DNA from: Dehalococcoidia bacterium
Lineage (GTDB): Bacteria; Chloroflexota; Dehalococcoidia; GIF9; JAUXIO01
Length of the DNA: 42,200 bases
Direction of reading: 5' to 3'
Assembly (NCBI GenBank): GCA_030620975.1
Contig: JAUXIO010000007.1
Coordinates: forward strand, 1 to 42,200
Part shown: piece by piece, positions 1 to 42,200 of the stretch
Layout: each line of letters begins with the position of its first letter
How positions within the stretch are numbered: position 1 is the first letter of the stretch
Program-made: the position numbers and the translations under genes
The notes under the pieces: generated by a model
Told to the model about the DNA's origin: nothing
The model's database searches: none
Seen by the model: only the letters and a program-made list of their open reading frames with translations

Positions 1-136
1 TAGGATAGATGCTTCTGCAGGATGACCTGCCTCTAAATGATTATACCAACTTCTAGGTTAGTCTCGCCCGCGTGGTTACTGGCAGTAATGTGTAATAATT
101 CGCCATTACGTGTCCCGTCGTCGTAGGTCTTATTAG
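1..136. other. Intergenic stretch without a recognisable gene
   Basis: All six frames are broken by stops and none of the short open pieces resembles a family I know. It lies just upstream of the recombinase-like frame that opens at 137, so it may be decayed upstream recombinase sequence. I could not find a frame that continues that protein. There is no tRNA and no clear promoter. Confidence 0.5.
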
Positions 137-327
137 CTAATAGCCCTGCAACTTGCCACTGAGCTAGACTTTCTCTTCGAAAAAGGTACTTTTGATGAGA
201 GGTGGTTACTCTGTGAAACAGTACTTAAACGCCTCTATGTGAAAGAAGGCAGAATAACTAGTGCAGAACTCAACGCGCCCTTTGCTATTATCGCAGCTAG
301 TGCTAAAGGTTCGGGAGCTGTTACAAG

Positions 328-403
328 TGGTGGAGCTGGGGGGATTCGAACCCCCTACCTTTTGACTGCCAGTCAAACGCTCTCCCTATTGAGCTACAGC
401 CCC
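328..403 (-). tRNA. tRNA-Ala (anticodon GGC)
   Basis: On the minus strand the sequence folds as a complete cloverleaf. The acceptor GGGGCTG pairs with CAGCTCC, the D arm is GCTC/GAGC, and the anticodon stem TTTGA/TCAAA holds loop CTGGCAG with anticodon GGC (368-370). The variable loop is AGGTA and the T arm is GGGGG-TTCGAAT-CCCCC. The acceptor has the G3:U70 wobble pair that identifies alanine tRNAs. CCA is encoded at 328-330. It reads Ala codons GCC/GCU. Confidence 0.96.
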
Positions 404-412
404 ACATTTTTC

Positions 413-441
413 AGTTTAGCAAAAGACTTCAAAAAGCTCAA
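413..441 (-). promoter_or_regulatory. Promoter of tRNA-Ala
   Basis: On the minus strand, TTGAGC (436-441), a 17-bp spacer and TAAACT (413-418), with TGC directly before the -10 (extended -10). Transcription would start about 3-5 nt before the tRNA 5' end at 403. The tRNA can therefore be transcribed independently of the upstream VTT gene, which stops at 448. Confidence 0.6.
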
Positions 442-447
442 ACTTGG

Positions 448-1050
448 TCAAATGCCTATGCCTAAAAGGTGCAGCACAGCCCATATTCCAAAATAGCCAG
501 CGTAGGCGAGAGCTATATCTTTTACTGTTTTGCCTGCCCAACAGTTAAGGAAGAATTTCCACAAGTGGAGTTTCATCATAGCCACAGCCACGGTAAGCGG
601 ATAGAAAAGGGGATTGACCACTACCGACATAGCAAACACGCCTAGTGAGCCTTTCCGCTGCACCCAATCTACTATCCGCAAATAGGTGCTGTTATTAATA
701 TCCTTGAAGAAACTTCGGCCTCCGTAACCCAACATATAGATAGATATTGCCCCAACTGCCTCTCCCAACCCAGCTACTACTCCCACCAGAACTGGATACT
801 TCATTACCGCGCCTAAAGTAAATACCACAAGCACACCGGGGACTGGAACTAAAAGTGTACTTCCTGCAAGGACGCTGATGATAAAAAGTCCTAAATAGCC
901 ATACTGCTCAAAACTGCGCACATATTCCCAGTATTGAACGACGAGAATACATAGACAAATAGTGACCGTTAGAGTTAGTCCAATTATCCAATAGTCTTTC
1001 TTCATCCAACTTCTGTTCACCGCCTTTTCTGTCTCCCTAGTAACTGCCAT
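448..1050 (-). CDS. VTT/SNARE-associated (DedA-like) integral membrane protein
   Basis: A 200-aa polytopic membrane protein with about five hydrophobic segments. The first is near residues 22-40, followed by a pair around 52-82 and 86-108 and two C-terminal segments. The stretch GSTLLVPVPGVLVVFTLGAV followed by GEAVGAISIYMLGYGG matches the VTT (SNARE-associated/DedA) fold, whose members are lipid scramblases or transporters. No specific substrate can be inferred. ATG at 1050 lies 3 nt after the clpC stop, so the gene is probably the last of the Nudix-clpC unit. An internal Met at 1005 is an alternative start, because AGGAA directly abuts the ATG at 1050. The stop is 44 nt from the tRNA-Ala gene. 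Confidence 0.8.
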   Translation of the reverse strand: MAVTRETEKAVNRSWMKKDYWIIGLTLTVTICLCILVVQYWEYVRSFEQYGYLGLFIISVLAGSTLLVPVPGVLVVFTLGAVMKYPVLVGVVAGLGEAVGAISIYMLGYGGRSFFKDINNSTYLRIVDWVQRKGSLGVFAMSVVVNPLFYPLTVAVAMMKLHLWKFFLNCWAGKTVKDIALAYAGYFGIWAVLHLLGIGI

Positions 1051-1053
1051 TTC

Positions 1054-3486
1054 CTATGTCTTTGCCTCGACAGCTTTCTTTGCGGTGAAAGTTAAGCCTT
1101 CAGTGTCCGCGCTAACGAATATGATATCACCTTCTTTAAATTCACCTCGTAATATTTTAGCTGACAGGGGATTCTCTATATGGCGCTGGATAGCCCGACG
1201 TAATGGACGAGCTCCATATGTTGGGTCATAACCCTCCTTGATTAACCAGGACTTCGCTTCATCGTCCAACTTCAATTTGATATTACGGTCGGCAAGCCGT
1301 CCCGCAGCTTCACCTATCAATAAATCAACAATGTTCTTCAGATGTTCCCGGGTTAAGGGCTGAAAGATGATGATGTCATCTACCCTGTTGAGGAACTCGG
1401 GGCGAAAGGTTCGCTTTAAAGCGCTCTCTATTGTGCTCTTAATCCGCTTCTGGTCAGTTTTTTCTTGCTGCTGGAAGCCAATAGCCTGACGCTGGAATTC
1501 TTCAGTGCCCAGGTTACTGGTCATTATCACCACTGTATTCTTGAAATCTACAGTTCTGCCGTGTCCGTCGGTAAGCCTGCCGTCTTCAAGTATCTGAAGC
1601 AAAATATTAAACACATCGGGGTGTGCCTTCTCCACCTCATCAAAGAGAATTATCCGATAGGGGCGGCGGCGCACTGCTTCAGTTAGTTGTCCTCCCTCCT
1701 CATATCCTACATACCCCGGCGGGGCTCCGATGAGGCGCGATACGGTATGCTTCTCCATGTATTCTGACATATCTAGCCTTATCATGGCGTTCTCATCATC
1801 AAACAGAAACTGGGCAAGGGCTCGAGCTAATTCTGTCTTGCCCACGCCAGTGGGCCCTAAGAAAATGAAGCTGCCAATGGGACGGTGCGGGTCTTTAAGC
1901 CCGACTCGAGCTCGCCTGATAGCTTCAGATATAGAGGTTACCGCCTCTTCCTGATTCACAATCCTCTTATGAAGGTTTTCCTCCATATGAACTAGTTTCT
2001 CAGTTTCGCCTTCAAGCATCCGCGAAACCGGGACCCCCGTCCATTTGGAGATTAATTCAGCTATATCCTCTTCATCCACCACGCTATCAATTTTCTTCTC
2101 TTGAAGCCATTGAGTTTTCGCCTTATTATAGCTCTCCTGCAAACCCAGCCTCTCGGCCTTCAGTTCAGCTGCCCGCTGGTAATCTCGCCGTTGCGAAGCC
2201 GCCTCCTCTTCGTTAAGCAGGTGCTGCATACGCTGCTCCAAGTTCTTAACATTGGATGGAGCGCCCTCCATATCAATGCGTAGCTTACTGGCCGCTTCAT
2301 CAATGAGATCGATTGCCTTATCGGGCAGAAATCTATCTGAGATATAGCGCTGACTCATCCTGGCAGCAGCTACCAACGCTGAATCGTCAATTTTAATCTT
2401 GTGGTGAGCTTCATATCTGGGACGAAGCCCCCGCAGCATCTCTATGGTTGCTTCAACGCTGGGTTCACCTATAAATACTGGCTGAAGCCGTCGTTCCAGC
2501 GCCTTATCCTTTTCAATGTGTTTCTGATATTCATCAAGCGTAGTTGCCCCAACGCACCGCAGCTCACCTCGAGCCAGCGCTGGCTTCAGTATATTGCTGG
2601 CGTCAATAGCACCTTCAGCGGCTCCAGCACCAACCACGGTATGTATTTCATCGATAAACAGAATGACTTCGCCTTCAGCTTGGCGAATTTCATCGATCAC
2701 CGCCTTTAACCTCTCCTCAAATTCACCTCGAAACTTGCTTCCAGCTACCAAAGAACCCATGTCCAAGGCAACCACTCTTCGCCCTTTCAGAGAATCTGGC
2801 ACATCGCCAACCATGACCTTCTGGGCTAAGCCCTCGGCAATAGCTGTCTTGCCCACACCAGCATCACCAATGATTACCGGATTGTTCTTGGTCCGTCGAG
2901 TCAGTATCTGCATTACACGCTTAATTTCATCCTCACGACCTATTACCGGGTCTAATTTGCCTCGGCGAGCCAATTCGGTGAGGTCACGACCATACTTCTC
3001 CAAAGAGCGATATTTGGTTTCGGCTCCGGGAGTATCAACGCGATGACCACCGCGAATATTTTGAAGGGCTCGGTAAATCTTTTCCTGGTCAACGCCAAAC
3101 TCGCTGAGGATGCTGGCGGCTTCACCTTTACCCTCACCAGCAATGGCAATTAGCAAATGCTCGGTGCCAATGAACTCGTCCTTGAGCCGATCGGCTTCAT
3201 GCGCAGCATTTTCCAAAAGGCGAGCAACTCTGGGGGTGGCATAAATTTGCACTCCCTCATAGGCTACTTTAGGAGCGCTGTCGAGGGTTGACCTCAACTT
3301 CTCCTTCATCACCTCCACATCAACACCCAGCTCGTTTAGTATATCCGAGGTTAAGCCGCCTTCCTGTTCCAATAAAGCTAGCAATACATGCTCTACATCC
3401 CACTGACTGTGACGATAACGCTTGACCAGCTCTTGCGATGTGGCCAGAGCCTCTTGTGCTTTTTCGGTAAATCTTTCTGGCCTCAT
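1054..3486 (-). CDS. clpC: ClpC-type AAA+ unfoldase (HSP100), ClpP partner
   Basis: 810-aa cytosolic protein-unfolding ATPase. The Clp N-domain repeats cover about residues 1-150. The first AAA module has Walker A GDAGVGKT (207-214) and Walker B ILFIDE (276-280 area). A short middle region of about 410-470 contains a UVR-like motif ([13 protein letters not shown]). The second AAA module has Walker A GPTGVGKT (544-551) and Walker B ILFDEVEK. The short middle domain and the IGF tripeptide at about 669-671, the loop that docks on ClpP, point to ClpC rather than the disaggregase ClpB, although many pipelines would call it ClpB/ClpA. ATG at 3486 has GGAGG 7 nt upstream. Immediately upstream is the tail of an HspR-like regulator (3522-3662), and HspR typically controls clp/dnaK genes. 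clpP is not in the window. Confidence 0.93.
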
Positions 3487-3521
3487 AGGTTTTCCTCCGT
3501 CGGTCCCAAATTCTCTCTATG

Positions 3522-3662
3522 TTAATTTGGCTCTGCTTCCATTTGTCCAATCTGGCGTTGCATCTCCATCATTCTCTCCGCCATGCGTAACATTACCTTC
3601 ACTCCAGCCAAATTAACTCCCAAATCATCCTCTAAAGTTTTAAAGGGCCTCACTACTAGGCT
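3522..3662 (-). pseudogene. hspR: C-terminal fragment of HspR (MerR-family heat-shock repressor)
   Basis: Between Nudix and clpC a frame is open from 3662 (after a TAG) to a TAA at 3522-3524. From about 3638 it reads KTLEDDLGVNLAGVKVML and then RMAERMMEMQRQ. LGVNLAGVxVIL followed by a Met/Glu/Gln-rich helix is the hallmark C-terminal part of HspR. The N-terminal winged helix-turn-helix is missing, because the upstream part overlaps the intact Nudix gene in another frame. About 45 codons remain, with a possible GTG start at 3653 but no good ribosome site. I read it as the remnant of a dnaJ-hspR-clp locus broken by the Nudix gene. A small expressed coiled-coil peptide is the alternative. Confidence 0.6.
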
Positions 3663-4224
3663 CTAAGAATTCAAGAAGCTGCTTTATAATCCAAGCTGTA
3701 GCTCCCCAGATTACCTGCCCATCATATTCGTAAAAATAAGCGGGGCGAATTTTACCGTTAATAAGTTGATACTCCTGCCTGAACTTGCTCTTTTCCATAA
3801 GCGCCGGGATAGGTATCTGAATTATTTCCTCAACTTCGTCACGATTCCCGACAAAGTGATAAGGGCAAGGTATAAAAGCTACAAAAGGAGAAATGACAAA
3901 GCCAGTGGTAGTAATAGCATCATCCAACTCACCTAAAATTTCTACATCTCTAATCTCGAGCCCTATCTCTTCGCAAGCTTCCCTAAGAGCAGTATCAAGA
4001 AGGCAACGGTCATCTTCCCCACGAACTCCGCCGGGAAAGGAAATCTGATTTTTATGATAGGCTACTTTATCACTCCTCTTGGTAAATAGGATGTTGTATT
4101 CTTCCCGTTTACGAAAGATGGGGATAAGAACTGCCGCCTCAATTAAGTCTCTGCCAACGATCCTTTTCTTCCGATGACTAGATAATTTTTGCCTGAGATG
4201 CTCTTTTATACAAATTACGGCCAT
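3640..4224 (-). CDS. Nudix hydrolase, CoA pyrophosphatase-like (NudL/YeaB group)
   Basis: 194 aa. TKRSDKVAYHKNQISFPGG (about 49-67) matches the UPF0035 signature LLTxRSxxxxxHxGxxxFPGG that precedes the Nudix box in CoA diphosphatases. The box follows as DTALREACEEIGLE, with the metal-binding REACEE core intact. Such enzymes cleave CoA or acyl-CoA to phosphopantetheine and 3',5'-ADP. The ATG at 4224 is preceded by a weak AGATAGAG site. The gene has its own promoter at 4241-4270, divergent from dnaJ. Its 3' end overlaps the hspR remnant in a different frame, and clpC follows 150 nt further on. Nudix boxes alone do not prove the substrate, but the FPGG-side motif makes CoA the best guess. Confidence 0.85.
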   Translation of the reverse strand: MAVICIKEHLRQKLSSHRKKRIVGRDLIEAAVLIPIFRKREEYNILFTKRSDKVAYHKNQISFPGGVRGEDDRCLLDTALREACEEIGLEIRDVEILGELDDAITTTGFVISPFVAFIPCPYHFVGNRDEVEEIIQIPIPALMEKSKFRQEYQLINGKIRPAYFYEYDGQVIWGATAWIIKQLLEFLEPSSEAL

Positions 4225-4240
4225 CTCTATCTACTTAATA

Positions 4241-4270
4241 ATGATATCACCACCCTTATCTCTAAAACAA
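4241..4270 (-). promoter_or_regulatory. Promoter for the Nudix-clpC unit
   Basis: On the minus strand, TTGTTT (4265-4270), an 18-bp spacer and TATCAT (4241-4246), with TGA just upstream of the -10 (extended -10). It lies about 17 nt before the Nudix ATG at 4224. The -35 is weak. Confidence 0.45.
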
Positions 4271-4289
4271 CTCTTTGCCATTTTTTGAT

Positions 4290-4306
4290 AATCGCTATTT
4301 GCGATT
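4290..4306. repeat. Inverted repeat AATCGC-N5-GCGATT between divergent Nudix and dnaJ promoters
   Basis: A perfect 6-bp dyad (4290-4295 and 4301-4306) with spacer TATTT. It abuts the dnaJ -35 (4306-4311) and lies 20 nt upstream of the Nudix -35. The position suits an operator. It matches neither CIRCE nor the HspR HAIR consensus. Confidence 0.45.
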
Positions 4307-4335
4307 TGCAATAAAAGAGAACTATTAGTTATACT
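4306..4335 (+). promoter_or_regulatory. Promoter of dnaJ
   Basis: TTGCAA (4306-4311), an 18-bp spacer and TATACT (4330-4335). The predicted start of transcription near 4342 leaves a leader of only about 10 nt before the ATG at 4353, and that leader has no Shine-Dalgarno. Confidence 0.6.
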
Positions 4336-4352
4336 TAAGGATTGGTGCAACT

Positions 4353-5435
4353 ATGACAATGAGGAGAGATTACTACAAGGTACTGGGAGTACTCAGGAAT
4401 GCCACCGATGAAGAGATCAAGAAGGCATTCCGCAAATTAGCTTTTCAATATCATCCTGACCGCAACGGGCAAAAGGGGGCGGAAGAGAAATTCAAGGAAA
4501 TCAACGAGGCTTACCAAGTTCTCTCCGACCCAGAGAAGCGGACTACTTATGACCGTTATGGTCAAGTGTCCGCCGAGAGCTGGCACGGCTTTGACTTTGG
4601 CGGCCTTGGTGATATCTTCGAATCCTTCTTCGGCGGAGCTGCTACTGCAGGTCAGCGAGTTCCGCGGAAAGGCGCTGACCTGCAAACCAGCCTTGAAATA
4701 TCTTTTGAAGAAGCTTTTTTTGGCTGCGATAAAGAAATTGGGATAAAGCGTACCGAAAACTGCCCCTCATGCCATGGAATTGGTAGTCAGCCGGGAATAA
4801 ATCCACAGAGGTGTCCTAACTGCAACGGTAGCGGGCAGGTGCGAAGAGTTCAGCGTAGCATCTTTGGACGTTTTATTCACGTGGCTACCTGCCCACGCTG
4901 CTCTGGCGAGGGGACAATCATTACCCATCCATGCTCTCAGTGTAAAGGGGCAGGGAGAGAAAGAATAAAGCGCAAGCTAACAGTTAATATCCCCGCTGGA
5001 GTAGATGAGGGTTATGAGTTATGCCTCAGTGGCGGGGGGGAAGTCGGCACACACGGTGGTCTATCAGGCGACCTTTACATTACTCTCTCAGTAACACCCC
5101 ACAAGTTTCTCAAAAGGGAAGGGGTCAATATCCTCTGCGAACTACCCATTAATTTTGCTCAAGCAGCTCTTGGAGACGAAGTAGAAGTGCCCACTTTAGA
5201 TGGTAAAGTAACTGTAAGAATACCACCGGCCATTGAGAGTGGGACAGTGCTTTGGCTTAAGGGTAGGGGGGCGCCTCATCTTAATAGCAGAAAATGTGGA
5301 GACCAACTAATCACAGTGCGGGTGGTAACGCCACGGTCTCTGAATGAAAAACAGCGGCGGCTCTTCACAGAATTAGCTGAAACTTTACCCAGAGCTAGAC
5401 AAGCCAGTGAAGAAGTTGAGGAAGTAGTAACCTAA
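4353..5435 (+). CDS. dnaJ: Chaperone DnaJ (HSP40, type I)
   Basis: 360-aa co-chaperone that stimulates the DnaK ATPase and delivers substrates. The J domain (6-70) carries HPD at 34-36. A Gly/Phe-rich linker (79-100) follows. Four CxxCxGxG zinc repeats start at residues 137, 154, 180 and 194, and then come the two C-terminal substrate-binding domains, ending in a short Glu-rich tail. The gene stands alone on the plus strand, separate from hrcA-grpE-dnaK at 20.7-24.3 kb, and next to an hspR remnant and clpC. This suggests that it descends from an HspR-controlled dnaJ locus. No CIRCE lies upstream. ATG 4353 is chosen, with ATG 4359 ([10 protein letters not shown]) as the alternative. The transcript appears to be near-leaderless. 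Confidence 0.96.
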
Positions 5436-5448
5436 ATTAAAGATATCT

Positions 5449-5473
5449 TTAGCTGAAATTGAAAATCAGCTAA
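5449..5473. terminator. Possible bidirectional terminator between dnaJ and gpsA
   Basis: A perfect 8-bp inverted repeat TTAGCTGA-N9-TCAGCTAA occupies most of the 39-nt gap between two convergent stop codons. There is no long T tract on either side, so its strength is uncertain. Confidence 0.4.
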
Positions 5474-5474
5474 C

Positions 5475-6458
5475 TCACTTAAATTTTAAGCCTTTAATCT
5501 GCTCAAATGCCTCACCGGGAGTTAGGGCTTCAAAAAGCACTTGATAAATGAGATTCATAATTGGTGTTTTTACCCTCACCTTTTGGGCCAGTTGGTGGGC
5601 TGCGGCGGCAGCGGCAATTCCCTCAGTAGCTTGTGAGGCAGAGCTGGTTATCTCGTTTAAAGAATGCCCTTTGGCCAGTTCAAATCCGACGGAGTGATTG
5701 CGACTTAAAGGACTGGCACAGGTTGCTATCAAGTCACCCAGTCCAGCTATTCCATAGAAGGTGGCATTTTTAGCTCCGAGAGCTAGCCCCAAAGAAATAG
5801 CTTCAGCCCAACCTAATGCGATGAAAGCGGCCTTGGTATTATCACCCAAAGCCAAGCCATCGACCATTCCCGCTCCCAAGGCGATGATATTCTTTAGCGC
5901 CCCACACAACTCTACCCCAACAACGTCGTTACTAATAAATATGCAAAAATTTGGTGACTCTATTAGCTCCTGTGCTCTCTTTGCTACTCCTCGGCTCCTG
6001 GCAGCAATTACTGAGGTGGCGGGTAGACCTTGACCAACCTCCCGAGCTAGGTTGGGACCAGAAAGAACACAGACTTGGCCTCGTAACTCGGGGCTAATTT
6101 CCTCCGCTATTATCTCAGACATTCGTTTACCAGTATCTGCCTCTAATCCCTTGGCGGCACTCATCAGTATCATTGAGGCGATAAGATAGTCCCTAGTTTG
6201 CCTTACATTCTCTCTCAGGCTGCGGGAGGGAACTGCCCAGATTACCAAGTCGGTCCCAGCCATGGCTTCATCCATATTGCTGGTAAAGGAACGATGGGAA
6301 CCAGCTTGGAGAAACTTGGAATTATAGTCTTCCCGATTTAGCTCCCTGGCTTCGGTCTCAGTTCGTGCCCATAGCTCAACAGCTATTCCCTTGCTAGCTA
6401 GCAGTCCACCTAAAACATTACCCCAACTAGTGGTACCAATAATAGTAACTTTGGACAT
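5475..6458 (-). CDS. gpsA: Glycerol-3-phosphate dehydrogenase [NAD(P)+]
   Basis: 327-aa cytosolic enzyme that reduces dihydroxyacetone phosphate to sn-glycerol-3-phosphate, the phospholipid backbone. The Rossmann N-terminus is IGTTSWGNVLG. The middle Gly of the usual GxGxxG is Thr10 here, a variant that may be lineage-typical. GPNLA (134-138), catalytic Lys189 in ALKNIIALG, GDNTKAAF and GLGDLIATC follow in the right order. Length is typical. It ends the argF-der-plsY-gpsA operon, 22 nt after plsY, whose product uses the glycerol-3-phosphate made here. The stop lies 2 nt from the hairpin shared with dnaJ. Confidence 0.95.
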   Translation of the reverse strand: MSKVTIIGTTSWGNVLGGLLASKGIAVELWARTETEARELNREDYNSKFLQAGSHRSFTSNMDEAMAGTDLVIWAVPSRSLRENVRQTRDYLIASMILMSAAKGLEADTGKRMSEIIAEEISPELRGQVCVLSGPNLAREVGQGLPATSVIAARSRGVAKRAQELIESPNFCIFISNDVVGVELCGALKNIIALGAGMVDGLALGDNTKAAFIALGWAEAISLGLALGAKNATFYGIAGLGDLIATCASPLSRNHSVGFELAKGHSLNEITSSASQATEGIAAAAAAHQLAQKVRVKTPIMNLIYQVLFEALTPGEAFEQIKGLKFK

Positions 6459-6480
6459 GGCTAAGCCTTAGAGGGACCAG

Positions 6481-7143
6481 TTACGGACTTAATTTCTCAC
6501 CCTTGTCACCCAGCCGACGCTCCTTGCCAGATTGTAACCGGGCAATGTTATCGCGGTGTTGGTAAACAATTATGCTTGCTACCACTAAGCCGCAAACTAA
6601 ATAAATAGGCGGGAATTGGTAAACAACTGTCAGAGGTACTAGCAGAGACCATGCCCCCAAAACCCCAAGTATAGAGCCCATGGACATATACCGACTTCGC
6701 AACGCTGTTAACGCCCAAATTTCGCCGCCAAATAGAGCCACTGCTGGGCACACAGCCAATAGTCCACCAAAAAAGGGAGCTACGCCCCTACCACCGCGAA
6801 ATTTCATGAATACTGACCAATTATGTCCAACTACTACCGCTACCAGAGCTGCAGCTTGAGCAACTTGCCATTGAATGGGAAAACCAGAAACAAGCGCAAC
6901 ATTATCACCGATAATTACTTTAGCTAGCATCACCGCTGCCGCCGCCTTCATCAAGTCAAAAACTCCGACTAAAATTCCTGCCTTCTTCCCGGCACTACGT
7001 ATTACATTAGTAGCGCCAGTTTTACCGCTGCCGTATTCCCTAACATCAATGCCACTCATAAACTTGCTGACTATCAGTCCAAAGGGAACCGCACCGAGAA
7101 GATAACCGATAATTATAATGGCAACAAATTTACCAATTATCAT
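6481..7143 (-). CDS. plsY: Acyl-phosphate:glycerol-3-phosphate acyltransferase PlsY
   Basis: 220-aa integral membrane enzyme that transfers an acyl group from acyl-phosphate to glycerol-3-phosphate, giving lysophosphatidate. All three family motifs are present: GSGKTGATNVIR (GSGNxGATN class, with Lys for the usual Asn), GHNWSVFMKFRGGRGVA, and HRDNIARLQSGKERRLG near the C-terminus. About five hydrophobic segments are visible. ATG 7143 overlaps the der stop as ATGA, so translation is coupled. gpsA follows and provides the acceptor substrate. plsX is not in the window. Confidence 0.95.
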   Translation of the reverse strand: MIIGKFVAIIIIGYLLGAVPFGLIVSKFMSGIDVREYGSGKTGATNVIRSAGKKAGILVGVFDLMKAAAAVMLAKVIIGDNVALVSGFPIQWQVAQAAALVAVVVGHNWSVFMKFRGGRGVAPFFGGLLAVCPAVALFGGEIWALTALRSRYMSMGSILGVLGAWSLLVPLTVVYQFPPIYLVCGLVVASIIVYQHRDNIARLQSGKERRLGDKGEKLSP

Positions 7144-8477
7144 ATCTTATCACCTCTCTCGCCGCTTGTTCTCACAGGCGTCTTTGTGAAGATAAACCGC
7201 AACGCGGTACCATAAAAGCCGAAAGTTTGACGAAGTCTATTCTCTAGATAACGCTCATAAGGAGTGGAGATCAAATGCGGGTCATTGACTGAGAAAATAA
7301 AGGTCGGAGGGTCAACTTCAGCCTGGTGAACATGAAAAATCTTCAGCCGCTTGGAGCCCACTTGTGGTGGCTTGTGGGCAGCTGCCGCCCCCTTAATAAA
7401 TGTATCAACCACAGGGTCGGATAGCTGTTTTTGTCTTTCCTGAAATATACGCAGAGCCTGAGGGATGATCTCGTTTATACCTTGCCCAAACTTCGCAGAG
7501 GCGTAAATGATGGGCACATAGGGCATAAAATTAAGTTGCTGCTTAATCTGCTGAGCACACATCTCCCTCCGCTCTCTGGGCATAAGATCCCACTTATTAA
7601 CTACCAGCACCATCCCCTTAAAAACCTCTCTAATATAACTGGCAATGCGCATATCCTGAGCAGTAATGAGTTCGCTAGCATCGATAACTAAAAGAGCAAT
7701 ATCGGCTCGATTAATAGCTCTCAGTGCACGAATCGAGCTATAGTACTCTACATTGGTATCAACGCGTGTGCGCCGCCTGATGCCAGCAGTATCAATAAGC
7801 AAAATCTCGTGACCGTCGTAGCGCAGAATGGTGTCAAGGGCGTCTCTGGTTGTCCCCGGGACATCGTCAACAATAGCTCTATCCTCACCAAGAATGGCAT
7901 TCAGCAACATTGACTTACCTACGTTGGGCCGCCCAACAATGGCCAACTTGGCTCCTCGTGTCTTGGTAGGGATAAATGATGGTTGAGGAAGATGGCTAGT
8001 AACATTACGGATAAGGTCATTCATGCCTCGAGCGTGATAGGCACTAATGGCTAGAGGAGTGCCAAAGCCCAACTGGTAGAAATCAGCTACTTGGCTCTCC
8101 AGCTTGAGATTATCTACCTTATTCACTGCCATAATTACCGGTTTTTGTGAACTGCGCAACAAACCTGCGATTTCCTGGTCGGCAGCAATTACCCCATCAC
8201 GCACATCTACCAAAAAAATGATAACATCTGCCTCGGAAATAGCCAATCCCACTTGCTGCTTAATCTTCTGGTCTAAAGAGGAATTCGGCTTTATCTCTAA
8301 ACCGCCAGTATCAATTAAGATTATCTCACGCCCTCCACATTGGACATCAGCAAAAACTCGATCGCGAGTTGTCCCTGAGATGCCCTCAACAATGGCCACT
8401 GGTTTAGCTGCTAAACGGTTAAACAAGGTTGATTTACCAACATTAGCTCTGCCCACGATAGCCACAACCGGTTTCAT
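7140..8477 (-). CDS. der: Ribosome-associated GTPase Der (EngA)
   Basis: 445 aa with two tandem GTPase domains and a C-terminal KH-like domain. These are needed for maturation of the 50S subunit. The P-loops are GRANVGKST (9-17) and GRPNVGKSM (182-190). DTGG and DTAG are the G3 motifs; NKVD and NKWD are the G4 motifs. The family length is about 440-490, so this is complete. ATG 8477 lies 25 nt after the argF stop, and its 3' end overlaps plsY by 4 nt. Confidence 0.97.
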   Translation of the reverse strand: MKPVVAIVGRANVGKSTLFNRLAAKPVAIVEGISGTTRDRVFADVQCGGREIILIDTGGLEIKPNSSLDQKIKQQVGLAISEADVIIFLVDVRDGVIAADQEIAGLLRSSQKPVIMAVNKVDNLKLESQVADFYQLGFGTPLAISAYHARGMNDLIRNVTSHLPQPSFIPTKTRGAKLAIVGRPNVGKSMLLNAILGEDRAIVDDVPGTTRDALDTILRYDGHEILLIDTAGIRRRTRVDTNVEYYSSIRALRAINRADIALLVIDASELITAQDMRIASYIREVFKGMVLVVNKWDLMPRERREMCAQQIKQQLNFMPYVPIIYASAKFGQGINEIIPQALRIFQERQKQLSDPVVDTFIKGAAAAHKPPQVGSKRLKIFHVHQAEVDPPTFIFSVNDPHLISTPYERYLENRLRQTFGFYGTALRFIFTKTPVRTSGERGDKI

Positions 8478-8502
8478 CTATTGCCACGGCAAATAGTACT
8501 TT

Positions 8503-9462
8503 CTAACTAGTAGTGCCAAAGGATACCACTTCTTCTCCCCCCTGTCCACTCCCCTGAAATATCTTAACCAATAGAGCTTTTTGTAAATGAAGCCTATTTT
8601 CAGCCTGATCAAATACTACTGAATAAGGGCTATCCAGAAATCCGAGACTAATCTCCTCACCGTAATGAGCTGGCATGGGGTGCATAAATATAGCATCTTT
8701 TTTGGCTAAAGACAACAACTCTGCGTTTACTTGATAATTAGCAAAAACGCGCCGACGCTGCTCAGCCTCAGCCTCTTGCCCCATACTTGTCCAGACATCG
8801 GTATAAATTACATCAGCATCAGCTGCAGCCTGACCAGGGTCTTGGCTTAACCAAATCTGGCTTCCACTACGAGCGGCAAGCTCCTTGCCCCTCTGTAATA
8901 TTTCTCTCTTTACTCCATAGCCTGCTGGAGAAGCAATATGGAAATTCATACCGATAAGCGCACAAGCCAGAAGCAAGCTGTGAGCTACATTATTACCATC
9001 ACCAATGAAGGCTAATTTCAAACTGCGAAGCCTCTTCTTTTTTTCATAGATGGTGACCAAGTCAGCTAGGGCTTGACACGGATGCTCCAAATCAGAAAGC
9101 GCATTAATTATGGGAACATCTGAATACTGAGCCAAAGTCTCCAAAGTTTTATGAGAATAGGTGCGTGCGGCAATGCCATCAACATAGCGACTGAGCACCC
9201 GGGATACATCAGAAACCGGTTCCCGTCTCCCCAAACCTACCTCATCGGGCGATAAGTAAATAGTATATCCGCCCAGGTGATGCATAGCCACTTCAAAGCT
9301 AACCCGCGTTCTCAGAGAAGCTTTTTCAAAGAGGAGGGCCAGAACTTTCCCTGAAAGCAAAGGAGGCATTTCTTTTCGCTTCATATCTAATGTCTTGCTG
9401 ATGAGCCGCTCAATTTCTGCAGCATCAAGATCGGCGATGGAGAGTAAATCCTTTGCCTTCAA
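8503..9462 (-). CDS. argF: Ornithine carbamoyltransferase (anabolic)
   Basis: 319-aa enzyme making citrulline from carbamoyl phosphate and ornithine. The carbamoyl-phosphate site is FEKASLRTR, the next conserved block is HPCQALADL, and the ornithine-loop signature is WTSMGQEAE. The classical HCLPA motif reads HPMPAHYGEE here, so the conserved Cys is replaced by Pro. I chose the TTG at 9460-9462 (LKAKDLLSIADLD) because AGAGG lies 6 nt upstream and OTCases typically begin MKxRDLLSL. An in-frame TTG at 9483 has no ribosome site. First gene of argF-der-plsY-gpsA. A TTGACA promoter lies at 9519-9524 with a tandem 13-bp repeat in its spacer. No other arginine genes are nearby. Confidence 0.9.
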   Translation of the reverse strand: MKAKDLLSIADLDAAEIERLISKTLDMKRKEMPPLLSGKVLALLFEKASLRTRVSFEVAMHHLGGYTIYLSPDEVGLGRREPVSDVSRVLSRYVDGIAARTYSHKTLETLAQYSDVPIINALSDLEHPCQALADLVTIYEKKKRLRSLKLAFIGDGNNVAHSLLLACALIGMNFHIASPAGYGVKREILQRGKELAARSGSQIWLSQDPGQAAADADVIYTDVWTSMGQEAEAEQRRRVFANYQVNAELLSLAKKDAIFMHPMPAHYGEEISLGFLDSPYSVVFDQAENRLHLQKALLVKIFQGSGQGGEEVVSFGTTS

Positions 9463-9492
9463 TCCAAACCTCTGGCGTTGCAAGCGTTTTTT

Positions 9493-9518
9493 AGTATATC
9501 ACGCCAGTGTATCACGCC
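9493..9518. repeat. Tandem 13-bp direct repeat in the argF/polA intergenic region
   Basis: AGTATATCACGCC (9493-9505) is followed at once by AGTGTATCACGCC (9506-9518), one mismatch apart. The pair fills the spacer and -10 region of the argF promoter and ends 13 nt before the polA -10. It could be a two-site operator. No regulator is assigned. Confidence 0.6.
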
Positions 9519-9524
9519 TGTCAA
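9493..9524 (-). promoter_or_regulatory. Promoter of the argF-der-plsY-gpsA operon
   Basis: A perfect -35 TTGACA (minus strand, 9519-9524). The -10 is either TGATAT (9496-9501, spacing 17) or the better box TATACT (9493-9498, but spacing 20). The sub-optimal geometry would suit activation or repression through the tandem repeat that fills the spacer. Confidence 0.5.
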
Positions 9525-9531
9525 GTTGCTG

Positions 9532-9537
9532 TATAAT
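9532..9537 (+). promoter_or_regulatory. -10 element of polA
   Basis: A perfect TATAAT at 9532-9537 with no good -35. The region where one would lie is occupied by the 13-bp repeats and the argF -35. A start near 9544 gives a leader of about 13 nt before ATG 9557. It would remove the upstream in-frame ATG at 9536 from the mRNA. Confidence 0.5.
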
Positions 9538-9556
9538 GGGCCTAAAACAAGAACCT

Positions 9557-12298
9557 ATGGAGAAAAAAGGTCTTTTGACCCCCCAGAAACCATTACTTTT
9601 ACTTTTTGATGGTAACGCTTTGGTGCATCGTGCTTTTCACGCCTTGCCTCCGTTAACGGTGTCTAAGACGGGTGAGCTGGTTAACGCCGTCTACGGTTTT
9701 GCCAGCACGCTGCTGAAGGTACTTGCCGAGATTAAGCCCAGTCACTGGGCAGTTGCCTTCGACCGCCCATCTCCCACCTTCAGACACCGAATGTTTGAAG
9801 AATACAAGGCACAGCGCCCCAAAACTCCAGAGGAGTTGAAAAGTCAGCTAGCCCGAGTTCACCAATTGGTGAGCGCCTTCCACCTACCTGCTTTTGAAAT
9901 CGATGGCTACGAAGCCGATGACATTCTAGGGACGCTCAGTCACCAGGCCAGCCAGCAAAACATAGATGCCATTATCGTTACCGGTGATGCTGATATCCTC
10001 CAGACTGTATCACCCAAAGTAAAAGTATTGGCGCCAAGACGAGCTTTCAGCGATACTGTGCTCTACGATGAAGCAGCGGTTCGCCAAAAATATGGGATTA
10101 GTCCCGAGCAAATCCCCGACTTCAAGGCGCTGGCTGGAGACCCTTCAGACAATATTCCTGGAATCCCCGGCATTGGCAAAAAAACGGCGCTGAAGCTAAT
10201 CAAGCAGTTTGGTAGCCTAGAAAAAACCTACAGCCACATTGAAGAAGTGACCCCTGATAAATTGCGAACCTTATTGTGTGACTACCGAGCCCAAGCCCAC
10301 CAAAGCAAAAAGCTGGCGACCATAGTCAGCGATGTTCCCATAACTCTCGACCTTGATACTTGCACAGTTAGCACCTACGACAGAAATCAAGTCATAGAAT
10401 TCTTCCGAGACTTAGAATTTGTCGGGTTGCTATCCAGGTTGCCAACGGAAACAGCAGGCATCCCAACCACAACGCGAGTTAAGACTATGCCCGGAAGAGC
10501 CTACCAAGTGGTGAATGCCAATCAGTTTCTTGATGAACTTATCAAACGACTGGCAGCGGCTAAAGACTTTGCTATAGACCTTGAGACTTCCGGCATAGAT
10601 GCCATGGCGATAGACCTCGTCGGTATCGCGCTGTCAATAATTCAGGGCGAGGCATTTTATGTTCCAGTGGGGCATTATGGTTTAAATCAGCCAACTCAGC
10701 TTCCGCTAGCCCAGACCATCGCCAAGCTTAAGCCAATTCTTGAAAACGCTGAAGTTAGCAAAATTGCGCATAATGGTAAATATGATATGACGGTATTAAC
10801 TCAATACGGTGTGGACTTGCGGAATTTAGGTTTTGATACCATGATTGCCGCTCATCTTCTTGGTGAAAAATCGCTGGGGCTGAAAGTTCTTGCTTTTAAT
10901 AGACTGGGGATAGAAATGACACCCATCACGGAACTGATTGGTAAGGGAAGGAAACAAATTTCTATGGTGGCGGTAGGGGTAGATGAGGCTGCCAATTATG
11001 CCTGCGCCGATGCCGACATTACCCGAAGATTGAAAGACACGTTGGAGATAGAGCTACATCAACAGGGACTGTGGCGCCTATTTAATGAAGTAGAGATGCC
11101 TTTAGTCCCAGTGCTGGCAACTATGGAGAGAAATGGCGTTGCCCTGGATACCGAGTTACTAATAGAGATGTCTCGCCGTCTGGAAAAGGATATGCTGAGG
11201 CTAGAGGCCGAAGTTTACAATAGCATCGGGCATAGATTTAACATCAACTCCTCTCAACAGTTAGCCAGAGTACTATATGACGAACTTGGGTTGCCTCACT
11301 CACGTAAAACCAAAGGTGGTTATTCAACTGAAGCGACGGTACTCGAAGAGATGCGGGCGATACACCCCATAATTGAGCTCATTTTAGAATATCGCCAGCT
11401 CACCAAACTCAAATCAACCTATGTTGATGCCCTTCCCGCTCTAATTAATCCGAAAACGGGCAGATTGCATACTAGTTTTAACCAGACAGCTACTGCTACG
11501 GGACGACTTTCCTCCAGTAAACCAAACTTGCAAAATATTCCGGTGAAGGGAGAGCTGGCCAAAAAGATAAGGCACGCCTTCATTGCTGAGCCCGGTTCAC
11601 ATCTTCTAGCCGCCGATTACTCCCAGATTGATCTCAGGGCATTGGCTCATCTCTCCCAAGACCCCACTCTCATTAATGCCTTTCTTGAGGACGAAGATAT
11701 TCACACGGCAACCGCCTCTGAGGTCTTTGGCATCTCTGCCTCCGAGGTAACTCCGGAGATGCGCCGCGTTGCCAAGACGGTTAATTTCGGTGTTATATAT
11801 GGTATGAGTGACTATGGTCTGGAGCAGGCCACTGAACTTACCAGGGGAGAGGCAGCCAAGTTTATCAACTCCTATTTTGAAAAATATCCCAAAGTAAAAG
11901 AGTACATTGAAGTAACCAAAAAGCGGGCCAAGGAAGTTGGCTATGTGCAAACATTAATGGGAAGGCGGCGCTTCATCCCCGAGATTAATTCGCCCAATCG
12001 CCAGCTCAGGGAGGCTGCGGAGAGAATGGCGGTAAATATGCCGGTGCAGGGTACCTCCGCCGATATTATCAAAATTGCCATGGTCAACCTCCACAAGCAA
12101 ATGGAGCTGCGAAATCTAAAAAGCAAGCTGACTCTCCAAATCCATGATGAACTCGTTTTTGAGGTACCTTCAGAAGAGTTGGGAGAGGTGAAAGACCTAG
12201 TTAGTGAAATAATGCCCAGAGCTTTAGAATTGTGCGTTCCGCTGAAGATAGATGTCAAGCTGGGCAGAAACTGGGGTGAGATGGAGCAAATTGCCTGA
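9557..12298 (+). CDS. polA: DNA polymerase I
   Basis: 913-aa three-domain repair and Okazaki-processing polymerase. The 5'-3' nuclease domain is about 1-280, with the helix-hairpin-helix GIPGIGKKTA. The 3'-5' exonuclease domain (about 320-500) has intact acidic motifs: DLETSG, HNGKYDMTVL and YACADAD. Proofreading therefore looks active, unlike in Taq-type enzymes. The polymerase domain carries motif A DYSQIDLR (about 688), motif B RRVAKTVNFGVIYG (about 735) and motif C QIHDELVFEVP (about 861). The frame is open further upstream but that part is antisense to argF. ATG 9557 is chosen because the -10 lies at 9532. The 3' end overlaps mutM by 8 nt, so the two repair genes are coupled. Confidence 0.95.
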   Translation: MEKKGLLTPQKPLLLLFDGNALVHRAFHALPPLTVSKTGELVNAVYGFASTLLKVLAEIKPSHWAVAFDRPSPTFRHRMFEEYKAQRPKTPEELKSQLARVHQLVSAFHLPAFEIDGYEADDILGTLSHQASQQNIDAIIVTGDADILQTVSPKVKVLAPRRAFSDTVLYDEAAVRQKYGISPEQIPDFKALAGDPSDNIPGIPGIGKKTALKLIKQFGSLEKTYSHIEEVTPDKLRTLLCDYRAQAHQSKKLATIVSDVPITLDLDTCTVSTYDRNQVIEFFRDLEFVGLLSRLPTETAGIPTTTRVKTMPGRAYQVVNANQFLDELIKRLAAAKDFAIDLETSGIDAMAIDLVGIALSIIQGEAFYVPVGHYGLNQPTQLPLAQTIAKLKPILENAEVSKIAHNGKYDMTVLTQYGVDLRNLGFDTMIAAHLLGEKSLGLKVLAFNRLGIEMTPITELIGKGRKQISMVAVGVDEAANYACADADITRRLKDTLEIELHQQGLWRLFNEVEMPLVPVLATMERNGVALDTELLIEMSRRLEKDMLRLEAEVYNSIGHRFNINSSQQLARVLYDELGLPHSRKTKGGYSTEATVLEEMRAIHPIIELILEYRQLTKLKSTYVDALPALINPKTGRLHTSFNQTATATGRLSSSKPNLQNIPVKGELAKKIRHAFIAEPGSHLLAADYSQIDLRALAHLSQDPTLINAFLEDEDIHTATASEVFGISASEVTPEMRRVAKTVNFGVIYGMSDYGLEQATELTRGEAAKFINSYFEKYPKVKEYIEVTKKRAKEVGYVQTLMGRRRFIPEINSPNRQLREAAERMAVNMPVQGTSADIIKIAMVNLHKQMELRNLKSKLTLQIHDELVFEVPSEELGEVKDLVSEIMPRALELCVPLKIDVKLGRNWGEMEQIA

Positions 12299-13103
12299 GC
12301 TACCTGAAGTGGAAACGATCAAAAGTGAACTTTTGCCCAGGTTGGTTGGGCGGCAGTTCAGCCAAGTTATTATCCTCGATGCTAAAGTGGTTCGCCACCC
12401 TTCAGTTAGCCAATTTTGCCAAAAACTGGCGGGGCAAAGGATAGGCAATCTTAAGCGCCGTGGAAAGTATCTGCTCTTCTACTTATCGGGTGCTGAGGTT
12501 TTAATTATCCACCTTATGATGGCCGGAGCTTTATTGCTGAACCCAAAGCAAACTGAGCGCTATACTAGGGCCATTTTCCAGTTTGATGATGGCAGTCAGA
12601 TTGTCTTCACCGACAGGCGCCGGTTGGGAGCCTTATGGCTGGCAGAAAATGAGGCGATTGTTGTGGGCAAGCTTGGACCTGAGCCTTTGGCATCCGATTT
12701 TACTGCCCAAGTCCTGAAAAAGTGGCTGCAAGGACGACAAGCACCAATAAAGGCTCTGCTTCTCGACCAGAGTTTTATCGCCGGCATTGGTAACATGTAC
12801 GCTGATGAGGCTTTACTTACCGCTCAAATCCATCCTCTGAAGAAGGCAAACAACATATCAAGCAAAGAAGTTAAAAGTCTTCACCATGCCATCCAAGGCG
12901 TTCTCAGGTCAGCCGTTGGTAACAAAGGTGCCAGTATCGATGCTTATATTCGCCCCGGTGGTGAATTGGGCACGGCTCACTTTAGCTTTCGCGTTGCTCA
13001 CCGGGGTGGTAAACCATGCCCCATCTGCGGCAGTACTATCCAGCGCACTTCCCTGCGAAATCGCGGTAGCTATTTCTGCCCCAACTGCCAGAAACTCAGC
13101 TGA
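12291..13103 (+). CDS. mutM: Formamidopyrimidine-DNA glycosylase (Fpg/MutM)
   Basis: 270-aa base-excision glycosylase/AP lyase for 8-oxoG and formamidopyrimidines. The enzyme needs Pro at mature position 1. The TTG at 12291 directly precedes PELPEVETI, with GGAG 4 nt upstream, so this TTG is the start although the frame is open back to 12252. Pro2 and Glu3 are the catalytic pair. A conserved Lys lies in RRGKYLLF, and GIGNMYADE is present. The C-terminal zinc finger is CPIC-x16-CPNC. The start lies inside polA, an 8-nt overlap suggesting coupled repair functions. Its 3' end overlaps the convergent CoA-transferase by 8 bp. Confidence 0.96.
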   Translation: MPELPEVETIKSELLPRLVGRQFSQVIILDAKVVRHPSVSQFCQKLAGQRIGNLKRRGKYLLFYLSGAEVLIIHLMMAGALLLNPKQTERYTRAIFQFDDGSQIVFTDRRRLGALWLAENEAIVVGKLGPEPLASDFTAQVLKKWLQGRQAPIKALLLDQSFIAGIGNMYADEALLTAQIHPLKKANNISSKEVKSLHHAIQGVLRSAVGNKGASIDAYIRPGGELGTAHFSFRVAHRGGKPCPICGSTIQRTSLRNRGSYFCPNCQKLS

Positions 13104-14265
13104 GAATACTTTTATTTGCAGCTATTTCCTCTTCGCTTAGTCTCAACAAGTTACGTAACACATAGTTATTGTCTCGACCCAGAGTAGGAGCACAACATCG
13201 AAAATTCGGCGAAGTCCTTGATAGCTTGATTGGCATGCCATCCATAGTTGTCCTTCCCAGCTCGGGGTGATCAAGCTGAATAAAAAAATTTCTAGCTTCG
13301 AGCTGGATATCTTGAGCTATATCCCTGGCGCTCTGCACCACGCCGGCAGCTATTCCCGCTTGCTGCAGTGAAACCATTACCTCCTCAGCACTGTGTTGTC
13401 TAGTCCAATCCTCAACTAGCTGGTTAAGCTCCCCAGTGTTTTCTAGCCTGCTCGATAAAGTAGCAAATTTGGACTGCTTACACCACGCGGGGTTACCCAA
13501 AACGCTACAGAAGGCTTGCCATTCCTCATCGCTAAATACGGCAATGGCACACCAGCGGTCATCACCATGACATCGGTAAACCCCATAGGGAGCCGCCCGA
13601 GCCGAAGAATTGCCCAGAGGTCGAGCTACTTCCCCATTTATGGCACAATCCATGAGTGTCGGAGCGAGTAATGTACACATTGCTTCCAGTTGAGAAATAT
13701 CAATATATTGCCCCTTACCTGTCTGGAGTCTGTACTCAAGGGCGGCTAGCACGGCCACGGCAGCGAAAAGCCCAGCTACGTGGTCGGCAAATGAAGTTCC
13801 CATACCCAAAGCTGGCTTGCCAGGAAAACTCGTCAGATGAGTAATGCCAGAGAAGGCCTGAATAGTAGGACCAAAGCCCACATAATTCCGCCATGCCCCC
13901 GTATGCCCCATAGCTGATAAACTGACCATGATTATATCTGGCCTTACCTTTTTCAAATTGCTATAGTCAAGTTTCCAATTTGCCATTACGCGCGGACTAA
14001 AATTCTCCATCACCACATCGCTTATTTTGATTAACTTTTTGACGATATCAATGGCGCCGGGCTGGCTCAAGTTCAAGGAAATTCCCAGCTTATTGCGATT
14101 CCAGTTGTTGTAATAACCCTTTGCCCAATTTTCCGTTTCCTCTTCAAATGTAGGTTGAATTTTAATAACTTCGGCTCCATAGTCAGCTAGAATTCTGGTG
14201 GCAAAAGGTCCAGCCAGCACCCGGGTAAAATCTATAATCCTTATCCCGTCAAGAACTGCTGCCAT
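13096..14265 (-). CDS. Family III (CaiB/BaiF) CoA-transferase, with catalytic Asp
   Basis: 389 aa. The N-terminus VLDGIRIIDFTRVLAGPFAT and LADYGAEVIKIQ are typical of the family. ENFSP and GxGQYIDIS follow. SFADHVAG puts an Asp (D161) at the position of the nucleophile that forms the acyl-aspartyl intermediate in formyl-CoA transferase. The substrate cannot be read from sequence. The gene overlaps its upstream paralogue as TAATG, so the two are translated together. This fits a two-subunit transferase such as the BbsEF type. It is the last gene of the RDD-gltX-transferase unit and overlaps mutM tail to tail by 8 bp. Confidence 0.9.
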   Translation of the reverse strand: MAAVLDGIRIIDFTRVLAGPFATRILADYGAEVIKIQPTFEEETENWAKGYYNNWNRNKLGISLNLSQPGAIDIVKKLIKISDVVMENFSPRVMANWKLDYSNLKKVRPDIIMVSLSAMGHTGAWRNYVGFGPTIQAFSGITHLTSFPGKPALGMGTSFADHVAGLFAAVAVLAALEYRLQTGKGQYIDISQLEAMCTLLAPTLMDCAINGEVARPLGNSSARAAPYGVYRCHGDDRWCAIAVFSDEEWQAFCSVLGNPAWCKQSKFATLSSRLENTGELNQLVEDWTRQHSAEEVMVSLQQAGIAAGVVQSARDIAQDIQLEARNFFIQLDHPELGRTTMDGMPIKLSRTSPNFRCCAPTLGRDNNYVLRNLLRLSEEEIAANKSILS

Positions 14266-15467
14266 TAAATAACTCCATCTCTCACTAGAGCCGAAAGCTC
14301 GGATTCACTAAGACCCAATTCCTCTCCATAAATTTCCTTATTATGCTCGCCAATGAGGGGAGCCCGCCTTGATATTTGCCACGGTGATTGACCGAAACAA
14401 TAAGGTGCTCCCGGATATTGGTACTGTGACTTTAACTCAGGGTGCTTAACTTCAACGAAAAAGCCGCGCTCTTTAAGTTGGAGGTTATCAACAACTTGCT
14501 GAGGTGAAGCAACCTCTGCACAGGGGAAATGCATCAATTGTCCCAATTCTACCAGTTCAGATACAGTATGAACTTGTGTCCACTGCTCCAAGACCTGGAT
14601 AATATGGTCTATACCTTGATGACGCACTGCTTTATCTCGCCACCTTGGCTCCTTTAGGTCAGCTGCCATGCCCTCGCTATCCAGCCATTCCACTAAAGTT
14701 TCCCACTGCTGTAGAAGGGGCAATAAAATGTAGCCATCCCTGCAGCGAAAAACACGAAAACCGTTAGACCAGTGAAGGTTACCCCGCCTTTTAGCTACTA
14801 CCCACTCATAAAAGTAGCGAACGAGGACGTGGTCAAGAGTAGCAGCAACACACTCATGTATAGAGACATCAATGTGCTGACCCCTCCCGCTGTTATGTCG
14901 CTGCCGTAGAGCCAATAGAATGCCAAAGGTTGCGTAAAGACAAGCCATATGATAGGTTTGATTGCCAAAGGGCTTGAGCGGTGGAGTATCTCTATCCCCA
15001 CAGACATACATCTGCCCACCCAGCGCCGAGGCAACTAAATCACAAGTCTTATAATTCTTGTAGGGTCCATCCCGACCGAAACCAGTGATTGAAGCCACGA
15101 TCAGCCGCGGATTAACTTCAGCCAAGGCATTATAACTTAATTCTAAATTATCCAAGTAGTCGGGGGAATAGGTTTCAATGATTATATCGGCAGTCTTTAT
15201 CAGTCTTTTAAATAGTTCCCGCCCCCTCTTTGCTTCAATATTGAGGGTAATCCCGCGCTTACTGGTATTGTAGTGCCAAAAATAGAGGCTTCTTTCGGGG
15301 TCAGGCACATTGTTTAAGAAAGGAGCGGTATTTCTTGCCGGGTCGCCACCGGGTCTCTCAATCTTGATAACATCAGCTCCCAAATCAGCGAGGAGTTTGG
15401 CGCAAAACATGCCCTTATCATTAGCCAAGTCAAGAACCCGATAATTAAACAGCACAGAATTGACCAT
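14265..15467 (-). CDS. Family III (CaiB/BaiF) CoA-transferase paralogue, catalytic Asp missing
   Basis: 400 aa with the same architecture as its downstream neighbour: LLADLGADVIKIERPGGDPAR, ETYSPDYL, GRGQHIDVS. By eye the segment TYHMACLYATFGILLAL aligns with FADHVAGLFAAVAVLAAL of the partner, so the nucleophilic Asp is Tyr172 here. It may be the non-acylating subunit of a heteromeric CoA-transferase, or have lost activity. The stop and the next start overlap (TAATG). It lies 26 nt downstream of gltX in the same direction. The substrate is unknown; related enzymes act on dicarboxylates, aromatic acids and fatty acids. Confidence 0.88.
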   Translation of the reverse strand: MVNSVLFNYRVLDLANDKGMFCAKLLADLGADVIKIERPGGDPARNTAPFLNNVPDPERSLYFWHYNTSKRGITLNIEAKRGRELFKRLIKTADIIIETYSPDYLDNLELSYNALAEVNPRLIVASITGFGRDGPYKNYKTCDLVASALGGQMYVCGDRDTPPLKPFGNQTYHMACLYATFGILLALRQRHNSGRGQHIDVSIHECVAATLDHVLVRYFYEWVVAKRRGNLHWSNGFRVFRCRDGYILLPLLQQWETLVEWLDSEGMAADLKEPRWRDKAVRHQGIDHIIQVLEQWTQVHTVSELVELGQLMHFPCAEVASPQQVVDNLQLKERGFFVEVKHPELKSQYQYPGAPYCFGQSPWQISRRAPLIGEHNKEIYGEELGLSESELSALVRDGVI

Positions 15468-15493
15468 CTCCTAAGAATTTCGAGCGGGAGAGG

Positions 15494-16972
15494 TTAATCT
15501 AAAGTAGATAACTTATCCAAAGCTCTGGTGAGGCGCTCTGAGCACCTTTTTTTACCTATTATTGCCATAGTTTCAAATAGAGGTGGAGCTGCGGTGCGGC
15601 CAGTAATAGCCACACGCAGTAACCCAAAAAAGACCCTCGCACTCAATCCCAGCTCTGCTGCCAACGGACGGAGAAAGCCCTCAAGGGAGGCGACATCCCA
15701 ATTCCCCACCGCCTTAAGCCTATCTAAAGTAACCTTAATAGCTTGAGTAGCTGACGTGGAGCTCATCCCTCTACTCAGAAGTAAACTGCTATCATATTCC
15801 AGTTCATCAATGAAGAAGAACTCGCTAAGCTGAGGTGCTTGCGCTAAAGTCCTTGCCCGCTCCTGAATAAGTGGCATAACTTGATAAACATATTCAGGAG
15901 GTGGCGGCCACTCCGCCGAGGCAGAAAAGTGCCTCTCCAAAAATATAGTAGCTTGCTCAGCAAATTCCTTCAAACTTAAGCGACGCAAGTAAACTCCGTT
16001 CATCCACTCTAGCTTATCTTTATTAAAGATGGCTGCTGTCTTACCTATCCGCTTTAAAGAAAAATGTCTTACTATTTCCTCAAGGCTCAAAAGTTCTGTC
16101 TTATCGTCCAGTGACCAGCCGAGCAATGTCAGAAAATTGGTCATTGCCTCGGGCAAGTAACCCTGGTCCCGATATTCAGTGATGGAAACTGCACCATGCC
16201 GCTTACTTAGTTTGCTCTTGTCTGGTCCCAAGATCATAGGCAGATGAGCAAACTTTGGTGGCTGCCAGCCTAAAGCCCGATAAAGCAACATATGTCGAGG
16301 GGTGCTGGAAAGCCACTCATCAGCCCTGAGCACATGAGAAATTTCCATTGAGTGGTCGTCAGCTATATTGGCTAAATGGTAAGTGGGATAGCCATCAGAC
16401 TTAAGGAGAACGAAATCATCCAAAGTAGCATTTTCAAAAACTATTTCACCGCGAATTAAATCTTGGAATTCAGTTTGTCCTTCAAGTGGTGTTTGAAAGC
16501 GAACCACGGGAGTAATGCCGCTCGCTTCAAGTTCAGCTTTTGCCTTCTGGGTTAGATGGCGACAATGACGGTCATACTTCGGCGGTTGTTTCCGCCTCAC
16601 TTGTTCTTGGCGCATTGCCTCTAAGCGCCGCGGAGAGCAGTAACAAAGGTAGGCATACCCATTTTCGAGCAGCTGGTCGGCAACTTCGCGGTAAATTCCC
16701 AGCCGCTGTGATTGGAAATAGGGTCCCTCATCCCAATCCAGTCTCAGCCAGCGGAGGCCGTCTAAAATAGCTTCCGTTGCTCCTTCTACCCGGCGAGCAA
16801 CATCGGTATCTTCAATACGCAACACAAACTTACCTCCGCAATGTCGGGCAAATAACCAGTTAAATAACGCAGTTCTGATATTACCCAGGTGAGGATAGCC
16901 AGTGGGGCTGGGGGCAAAACGAACTCGGACTGATTCCCCCTTCTCAGGCCTACTTAATTGCGCATCCAGCAT
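15494..16972 (-). CDS. gltX: Glutamyl-tRNA synthetase
   Basis: 492-aa class I aminoacyl-tRNA synthetase that charges tRNA-Glu. RFAPSPTGYPHLGNIRTALF holds the HIGH motif and KLSKRHGA the KMSKS motif (KLSKR variant typical of GluRS). LRIEDTD and the helical anticodon-binding C-terminal domain follow. The start at ATG 16972 lies inside the RDD gene (23-nt overlap) without an obvious ribosome site, so re-initiation after the RDD gene is likely. Whether it also charges tRNA-Gln cannot be decided here. Confidence 0.96.
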   Translation of the reverse strand: MLDAQLSRPEKGESVRVRFAPSPTGYPHLGNIRTALFNWLFARHCGGKFVLRIEDTDVARRVEGATEAILDGLRWLRLDWDEGPYFQSQRLGIYREVADQLLENGYAYLCYCSPRRLEAMRQEQVRRKQPPKYDRHCRHLTQKAKAELEASGITPVVRFQTPLEGQTEFQDLIRGEIVFENATLDDFVLLKSDGYPTYHLANIADDHSMEISHVLRADEWLSSTPRHMLLYRALGWQPPKFAHLPMILGPDKSKLSKRHGAVSITEYRDQGYLPEAMTNFLTLLGWSLDDKTELLSLEEIVRHFSLKRIGKTAAIFNKDKLEWMNGVYLRRLSLKEFAEQATIFLERHFSASAEWPPPPEYVYQVMPLIQERARTLAQAPQLSEFFFIDELEYDSSLLLSRGMSSTSATQAIKVTLDRLKAVGNWDVASLEGFLRPLAAELGLSARVFFGLLRVAITGRTAAPPLFETMAIIGKKRCSERLTRALDKLSTLD

Positions 16973-17453
16973 AAGTTTTAGTTAAAACTACCTTCCTTAC
17001 CGGTAACTTTACCACATAGGTGTCAGCAATCTTATCGTGTATGCCCTGCTTTCGACTGTCAAAGGCAATCCAGATAAAACCTATGAAGAGGGTCATCATG
17101 GAGACAATGTAACCTAAGTAGCGGAGCAGAGCACAACCCCAAGTAAGCGGTGAACCGTCCTTGCGAATTATTTTCACTCCCGCTGCCATCTTTCCCGGCG
17201 TTTGTCCCCGCCACACCCAAAAACCAGCAAAATAAGCTATCTCCACCACCAAGCCTATAAAGCTCCAGATACCAAGGTGAGGTAAAAAAATGTGTCTCAT
17301 AAAGACTATCGGGAGCGCAATACTTGAAACTCTAAAAAGAACAGTAATGGCAAAGTTTATTACGGCTAGGGCTATACCATCGATAATAAACGCCCCGAGT
17401 CTTATCCAGAACCCAGCATACTCTAGGGCAAACTCTCTTTGCTCTTCTTCCAA
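16950..17453 (-). CDS. RDD-family membrane protein
   Basis: 167 aa with three to four hydrophobic segments. YAGFWIRLGAFIIDGIALAV holds the Arg-Asp pair of the RDD domain (R18 and D25). GQTPGKMAAGVKIIRKDG and FDSRKQGIHDKIADTYVV are the other family blocks. RDD proteins are small membrane proteins, some linked to transport or cation exchange; no specific role is assigned. TTG at 17453 is the start, with GAGG 6 nt upstream and a promoter at 17481-17509. First gene of the unit leading into gltX. Confidence 0.85.
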   Translation of the reverse strand: MEEEQREFALEYAGFWIRLGAFIIDGIALAVINFAITVLFRVSSIALPIVFMRHIFLPHLGIWSFIGLVVEIAYFAGFWVWRGQTPGKMAAGVKIIRKDGSPLTWGCALLRYLGYIVSMMTLFIGFIWIAFDSRKQGIHDKIADTYVVKLPVRKVVLTKTYAGCAIK

Positions 17454-17480
17454 GCTGAACCTCGCTGGTAAATATAACGC

Positions 17481-17509
17481 ATTTTATCATTCCCCTTTAA
17501 AGGTTTCCA
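17481..17509 (-). promoter_or_regulatory. Promoter of the RDD-gltX-CoA-transferase unit, with dyad
   Basis: On the minus strand, TGGAAA (17504-17509), 17 bp, TAAAAT (17481-17486), with TGA upstream of the -10. An inverted repeat TCCAGA-N8-TCTGGA (17506-17525) overlaps the -35 and contains the palindrome ATCGCGAT. It may be an operator. The rest of the 17510-17639 gap shows no gene I can support. Confidence 0.45.
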
Positions 17510-17639
17510 GAAATCGCGATCTGGATGCTTATGTTAACTGCATAGATAAGATGGGCACACCAATCATAAATTCGCTTCTATACGCAGGGTATCCGATAAA
17601 GGCAAGGGTAGAGGGAAAATTGCTTGATTAAACTGAATT

Positions 17640-17933
17640 CTATTTAGAAAGAAGGCGCCGCAGCCCTTCTAGCTGGTCCAAATGTTTTTTGAGGCGAACT
17701 ACTAGTTGCTCCGCTTGCTTTAGAGCATTTCTAGTATCCTCTAGCTCGTTAGTCACTTTAAATAAGATCTCATTTCGTCGCTCGACCAAGTCAGCTTCTA
17801 AGAGGTTTAAATTCTTTAACTCCTTAGTTTCACCAAGGAGTTGGGACAAGAGTTCACTTTCCCTTGCCAGCTGCTCTCTCTTAAGCGCACCATAAGACTT
17901 CAATTCATCAGGCTGCTTCATCCCGCTACTCAC
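17640..17933 (-). CDS. Small predicted coiled-coil protein, unknown function
   Basis: 97 aa, charged and almost entirely helical, with a leucine-rich heptad pattern from about 20 to 94 (SQLLGETKELKNLNLLEADL, later AEQLVVRLKKHLDQLEGL). No cysteines, no membrane segment and no catalytic motif. It superficially resembles FlgN-type export chaperones, but I cannot support that call. The start is GTG 17933, or the ATG four codons later (17921), neither with a clear ribosome site. It lies 48 nt downstream of the RluD-type gene on the same strand, so it may be the last cistron of that unit. Confidence 0.6.
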   Translation of the reverse strand: MSSGMKQPDELKSYGALKREQLARESELLSQLLGETKELKNLNLLEADLVERRNEILFKVTNELEDTRNALKQAEQLVVRLKKHLDQLEGLRRLLSK

Positions 17934-17981
17934 TTAATCATACTCTAGCACACACGCATATTTTTAAGCAAGCGTCTGGAC

Positions 17982-18926
17982 TTAAAGTCTTCGGCTCTCA
18001 GGAGGACTCTCAGAAATAAACCTTAAAGCTTGCTGTAAATCTGCTGCCAATTCACAGGTGAACTCCCGGTACTCTCCACTAGACGGCAAACAAAATCCAA
18101 GACGGTGGGCATGGACAAATTGCCGCTTGAGAAAAGCTAGTTTCACCCCGTAGAGTGGGTCACCAGCAACGGGATAGCCAATAGCTGACAGATGAACTCG
18201 AATTTGATGAGTGCGTCCAGTTCTGGGATTGACCTCGAGCAAAGTGTAATTACCCAAGTACTCTCTTACCACATAATGAGTGCTAGCTTCCCTGCCCTCT
18301 GCCACCACTGCCATGCGCTTACGATTAGCTGGGTCACGCCCTATGGGAGCCTCAATTACTCCCTGCTCCAAAGCCAGTTTCCCGCTAACCAGCACTAGGT
18401 AACTCTTTAGCACTTTATGACTTTTGAACTGATTAATTAAGTACTGTTGAGCACTGCTATTCTTAGCAACAATCATTAACCCCGAAGTATCCTTATCCAG
18501 CCGATGAACTATGCCCGGGCGTATCGAGTCACCCATTTTAGCTAAGCTTGGGCAATGAGATAAGAGAGCATTAACCAGGGTGTGGTTGGGATGACCTAGT
18601 GCTGGATGAACAATCAAGCCCGCAGGCTTATCTATAACTAGGAGGTCTACATCTTCGTAAACTATGGTTAGGGGAATGGGCTCAGCAGCAAGGGAAATAG
18701 GCGAGGGGAGAGGTAAGTTAATACTTATCTCATCGCCAATATGCAATCGTTGATTTGCCTTTGCCCTATGCCCATTAATCAAGATGTAGCTCTGCTCAAT
18801 TAGTTTCTGAATGTAAGAGCGGGAAAACTGAGCGCAGGTTTCAGCCACATACTTATCAATGCGAGTACCTGACTCAGATGCAGCAATTCGAAAAGTCTTA
18901 GTTTCTGGTCTCTGAACCATGGCCAT
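17982..18926 (-). CDS. rluD: RluA-family 23S rRNA pseudouridine synthase (RluD-like)
   Basis: 314 aa. An N-terminal S4 RNA-binding domain (about 20-70: RIDKYVAETCAQFSRSYIQK) is followed by the RluA catalytic domain with HRLDKDTSGLMIVAKN. Asp144 is the catalytic residue. NPRTGRTHQIRVHL and FVHAHRLGF complete the family pattern. An S4 domain with the RluD-like HRLDKDTSG fits the enzyme acting on helix 69, but target specificity is not proven by sequence. The start overlaps lspA by 29 nt. ATG 18920 is an alternative, with AGGA better placed. lspA-rluD adjacency is common in bacteria. Confidence 0.93.
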   Translation of the reverse strand: MAMVQRPETKTFRIAASESGTRIDKYVAETCAQFSRSYIQKLIEQSYILINGHRAKANQRLHIGDEISINLPLPSPISLAAEPIPLTIVYEDVDLLVIDKPAGLIVHPALGHPNHTLVNALLSHCPSLAKMGDSIRPGIVHRLDKDTSGLMIVAKNSSAQQYLINQFKSHKVLKSYLVLVSGKLALEQGVIEAPIGRDPANRKRMAVVAEGREASTHYVVREYLGNYTLLEVNPRTGRTHQIRVHLSAIGYPVAGDPLYGVKLAFLKRQFVHAHRLGFCLPSSGEYREFTCELAADLQQALRFISESPPESRRL

Positions 18927-19416
18927 CCTGTTTTTTAATCAGAGTAGTGAGAAAGTAAACAAAAGCAAGAGTACCTATTGTTATTGCTGAGTCGGCGAGA
19001 TTGAAAGTTGGCCAATGAAAATCATGCCACAGACAAATGTCAATAAAGTCGGTAACATAACCAAAACAAAAGCGGTCTATCAAATTGCCTACAGCGCCAC
19101 CAAAAATCAACCCGAGAGCTGAACTACCCAAAACTGTCATTGGGGAAAAATAGCGGTAAGAGAGCAGGATGACAAACAGGCCGACTAAACCGATCAAGGT
19201 CAAGAGGAAGGCCTGATTAGCTAACAAACCAAAAGCAGAACCAGTATTCTGTAGATAAGTTAATCGCCATAAGCCAGTTTCTGGCAATGATTCTCCAACT
19301 GTTAAATTAGCTCTAACCCACAGCTTACTTATCTGGTCTATCGCCACCACTAAGACGGCGATAGTTAAGAATAACCAGCTTCGTCTCTTATTAGCTTGCC
19401 AGTTTACCCTTTGCAT
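18898..19416 (-). CDS. lspA: Lipoprotein signal peptidase (signal peptidase II)
   Basis: 172-aa inner-membrane aspartyl protease that removes signal peptides from prolipoproteins. Four membrane segments are visible. AIDQISK lies in the first, and NTGSAFGLL is the periplasmic-side motif. GNLIDRFCFGYVTDFIDI and FNLADSAITIG carry the catalytic aspartates (about D123 and D142). It overlaps both the upstream TraR/DksA gene (26 nt) and the downstream rluD (29 nt), so it is a tightly coupled unit. ATG 19416 is the chosen start. Confidence 0.96.
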   Translation of the reverse strand: MQRVNWQANKRRSWLFLTIAVLVVAIDQISKLWVRANLTVGESLPETGLWRLTYLQNTGSAFGLLANQAFLLTLIGLVGLFVILLSYRYFSPMTVLGSSALGLIFGGAVGNLIDRFCFGYVTDFIDICLWHDFHWPTFNLADSAITIGTLAFVYFLTTLIKKQDGHGSETRN

Positions 19417-19786
19417 GCCTCATCTGGCGTGCCTTACAGCTCAGGCACAATCTTGCTTGGGGCAATGCTTCAAGACGAGCCAACTCTATCGGTTGACCAC
19501 AATTATCACATAGACCGTAGTTGCCAGCTTCGTACTTTTGCAGTGCGTACTCCACATCGGCAAGAGTGTCTGTCAATCTCTTCCCCGAAGCCAACCTCCT
19601 CTCAAACTCAAAAGCTTCGGTGGCCTCCTCTTCCCTCTTACCGAAAGGACTACCCTCTCGCCTCTCAGCAGGTGGTCGTACTTGAGCCTTTATCTGCTCT
19701 ACCTCCTGTGTTAATCGCGCCTTTCCCCTTTCCAAGCGCTCATAAAGCTCAACGAAATTAGTCACTTCAACAACTGGCCTTTCCAT
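19391..19786 (-). CDS. DksA/TraR-family C4 zinc-finger protein
   Basis: 131 aa. A coiled-coil N-terminal region (15-85) precedes a four-Cys zinc finger at C93/C96 and C114/C117 (CDNC...CLSC), with NYGLCDNCGQPIELARLEALPQ matching the family consensus. DksA relatives bind the RNA polymerase secondary channel and modulate initiation, often with ppGpp. The DxxDxA tip motif of E. coli DksA is not obvious, so the regulatory role is inferred from the finger only. It is first in the lspA-rluD unit. Promoter TTGCTG-18-TAGAAT lies at 19801-19830, and the leader of about 7 nt lacks a ribosome site. Confidence 0.88.
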   Translation of the reverse strand: MERPVVEVTNFVELYERLERGKARLTQEVEQIKAQVRPPAERREGSPFGKREEEATEAFEFERRLASGKRLTDTLADVEYALQKYEAGNYGLCDNCGQPIELARLEALPQARLCLSCKARQMRHAKGKLAS

Positions 19787-19800
19787 AATTTCAAAATACG

Positions 19801-19830
19801 ATTCTAGCTTACATCAACATATCACAGCAA
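19801..19830 (-). promoter_or_regulatory. Promoter of the TraR/DksA-lspA-rluD unit
   Basis: On the minus strand, TTGCTG (19825-19830), 18 bp, TAGAAT (19801-19806). The -10 ends 14 nt before ATG 19786, so the leader would be only about 7 nt. Confidence 0.5.
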
Positions 19831-19831
19831 G

Positions 19832-20599
19832 CTAGTCAAGCATCAGCCGAAGTTGGCGGATGGCGTTCACAGCCTGGCCCCGCCAGTGATTATTGGCAAA
19901 AATAAAGGTTTTCTCAGCTGTATTATTCAACTTGCGTATCTTGGGCAACCATTCCTTTAGCTCGCTCTCCGAGTAAGTATAATCATATCTTTCATAGGCG
20001 TGCTCATGCTGCCACCACTTGGCAATGTTACGTCCATGAAAGCGCACGTAGGCAATGTTACTAGTCACCTCAGCTAGAGGTGGTAAGAGCCTGGGCAAGG
20101 GCGGCTCATCAACGCAGCAGAAGCCAAGATTATAGCAGCGCAGCCAATTAAATACATCCCGCCTTAACCATTGGATATTGCGAAACTCAAAAACTATGGG
20201 TAAATCACCCAGTTGCTCCCCAAGAAGTTCGAGGTAATCCCGATTTCGCCGGTTAAACCCAAAACTATAGGGGAACTGAGCTAGCACACAGCCCAATTTT
20301 CCACTATCAATAAAGGGCTGAAGCACTTGAGAAAAAGCTACAAATATATCTCTGTTTCCCTCACGCTGATGAGTAATCTTCTGATTTGCCTTGACCGAAA
20401 AGAGAAACCCTTCCCCGGTCTTTCTAATCATACTGCTTAAAACAGAGGGTTTAGGTAAGCTATAGAAAGTGGCATTTAGCTCCAGAGCATTGAATTCCCG
20501 AGCATAGTAGCTAATCCACTCCCGCCGTGGCATACCCCTGGGATAAAAATTGCCCACCCAATCGTTGTAGCTAAAACCGGCGGTACCAAGATAGATCAC
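19832..20599 (-). CDS. DUF72 family protein (YecE-like TIM barrel)
   Basis: 255 aa. The start YLGTAGFSYNDWVGNFYPRG, then FNALELNATFYSLPK, FLFSVKANQKITH, VFEFRNIQW, CVDEPP and VRFHGR are the conserved blocks of DUF72. This family has a TIM-barrel fold and no established biochemical function. The length matches the family. The start codon is GTG 20599. The -10 lies only 6 nt upstream, so transcription should begin at or next to the GTG, and the mRNA appears leaderless. Its stop is 45 nt from the TraR/DksA start. Confidence 0.9.
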   Translation of the reverse strand: MIYLGTAGFSYNDWVGNFYPRGMPRREWISYYAREFNALELNATFYSLPKPSVLSSMIRKTGEGFLFSVKANQKITHQREGNRDIFVAFSQVLQPFIDSGKLGCVLAQFPYSFGFNRRNRDYLELLGEQLGDLPIVFEFRNIQWLRRDVFNWLRCYNLGFCCVDEPPLPRLLPPLAEVTSNIAYVRFHGRNIAKWWQHEHAYERYDYTYSESELKEWLPKIRKLNNTAEKTFIFANNHWRGQAVNAIRQLRLMLD

Positions 20600-20605
20600 G
20601 AATTC

Positions 20606-20633
20606 AGTGTAGCATAATCATGAAAAAGGGCAA
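20606..20633 (-). promoter_or_regulatory. Promoter giving a leaderless DUF72 transcript
   Basis: On the minus strand, TTGCCC (20628-20633), 16 bp, TACACT (20606-20611), with TGC before the -10 (extended -10). Only GAATTC separates the -10 from the GTG start, so the initiating nucleotide should coincide with the start codon. Confidence 0.6.
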
Positions 20634-20711
20634 ACTGAAGAGAACTTTTGGCAGAGAAAACTTTGGTATGGCAGGCTCATCCACCTAACCTTGGCCTCAG
20701 ACTTGGAGTTT

Positions 20712-22598
20712 CTACACCTCTCTAAATTCTCCCTCTACAGTCCCCCCTTCTCCCTTATCACCGGGAGCCTCGCCAGATGGAGGCGGTGTCCCCGCTGCTT
20801 GTTGATAAACACTAGCTCCAACTTTCTGCATAACCTCCGACAGTTCCTGCATAGTACTGCGAATGCGAGCTATATCTTGCCCTTGAAGTGCAGAACGCAC
20901 AGCAGCGACCTTTCCTTCTACCTCCTGCTTCAGATCGCCGGCTATCTTATCTCCCTGCTCACGAAGTGTTTTTTCTGCGGTATAGGCCAACGCATCGGCA
21001 GTATTGCGAATTTCCACTTCCTCTTTTCTCTTGGCATCTTCAGCAGCATGGGCTTCAGCTTCACGCGTCATCCTCTCCACTTCCTCTTTGCTGAGGCCAC
21101 TGGAGGCGGTAATAGTGATTTTTTGCTCCTTACCCGTGCCCTTATCCTGAGCGCTAACATTCAGAATGCCATTGGCATCAATATCAAAGGTTACCTCAAT
21201 CTGAGGCATGCCCCGCGGTGCCGGTAAGATGCCATCGAGCATAAAGCGTCCCAGCGTTCTATTATCAGCTGCCATGGGACGCTCGCCCTGAAGCACATGA
21301 ATTTCCACAGTGGGCTGACTATCAGCAGCCGTGCTGAAAATCTGGCTTTTTGAGGTAGGGATGGTAGTATTGCGCTGAATAAGTGAGGTGGCTACTCCAC
21401 CCAGGGTTTCTATGCCCAGAGTAAGCGGTGTGACATCAAGGAGTAGAACTTCCTTCACATCACCCCTAAGCACACCAGCCTGAATGGCAGCGCCCAAAGC
21501 CACTGCCTCATCGGGGTTAACTCCTTTTACTGGCTCTCGGCCAAAAATTTGCCTAACCATTTCCTGAACTTTAGGCATTCTCGTCTGACCACCAACTAAA
21601 ATCACCTCATCAACTTGAGCTGGAGTGAGACCAGCATCGGCTAAAGCTTGCTGGCAAGGGACCATAGTCTTCTCTAACAGATCAATTGATAGCTGCTCCA
21701 GCTTGGCGCGGGTGAGTGTAATATTGAGGTGCTTGGGCCCAGCGGCATCGGCGGTAATGAAGGGAAGGCTTATCTCAGTTTGAGGCACTGTGGATAATTC
21801 CCTCTTTGCTTTTTCGGCAGCATCCTTCAACCGCTGTAGTGCCATTCTATCCTGCTTCAGGTCAATGCCAGTTTCCTTCTTGAACTCATCACACAGCCAA
21901 TCCATAATTCTCTGGTCAATGTCATCGCCTCCAAGGTGGGTGTCACCGTTGGTCGATTTAACCTGAAAGGTGCCCTCGCCAATCTCTAAGATGGAAATAT
22001 CAAAAGTGCCACCGCCAAGGTCATAGACGGCAATGGTTCCCTCTTTTTTCTTACCCATTCCATAAGCCAGGGAGGAGGCCGTCGGTTCATTGATTATGCG
22101 CAGTACATTCAATCCGGCAATGGTACCAGCATCCTTGGTTGCTTGGCGCTGACTGTCATTGAAATGAGCCGGTACGGTGATTACAGCATCGGTGACCTTA
22201 TCCCCTAAGTAAGCTTCGGCATCGGCCTTCAGCTTTTGCAGAATCATAGCCGAAATTTCCGACGGGCTATACTCTTTGCCTCCCATCACCACCTTGGCAT
22301 CACCATTGGATGCTTCAACTATCTTGTAAGGTAACCGTTTTATATCATACTCAACTGGAGATTCCCTATACTTACGTCCCATAAGGCGCTTTATGCTGAA
22401 AATGGTATTCTCGGGATTAACTATCGCCTGGCGTCCCGCCAGAGTCCCCACCAATCGCTCGCCGCTTTTACTAATAGCTACCACCGAAGGAACAAGCCTT
22501 TCCCCTTCGGAACTGGAGATGATTGCTGGCTCACCCCCCTCCATCACCGCCACCTCGCTGAGAGTGGTCCCCAAATCAATGCCTACTGCTCTGCCCAT
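20712..22598 (-). CDS. dnaK: Chaperone DnaK (HSP70)
   Basis: 628-aa ATP-dependent chaperone. The nucleotide-binding domain has GIDLGTT (6-12), [14 protein letters not shown] and [13 protein letters not shown]. The substrate-binding domain has [17 protein letters not shown]. The helical lid is followed by a Gly-rich end, [13 protein letters not shown]. The ATG is preceded by AGGAGG at 9 nt. Third gene of hrcA-grpE-dnaK, 32 nt after grpE, and thus under CIRCE/HrcA control. dnaJ does not follow as it does in many Gram-positives; it is 15 kb away. Confidence 0.98.
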
Positions 22599-22630
22599 GT
22601 TTTTAGTCCTCCTTATTGATTGGCCAGACT

Positions 22631-23212
22631 TTACTTTGCAGCTTCGTCTTCCTTCCCTGGTTGTTCTGCCTCAGCTTCTTTCTCCCCTTTTCTCTTGCCC
22701 ACCACCACCAGGCTGGGGCGAATTACCCGGTTTTTGAACTTATATCCCTTCTGAACTTCATCAATAACTATCCCCTCCTCCCCCTCTCCATACATTACCG
22801 CTTCGTGGAGTGCGGGATCAAAGGGCTGCCCTTTAGCTTCAATCTCACTCAAGCCCTGTGCTTCCAAAATTGCCTGAAATTTGCGATGAATGAGTCGGAC
22901 GCCATCAACCCAGGTAAGTCCCATCAACTGCCGAGGCACCGAAACAAAAGCTCGTTCCAAATCATCCAGAATCGTTAATAAATCGCGCACAAACATGGCA
23001 TTGGCAAAGTCAGTTACCCCACTTTTTTCCTGCTCAGCACGCCTCTTATAATTGGTAAAATCAGCCTGGGCTCTTTGCCAATTAGCCAAGTACTCTTCTG
23101 CCCTCGCCTTTTCATCAGCTAGAGTTTGCCTTAATGTCTCAATATCCTCCGCCGTTTCCTCGGTCTCAACTCTCTCAGATGGCTGATCGTCAGATAGGTT
23201 TTTTTCTTCCAA
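22631..23212 (-). CDS. grpE: Nucleotide exchange factor GrpE
   Basis: 193 aa. An acidic N-terminus is followed by a long dimerisation coiled coil (about 25-85, [32 protein letters not shown]) and the C-terminal beta domain ([39 protein letters not shown]), all family hallmarks. GrpE releases ADP from DnaK. I chose TTG 23212 because a perfect AGGAGG (23220-23225) lies 7 nt upstream. An in-frame ATG at 23248 would overlap hrcA and has no such site. It lies between hrcA and dnaK. Confidence 0.95.
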
Positions 23213-23235
23213 TATCAAACCTCCTCTTTCAGCAG

Positions 23236-24258
23236 CTAACCACCGCAATGCACCTTGGCCACCAAATTACTCAACGCCCCCGACAAGTAACGGACCATGG
23301 GAACAACTCGAACATAGTCCATTCGAGTGGGACCAATTACTCCAACAGCACCACCAATTTCATTGGGAATGCCGTATTGACTAAAAACCAAGCTCAAATC
23401 TCGCAACATCACACCCTGGCTCTCTTCGCCAATAATTACCTTCACCCTGCCCTCGCTGAGCCTGCAGAGTACGCTTTCAAGCCAACTCTTTCCTTCCATC
23501 ATCTCCATAATGCCCAGCAGCCTATCACTTCTGATAAACTCGGGTTGACTCAGCATGAGGCGCAGCCCCTCAAAGCAAGGCTCATCGTATTCCAGTTTGC
23601 TTTCCGCCATCATCACGTTCGCTACAGCTTCAGCCACCTGCTCTCCCTTTGGGGAAAGTCGTGGTTTCTGGGCCAAAATCTCAGAACTAGTAAGTCCAGC
23701 ACAGATAGCATTAAGTCTACTGGCAATCGCGGTTAGTTCCTCCTGGGTAGCTGACTCACTAAAGTACAAAAACTGCTGTTTGAGTTTTGCCTCGGACAGC
23801 ACTAAAACCATTAAGATTAGGAATTCATGCACTGCTATCAATTCAAGGTGTTTAAACCGACACCGTGCTGCTTTGGGTGGAGTAACCACCGCAATATTCC
23901 TAACTAAACGCGCCAGAAGTTTTGCCGCCAGCTTCACACATTCCTCAAATTCCCTATCTACTGCCCTAAATAGACTATCCACAAGCTGCTGCTCAGCTAG
24001 CGGGGGTTCAATATCTTCAGTCATTGATTCCACATAATACCGGTAACCTTTGTCTGTAGGTATGCCACCAGCCGAGGCATGAGGTCGGTTAATATATCCT
24101 TCCTCCTCAAGCCGCGCCATATCGTTACGAATGGTAGCTGGACTTACTCCCAGCTTGTAATTTCGAGCAATAATTTCTGAAGCTACTGGCACCGCTTTGG
24201 CAATGTACTCACTAACTATTAACTTTAGAACTGCCCCTTTTCTCAATGCGTCCGTCAT
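23236..24258 (-). CDS. hrcA: Heat-inducible transcription repressor HrcA
   Basis: 340 aa. An N-terminal winged helix (to about 75) carries VSPATIRNDMARLEEEGYI and RPHASAGGIPTDKGYRYYV, and GAF-like and inserted domains follow. HrcA represses dnaK and groE operons through CIRCE, and its activity depends on GroEL. The operator lies at 24260-24286 directly before the ATG, giving autoregulation. The Shine-Dalgarno GAGGGGAG falls in the CIRCE spacer, so bound HrcA or the RNA hairpin would mask it. First gene of hrcA-grpE-dnaK. groES/groEL are not in the window. Confidence 0.97.
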   Translation of the reverse strand: MTDALRKGAVLKLIVSEYIAKAVPVASEIIARNYKLGVSPATIRNDMARLEEEGYINRPHASAGGIPTDKGYRYYVESMTEDIEPPLAEQQLVDSLFRAVDREFEECVKLAAKLLARLVRNIAVVTPPKAARCRFKHLELIAVHEFLILMVLVLSEAKLKQQFLYFSESATQEELTAIASRLNAICAGLTSSEILAQKPRLSPKGEQVAEAVANVMMAESKLEYDEPCFEGLRLMLSQPEFIRSDRLLGIMEMMEGKSWLESVLCRLSEGRVKVIIGEESQGVMLRDLSLVFSQYGIPNEIGGAVGVIGPTRMDYVRVVPMVRYLSGALSNLVAKVHCGG

Positions 24259-24259
24259 T

Positions 24260-24286
24260 TTAGCACTCTCCCCTCGAGACTGCTAA
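24260..24286 (-). promoter_or_regulatory. CIRCE operator of the hrcA-grpE-dnaK operon
   Basis: On the plus strand TTAGCACTC (24260-24268), nine spacer bases (24269-24277) and GACTGCTAA (24278-24286). This is the CIRCE consensus TTAGCACTC-N9-GAGTGCTAA with one mismatch, located 1 nt from the hrcA ATG and at the expected transcription start. The spacer, read on the minus strand, contains the SD-like GAGGGGA. Confidence 0.93.
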
Positions 24287-24291
24287 CTTTT

Positions 24292-24321
24292 ACTTTAGCA
24301 TCTTAAGCCATAATCTGTCAA
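24292..24321 (-). promoter_or_regulatory. Promoter of hrcA-grpE-dnaK
   Basis: On the minus strand, a perfect TTGACA (24316-24321), 18 bp, TAAAGT (24292-24297) with TGC before the -10. The start of transcription falls at about 24285, the edge of CIRCE, so the operator occupies the initial transcribed region. Confidence 0.75.
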
Positions 24322-24381
24322 TGCAAAATGCGATTCTTTGTTGTCCATTATTAGAATTACAGATTAAACGCTGCAGTTTTA

Positions 24382-24410
24382 TTGACCAGAGCTGAACGGA
24401 GTGCTATTAT
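24382..24410 (+). promoter_or_regulatory. Promoter of glyA
   Basis: TTGACC (24382-24387), 17 bp, TATTAT (24405-24410), with TGC directly before the -10. A start near 24417 gives a leader of about 50 nt. It is divergent from the hrcA promoter, whose -35 is about 60 bp away. Confidence 0.7.
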
Positions 24411-24467
24411 ATTTAGTCGTAATGCTTTATTTGTCCCTCCAATGATATCTCAATCGGCCTTAGCAAG

Positions 24468-25736
24468 TTGGTAAATCCCAAAAAAGAGAAAGTAGTGACC
24501 ACCCTTAAGTACCAAGATACTGAGATAGCGCAGATTTTAAAGTCAGAAGCAAAGCGGCTGGCAAGCACTATTAATCTCATTGCCGCAGAAAATTATGCCA
24601 GCCGGCAGGTACTTGAAGCCCAGGGTTCCATTCTGACCGACAAATATGCCGAAGGCTATCCGGGGCGCCGCTATTATGGCGGCTGTGTCAATGTTGACGC
24701 CGCTGAGGCCCTGGCTATTGAACGCGCCAAAAAACTATTTCAGGCCGAGCATGCCAATGTCCAACCCCACAGCGGCGCTCAGGCCAATATGGCAGCTTAC
24801 CTTGCCTTGATAAATTTTGGTGATACCGTAATGGGAATGAGGCTAGACCACGGCGGACATCTCACCCACGGTTCTCCAGTAAACTTCTCAGGTAAATGGT
24901 ATAGAGTTGTACCCTATGGGGTTAATCGAGAAACTGAAACGATTGACTATGATGAGGTAGAAAAACTAGCTTTGGAACACCAACCCAAATTGATTGTAGC
25001 CGGAGCCTCTGCCTATCCCAGAATAATTGACTTTGAGCGCTTTCGCCATATTGCTGACAAGGTAGGCGCTAAACTTCTGGTTGACATGGCTCATATAGCA
25101 GGTATAGTTGCCGCCGGTTTACATCCTTCTCCCATCCCTCATGCCGAAGTGGTAACTGCCACTACTCATAAGACGCTTCGCGGTCCCCGCAGCGGATTTA
25201 TCTTGTGTAAAAAGGAACTGGCCAAAGCCATTGATTCCTCCGTTTTCCCCGGGGTACAGAGTGGACCATTGATGCATGTCGTTGCCGCTAAAGCCATATG
25301 TTTCTTTGAAGCTATGCAGCCCGATTTTGTTAGCTATCAGCAGTCGGTGCTGAAAAATGCCGCCACTCTTGCCGCGGAACTTCAGAAGCAGGGACTGTGC
25401 CTTATTTCCGGAGGTACGGATAACCATCTTGTCCTCGTTGACCTTACCCCGACTGGAATAACGGGTAAAGAAGCTGAAGAAGCACTAGAATTAGCGGGCA
25501 TACAGATAAACAGAAATACCATTCCCTTTGATACCAAGCCACCTCGGACTACCAGCGGCATCAGACTGGGCACGCCAGCGGTAACTACCAGAGGCTTTGG
25601 CACCGAAGAGATAAAGCAAACTGCCTCTTTTATCGTTAAAGTCTTATCCCACCTCGGTGACGAAAAAGTCCAGAGGCAAGTCCGCAGTGAAGTAGAGGCA
25701 TTGTGCCAGCGCTTCCCCATCCCCGGGATTGAGTAG
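24468..25736 (+). CDS. glyA: Serine hydroxymethyltransferase
   Basis: 422-aa PLP enzyme interconverting serine plus tetrahydrofolate with glycine plus 5,10-methylene-THF. [44 protein letters not shown] and [16 protein letters not shown], with PLP-Lys235, are all canonical. The length is typical. The start is TTG 24468, which has no ribosome site. A GTG at 24495 (after GAGAAAGTA) is an equally plausible start and would remove nine residues. First of a plus-strand run into prs and secA, with prs also having its own promoter. Confidence 0.97.
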
Positions 25737-25806
25737 AAAAAACTATTCTAGCTTTCCTCCCAATGTAGCATGCTCCGCTCAATATCAGGAATTAGCAATA
25801 GTTTCG

Positions 25807-25815
25807 TGCTATAAT
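25807..25815 (+). promoter_or_regulatory. Extended -10 promoter of prs
   Basis: TGC directly followed by a perfect TATAAT (25810-25815). No recognisable -35, which an extended -10 can tolerate. The leader to ATG 25858 would be about 36 nt. Confidence 0.55.
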
Positions 25816-25857
25816 CAATTTAGTTCTTGGTTTCCAGATAAAGTAGCGGGGGTAGCT

Positions 25858-26796
25858 ATGGATGAATTGAAAGTGTTTACTGGCAACGCTCACCCCGGTT
25901 TAGCCCGGGCAATTTGCGACTACCTCAATATGCCTTTGGGTAAGGCCGAGGTCTTCGAGTTCTCCAATGAGAATATCTTTGTTCGCATCCTGGAGAATGT
26001 CAGGGAGCGAGATGTCTTTGTCATCCAGCCATTATCTTCACCGGTAAATAAAAACCTGGTAGAACTGCTCATCATGCTTGATGCTCTGAAACGCGCTTCA
26101 GCGAGTCGGATTACCGCCGTCATCCCCTATTATAATTACGGGCGCACTGATAAAAAGGACCAGCCCCGGGTTCCCATAACCGCTCGATTGCTAGCTGACT
26201 TGATTACCGTGGCTGGCGCCAATAGATTACTCACTATAGACCTCCACGCCGAGCAAATTCAGGGCTTCTTTACCATCCCCGTTGATGAACTCACTGGCTT
26301 ATTCATTCTCACCCAATACTTTAGGGATAAAGCTTTGGACAATTTAGTGGTGGTAGCTACCGACATAGGTATATCCAAAAGGGCTCGTGATTTCGCCGCC
26401 AAACTTAATGCGCCGCTGGCTATTATAGAGAAAAGACGGCTGGGAAATACCGGTGCCACTGAGACGCTCGACGTAATCGGTGATGTCGCTGGAATGCGCG
26501 CCCTCACCGTGGATGATGAAATTGATACCGCTGGCTCTCTGGTTGGTGCCGTGAACACCCTCCTTGACCACGGGGCTACTGAGACCTATGCCTGTTGCAC
26601 TCACCCCGTCTTCTCCGGTCCAGCCATCCAGAGAATAGCTTCCAGCCCGGTAAAGGAAGTGGTAGTTACCGATACTATTCCAGTCCCCGGTGATAAGAAG
26701 TTAGATAAGATCACTGTCTTGCCCGTAGCTTCAATTCTGGGCGAAGCCATCCAGCGCATCCACACCGGCTCATCTATAGGAGCTATGTTTGAGTAA
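25858..26796 (+). CDS. prs: Ribose-phosphate pyrophosphokinase (PRPP synthase)
   Basis: 312-aa class I enzyme making PRPP from ribose-5-phosphate and ATP for nucleotide, His and Trp synthesis. FTGNAHPGLARAI opens the protein. DLHAEQIQGFF is the conserved loop, and RRLGNTGATE is close to the flexible-loop region. VDDEIDTAGSLVGA is the PRPP-binding motif (VDDxIDTAG). ATG 25858 is chosen: the frame is open back to 25729 inside the end of glyA, but prs proteins begin at this point and a promoter lies in between. GGGGGT serves as the ribosome site. secA starts 9 nt later. Confidence 0.96.
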   Translation: MDELKVFTGNAHPGLARAICDYLNMPLGKAEVFEFSNENIFVRILENVRERDVFVIQPLSSPVNKNLVELLIMLDALKRASASRITAVIPYYNYGRTDKKDQPRVPITARLLADLITVAGANRLLTIDLHAEQIQGFFTIPVDELTGLFILTQYFRDKALDNLVVVATDIGISKRARDFAAKLNAPLAIIEKRRLGNTGATETLDVIGDVAGMRALTVDDEIDTAGSLVGAVNTLLDHGATETYACCTHPVFSGPAIQRIASSPVKEVVVTDTIPVPGDKKLDKITVLPVASILGEAIQRIHTGSSIGAMFE

Positions 26797-26805
26797 GGGA
26801 AAAGC

Positions 26806-29400
26806 ATGTTTAGGTGGCTGGGTAGCTTAATTGACTCCAATGAGAAGGAACTAAAGCGCTTTGAGCCTTTAGTGGCTCAAATAAACTCTCTGGAGCCCGA
26901 TTTTGAGAAGCTCAGCGATGCTGAACTCGGCGCCAAGACAGATGAGTTTAAGAGCCGGCTGAAAGCTGGAGAAACGCTGGACGAACTTTTACCCGAAGCC
27001 TATGCCGCAGTTAGGGAAGCGGCTAGGCGGACTATAGGTCAGCGCCATTTTGATGTCCAGCTTATGGGCGGTATCGTCCTCCACCAGGGTAAAATCGCCG
27101 AGATGAAAACTGGTGAAGGTAAAACCCTTGTAGCTACACTCTCTCTCTATCTCAATGCCCTCACCGGCCACGGCTGCCACCTGGTCACCGTTAATGATTA
27201 TCTAGCCAGGCGTGATGCTTACTGGATGGGGTCCATTTACCATGCCCTGGGCACAAGCGTTGCCAGCATCTACCCCCAACAGAACCCGGATGAACATCTT
27301 CCAGCTCGCCTCTATGACCCTGATTACATTGATGAGAAAGATAGCCGCTGGCCTCACTTCAAGCCCATCACCCGCCACCAGGCTTATGAAGCAGACATAA
27401 CCTACGGCACTAACAATGAATTTGGCTTCGATTACCTCAGGGACAACATGGTGATGGACCTTTCCCAGTGCGTCCAGCGTTCGCCTAGTTATGCCATCGT
27501 CGATGAGGTAGACAATATCCTCATTGATGAGGCGCGCACTCCGCTCATCATCAGCGGCGCCGCTGAAGAAGCTACCCAGAAGTATTATATCTTTGCCCGA
27601 TTGGTCCCTCGCCTGGCTAGAGATGCAGACTATGCCATTGATGAAAAAACGCGCACCGCCAGCCTGACTGATGCTGGCATCAGTAAAATGGAAAACATGC
27701 TCAAAAGGGAAGGAATGCTCAAAGCACCCAGCCTCTACGACCCATCAAACTATAACCTCACCCAGTATCTGGAGAATGCCCTTAAAGCTCAGGTTCTGTT
27801 CAAGAGAGACCGTGACTATATGGTCAAGAATGGGCAGGTTATCATCGTTGATGAATTCACCGGGCGGCTGATGCTGGGGCGAAGATACTCTGAGGGGCTG
27901 CATCAGGCAATTGAAGCCAAGGAAAGAGTTAAAATTCAGCGGGAAAGTGTCACTCTAGCTGCCATCACCTTCCAGAACTATTTCCGCCTTTACAATAAGC
28001 TAGCCGGCATGACTGGAACTGCTGCCACCGAAGCTGAGGAGTTTCACAAAATCTACAAGCTGGAAGTGGTGGTCATACCCACCAATAAGCCAATGATTCG
28101 CGCTGATTACCCTGACCAAATTTATAAGGACGAAGAGGCCAAGTTTAAGGCCGTAGCCAGAGAAATTGAGCAGCTTAACACTCAAGGCACACCAACCCTG
28201 ATAGGCACGGTATCCATTGAAAAGTCGGAACACTTGAGCGACCTTCTTAAGAGAAAAGGGATACCTCATCAGGTGCTCAACGCTAAACATCATGAAAAAG
28301 AGGCTGCCATCATCGCTCAAGCTGGACGAACTGGCGCAGTGACTGTAGCTACTAATATGGCTGGGCGGGGCGTAGATATCATACTCGGTGGCAACCCCGA
28401 CGGGCGCCCTGAAAAAGAATGGCAGGAGGAGCACGAGAAAGTGGTAGAGTTTGGCGGGCTTCACATCGTTGGCACCGAGCGTCATGAAGCCAGGCGCATT
28501 GACAACCAGCTTAGAGGGCGTGGCGGAAGGCAGGGCGACCCGGGAAGCTCTCGCTTTTATGTCTCTCTGGAAGATGATGTTGTCCGCCGCTTTGGCGGTG
28601 ACCGCGTTAAAGGCTTCATGGAGTGGGCTGGTTTAGATGAAAATACCCCTATTGAACACTCCATGGTCAGCAAAGCCATAGAAAATGCCCAGATACGCGT
28701 GGAAGGCTACCACTTTGATACCCGCAAGCACCTCGTCGAGTACGATGATGTGGTCAACAAGCACCGTGAGGTAATCTACGGCGAGAGAAATAAGATACTG
28801 AGCGGTGCCGACCTCAAGGCAAATATCCTGTCCATGATTCACGGTGAAATTCAGAATGTGGTGGCTGCCCACTTCAGCGACGACCACATTGAACCGGACC
28901 TATCCGGTTTACTTGAAGACATCTCCACCATCTTTCCCCCGCTGCCAGAGTTAAATCTCAATGCCTTATCTCAGCTAAACCACAAGCAGATTACCCAGAA
29001 ACTGGAACAATATGCTGAAGATTTATATCAGCAGCGGGAGCAAGAAATAGGCGCTGATAACATGCGGATGGTAGAACGACTGGTAATGCTGAGAGTCATT
29101 GATAGCCTGTGGATGGAGCACCTCACCGCCCTGGAGCACGTGCGTCAAGGAGTGGGCCTGCGCGCTGCTGGGCAGCAAGACCCGTTAGTAGTTTATAAGA
29201 GAGAAGGGCACAGCCTGTTTGAGGCCCTGCTTGCCAATGTCCAGCATGATATTGTTCACAGCATTTACCGCATTGGCATTAAAAAGGAGCCAGTACCTAA
29301 GCCTAAAAAGCAGGCAGTGGCTGCGGGCAGGAAAGTCGGGCGCAATGACCCCTGTCCCTGCGGTTCTGGGAAAAAATACAAGTACTGCTGTGGTGGATAA
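26806..29400 (+). CDS. secA: Preprotein translocase ATPase SecA
   Basis: 864-aa motor that drives preproteins through Sec[21 protein letters not shown] and Walker A TGEGKT (102-107), then [60 protein letters not shown] and the C-terminal zinc motif [15 protein letters not shown] (SEC-C, SecB/lipid binding). Between IYPQQ and [20 protein letters not shown] there is an insertion of about 25-30 residues, rich in Asp/Pro/Arg, relative to common SecAs. AAGGGAAAAGC precedes the ATG, 9 nt after prs. fmdB follows 20 nt downstream. Confidence 0.98.
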
Positions 29401-29420
29401 AGGAATTCGGAGGAAGCCTT

Positions 29421-29684
29421 ATGCCAATCTACGAGTATAAAGCTTCGGGCAAGGCTCACTGCGAGCTGTGCAAGAACAGATTTGAGGTAAGGCAGGGGAT
29501 GGATGATGAGCCGCTGAAAAGATGTCCAAAATGCGGCGCCGAAGTGAAAAGGCTAGTTTCTCGACCCTTCATATCTGTCAAAGAGCCGCTTCCTTTGAAG
29601 GAAACATTTAACACCCATACCGAAGAGGAAGCCGATAAAATGGGATTGGAGGGCGGCTTCGCCCAAGACCAAATCTGGGAGTGA
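29421..29684 (+). CDS. FmdB-type zinc-ribbon protein
   Basis: 87 aa. MPIYEYKA opens as in the FmdB/CxxC_CxxC_SSSS family, with CELC at 14-17 and CPKC near 35-38 forming a small zinc ribbon. Family members are small putative regulators of undefined role. A good GGAGG precedes ATG 29421. The C-terminal acidic tail ends in two consecutive in-frame TGA codons (29682-29687), after which the same frame encodes a SEC-C-like motif. It lies between secA and the EVE-nuclease gene. Confidence 0.8.
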   Translation: MPIYEYKASGKAHCELCKNRFEVRQGMDDEPLKRCPKCGAEVKRLVSRPFISVKEPLPLKETFNTHTEEEADKMGLEGGFAQDQIWE

Positions 29685-29747
29685 TGAGATGATGGAGTTT
29701 TGTTCTGTGGTTTAGGTAGCAAATGTAAGTATTGCTGCGGGAAATAG
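29685..29747 (+). pseudogene. Orphan SEC-C zinc-motif remnant, in frame after fmdB double stop
   Basis: After TGA-TGA the fmdB frame continues as DDGVL, then FCGLGSKCKYCCGK and TAG at 29745. The pattern CGxGSKxKYCCG is the SEC-C motif also seen at the end of SecA 300 nt upstream ([13 protein letters not shown]). At nucleotide level the two differ at many third positions, so a recent secA duplication is unlikely. There is no start codon. I read it as the tail of a lost SEC-C protein, left when the locus was rearranged. Stop readthrough from fmdB is a less likely reading. Confidence 0.5.
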
Positions 29748-29762
29748 GCAAGGAGTTTAAGG

Positions 29763-30812
29763 TTGGAACATAAATTTCATTTACTGATTTCCCCGAAGTT
29801 TTTTTCTAGAAGCCTAGAGTATGGCCTTTTCGGAGTGAGCGAGAGAAATTTGAATCAGCTTGCGAATATCAAAAAAGGCGATATCGTTTTCTATTACACT
29901 GCTCATAAGGTTGGGTCGAGAACTGAGGGTGTAATATACGGCCCCTTCGAGATCATAAGTGAGATATTCTTCAACGAACAACTCGTTTGGGTACCGGACA
30001 CTAAAGATAACAGCAAAGATAAATACCCTTTCCGCATCAAATTTAAGTATTTAGAGGAACATGTCTGCCCAAACCCCGTATCCGTCCAAGCTTTCTGGGA
30101 CCTCAGAGAAGAGGGAAAAATTAAGTCGGTTATTGATAGTTCGGCCTTGATAGACAAAGCAGTATGCACCTTACTCCATGACGAAGGTATCCTTTTAATG
30201 CAAACCTTATTACAGGCAAATCAGACCCCAGGAACGGACAAATCTCCCTACAAGGGACATAGTTTTGAGGAAAAGGAAATTGATGTTCGTAAGACCAAAG
30301 GCAAAGATATCCAAGAATTGAATATGGAGGCTTATTTAGAGGCTTACCTCCTTATGAACCCTGAAAAACTTCATCAACTCGCTGGTTTTAGCGATTTTTC
30401 TAGCAATAAATACCAAGTTGATGTTTTAAATCAAGTAAGCACCTTCATAGCTGGAGGAGCAATTGACATTGTATGCCTATATAAAAAGAAAGTGCTAGAC
30501 ATATGGCTGACCCTGAGTGCTGCAGTTTTTGAATTGAAGAAGGGAGTAATTGAGCCCTATTCTATCGACCAACTCACGAGATATATTGAATGGGCTGCTA
30601 GGCTAATACCAGGTGCCAAGCATGAGATGATTAAAGGAGTTATTATTGGTCGCGATTTTGGGAAGCAGATAAACCCGAGAAATGCTGTCCTTGAAAGAAT
30701 TACACTCTTTGACAAACTATATTCGCTAGATTGTTACACGTACCACGTGACTGATAAAGAAATTACTTTCGAAAAGTTCAACATAACCACTGGAGTGATA
30801 AAACATGCTTGA
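29763..30812 (+). CDS. EVE-like domain fused to PD-(D/E)XK (NucS-like) nuclease
   Basis: 349 aa. Residues 3-95 (FHLLISPKFFSRSLEYGLFG, LANIKKGDIVFYYTAHKVGS, EGVIYGPFEIISE) look like an EVE/PUA-type domain that reads modified bases. Residues 185-300 form a restriction-like core. After MEAYLEAYLLMNPEKL come GGAIDIV (D235), VFELKKG (E257, K259) and YSIDQLTRYIEWA (Q270), the order and spacing of NucS/EndoMS-type nucleases. Established knowledge: EVE domains recur in modification-dependent restriction enzymes. The inference is a type IV-like defence nuclease. TTG 29763 is the start, with AGGAG 7 nt upstream. The gene looks AT-richer than its neighbours and sits between fmdB and polX. Its stop overlaps the next start by 8 nt. 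The domain calls come from reading motifs only. Confidence 0.7.
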   Translation: MEHKFHLLISPKFFSRSLEYGLFGVSERNLNQLANIKKGDIVFYYTAHKVGSRTEGVIYGPFEIISEIFFNEQLVWVPDTKDNSKDKYPFRIKFKYLEEHVCPNPVSVQAFWDLREEGKIKSVIDSSALIDKAVCTLLHDEGILLMQTLLQANQTPGTDKSPYKGHSFEEKEIDVRKTKGKDIQELNMEAYLEAYLLMNPEKLHQLAGFSDFSSNKYQVDVLNQVSTFIAGGAIDIVCLYKKKVLDIWLTLSAAVFELKKGVIEPYSIDQLTRYIEWAARLIPGAKHEMIKGVIIGRDFGKQINPRNAVLERITLFDKLYSLDCYTYHVTDKEITFEKFNITTGVIKHA

Positions 30813-31035
30813 TAGAGAGGTCGTTGAGGAACTCCTCAGTTGCGAATTTGAAGAAATAGGGTTGAAAATACCCAAAGACATCAACAAACAAGAGCTTGTA
30901 GAGGCTTTTTGCCAGTATAGCGAAGATGATTACTACGAGTGGCTAAAGGATAACTTCGAATCTTTCTTTAACCATGGCAACCCCGAGTGGGAATGGATAA
31001 GGGAAAGAATCAGGTATTACTCGGAAATGCAATGA
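30805..31035 (+). CDS. Small acidic protein, partner of the EVE-nuclease (unknown function)
   Basis: 76 aa, strongly acidic, with many Trp/Tyr/Phe near the C-terminus (YYEWLKDNFESFF, PEWEWIRERIRYY) and no recognisable motif. The ATG at 30805 overlaps the nuclease stop by 8 nt, and its own TGA overlaps the polX start as ATGA. It is therefore translated between the two. Small acidic proteins encoded beside nucleases can be inhibitors, DNA mimics or accessory subunits, but nothing in the sequence proves that. I do not recognise the family. Confidence 0.65.
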   Translation: MLDREVVEELLSCEFEEIGLKIPKDINKQELVEAFCQYSEDDYYEWLKDNFESFFNHGNPEWEWIRERIRYYSEMQ

Positions 31036-32747
31036 AAAATACCGCCATAGCTAAAGTTTTTCAGGATATCGCCGACCTTCTGGAGCTCAAGGGGGAAAAT
31101 GTTTTCAAGATTCGAGCTTACCAGCGGGCGGCGCGGGCTATCGAGCATCTGCCCAAGGAGATGGAAATCATGCTTGAGGAGGGGGAAGACCTCAAAGGCA
31201 TCCCAGGAGTGGGCGAGGCCATAGCTAAGAAGACCACCGAGTTAATAACTACCGGGAAGCTGGGCTACTATGAAAATTTAAAGGCTGAGTTTCCCGAGGG
31301 CATAACCAGCCTTTTGGAAATCCCGGGCATCGGCCCCAAAACGGCCAAGAGGCTTTCCAGCGAGCTGGAAATAAAGTCGGTTGAGGAGCTGGAGCAAGCT
31401 GTCCGACAGGGTAAAGTGGCCAAGCTGTTTCGCCTTGGCGACAAGACCGCAGATAATATGCTTCAGCAAATTCAAGCATTCCGCCGCAAAGACCAGCGCA
31501 TTCCCATCGGAGAAGCTTTGCCCAAGGTGGATGAAATTCTAGCTGCCCTGCAGCCCATCCCCGGGGTGAGGAACTTAACTGCCGCCGGCAGTCTGCGTCG
31601 CTTCAGAGAGACCCTGGGGGACGTTGACCTCATGGGCACCGCCGATAACGCCGAAGGAGTCATCGGAGCTTTCGTTGCCTTACCACAGATAAGGCAAGTG
31701 TTAGTTCAGGGGCCGACTAAAGCCAGCGTTATCATCCCCGGCGGGCTTCAGGTTGATTTGCGCATGGTGGAACACGATTGCTTTGGTTCTCTGCTTCAAT
31801 ACTTCACCGGCAGCAAGCAGCACAACATCATTTTGAGAGAAAGAGGGCGCAGACAAGGTCTAAAATTGAGCGAATACGGCATTACCGACCTCGCCAGCGG
31901 CAAGCTGGAGAAGTTTACCTCCGAGGAGGAATTTTACCATCGGCTGGGACTTCAGTATATTCCACCGGAACTTAGAGAGGCCTCCAAAGAGGTAGAAAGG
32001 GCAGAGTCAGGCACCCTTCCCAAGCTGGTAGAACTAGGTGATATAAAAGGGGACCTTCACGCTCACACTGATTGGAGCGACGGGCACAATTCCATTGAGG
32101 AAATGGCTCTGACGGCTAAGGCTCTGGGTTATCAGTATCTGGCGATTACCGACCACTCCGTGGGAAGGGGCATTGCCCACGGACTTAATGAGGAGCGGCT
32201 AAGAGAGCAAGTTGCTAAGATTAAGGAATTGAATGAACGCCTGGATGGTATCCATCTCCTCAGCGGCATAGAAGTGGATATCCGAGCCGATGGCAGATTA
32301 GACCTCCCCGACGAACTTCTAGCTGAGTTGGATATCGTTATTGCAGCCATCCACTCGGCCATGAATCAGAGCCAGGAGCAGATAACTAGAAGGGTTATCA
32401 GAGCTATAGAAAATCCCCATGTTGATGTCATCGCCCATCCCACCTGCCGCCTCCTGGGAGAGAGAGAACCAGTAGCAATAGATATGGAGGCTGTCTTTCA
32501 GACCGCAGTCAAAAACAATAAGGCTCTGGAAATCAATGCCCAGCCCGACCGGCTTGATTTGAAGGACGTTCATGCCTTTCGGGCCAGACAGCTTGGAGTG
32601 AAGCTCACTATGGGCACCGACGCCCACAGCAGCGGCCAGCTTGGACTTATGCGCTTTGGCATTGGCGTCGCCCGCCGCGCTTGGTGTGAAGCTGAGCACA
32701 TACTGAACACCAAACCATTGGAGGAAATACTCGCCTTCCTACATTAA
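31032..32747 (+). CDS. polX: DNA polymerase X with C-terminal PHP domain
   Basis: 571-aa repair polymerase. Helix-hairpin-helix repeats (KGIPGVGEAIAKKTTEL; LLEIPGIGPKTAKRL) precede the Pol X palm, with AAGSLRRFRETLGDVDLMG (catalytic DVD near 196) and QVDLRMV (third Asp). The PHP phosphoesterase domain starts with DLHAHTDWSDGH (about 341) and holds ITDHS, GIEVDI, IAHPT and GTDAHS. All metal ligands are visible, so 3'-5' exonuclease/3'-phosphatase activity is expected. ATG 31032 is chosen by the ATGA overlap with the 76-aa gene and by homology to the usual N-terminus (AKVFQDIADLLELKGENVFK). The frame upstream of it belongs to the small gene. Confidence 0.96.
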   Translation: MKNTAIAKVFQDIADLLELKGENVFKIRAYQRAARAIEHLPKEMEIMLEEGEDLKGIPGVGEAIAKKTTELITTGKLGYYENLKAEFPEGITSLLEIPGIGPKTAKRLSSELEIKSVEELEQAVRQGKVAKLFRLGDKTADNMLQQIQAFRRKDQRIPIGEALPKVDEILAALQPIPGVRNLTAAGSLRRFRETLGDVDLMGTADNAEGVIGAFVALPQIRQVLVQGPTKASVIIPGGLQVDLRMVEHDCFGSLLQYFTGSKQHNIILRERGRRQGLKLSEYGITDLASGKLEKFTSEEEFYHRLGLQYIPPELREASKEVERAESGTLPKLVELGDIKGDLHAHTDWSDGHNSIEEMALTAKALGYQYLAITDHSVGRGIAHGLNEERLREQVAKIKELNERLDGIHLLSGIEVDIRADGRLDLPDELLAELDIVIAAIHSAMNQSQEQITRRVIRAIENPHVDVIAHPTCRLLGEREPVAIDMEAVFQTAVKNNKALEINAQPDRLDLKDVHAFRARQLGVKLTMGTDAHSSGQLGLMRFGIGVARRAWCEAEHILNTKPLEEILAFLH

Positions 32748-32811
32748 GCATGAGTTTAGCCAATACTAGACTCAGCTAAACGCTCAATAACGAAGGGAAT
32801 CACTGCATTTT

Positions 32812-32840
32812 TTGAAAGGTGCGAAACTTTGTAATAAACT
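32812..32840 (+). promoter_or_regulatory. Promoter of the 232-aa gene
   Basis: TTGAAA (32812-32817), 17 bp, TAAACT (32835-32840). The start near 32847 gives a leader of about 26 nt before ATG 32873. The frame open upstream of that ATG (from 32819) therefore lies in the promoter. Confidence 0.5.
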
Positions 32841-32872
32841 CTTTATATATAAGCGCAAAGATAGTCACGGAA

Positions 32873-33571
32873 ATGACGCAAGGCAAACTAGAAACTGTTC
32901 CCAGCCAAGCTGAAGGTGATGCACGAGCCATTCGGCATCTAAAAGAAGCTATCGCCAGTGGCAAGCATTGGTATATGGCTTTGCTGGAAGCTATTGGCTT
33001 GTGGACCAGCACTGAGGAAGACTATAGTGGACGCCACTACTGCTACCTCATAGACGGTGAAGCCTTCGATTGGTTGCTTCTGGCAGAGCGGCTGTGTGAG
33101 CAGGTGGATAGCCCCATTGCAGAAGAGGAGCTAATTAACCTCCTTTTCCTTGACAGGCCGCCCATTGAATTACCTAAAGGGGAGTTCAAGCGGCTGATTG
33201 GCGCCGCCAAGTACAAAGCTTACCTTAATTATCTCTATGGCATCTTGGTTGAGCAAGCTTTAATTTTGACCGCAGTTAATGAGATTCGCAAACAGCAGCG
33301 AAGTTTGGGCTTAAATAAGGATAGGGATACGATTGATAAGGCGCATCAATATATTTATGGTGCAAGTCAAGAAGCTCTGCTGGAATTATTCAGAAAAGAA
33401 AAGAAGCGTCGTCAACGCAAAACTGTAAGCTTAACTGAACTTAAAGAGTTTACTTACTGGTTGTTTAAGTACCGCGTGAAGAAAGGTGACAAGGCTCGCG
33501 TTGCCAGCGATACCAAAAAGGCTTTAGCATACTTACGTCAGTTGATGCTGGAGCGTCACTTTGGTTCCTAG
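32873..33571 (+). CDS. Conserved-looking hypothetical protein, mostly helical
   Basis: 232 aa from ATG 32873. No signal peptide or membrane segment. The N-terminal half is tryptophan/aromatic containing (GKHWYMALLEAIGLWTSTEE). The C-terminal half is basic and helical (LFRKEKKRRQRKTVSLTELK, then FKYRVKKGDKARVASDTKKA), so nucleic-acid contact is possible but unproven. I do not recognise the family. It has its own promoter at 32812-32840. Its stop codon shares CTAG (33568-33571) with the stop of the convergent valS. Confidence 0.75.
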   Translation: MTQGKLETVPSQAEGDARAIRHLKEAIASGKHWYMALLEAIGLWTSTEEDYSGRHYCYLIDGEAFDWLLLAERLCEQVDSPIAEEELINLLFLDRPPIELPKGEFKRLIGAAKYKAYLNYLYGILVEQALILTAVNEIRKQQRSLGLNKDRDTIDKAHQYIYGASQEALLELFRKEKKRRQRKTVSLTELKEFTYWLFKYRVKKGDKARVASDTKKALAYLRQLMLERHFGS

Positions 33572-36249
33572 TTGAACTGAGCCAGCTCCCGCTTTAACCT
33601 CTCCAGTTTACCTTTATAAACTTCAAGCCTATCCCGTTCCCTTTCCACCACAGCCGATGGTGCTTTAGCCAGAAAGGAGGTATCCTTCAGCCTCGTTTCG
33701 AGCCGATTAATTGCGATTTGATTAGCCTCGAGCTCCGCCTCCAAACGCCGCCTTTGGGCAGCCGAGTCAACAATACTTGCCCAGGGCAAAACCAGCTCAG
33801 CCTCCTTCAGCACCATGACCAGGGCCTTCTCCTTTTCTGGTTTCCGCTCGCCGCGGCTTGAAATAGCCAGGGGGTGAGTTCTAGCCAGCGTTTCTATAAT
33901 TTTAGCTTGAGAGGCGATGCCAGATAAAAGCTCGTCTGCATAGATTTGAGCTTCAATCCACTTGCCTGGCCCCACTTTATATTGGGCTCGGACATTGCGA
34001 ATGGAGCGGATGAGCTCATTTACCGAGTTCATCACCCGCTCTGCTTCTGGGTCAATGGCCTTCTCATCGGCAATTGGATAGGGAGCGAGCATAATGGAAC
34101 TCGGATATTTATTTTTATCAGGCAAGCGCTGTTTCAAGCTCTGCCACAGCTCCTCGGTGATAAAAGGCATAAAGGGATGCAAAAGACGCAGCAGCGTTTC
34201 TAGAACATTGACCAGAGGTGGCAAAGGTGAAGGTGCCGCTGGTAAATCTGGACGCAGGCGAATTTTAGACATCTCAATATACCAATCGCAGAACTCGCCC
34301 CACAGAAAGTCATGAATCTGCCTCTCTGCCTCACCGAACTGGAAGTCCTCCATCAACTCGTTGATGCTGCCCACAAGCCGATTAAGTCTGCTCCAAATCC
34401 AGCGGTCTTCCATTGTCAGCAGCTCTTGCCGAACTGCTTGAATTTCGGCTGGCTGTGCCTCAATGCTTCTGATGACAAATCTGGCCGTGTTCCACAGCTT
34501 ATTGACAAAGTTGCGGCTGGCTTCTAACTTCTGCCTGCCCAAATTAATATCATTCCCCGGGGAACTGCCGGTGGTTAGGGCAAAGCGGAGGGCATCGGTA
34601 CCATGTTCCTCCATGATCTTAACCGGGCTGAGAACATTGCCGCGGAGTTTGCTCATTTTCTCGCCCTTTTCATCCCGAATCAGACCGTGAAGATAGACGG
34701 TGTGGAAGGGAATCTCAGCGGTGTCCTCCAACCCCATCATAATCATCCTTGCTACCCAAAAGAAAAGAATATCATATCCAGTTTCCATCACCGAGGTTGG
34801 GTAGAAGTAACCAAAATCATCAGTGTCATCGGGCCAACCCAGAGTGGAATGAGTCCATAATGCAGAGCTGAACCAAGTATCAAGGACATTGGAGTCCTGA
34901 ACGATATCCGCCGAGCCACAGTGAGCGCAAACTGAAGGCTCATCCACGGCCACGGTTAAGTCACCGCAGCTTTGGCAATGCCAAACCGGTATACGATGCC
35001 CCCACCACAATTGCCGACTGATACACCAATCACGTATGTTCTCCATCCAATTGAGGTAGACCTTGGTAAAGCGCTCCGGAATTATATTAATGCGACCTTC
35101 CTTAACGGCTTCAATCGCCGCTTCAGCCAGAGGAGCTATCTTGACAAACCACTGCTCGCTGACTCTGGGTTCAATCATCGTCTGGCATCGGTCACAATGC
35201 CCCACTGAGTGAGAGTAAGGCTCAATTTTTTCCAATAGCCCTGCTTTTTCCATATCGGATAATACTTGCTGACGACAGATAAAGCGGTCAAGGCCGACAT
35301 AAAGACCGCCGTTCTCATTTATAGTGGCATCGGGGTTCAATATATTTATCAGGGGCAAATCATGCCGCCCTGCCAGCTCGAAATCTACAGGGTCATGCGC
35401 CGGAGTAATTTTCACCGCCCCGGTGCCGAAGGCGGTATCAACGGCATCGTCGGCAATGATGGAGATGGTTCTATTAATTACCGGGAGAACAACCTTTTTG
35501 CCTATCAGGCCGTTAAAACGCCCATCTTGGGGATTTACCGCTACTGCGGTGTCGCCGAGGTATGTCTCGGGACGGGTGGTAGCTACGGTAATAAAGCCTT
35601 CGCCATCGGCTAGAGGATAACGAAGATAGTATAGGTGCCCTCCCGTCTCCTTATGCTGCACCTCAAGGTCGGAGAGGGCAGTCTGGCAGCGGGGACACCA
35701 GTTGATAATTCGCTCGCCGCGATAAATTAGTCCTTTGTTATACAGTTGGGTAAAGGCGGTACGCACCGCCCGGCTTGGACCTTCATCAAGGGTAAAACGC
35801 TCCCGCGTCCAGTCGCATGATGCCCCCAATCTCTGGTGCTGATAAGTAATTCTCTGGCGGTATTTACCCACCCAATCCCAAATGCGCTCTGCAAATTTCT
35901 GCTTACCCAAGTCATGTCGGCTTATTCCCTCCTTGGATAGCTGCTGCTCCACTACTACCTGAGTGGCAATGCCGGCGTGGTCAACTCCGGGAAGCCATAA
36001 AGTCGGTTCACCTTTCATCCGATGCCACCGAACCATAATATCCTCTAAGGTTGTGGTTAGGGCATGTCCCAGATGAAGTTCGCCAGTGACATTGGGTGGT
36101 GGCATGATGATTACAAAAGGTTTCTTGCCAGGTTCTATCTTCGGGGTGAAATATCCCTCCTTGAGCCAGAAATCATACCACTTAGTTTCAACCTTTCCCG
36201 GCTCATAGGCCTTGGATATGTCAGTTCGTTTTTCTTCCAAAGCTGCCAT
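33568..36249 (-). CDS. valS: Valyl-tRNA synthetase
   Basis: 893-aa class I synthetase with CP1 editing domain. PPPNVTGELHLGHAL holds HIGH, and GEKMSKLRGNVLSP holds KMSK. The CP1 region carries zinc-type Cys pairs (CPRC, CDRC, CQSC/CAHC). The C-terminal end is the coiled-coil tail typical of ValRS (AAQRRRLEAELEANQIAINR). ATG 36249 is chosen: AGGGGAA lies 5 nt upstream and MAALEEKRTDISKAYEPGKV is a normal beginning, whereas the frame upstream of it is not conserved-looking. Last gene of the minus-strand run below coaBC. The 81-nt gap is too short for a T-box. Confidence 0.97.
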   Translation of the reverse strand: MAALEEKRTDISKAYEPGKVETKWYDFWLKEGYFTPKIEPGKKPFVIIMPPPNVTGELHLGHALTTTLEDIMVRWHRMKGEPTLWLPGVDHAGIATQVVVEQQLSKEGISRHDLGKQKFAERIWDWVGKYRQRITYQHQRLGASCDWTRERFTLDEGPSRAVRTAFTQLYNKGLIYRGERIINWCPRCQTALSDLEVQHKETGGHLYYLRYPLADGEGFITVATTRPETYLGDTAVAVNPQDGRFNGLIGKKVVLPVINRTISIIADDAVDTAFGTGAVKITPAHDPVDFELAGRHDLPLINILNPDATINENGGLYVGLDRFICRQQVLSDMEKAGLLEKIEPYSHSVGHCDRCQTMIEPRVSEQWFVKIAPLAEAAIEAVKEGRINIIPERFTKVYLNWMENIRDWCISRQLWWGHRIPVWHCQSCGDLTVAVDEPSVCAHCGSADIVQDSNVLDTWFSSALWTHSTLGWPDDTDDFGYFYPTSVMETGYDILFFWVARMIMMGLEDTAEIPFHTVYLHGLIRDEKGEKMSKLRGNVLSPVKIMEEHGTDALRFALTTGSSPGNDINLGRQKLEASRNFVNKLWNTARFVIRSIEAQPAEIQAVRQELLTMEDRWIWSRLNRLVGSINELMEDFQFGEAERQIHDFLWGEFCDWYIEMSKIRLRPDLPAAPSPLPPLVNVLETLLRLLHPFMPFITEELWQSLKQRLPDKNKYPSSIMLAPYPIADEKAIDPEAERVMNSVNELIRSIRNVRAQYKVGPGKWIEAQIYADELLSGIASQAKIIETLARTHPLAISSRGERKPEKEKALVMVLKEAELVLPWASIVDSAAQRRRLEAELEANQIAINRLETRLKDTSFLAKAPSAVVERERDRLEVYKGKLERLKRELAQFN

Positions 36250-36330
36250 AAAGTTCCCCTTATTGAAAATGCAACATAATTCTAGAGGGCGGCCAACAAA
36301 GCTCAACCTTGCTATGAAGTGCTGGTAGGT

Positions 36331-37521
36331 CTACCTCTTAGCCAAAAGTTCAACCACCTTATCCAAAATCCTATCAGCCACTTGCCTTTTGGGTAGAAGA
36401 GGTAGGCTGTCGGCTTTGCCATCACTGCTGATTACAACTACTCGGTCGCTGTCGACACCAAAACCACTATCGGTGGCTGTGATGTCGTTGGCAACAATGA
36501 GGTCAAGCTGCTTCTTATGAAGCTTCTGCTTGGCATTTTCAATCAGATTCTCACTTTCAGCGGCAAAGCCAACCTTAATGAAATCTCCACTTACATCGCC
36601 TAAAATATCTGGCGTTCTCTCTAACTTCAAGGTTAGAGTGGCTGTCTCTTTCTTAATTTTAGTTTCAGACAATTCCATCGGACGATAGTCAGCCACGGCA
36701 GCGGCCATAATCAAGGCGTCTGCCTCAGCTACAGCTTCAGCCACTGCCTCATACATCTCTTGAGCAGTGCGAACTTCGGTTAGTTCTACGCCCACCGGTC
36801 TGGGCAAAGCAGTGAGGGCGCTTATTAGCATCACATCGGCTCCCCTATCCCGAGCTGCCTCAGCTAAAGCATAACCCATTTTACCCGACGAGCGGTTGCC
36901 AATATGGCGAACTGGGTCAATAGGCTCTTGAGTCCCACCAGCGGTAACCACGATGTGCCTGCCAGCCAAATCACTGCCCCTTCTCAGCACCTGCTGAGTG
37001 GTGTCTACAACCTCCCTGATCTCAACAAAGCGTCCCCAGCCCATCTTCCCCGAGGCGAGCCGCCCATAGGCGGGGCCAACAAAAATAAAACCGCGAGCCT
37101 TGAGTTTAGCTATGTTATATTGAGTAATTGAATTTTCATACATATTGACATTCATCGCCGGCGCTATAATCACTGGCGCTTTAGTTGCCAGCACTGTGCA
37201 GCATAACATGTCATCGGCAATGCCCGCAGCCAGCTTGGCAATAACATTAGCAGTGGCGGGGGCGATAACCACCACATCGGCGGCCTCGGCCAAAGATACA
37301 TGCTGAACGCTAAACTCAGACTTCGGCTCAAACATATCAGTAACTACTGGTTCACCGCTTATGCTGCGGAAGCTGAGCGGAGTGACAAATTGGGTAGCTG
37401 CCTCGGTCATAATTACCTTGACCTTCGCCTTCGCCTCAGTCAACTGACTGGCGATATCCACCGCCTTATAGGCGGCAATACTGCCGGTTATCCCTAGAAC
37501 CACAGTTTTATTGGTTAGCAT
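36331..37521 (-). CDS. coaBC: Bifunctional CoaBC (phosphopantothenoylcysteine synthetase/decarboxylase)
   Basis: 396 aa; two steps of coenzyme A synthesis. The CoaC flavoprotein part (1-185) has GITGSIAAYKAVDI, His74 in VQHVSLAEAADV, APATANVIAKLAAG and PAMNVNMY (121-128, the PxMNxxM motif, with Tyr where Trp is common). The CoaB part has VTAGGTQEPIDPVRHIGNRS, SGKMGYALAEAA and AAAVADYRP, and KIKKE. GGAGGAA precedes ATG 37521. It follows coaX by 18 nt, giving a CoA gene pair that complements the CoA-type Nudix at the other end of the window. Confidence 0.96.
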   Translation of the reverse strand: MLTNKTVVLGITGSIAAYKAVDIASQLTEAKAKVKVIMTEAATQFVTPLSFRSISGEPVVTDMFEPKSEFSVQHVSLAEAADVVVIAPATANVIAKLAAGIADDMLCCTVLATKAPVIIAPAMNVNMYENSITQYNIAKLKARGFIFVGPAYGRLASGKMGWGRFVEIREVVDTTQQVLRRGSDLAGRHIVVTAGGTQEPIDPVRHIGNRSSGKMGYALAEAARDRGADVMLISALTALPRPVGVELTEVRTAQEMYEAVAEAVAEADALIMAAAVADYRPMELSETKIKKETATLTLKLERTPDILGDVSGDFIKVGFAAESENLIENAKQKLHKKQLDLIVANDITATDSGFGVDSDRVVVISSDGKADSLPLLPKRQVADRILDKVVELLAKR

Positions 37522-37539
37522 GATATTCCTCCGGCCTGG

Positions 37540-38307
37540 CTAAGTTTTGTTCATTTCGTGAATCAGGCGCAGACCAATTAACGTCAAATTGGGATTTACC
37601 ACTTCTATCACCGGTGCCTCCTGAGCCAGAAGCTCAGCATAGCCGCCGGTGGCTACCACCCGAGCTTCATCCTTAAGCTCTCGCTTTATCCGAGCAACTA
37701 TACCTTCGATAAGCCCGGCATAACCTAAAACTATTCCCGATTGCATGGCGGCGATGGTATTCCTGCCGATAGCCTGTTTGGGACGAATCAGCTCTACCCG
37801 CGGCAGTACCGCAGTGCGGTTGAATAATGCCTCAGTGGATATGGCAATTCCCGGCGCAATGGCTCCACCGAGGTAATCACCTTCTTTAGAAACAACATCG
37901 AAGGTGGTGGCAGTGCCCATATCAATGACGATTACTGGACCTTTGTAGAGATGATGGGCAGCTACGGCGTTGACTATGCGGTCAGTGCCCACCTCTCGCG
38001 GATTATCCATGCAAATACGCACCCCGGTCTTAATACCCGCCTGCACCACCAAAGGCGTAGTTCCCAGATAGTTTCGGCAGAATTCTTCAAAAGTAGCTGT
38101 AAGCGGCGGGACAACGCTGCATAGTACGGCATCACTGATTCTCGAAGCGGATAAACCCTGGTGGTTGACAAGACCGAGTATCAAGTTGCCATACTCATCT
38201 GGCATGCGGTGAATGCCGGTAGCTAATCGCCAGGTGGCTTTCAAATTCTCGCCATCAAATATGCCCAGCTCAATATTGGTATTTCCAATGTCAATAGCCA
38301 ATAACAT
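37540..38307 (-). CDS. coaX: Type III pantothenate kinase
   Basis: 255-aa ASKHA-fold enzyme phosphorylating pantothenate, the first step of CoA synthesis. It is not feedback-inhibited by CoA in characterised members. DIGNTN (6-11) is the phosphate-1 motif. GTDRIVNAVAAHHL and VIDMGTATTFDVV are the other signatures, with GGAIAPGI and GYAGLIEGIV further on. ATG 38307 (MLLAIDIGNT) is chosen over an upstream Met at 38343, which would overlap the GalT-like gene. The gap to that gene is 5 nt and coaBC follows, so CoA synthesis is co-transcribed. Confidence 0.95.
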   Translation of the reverse strand: MLLAIDIGNTNIELGIFDGENLKATWRLATGIHRMPDEYGNLILGLVNHQGLSASRISDAVLCSVVPPLTATFEEFCRNYLGTTPLVVQAGIKTGVRICMDNPREVGTDRIVNAVAAHHLYKGPVIVIDMGTATTFDVVSKEGDYLGGAIAPGIAISTEALFNRTAVLPRVELIRPKQAIGRNTIAAMQSGIVLGYAGLIEGIVARIKRELKDEARVVATGGYAELLAQEAPVIEVVNPNLTLIGLRLIHEMNKT

Positions 38308-38312
38308 GATAA

Positions 38313-39338
38313 TCAACCAAAATATGCTTTCAGTTCCTGGCACACCACCTCAGGGCGTTTCAATATAACCATGGTATCAAATAATAATCTAACGCTGCTG
38401 CAATCAGAAACATCCAACGGAGGATAAGTGCCGCGCTGTATGAGCCGAACTTGAGTCCAGAAATAATCCTTCCCTAATATACCTGAATAAAGACAAAGAT
38501 TGAAGCTGTAAAAATTCTGGTCACTCATATAGCCAAAAACCTTTTTCAATCCCTGGCATAAGTCTTCTATGTCCCGCTGGGAAAGAGCTGTAAACGATTC
38601 CTTACCCTGAAATACAGTTAGAACATCAAACTGCCATGACCGAGGCACAAAGCTGGTAAACCAAAGGGTGTCACCAACCGTGCCAATGTACCTTTCATTG
38701 AGTTCTCTCTCCTTGGCAATGAAATCAAGCCAGTAATTTACCCCGTTCTTAGCATAATATCTTTGTGAAGCTTCCAATAGCTCTTTATGGTACCTCAAAG
38801 GGAAATGTCCAGCGAGAACCTGGAAATGAGGATGAATCTGGCTGCTGCCGGCATAAGGCATGTAGTTACAATTGACGAGACAATATTTAGCCTCGGGGTC
38901 ATATTTCTGGACTTCCCTCAAATAGATTTGGCTAGCCAGAAAGCCATTGACCAGCATATCTTCGGTAAACTGGGGTAAGTCAACAAAATGCTGGCGGCTG
39001 AGCACTGCTACTGCGCTGTGGGACATATAGGGCCGAGCATTGGGGAAAACAACAGCTTCGCCAACCTTTATCCTGCCCTCGGGCAGAAACTCAGCAGGAA
39101 ATTGAGGAGTAATTCTATCAATGGCCTCAGGGCAGAAAGGACATTCTCTTTCCAGAGATTTGGCAATTAGTTGAGACAGGTCTGGCTTTTTTAGCTGCCG
39201 CCACCGATCTCCAAGAACAATGCCCATATCTCCGGTCAGCGGGTCAGTCCTGAATTCTATGGGAGGAACTTCTTCCTTAAGGTTAGTCTTGGCTGAAAAC
39301 ATAGAGTGCTCAACGACCTTTTTAAATTCAATAACCAT
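38313..39338 (-). CDS. GalT/HIT-superfamily nucleotidyltransferase-like protein
   Basis: 341 aa. RTDPLTGDMGIVLGDRW and ECPFCPEAID (zinc-type Cys pair near 66-69), then FPNARPYMSHSAVAVLSR and SSQIHPHFQVLAG. The last contains the HxHxQ active-site pattern of galactose-1-phosphate uridylyltransferase and related HIT-fold enzymes. The substrate is unknown; no Leloir-pathway genes lie nearby. It could act on nucleotide sugars or dinucleotide polyphosphates. It lies 9 nt after acuC and 5 nt before coaX. Confidence 0.75.
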   Translation of the reverse strand: MVIEFKKVVEHSMFSAKTNLKEEVPPIEFRTDPLTGDMGIVLGDRWRQLKKPDLSQLIAKSLERECPFCPEAIDRITPQFPAEFLPEGRIKVGEAVVFPNARPYMSHSAVAVLSRQHFVDLPQFTEDMLVNGFLASQIYLREVQKYDPEAKYCLVNCNYMPYAGSSQIHPHFQVLAGHFPLRYHKELLEASQRYYAKNGVNYWLDFIAKERELNERYIGTVGDTLWFTSFVPRSWQFDVLTVFQGKESFTALSQRDIEDLCQGLKKVFGYMSDQNFYSFNLCLYSGILGKDYFWTQVRLIQRGTYPPLDVSDCSSVRLLFDTMVILKRPEVVCQELKAYFG

Positions 39339-39347
39339 ATCTATTTC

Positions 39348-40469
39348 TTAGAGCCCATGTGCTGGAAATACAAGCTCCTTTATTTGTTCCACATTATATT
39401 GAGCAAATTGGCGAGCTTGTTCTACCTTTTCATCCTCAGGAGGCAATATACCCTTATCTCTTAACTTCTTAAGCCCATACTGCTGCTGGTACTGCTCAGG
39501 GATGTCATCCGCCCATTCACGGCCTATCATTATGCCATAGGCCAAAGTCCAGGATCGAGCTACAACGCTCATATCATAGCCACCGCCACCCAAGGCTAGC
39601 CATCTTGGGGCTAACTTCTTCAGTTCTTCTATTACCTCGGTATAACCCGCCGTGGTTAAATACAAATGGGTCAGCGGGTCTGAGTAGTGAGTATCACAGC
39701 CCAACTGAGTTACCACAATATCAGGCTTGAAGCTGGTTACCAAAGGGGGTACTACATCATAAAAGGCTTGAAGATAGACCTCATCAGTGGTAAAGGGAAA
39801 GAGCGGAATATTTACTGCATAACCTTTGCCAGCCCCGGTTCCAGTATCAGCCACGTTTCCGGTTCCCGGAAATAGAAACCTACCCCACTCGTGAAAAGAA
39901 ATGGTTAAAACTCTGTCAGTGTCATAAAAAGCGTTTTGCACGCCGTCGCCATGATGAGCATCAATATCTACATAGGCTACTCTTAATCCCTTCTGCAGCA
40001 GGGACTTAATGGCAATGACAACGTCGTTAAAAACGCAAAAGCCAGAGGCATAATTGGGTCCAGCATGATGTAGTCCTCCAGATATGTTGAAGGCAATATC
40101 TACCTCACCGCTAGCTGCCAGTTCAGCAGCCATTAATGAAGCACCCACTGGAAGCAAAGATGCCTCGTACATTCCTCCGAACGGTGGATTATCGCCATAC
40201 TCACTGAAATTATAAGTTGCTGGGTTAACTATTACCTGACCCCGACTCAAACTTCTAACCGCACTTATGTAATCCTTGGTATGAAAGGAAAGCAATGCTT
40301 CCTCATCGGGCATCTGGGGTGGAATTAAACGTGATGTGGCATCCCCAAAAGCACCATAAGCGTCAAGTAGCTCATAAGTATACTGCAAACGAGATGGGCG
40401 AAGAGGATGGTCTTCCCTGAGGACATGCTGAGATAGAGCTACATCATAGATAAAAGCCGCTTTTGTCAC
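39348..40469 (-). CDS. acuC: AcuC-type histone-deacetylase-family protein
   Basis: 373-aa zinc-dependent arginase/deacetylase fold. HPLRPSRLQYTYELL is an N-terminal family block. GGLHHAGPNYASGFCVFND carries the tandem catalytic His. YVDIDAHHGDGVQNAFY and QLGCDTHYSDPLTHL provide the zinc ligands, and LGGGGYDM carries the active-site Gly/Tyr loop. AcuC relatives deacetylate proteins, such as acetyl-CoA synthetase. The acuA/acsA partners are not in the window. The start is GTG 40469, overlapping the Mut7-C stop as GTGA, so translation is coupled. Confidence 0.93.
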   Translation of the reverse strand: MTKAAFIYDVALSQHVLREDHPLRPSRLQYTYELLDAYGAFGDATSRLIPPQMPDEEALLSFHTKDYISAVRSLSRGQVIVNPATYNFSEYGDNPPFGGMYEASLLPVGASLMAAELAASGEVDIAFNISGGLHHAGPNYASGFCVFNDVVIAIKSLLQKGLRVAYVDIDAHHGDGVQNAFYDTDRVLTISFHEWGRFLFPGTGNVADTGTGAGKGYAVNIPLFPFTTDEVYLQAFYDVVPPLVTSFKPDIVVTQLGCDTHYSDPLTHLYLTTAGYTEVIEELKKLAPRWLALGGGGYDMSVVARSWTLAYGIMIGREWADDIPEQYQQQYGLKKLRDKGILPPEDEKVEQARQFAQYNVEQIKELVFPAHGL

Positions 40470-40948
40470 TTTACTATCTCTCCCTTCAACTCCCTCAATG
40501 CCTTATTCATCGCCAGCCAGTGAGTCCCCCGCCAGTAAATACGATGGCAATTGAGGCATTCCATATATTGCTCTTGAGTCTGAAAAACAAAGGGGGGCAC
40601 CAGACTCTTCACCTCCTCTTTACTTCTCGCCAACAGAGGCTGATTACACTCCAGACAAATGGAAAAGGGTCTAAACTCATAGTCCAGGTTTAAACCTTCT
40701 GCCACTTGCTGCAGTTGAGCCTTGGTATCATCACTCCCAATAAAGATAGCCTTAAGTCTGCCCTTCGTGATCACTCGCCTCCTCATGATCTGAGTGTCTT
40801 TGGTTAGAATCACTCTATCCTCAGCCAAAGCTATATTAATCATTTTACCATCATCTTCTTCTCTAAAAAGTAAACTGTCATAACCCATCATTCTCAGCCA
40901 TCTGGCCAGTTTCCCCACATTATTGTCAACGACAAACTTAATTTCCAT
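40466..40948 (-). CDS. Mut7-C RNase-domain protein (PIN-like with zinc ribbon)
   Basis: 160 aa. The N-terminal PIN-like region (1-80) has VVDNNVGKLARWLRMMGYDS, acidic LAEDRV and TKDTQIM, the pattern of Mut7-C domains. The C-terminal ribbon is CLEC-x(about 37)-CLNCHRIYWRGTHW. Predicted RNase, function not established. It overlaps acuC by 4 nt (GTGA) and lies 9 nt downstream of the VUT transporter gene. Confidence 0.87.
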   Translation of the reverse strand: MEIKFVVDNNVGKLARWLRMMGYDSLLFREEDDGKMINIALAEDRVILTKDTQIMRRRVITKGRLKAIFIGSDDTKAQLQQVAEGLNLDYEFRPFSICLECNQPLLARSKEEVKSLVPPFVFQTQEQYMECLNCHRIYWRGTHWLAMNKALRELKGEIVK

Positions 40949-40957
40949 GGCCGTTAT

Positions 40958-41629
40958 CTATGCGGCGACACGAAGGGGGTTGAAATTAGTGCCATAGTCA
41001 TAAACATCAATGTTTTCTTTCCGCTTGAGATAACCAACGATACCATAAGTAATGGGGGTGGCTACAGCCTCGTATACTGTTTTCGCCAGCCAGTGACTGA
41101 GAATCATAATGCTGAGAACAGAAAAGGGTAACACTCCCCAGAAGGCGATACTCAATACCACCAAAGTGTCAATTCCCTCACCGACGATAGTTGAACCAAT
41201 AGTTCTTGCCCATAACCAGCGTCCCCTAGTTCTGATCTTCATTTTAGCCAAGACGAGGGAATTGGCAAATTCGCCGGCAAGGTAAGCTAAAAGGGAGGCT
41301 GCGAGGAAGCGAGGTGTACTACCCAGGATGCGCTCGTAAGCGCCCTGGGCTTCGAAAACTGGAGCTGTAGGCAATATCTTGCCTACCCAAATGGCTACTA
41401 CGGCAATTAAATTACAACAAAAACCCAGCCAGATTACCCGGCGTGCTTGCTGGTAGCCGTAGACCTCGGTGAGGATGTCGCCAAAAATATAGCTCACCGG
41501 GAAAATAATTATCGCCGCTGGTAAAATTAAGCCACAAACGGTTATTTGTTTGACGATAATTATATTGGCGGTAATCAGGCAGGTAACAAAAATAGCTGCA
41601 ACAATTACAAATCTGTAAGAAACACTCAT
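40958..41629 (-). CDS. Queuosine precursor transporter (VUT/YhhQ family)
   Basis: 223-aa membrane protein with about six hydrophobic segments. FPVSYIFGDILTEVYGYQQA followed by RRVIWLGF is the signature of the vitamin uptake transporter (VUT, YhhQ) family. Members import the queuosine precursors preQ0/preQ1. IGSTIVGEGIDTLVVLSIAF is the second conserved block. No preQ1 riboswitch was recognised in the 34 nt upstream, and no queuosine biosynthesis genes lie nearby, consistent with salvage. Confidence 0.9.
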   Translation of the reverse strand: MSVSYRFVIVAAIFVTCLITANIIIVKQITVCGLILPAAIIIFPVSYIFGDILTEVYGYQQARRVIWLGFCCNLIAVVAIWVGKILPTAPVFEAQGAYERILGSTPRFLAASLLAYLAGEFANSLVLAKMKIRTRGRWLWARTIGSTIVGEGIDTLVVLSIAFWGVLPFSVLSIMILSHWLAKTVYEAVATPITYGIVGYLKRKENIDVYDYGTNFNPLRVAA

Positions 41630-41663
41630 TATGAGCGCTCTTGCCCTGGTAATCTAACTGACA

Positions 41664-42200
41664 TCAAATCCATCGCCGATGACGGAAAAAGAAGAACATG
41701 CCAATACCAATAAGCACTATCACAAAAAGTATTATGGTCAGAGGCAAGAAGTTGCCGCCATTTAAACCACCGGGCAATGGCACATTCATGCCGTAAATGC
41801 TGGCAATGAGAGTAGCTGGCGCCATAATCGCCATAACAATGGTCAGTACTCGCATAACCTCTTGAATGCGGTGTGAAGTCAACCAATTGCCGGTATCAAA
41901 AACTCCGTCCATAACCTCCTTACAGTCTTCAAGGCCATCCCAAATCTTGCGGATGTGGTCAGCGATATCGCCGAAGTAGATTTCCTGCTCCTCTTTGAAG
42001 AAGGGGTAATCCTGTCGTTCCAATGCCTCAACTACACTTATCTGAGGATGGATAACGCGACGACAGGAAATGAGGTCTCGCCGAGTTAAAGAAAGCTCGT
42101 GAACCGCCTCAAGCCCGGGGTGCGCAAAAATGAGGTCTTCAATCCTCTCAATATTTTCCATTACTTTATTAAAAACGGGGAAACAGTAGCTAACCAACCT
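41664..42200 (-). CDS. corA: CorA-family Mg2+/Co2+ channel, C-terminal part (cut by window edge)
   Basis: The frame is open to the window end, so the N-terminus is missing. About 178 residues are visible: the end of the cytosolic funnel helices (ENIERIEDLIFAHPGLEAVH, SHRIQEVMRVLTIVMAIMAP), then the first transmembrane helix, the YGMN selectivity motif in ASIYGMNVPLPGG, the second transmembrane helix (PLTIILFVIVLIGIGMFFFF) and a basic tail RHRRWI. This is the classic CorA C-terminal topology. It is upstream of the VUT gene by 34 nt on the same strand. Confidence 0.92.
   Translation of the reverse strand, partial: RLVSYCFPVFNKVMENIERIEDLIFAHPGLEAVHELSLTRRDLISCRRVIHPQISVVEALERQDYPFFKEEQEIYFGDIADHIRKIWDGLEDCKEVMDGVFDTGNWLTSHRIQEVMRVLTIVMAIMAPATLIASIYGMNVPLPGGLNGGNFLPLTIILFVIVLIGIGMFFFFRHRRWI

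Follow-up and report, generated by a model that had tools for sequence, protein, structure and literature searches.

A probable deletion remnant of hspR ahead of a clp chaperone gene in a Dehalococcoidia bacterium

In Helicobacter pylori, the gene for the heat-shock repressor HspR is part of a cbpA-hspR operon (PMC7074700), and in this bacterium as in Campylobacter jejuni HspR is found together with an HrcA/CIRCE regulon (PMC7464140). In mycobacteria, DnaK binds HspR at its C-terminal end (PMC10415612). CbpM, a modulator of CbpA that is encoded beside cbpA, resembles MerR proteins (PMC7074700). The locus described here carries only part of an hspR gene. It lies in a stretch of 42,200 nucleotides (hereafter the window) from an assembly of 1.02 Mb in 71 contigs that is 94.65% complete. 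Stretches of 4-12 kb around hspR from relatives were compared with the window. The features of the locus are as follows:

448..1050, minus strand: DedA-like membrane protein gene, a conserved neighbour downstream of clp
1054..3486, minus strand: gene for a clp AAA+ chaperone of 810 aa, immediately following the remnant (ClpB model score 1184 bits, cut-off 1232)
3522..3653, minus strand: open frame with the putative remnant, 43 codons (43 aa), GTG start, open from 3662
3531..3644, minus strand: hspR-derived remnant (FKTLEDDLGVNLAGV...QMEAE), second half of the winged helix and most of the dimerisation helix
3641..3646, no strand: apparent deletion junction, nudix 3' end (..GAGGCCCT) joined to hspR (TTTAAAACTTTA), from comparison with 12 relatives
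3640..4224, minus strand: complete nudix hydrolase gene, its stop codon now inside the hspR remnant, its 3' end matching the relatives' ends
4241..4246, minus strand: candidate -10 hexamer TATCAT of a nudix promoter, found by eye and not reported by the consensus scanner
4353..5435, plus strand: dnaJ (TIGR02349), divergent, in its ancestral position and not the dnaJ of the hspR operon

The translation of the short frame (3522-3653, minus strand), MRPFKTLEDDLGVNLAGVKVMLRMAERMMEMQRQIGQMEAEPN, matches the NCBIfam HspR model NF047375 at positions 50-89 of 92 (E 3.4e-6, 27 bits), and the C-terminal half of Pfam MerR_2 (positions 50-83, E 7e-5). With 27 bits against 105 it stays under the whole-protein cut-off of NF047375 and is not a full-length member of the family; this cut-off is strict, being exceeded in 1 of the 84 genomes of the order. 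With an HspR HMM made from relatives the score is 52 bits (E 1e-16) over positions 57-103 of 117, and across 40 aa the peptide shares 60-68% identity with the second half of the relatives' HspR, with E down to 6.5e-13. The nearest intact HspR proteins are 63-68% identical over 40 residues, within frames of 109-119 residues. On these scores the homology with HspR can be taken as real and far beyond chance. It spans about 3644 to 3531; the frame opens with VVRP, which is not HspR: its GTG start and first codons come from nudix DNA in another reading frame.

The fragment retains the second half of the winged helix and the dimerisation helix (DLGxNLAGV...). Pfam finds no N-terminal MerR helix-turn-helix (PF13411/PF00376) in the 43-aa frame; the HspR of an intact relative matches both families, with E values of 7e-19 and 2e-11. 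A sequence-only reading of the window had seen here an HspR tail without its DNA-binding half ahead of clpC, and this description is borne out. The other end of the gene is altered too. The frame ends EPN*: after the conserved M-E-x-E come two unrelated codons and then the stop, 35 bases ahead of clp, and the relatives' HspR extends 15-25 aa beyond M-E-x-E. To judge by this comparison, the 3' end of hspR has been lost as well. A frame-shifted continuation of the HspR C-terminus in the window was considered and found no support from the HMM. Two near-invariant HspR sites are changed in the fragment, M to E and E to K. Since the DNA-binding half and the C-terminal end are both gone, the fragment is without both functional ends.

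The relatives have the gene order der-plsY-gpsA-dnaJ(divergent)-nudix-(hsp20)-dnaJ2(cbpA-like)-hspR-clp-dedA, hsp20 being present in some; it is alike in families f2, f3 and f4, with small variations. Near-full-length HspR matches (E 1e-22 or better) occur in 61 of the 84 genomes of the order, and nearly all sampled loci are syntenic. A six-frame search with the 43-aa peptide gave matches in 62 of the 84, the window's own included. The dnaJ2 of the relatives has a J domain and DnaJ_C with a zinc-finger match that is merely weak and partial, and is for this reason called cbpA-like. When the window is aligned with relatives that carry dnaJ-hspR-clp, it shows their gene order minus dnaJ2 and the first half of hspR. 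It had been suggested that a dnaJ-hspR-clp locus was disrupted and that an intact Nudix gene had replaced the helix-turn-helix half. The disruption stands; the divergent dnaJ, taken at the time for the dnaJ of the hspR operon, holds its own ancestral place, and the nudix gene has replaced nothing, as it sits in its ancestral place in the relatives. The relatives' HspR is full length and does not share the short N-terminal boundary seen in the window.

Several other differences exist between loci. Many f2 and f4 genomes have an hsp20-like frame, assigned by sequence, in antisense orientation between nudix and dnaJ2 (L145 at 4250-4990; also L149, L150, L156, L158 and L160), which is broken in some; no HSP20 match is found anywhere in the window's genome. 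Between hspR and clp, a small conserved frame of 91-106 aa (AKWQITATTIRCELVDDFVTIMVNKDW...) is seen in f3 and f4 (L143 5330-5760, L145 6250-6640; also L146 and L156) and is absent from f2 and the window. In genome G023 (L162 5555-6263), two divergent HspR-like genes adjoin clp, one of them with an internal stop.

At the junction, the last nudix codons GGCCCT are joined to the hspR codons TTTAAAACTTTA. Base by base, the window reads AGTAGTGAGGCCCT|TTAAAACTTTA, to be compared with the relatives' nudix ends (GAGAGCGGGGCCCTGCAATAG) and hspR codons (ATTAAAACTTTGATG). The last codons of the window's nudix gene are AGT AGT GAG GCC CTT TAA, and those of an example relative GAG AGC GGG GCC CTG CAA TAG; the hspR continuation of the window is TTT AAA ACT TTA GAG GAT GAT TTG GGA GTT AAT, and the matching codons of the relatives are ATT AAA ACT TTG ATG TGC GAC TTG GGG ATT AAT. 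This comparison of nudix and hspR codons places the break at 3641-3646, with an ambiguity of a few bases at most. The missing stretch, measured on 12 relatives, is 1347-1854 bp. It would appear that dnaJ2 and the 5' half of hspR were removed in one deletion whose junction can still be read.

The short frame is thus very probably what a deletion left of hspR in a nudix-dnaJ2-hspR-clp ancestor, nudix having been fused to mid-hspR, and is best read as a recent pseudogene. From the ancestral order nudix, cbpA-like dnaJ2, hspR, clp, a deletion of ~1.3-1.9 kb would have fused the end of nudix to the middle of hspR, taking with it dnaJ2, the dnaJ2 promoter with the likely operator region, and the DNA-binding half of HspR. 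Because the repressor and the repressed promoter would have been lost together, clpC would not have been left permanently shut off. Presumably clpC is now read through from the nudix promoter, without heat control by HspR, and HrcA/CIRCE would control the remaining main chaperone operons.

The candidate -10 hexamer of the nudix promoter has TATGAT or TATAAT at its position in the relatives, and no terminator- or promoter-like sites were found on the minus strand from nudix to clp. Ahead of dnaJ2, the relatives carry a TTGACA...TATAAT-like promoter, e.g. CTTGACATTGTTAAAAAAGCCATTTATAATATGG (by eye), in the region that is deleted in the window. The window has no site within 2 mismatches of the HAIR consensus CTTGAGT-N7-ACTCAAG, an actinobacterial consensus that may not be that of this lineage; it is absent from the locus in the relatives too, where weak matches lie mostly inside coding regions. 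A motif, TGAGCYCCACTC, occurs near the start of the hsp20-like frame and again, inverted, at the nudix end, and is a candidate operator or a repeat. It is common to the hsp20/dnaJ2 promoters in the nudix-dnaJ2 interval (L145, L146, L150, L151, L153, L156, L158 and L160); in the window's genome it has three 1-mismatch matches against two for the reversed control, which is not above control.

No second HspR is present in the assembly. A genome-wide search for an intact hspR, proposed in the sequence-only reading, found none in the 94.65% complete assembly, where the HspR model matches the fragment alone, and no MerR_1 protein scores above cut-off there. Three further DnaJ-domain genes exist in the genome, none at the locus: two resemble dnaJ2 or dnaJ at 32-39%, and one encodes a short J-domain protein. 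HrcA/CIRCE is indeed the only visible repressor system, as had been proposed, with CIRCE at hrcA, groESL and a zinc-ribbon gene. Its components in the window are:

20712-22598: dnaK, in the hrcA-grpE-dnaK operon, named from sequence
22631-23248: grpE, following hrcA, likewise named
23236..24258, minus strand: hrcA (Pfam), first gene of the surviving heat-shock repressor operon, then grpE and dnaK
24260..24286, minus strand: CIRCE element, 1 mismatch, one base ahead of hrcA

The two further CIRCE sites lie ahead of groESL and of the zinc-ribbon gene; a reversed control pattern gave none. The latter site is a perfect CIRCE at 2355-2381 of L216 (contig C60 of the same genome), upstream of a small Zn_ribbon_8/FmdB-like gene at 2023-2298. 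This gene is possibly a relative, under HrcA control, of the chaperone Ruc, which is redox-regulated (PMC7448276).

A remnant should decay, and the remaining core does not detectably do so. The 36-residue core, from the lysine onward, ranks 14 of 36 by profile score (z -0.4). On a fixed species tree that includes one genome of the window's family, the window tip takes a share of 0.14 of the total tree length for the core, just slightly more than the 0.07-0.12 for clp, dnaJ, gpsA, plsY and nudix. The window tail had come out as the most diverged of 36 HspR tails by leave-one-out profile score; this was an effect of the nudix-derived residues, the core itself being normal. The lack of decay means, for this one genome, that the deletion is recent or that the fragment is still constrained or active.

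The second of these options would make the fragment a functional mini-protein, an HspR dimerisation helix whose translation is coupled to nudix and which pairs with a chaperone or another MerR-like protein. Its frame is intact over 43 codons, the core is as conserved as in intact HspR, the overlap with the nudix stop makes translational coupling possible, and CbpM offers a parallel. We nevertheless hold it to be unlikely. The fragment has no C-terminal end, the part to which DnaK binds in mycobacteria; the assembly offers it no other HspR, dnaJ2 or above-cutoff MerR_1 protein to partner with; and no strong ribosome-binding site precedes the GTG. Moreover, among the matches listed from 393 genomes of the class, the window's is the only tail-only frame that is not at a contig end: the short frames followed up among these matches (G025 C63, G144 C9 and G122 C260) are all cut by contig ends. 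With such cases set aside, no independent short ORF is seen in relatives, either in the 84 genomes of the order or among the matches listed from the 393. The short ORF, which the sequence-only reading had considered as a possible independent gene, is carried by no relative and, on this evidence, should not count as a conserved small gene. A quite improbable extension of the same idea is that a new small protein, coupled to nudix, arose from the deletion, its HspR dimerisation helix being kept because it binds a chaperone or a subunit of Clp instead of DNA.

It is likewise quite improbable that the organism has an intact nudix-dnaJ2-hspR-clp operon of which about 1.5 kb is skipped in the MAG contig. 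The assembly is a draft in 71 contigs, but a skipped piece would often turn up elsewhere, and no other contig carries a dnaJ2 orthologue or the missing first half of hspR. The gene's 3' end is altered too, and a clean break within two coding regions, with no repeats, is atypical of a misassembly. Parallel losses in related genera also argue against an artefact. Of the order's 84 genomes, 23, among them the window's own, have no strong HspR match, some of these genomes being incomplete; in 8 of the 23, from genera g2, g3 and g8, a contig spans the locus, and clp adjoins dnaJ, in some cases with nudix as well, without dnaJ2 or hspR in the interval. The dnaJ2-hspR module is thus lost, and clp retained, in at least three f2 genera (g2, g3 and g8). 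A sensitive HMM search found no hspR remnants in the nudix-clp gaps of hspR-less genomes (g2, g3, g5 and g8). If family f1 lies outside f2, as taxonomy places it, the module has been lost more than once; the support for the position of f1 in the tree is just 53. In two genomes of genus g2 (L207 3425-3538 and L208 3771-3890), nudix is reduced to its last 40 residues, which adjoin clp.

That the tail belongs to an ancestral regulator family without helix-turn-helix, conserved in the lineage, has nothing in its favour beyond the single occurrence and is hardly credible: near-full-length, mostly syntenic HspR prevails in the order, the first codons of the ORF can be recognised as nudix DNA, and the junction refutes such a family.

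Deletion from hspR thus remains the preferred reading. The feature is genuine but ordinary, a gene loss in a small genome and not a new system. Its value is that of a readable case, in which a repressor and the promoter region that it probably controls were apparently lost in one step and clp was left intact, and it suggests that one heat-shock gene is no longer under its repressor. The losses in g2, g3 and g8, with clp kept, suggest that these Dehalococcoidia-like bacteria with small genomes can do without HspR control of clp and need no more than HrcA.

Compared with the HspR family (NF047375), the window fragment covers family positions 50-89 and sits beside clp, but it has no recognition helix-turn-helix and no C-terminal end, and alone it cannot be a DNA-binding repressor. 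CbpM is a likeness as a MerR-like protein encoded beside cbpA; its MerR similarity, however, is N-terminal, the part missing in the fragment, and cbpA is absent from the window. As in the cbpA-hspR operon of H. pylori (PMC7074700), the relatives have a cbpA-like dnaJ directly before hspR, whereas the window has neither the cbpA-like gene nor the first half of hspR any more, and clp follows. Finally, set against the HrcA/CIRCE regulon with HspR of C. jejuni and H. pylori (PMC7464140), the relatives encode HspR, and the window's genome keeps the HrcA half only, with CIRCE at hrcA-grpE-dnaK and groESL.

Follow-up and report, generated by a model that had tools for sequence, protein, structure and literature searches.

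The window analyzed in this work is a stretch of 42,200 nucleotides from a Dehalococcoidia bacterium (GenBank assembly GCA_030620975.1, contig JAUXIO010000007.1, positions 1 to 42,200), in which a nuclease gene and a small gene are found between secA and polX. The features discussed below, all on the forward strand, are as follows.

26806..29400 (+), secA, an ORF that forms the left border of a hotspot here and in related loci
29356..29400 (+), 3′ tail of secA, the sequence duplicated downstream of inserted modules
29421..29684 (+), fmdB-type zinc-ribbon gene (PF09723, E 5.8e-14), located in an inserted module
29703..29747 (+), decayed second copy of the secA tail, which reads FCGLGSKCKYCCGK* and lies after fmdB and directly before the nuclease gene
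29763..30812 (+), EVE-PD(D/E)XK nuclease, an ORF of 349 aa
29772..30086 (+), EVE (PUA-like) domain of the nuclease, approximately residues 4-108, delimited by PF01878, PRK00809, and fold
30327..30650 (+), PD-(D/E)XK core of the nuclease, approximately residues 189-296, delimited by invariant columns and secondary structure
30805..31035 (+), 76-aa small protein, a 3′ companion of many restriction modules, recognized from its ORF, homologues, and contexts
31032..32747 (+), polX, assigned by its Pfam domains, the right border of the hotspot here and in related loci

Rechecking the ORF coordinates returned exactly the two-gene layout that had been predicted, namely, products of 349 and 76 aa linked by an 8-nt overlap between the nuclease gene and the small gene and by an ATGA overlap between the small gene and polX. 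The nuclease gene starts with a TTG at 29763 that has AGGAG upstream and ends with a stop at 30812; the final ~9 residues of the product are an extension of low confidence. The 8-nt overlap is not conserved in the subfamily, as five relatives with the small gene have gaps of 2-15 nt, and the ATGA overlap, with the polX ATG at 31032, is peculiar to the window genome. The GC content is 0.40 for the nuclease gene and 0.41 for the small gene vs. 0.50-0.53 for secA, fmdB, and polX, as expected if the pair was inserted. Both genes are under purifying selection, with dN/dS values of 0.04-0.09 for the nuclease and 0.14-0.18 for the small gene where dS could be estimated. Among the ORFs of the window, the cassette contains no methyltransferase gene.

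Domains and relatives of the nuclease

The N-terminal part of the nuclease had been proposed to be EVE/PUA-like, and both sequence profiles and structure comparisons agree. PF01878 matches residues 24-108 with an E-value of 2.2e-5 and 24.9 bits, above the curated cut-off of 23, and PRK00809 also matches the N-terminus; all 12 of the 12 A2 members match PF01878 at E up to 0.1. By sequence, the nuclease also matches two solved EVE proteins, 2p5d and 1wmm. The AlphaFold model (mean pLDDT 84.7, pTM 0.85) has a PUA-like fold at this end, with a Foldseek match to 2p5d (E 1.9e-8, TM 0.77 on the target) and further fold matches that include 1wmm and the 5mC-DNA-bound structure of THYN1 (5j3e).

In the C-terminal half, the model contains a helix at residues 189-198, strands at 217-225, 234-244, and 247-258, and a second helix at 265-281. 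Across 16 homologues with 21-82% identity, no substitution occurs at E189, D235, E257, K259, Q270, Y274, or W277, and these residues are located on, or at the ends of, the helices and strands listed. This alpha-beta-beta-beta-alpha core with a conserved D...ExK is the PD-(D/E)XK arrangement, and the core that had been predicted from D235, E257-x-K259, and Q270 is confirmed by both the conservation and the modelled fold. The D/E/K residues, whose loss in homologues the original prediction had named as grounds for its rejection, are kept in all 16. PADLOC assigns a weak match to PDC-S02, a single-gene phage defence candidate, at residues 176-315 (E 9e-6), which covers the nuclease half and leaves the EVE half uncovered.

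The label "NucS-like" that had been attached to this core holds as a distant fold resemblance and not as an assignment to a family. The nuclease superfamily is common to both, and the core has weak fold matches to EndoMS/NucS (5gke, E 2.9e-3) and to NotI (3c25). However, the NucS profile PF01939 does not match the window nuclease at E up to 1 (the only protein matched, at E 0.0044, is a distant EVE-C protein of locus L065), and the N-terminus is an EVE domain instead of the NucS N-terminal domain. Membership in NucS/EndoMS was rejected for these reasons.

Close relatives of the window nuclease (subfamily A, 58-82% identity) are rare and scattered. They were found in three genomes of Chloroflexota (L014, L015, and L019) and, outside this phylum, in Candidatus Scalindua (L016), a deltaproteobacterium (L017), and Omnitrophica (L018); judging from these sequences, subfamily A jumps between phyla. 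Matches to the nuclease occur in 2 of 400 sampled genomes of the phylum, the window genome itself included, and in 13 of 393 genomes of the class. A second group, subfamily B, has ~25% identity to the window nuclease and occurs in other Dehalococcoidia. Plasmid and phage records yielded no relative of the nuclease. For one distant locus (n = 1), PF01555 matches are present elsewhere in the same genome.

In L016-L018, the nuclease gene and the small gene are flanked by remnants of two DNA methyltransferase genes that were cut at different points, which indicates that the nuclease persists with no complete partner pair beside it. The EVE-C relatives in L065 and L067 adjoin an intact methyltransferase gene, an arrangement that squares less easily with a pure type IV role. 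Profiles, conservation, and the model place a modified-base reader and a nuclease domain together in the window protein, the combination by which type IV enzymes are recognized, and modification-dependent (type IV) restriction is its most likely function, as had been predicted. The accompanying suggestion that the arrangement is not a named system is not supported, since Bell, Wolf and Koonin (2020, PMC7641849) had already described EVE-PD(D/E)XK proteins as predicted enzymes of type IV. In that paper, EVE-nuclease fusions form a recurrent restriction class that is inferred to be modification-dependent, and the window nuclease is a new member of the EVE-PD(D/E)XK class. Like the enzymes described there, it carries both domains in one polypeptide, evolves fast, and has defence surroundings; it differs in falling into a specific subfamily and, beyond what the searched sections of that paper mention, in occupying a defined slot and having a small 3′ companion in common with other modules. 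The EVE-HNH endonuclease VcaM4I (PMC7897488) likewise has an EVE reader fused to a nuclease and is modification-dependent, but its catalytic domain is HNH whereas that of the window nuclease is PD-(D/E)XK.

A variable slot at the 3′ end of secA

In Dehalococcoidia, the gap that runs from the secA 3′ end to polX is a hotspot for defence genes, and the earlier description of the cassette as lying inside a housekeeping operon is at odds with the content of this gap, which varies from genome to genome. The gap is empty (from an overlap to ~50 nt) in L134, L135, L140, and L143. Elsewhere it is occupied by EVE nucleases, restriction-modification genes of the BsaWI or HNH type, toxin-antitoxin pairs, PD-T4-2, or a GHKL ATPase, and in L136-L139, L141, and L144 by other genes, some of which are not related to defence. 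The fmdB gene is missing from most of the related secA-polX loci. In some relatives, the defence cargo ends in the small gene, and remnants of the small gene persist before polX where new cargo took its place or the small gene itself decayed (L115, L118, L119, and L128). The genome with the empty gap at L143 has its nuclease and small gene at another locus, L015. In this same genome (G601), the polX of L143 contains an in-frame stop or a frameshift.

The gene order in the window is secA, the fmdB module, the secA tail copy, the nuclease gene, the small gene, and polX, and the fmdB module probably entered later than the nuclease cassette. The tail copy is identical to the tail of its own secA at 26 of 39 positions, compared with at most 22 in shuffles, and its profile score is 27.0, compared with a best score of -5.3 in 20 shuffled loci. 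In related genomes, the inserted modules are set apart by a series of att-like repeats that copy the final 38-57 nt of secA. These include an exact 57-nt repeat (39/39) around a toxin-antitoxin pair in L119, an exact 38-nt repeat (38/39) in L080, and weaker, more diverged copies in L014, L115, L067, L070, L065, and L075. Both direct repeats of the gene end and empty sites, by which integration at a 3′ end is recognized, are present. The stretch from the small gene to polX, where a simple integrase model predicts a tail copy, was found to contain none, and no recombinase gene was recognized by eye in the module ORFs read. As a separate observation, the pair in L119 (positions 3827-4626; G1046:C3) is of the VapBC type and is bordered by the exact 57-nt repeat, forming a clean, recent-looking insertion of ~0.74 kb.

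The ssrA islands of Dehalococcoides and the staphylococcal SCC elements (PMC3146451) are similarly built, with tandem modules inserted at the 3′ terminus of an essential gene present in one copy and short direct repeats of the gene end between the modules. The secA slot differs from them in its target, in repeats of 38-57 nt, and in modules of 0.6 to a few kb; it also differs in that no integrase was recognized in the modules and no right-hand repeat lies beside polX.

The small protein and the genes that precede it

The 76-aa protein is modelled as three helices (pLDDT 93), and the motif DYYEWLKDNFKSFFxHGxPDW is nearly constant across its homologues. Pfam, NCBIfam, and PADLOC contain no family that matches it, PHROG gave no convincing match, sequence comparison gave no solved relative, and fold searches of PDB and viral structures gave nothing below E 1. 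Plasmids contained no relative of the small protein, and phages contained none of one homologue. Three scans of viral contigs gave no matches. The acidity that had been noted is not a conserved property, as the net charge of full-length homologues ranges from -16 to 0. The variable charge and the lack of a fold match weaken a reading as a DNA-mimic anti-restriction protein of the Ocr or ArdA kind. The right-hand end of the small gene showed no common DNA recombination site. The protein is present in 26 of 393 genomes of the class, twice as many as have the nuclease (13). In L071 (3147-3715), a tandem pair of small-protein genes follows the GHKL ATPase gene, and the second copy is diverged with a net charge of -24.

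When neighboring genes were named by Pfam and PADLOC, 25 of the 27 intact copies were found to directly follow a restriction or defence gene, with at least nine kinds of gene represented. These contexts are distributed over Chloroflexota, Planctomycetota, Omnitrophota, and one deltaproteobacterial phylum. The distance from the upstream gene to the small gene is -8 to 73 nt in 24 of the 25 copies; in the remaining one (L079), the nuclease was read through a masked stretch. The upstream genes are as follows.

EVE-PD(D/E)XK nuclease: subfamilies A and B (L024 and L027 among B)
Third EVE type with a methyltransferase: L065, L067
Fourth EVE type: L066, L070, L073, L075
HNH-type restriction-modification genes: L069, L074, L116, L148
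HNH-like 354-aa gene: L151 (assigned by eye)
TdeIII: L077
BsaWI with its methyltransferase: L080
PD-T4-2 A and B: L068, L072
GHKL ATPase: L071

The exceptions, intact copies without a nuclease directly upstream, are in L076 and L078. Near the copy in L078 (7468-13000), there are a helicase-like gene (1114 aa) and a methyltransferase-like gene (732 aa), which by eye may resemble the SNF2/COG1743 system that Bell et al. (PMC7641849) link with EVE.

In the tree of the small protein (n = 27), we counted 17 changes of cargo, compared with a mean of 17.8 for shuffled labels, and 7 changes of host group, compared with a shuffled mean of 11.4 and a minimum of 8. Co-evolution of the nuclease and the small protein was rejected because the cargo labels fit the tree no better than shuffled ones. 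All copies from the secA-polX slot form a single cluster, such that a functional link to the upstream genes leans mainly on the loci located elsewhere, namely, L015, L016-L018, L024, L027, L074, L077, L079, L148, and L151.

Interpretation of the cassette

Taking these lines of evidence together, we consider it probable that the window nuclease is a modification-dependent enzyme carried as swap-in cargo of the secA-polX slot and that the small protein accompanies restriction modules in general. In incoming DNA, the EVE domain would bind a base that is modified and probably flipped out, and the PD-(D/E)XK domain would cut close to that base; no methyltransferase would be needed if the host lacks the mark. 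The nuclease would have arrived as cargo of the slot between the secA 3′ end and polX, in which modules may be gained, presumably by means of a recombinase, stacked, and lost, leaving secA tail copies between them. The small protein would travel at the 3′ end of the cargo and would not be a subunit of one enzyme alone. Its most likely job may be to restrain or adapt the nuclease via a conserved host component, a role suggested by the constancy of the core motif while the nuclease changes. Since the protein retains its own core while the neighboring genes change, it would more probably contact a component that all these cells share than each individual nuclease.

A broader version of this idea may be entertained only tentatively. 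It sees in the small protein an all-purpose control or adaptor factor, shared by restriction modules of unrelated fold and mechanism, that acts via a conserved host component and allows nucleases to enter new hosts safely, with the secA 3′ end as an attachment site in Dehalococcoidia. The shared 76-aa companion and the secA 3′-end slot are the new parts of the system, as neither is described in the family libraries and literature searched. Restriction systems are usually described with type-specific parts; if the reading is correct, one small protein found in four phyla behind EVE nucleases, PD-T4-2, a GHKL ATPase, and type II systems would add a component that such systems have in common. It could also serve as a handle for searching upstream for unnoticed defence genes. 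The slot provides a defined site for mining defence modules in the mostly uncultivated Dehalococcoidia, and it extends the pattern of the Dehalococcoides ssrA islands to a protein gene and defence cargo.

The strongest alternative, which we regard as somewhat unlikely, is that the small protein is a passive resident of recombination hotspots with no role in restriction and that cargo is simply inserted upstream of it. Such a resident would explain why, within the secA-polX slot, the tree of the small protein tracks site and host rather than cargo, why truncated remnants before polX outlast the exchange of cargo (L115, L118, and L119), and why a solitary small gene is found in L076 while the sister locus L077 has a TdeIII system. 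It would not explain the small genes that follow nucleases off the slot, both in L015, L024, L027, and L077 and in other phyla (L016-L018, L148, and L151). In other phyla, moreover, the stop of the small gene abuts methyltransferase remnants that resume at different codons, which indicates that the nuclease and the small gene joined that flank as a unit several times. The purifying selection on the small gene also argues against a passive resident.

The small gene beside the nuclease had been put forward as a coupled partner. The adjacency stands, as the two adjoin in 6 of the 7 subfamily A loci with a spacing of -8 to 15 nt, and it is what favors a dedicated two-gene, modification-dependent system made of the nuclease and its own specific partner. 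Such a system is nevertheless very unlikely, because the same small-protein family follows the many unrelated kinds of defence gene listed above. In addition, the small proteins of subfamilies A and B (L024 and L027) are 49-59% identical whereas the nucleases share ~25%, and the partner is replaced in L004/L019 and gives way to a zinc-ribbon protein in L020, L025, and L119. Least probable of all is a NucS-related host nuclease for DNA repair or RNA processing that acts on damaged or modified host nucleic acid, since the weak EndoMS/NucS fold match and the position next to polX, a repair polymerase, are outweighed by the patchy, horizontally spread distribution, the GC content below that of the flanks, the insertion-type surroundings, the missing PF01939 match of the window protein, and the recurrence of EVE-nuclease fusions as a restriction class (PMC7641849).

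Two further small-protein families were observed around these cassettes. A 75-aa zinc-ribbon protein, in place of the small protein, is encoded directly after subfamily B EVE nucleases in L020 (10547-10774, minus strand), L025 (10353-10580), and L119 (6388-6615). A second unnamed family of ~80-115 aa, whose members are 32-37% identical, is found upstream of these cassettes in L077 (4528-4764), L078 (5879-6121), L066 (5742-5981), and L027 (1566-1910, minus strand).
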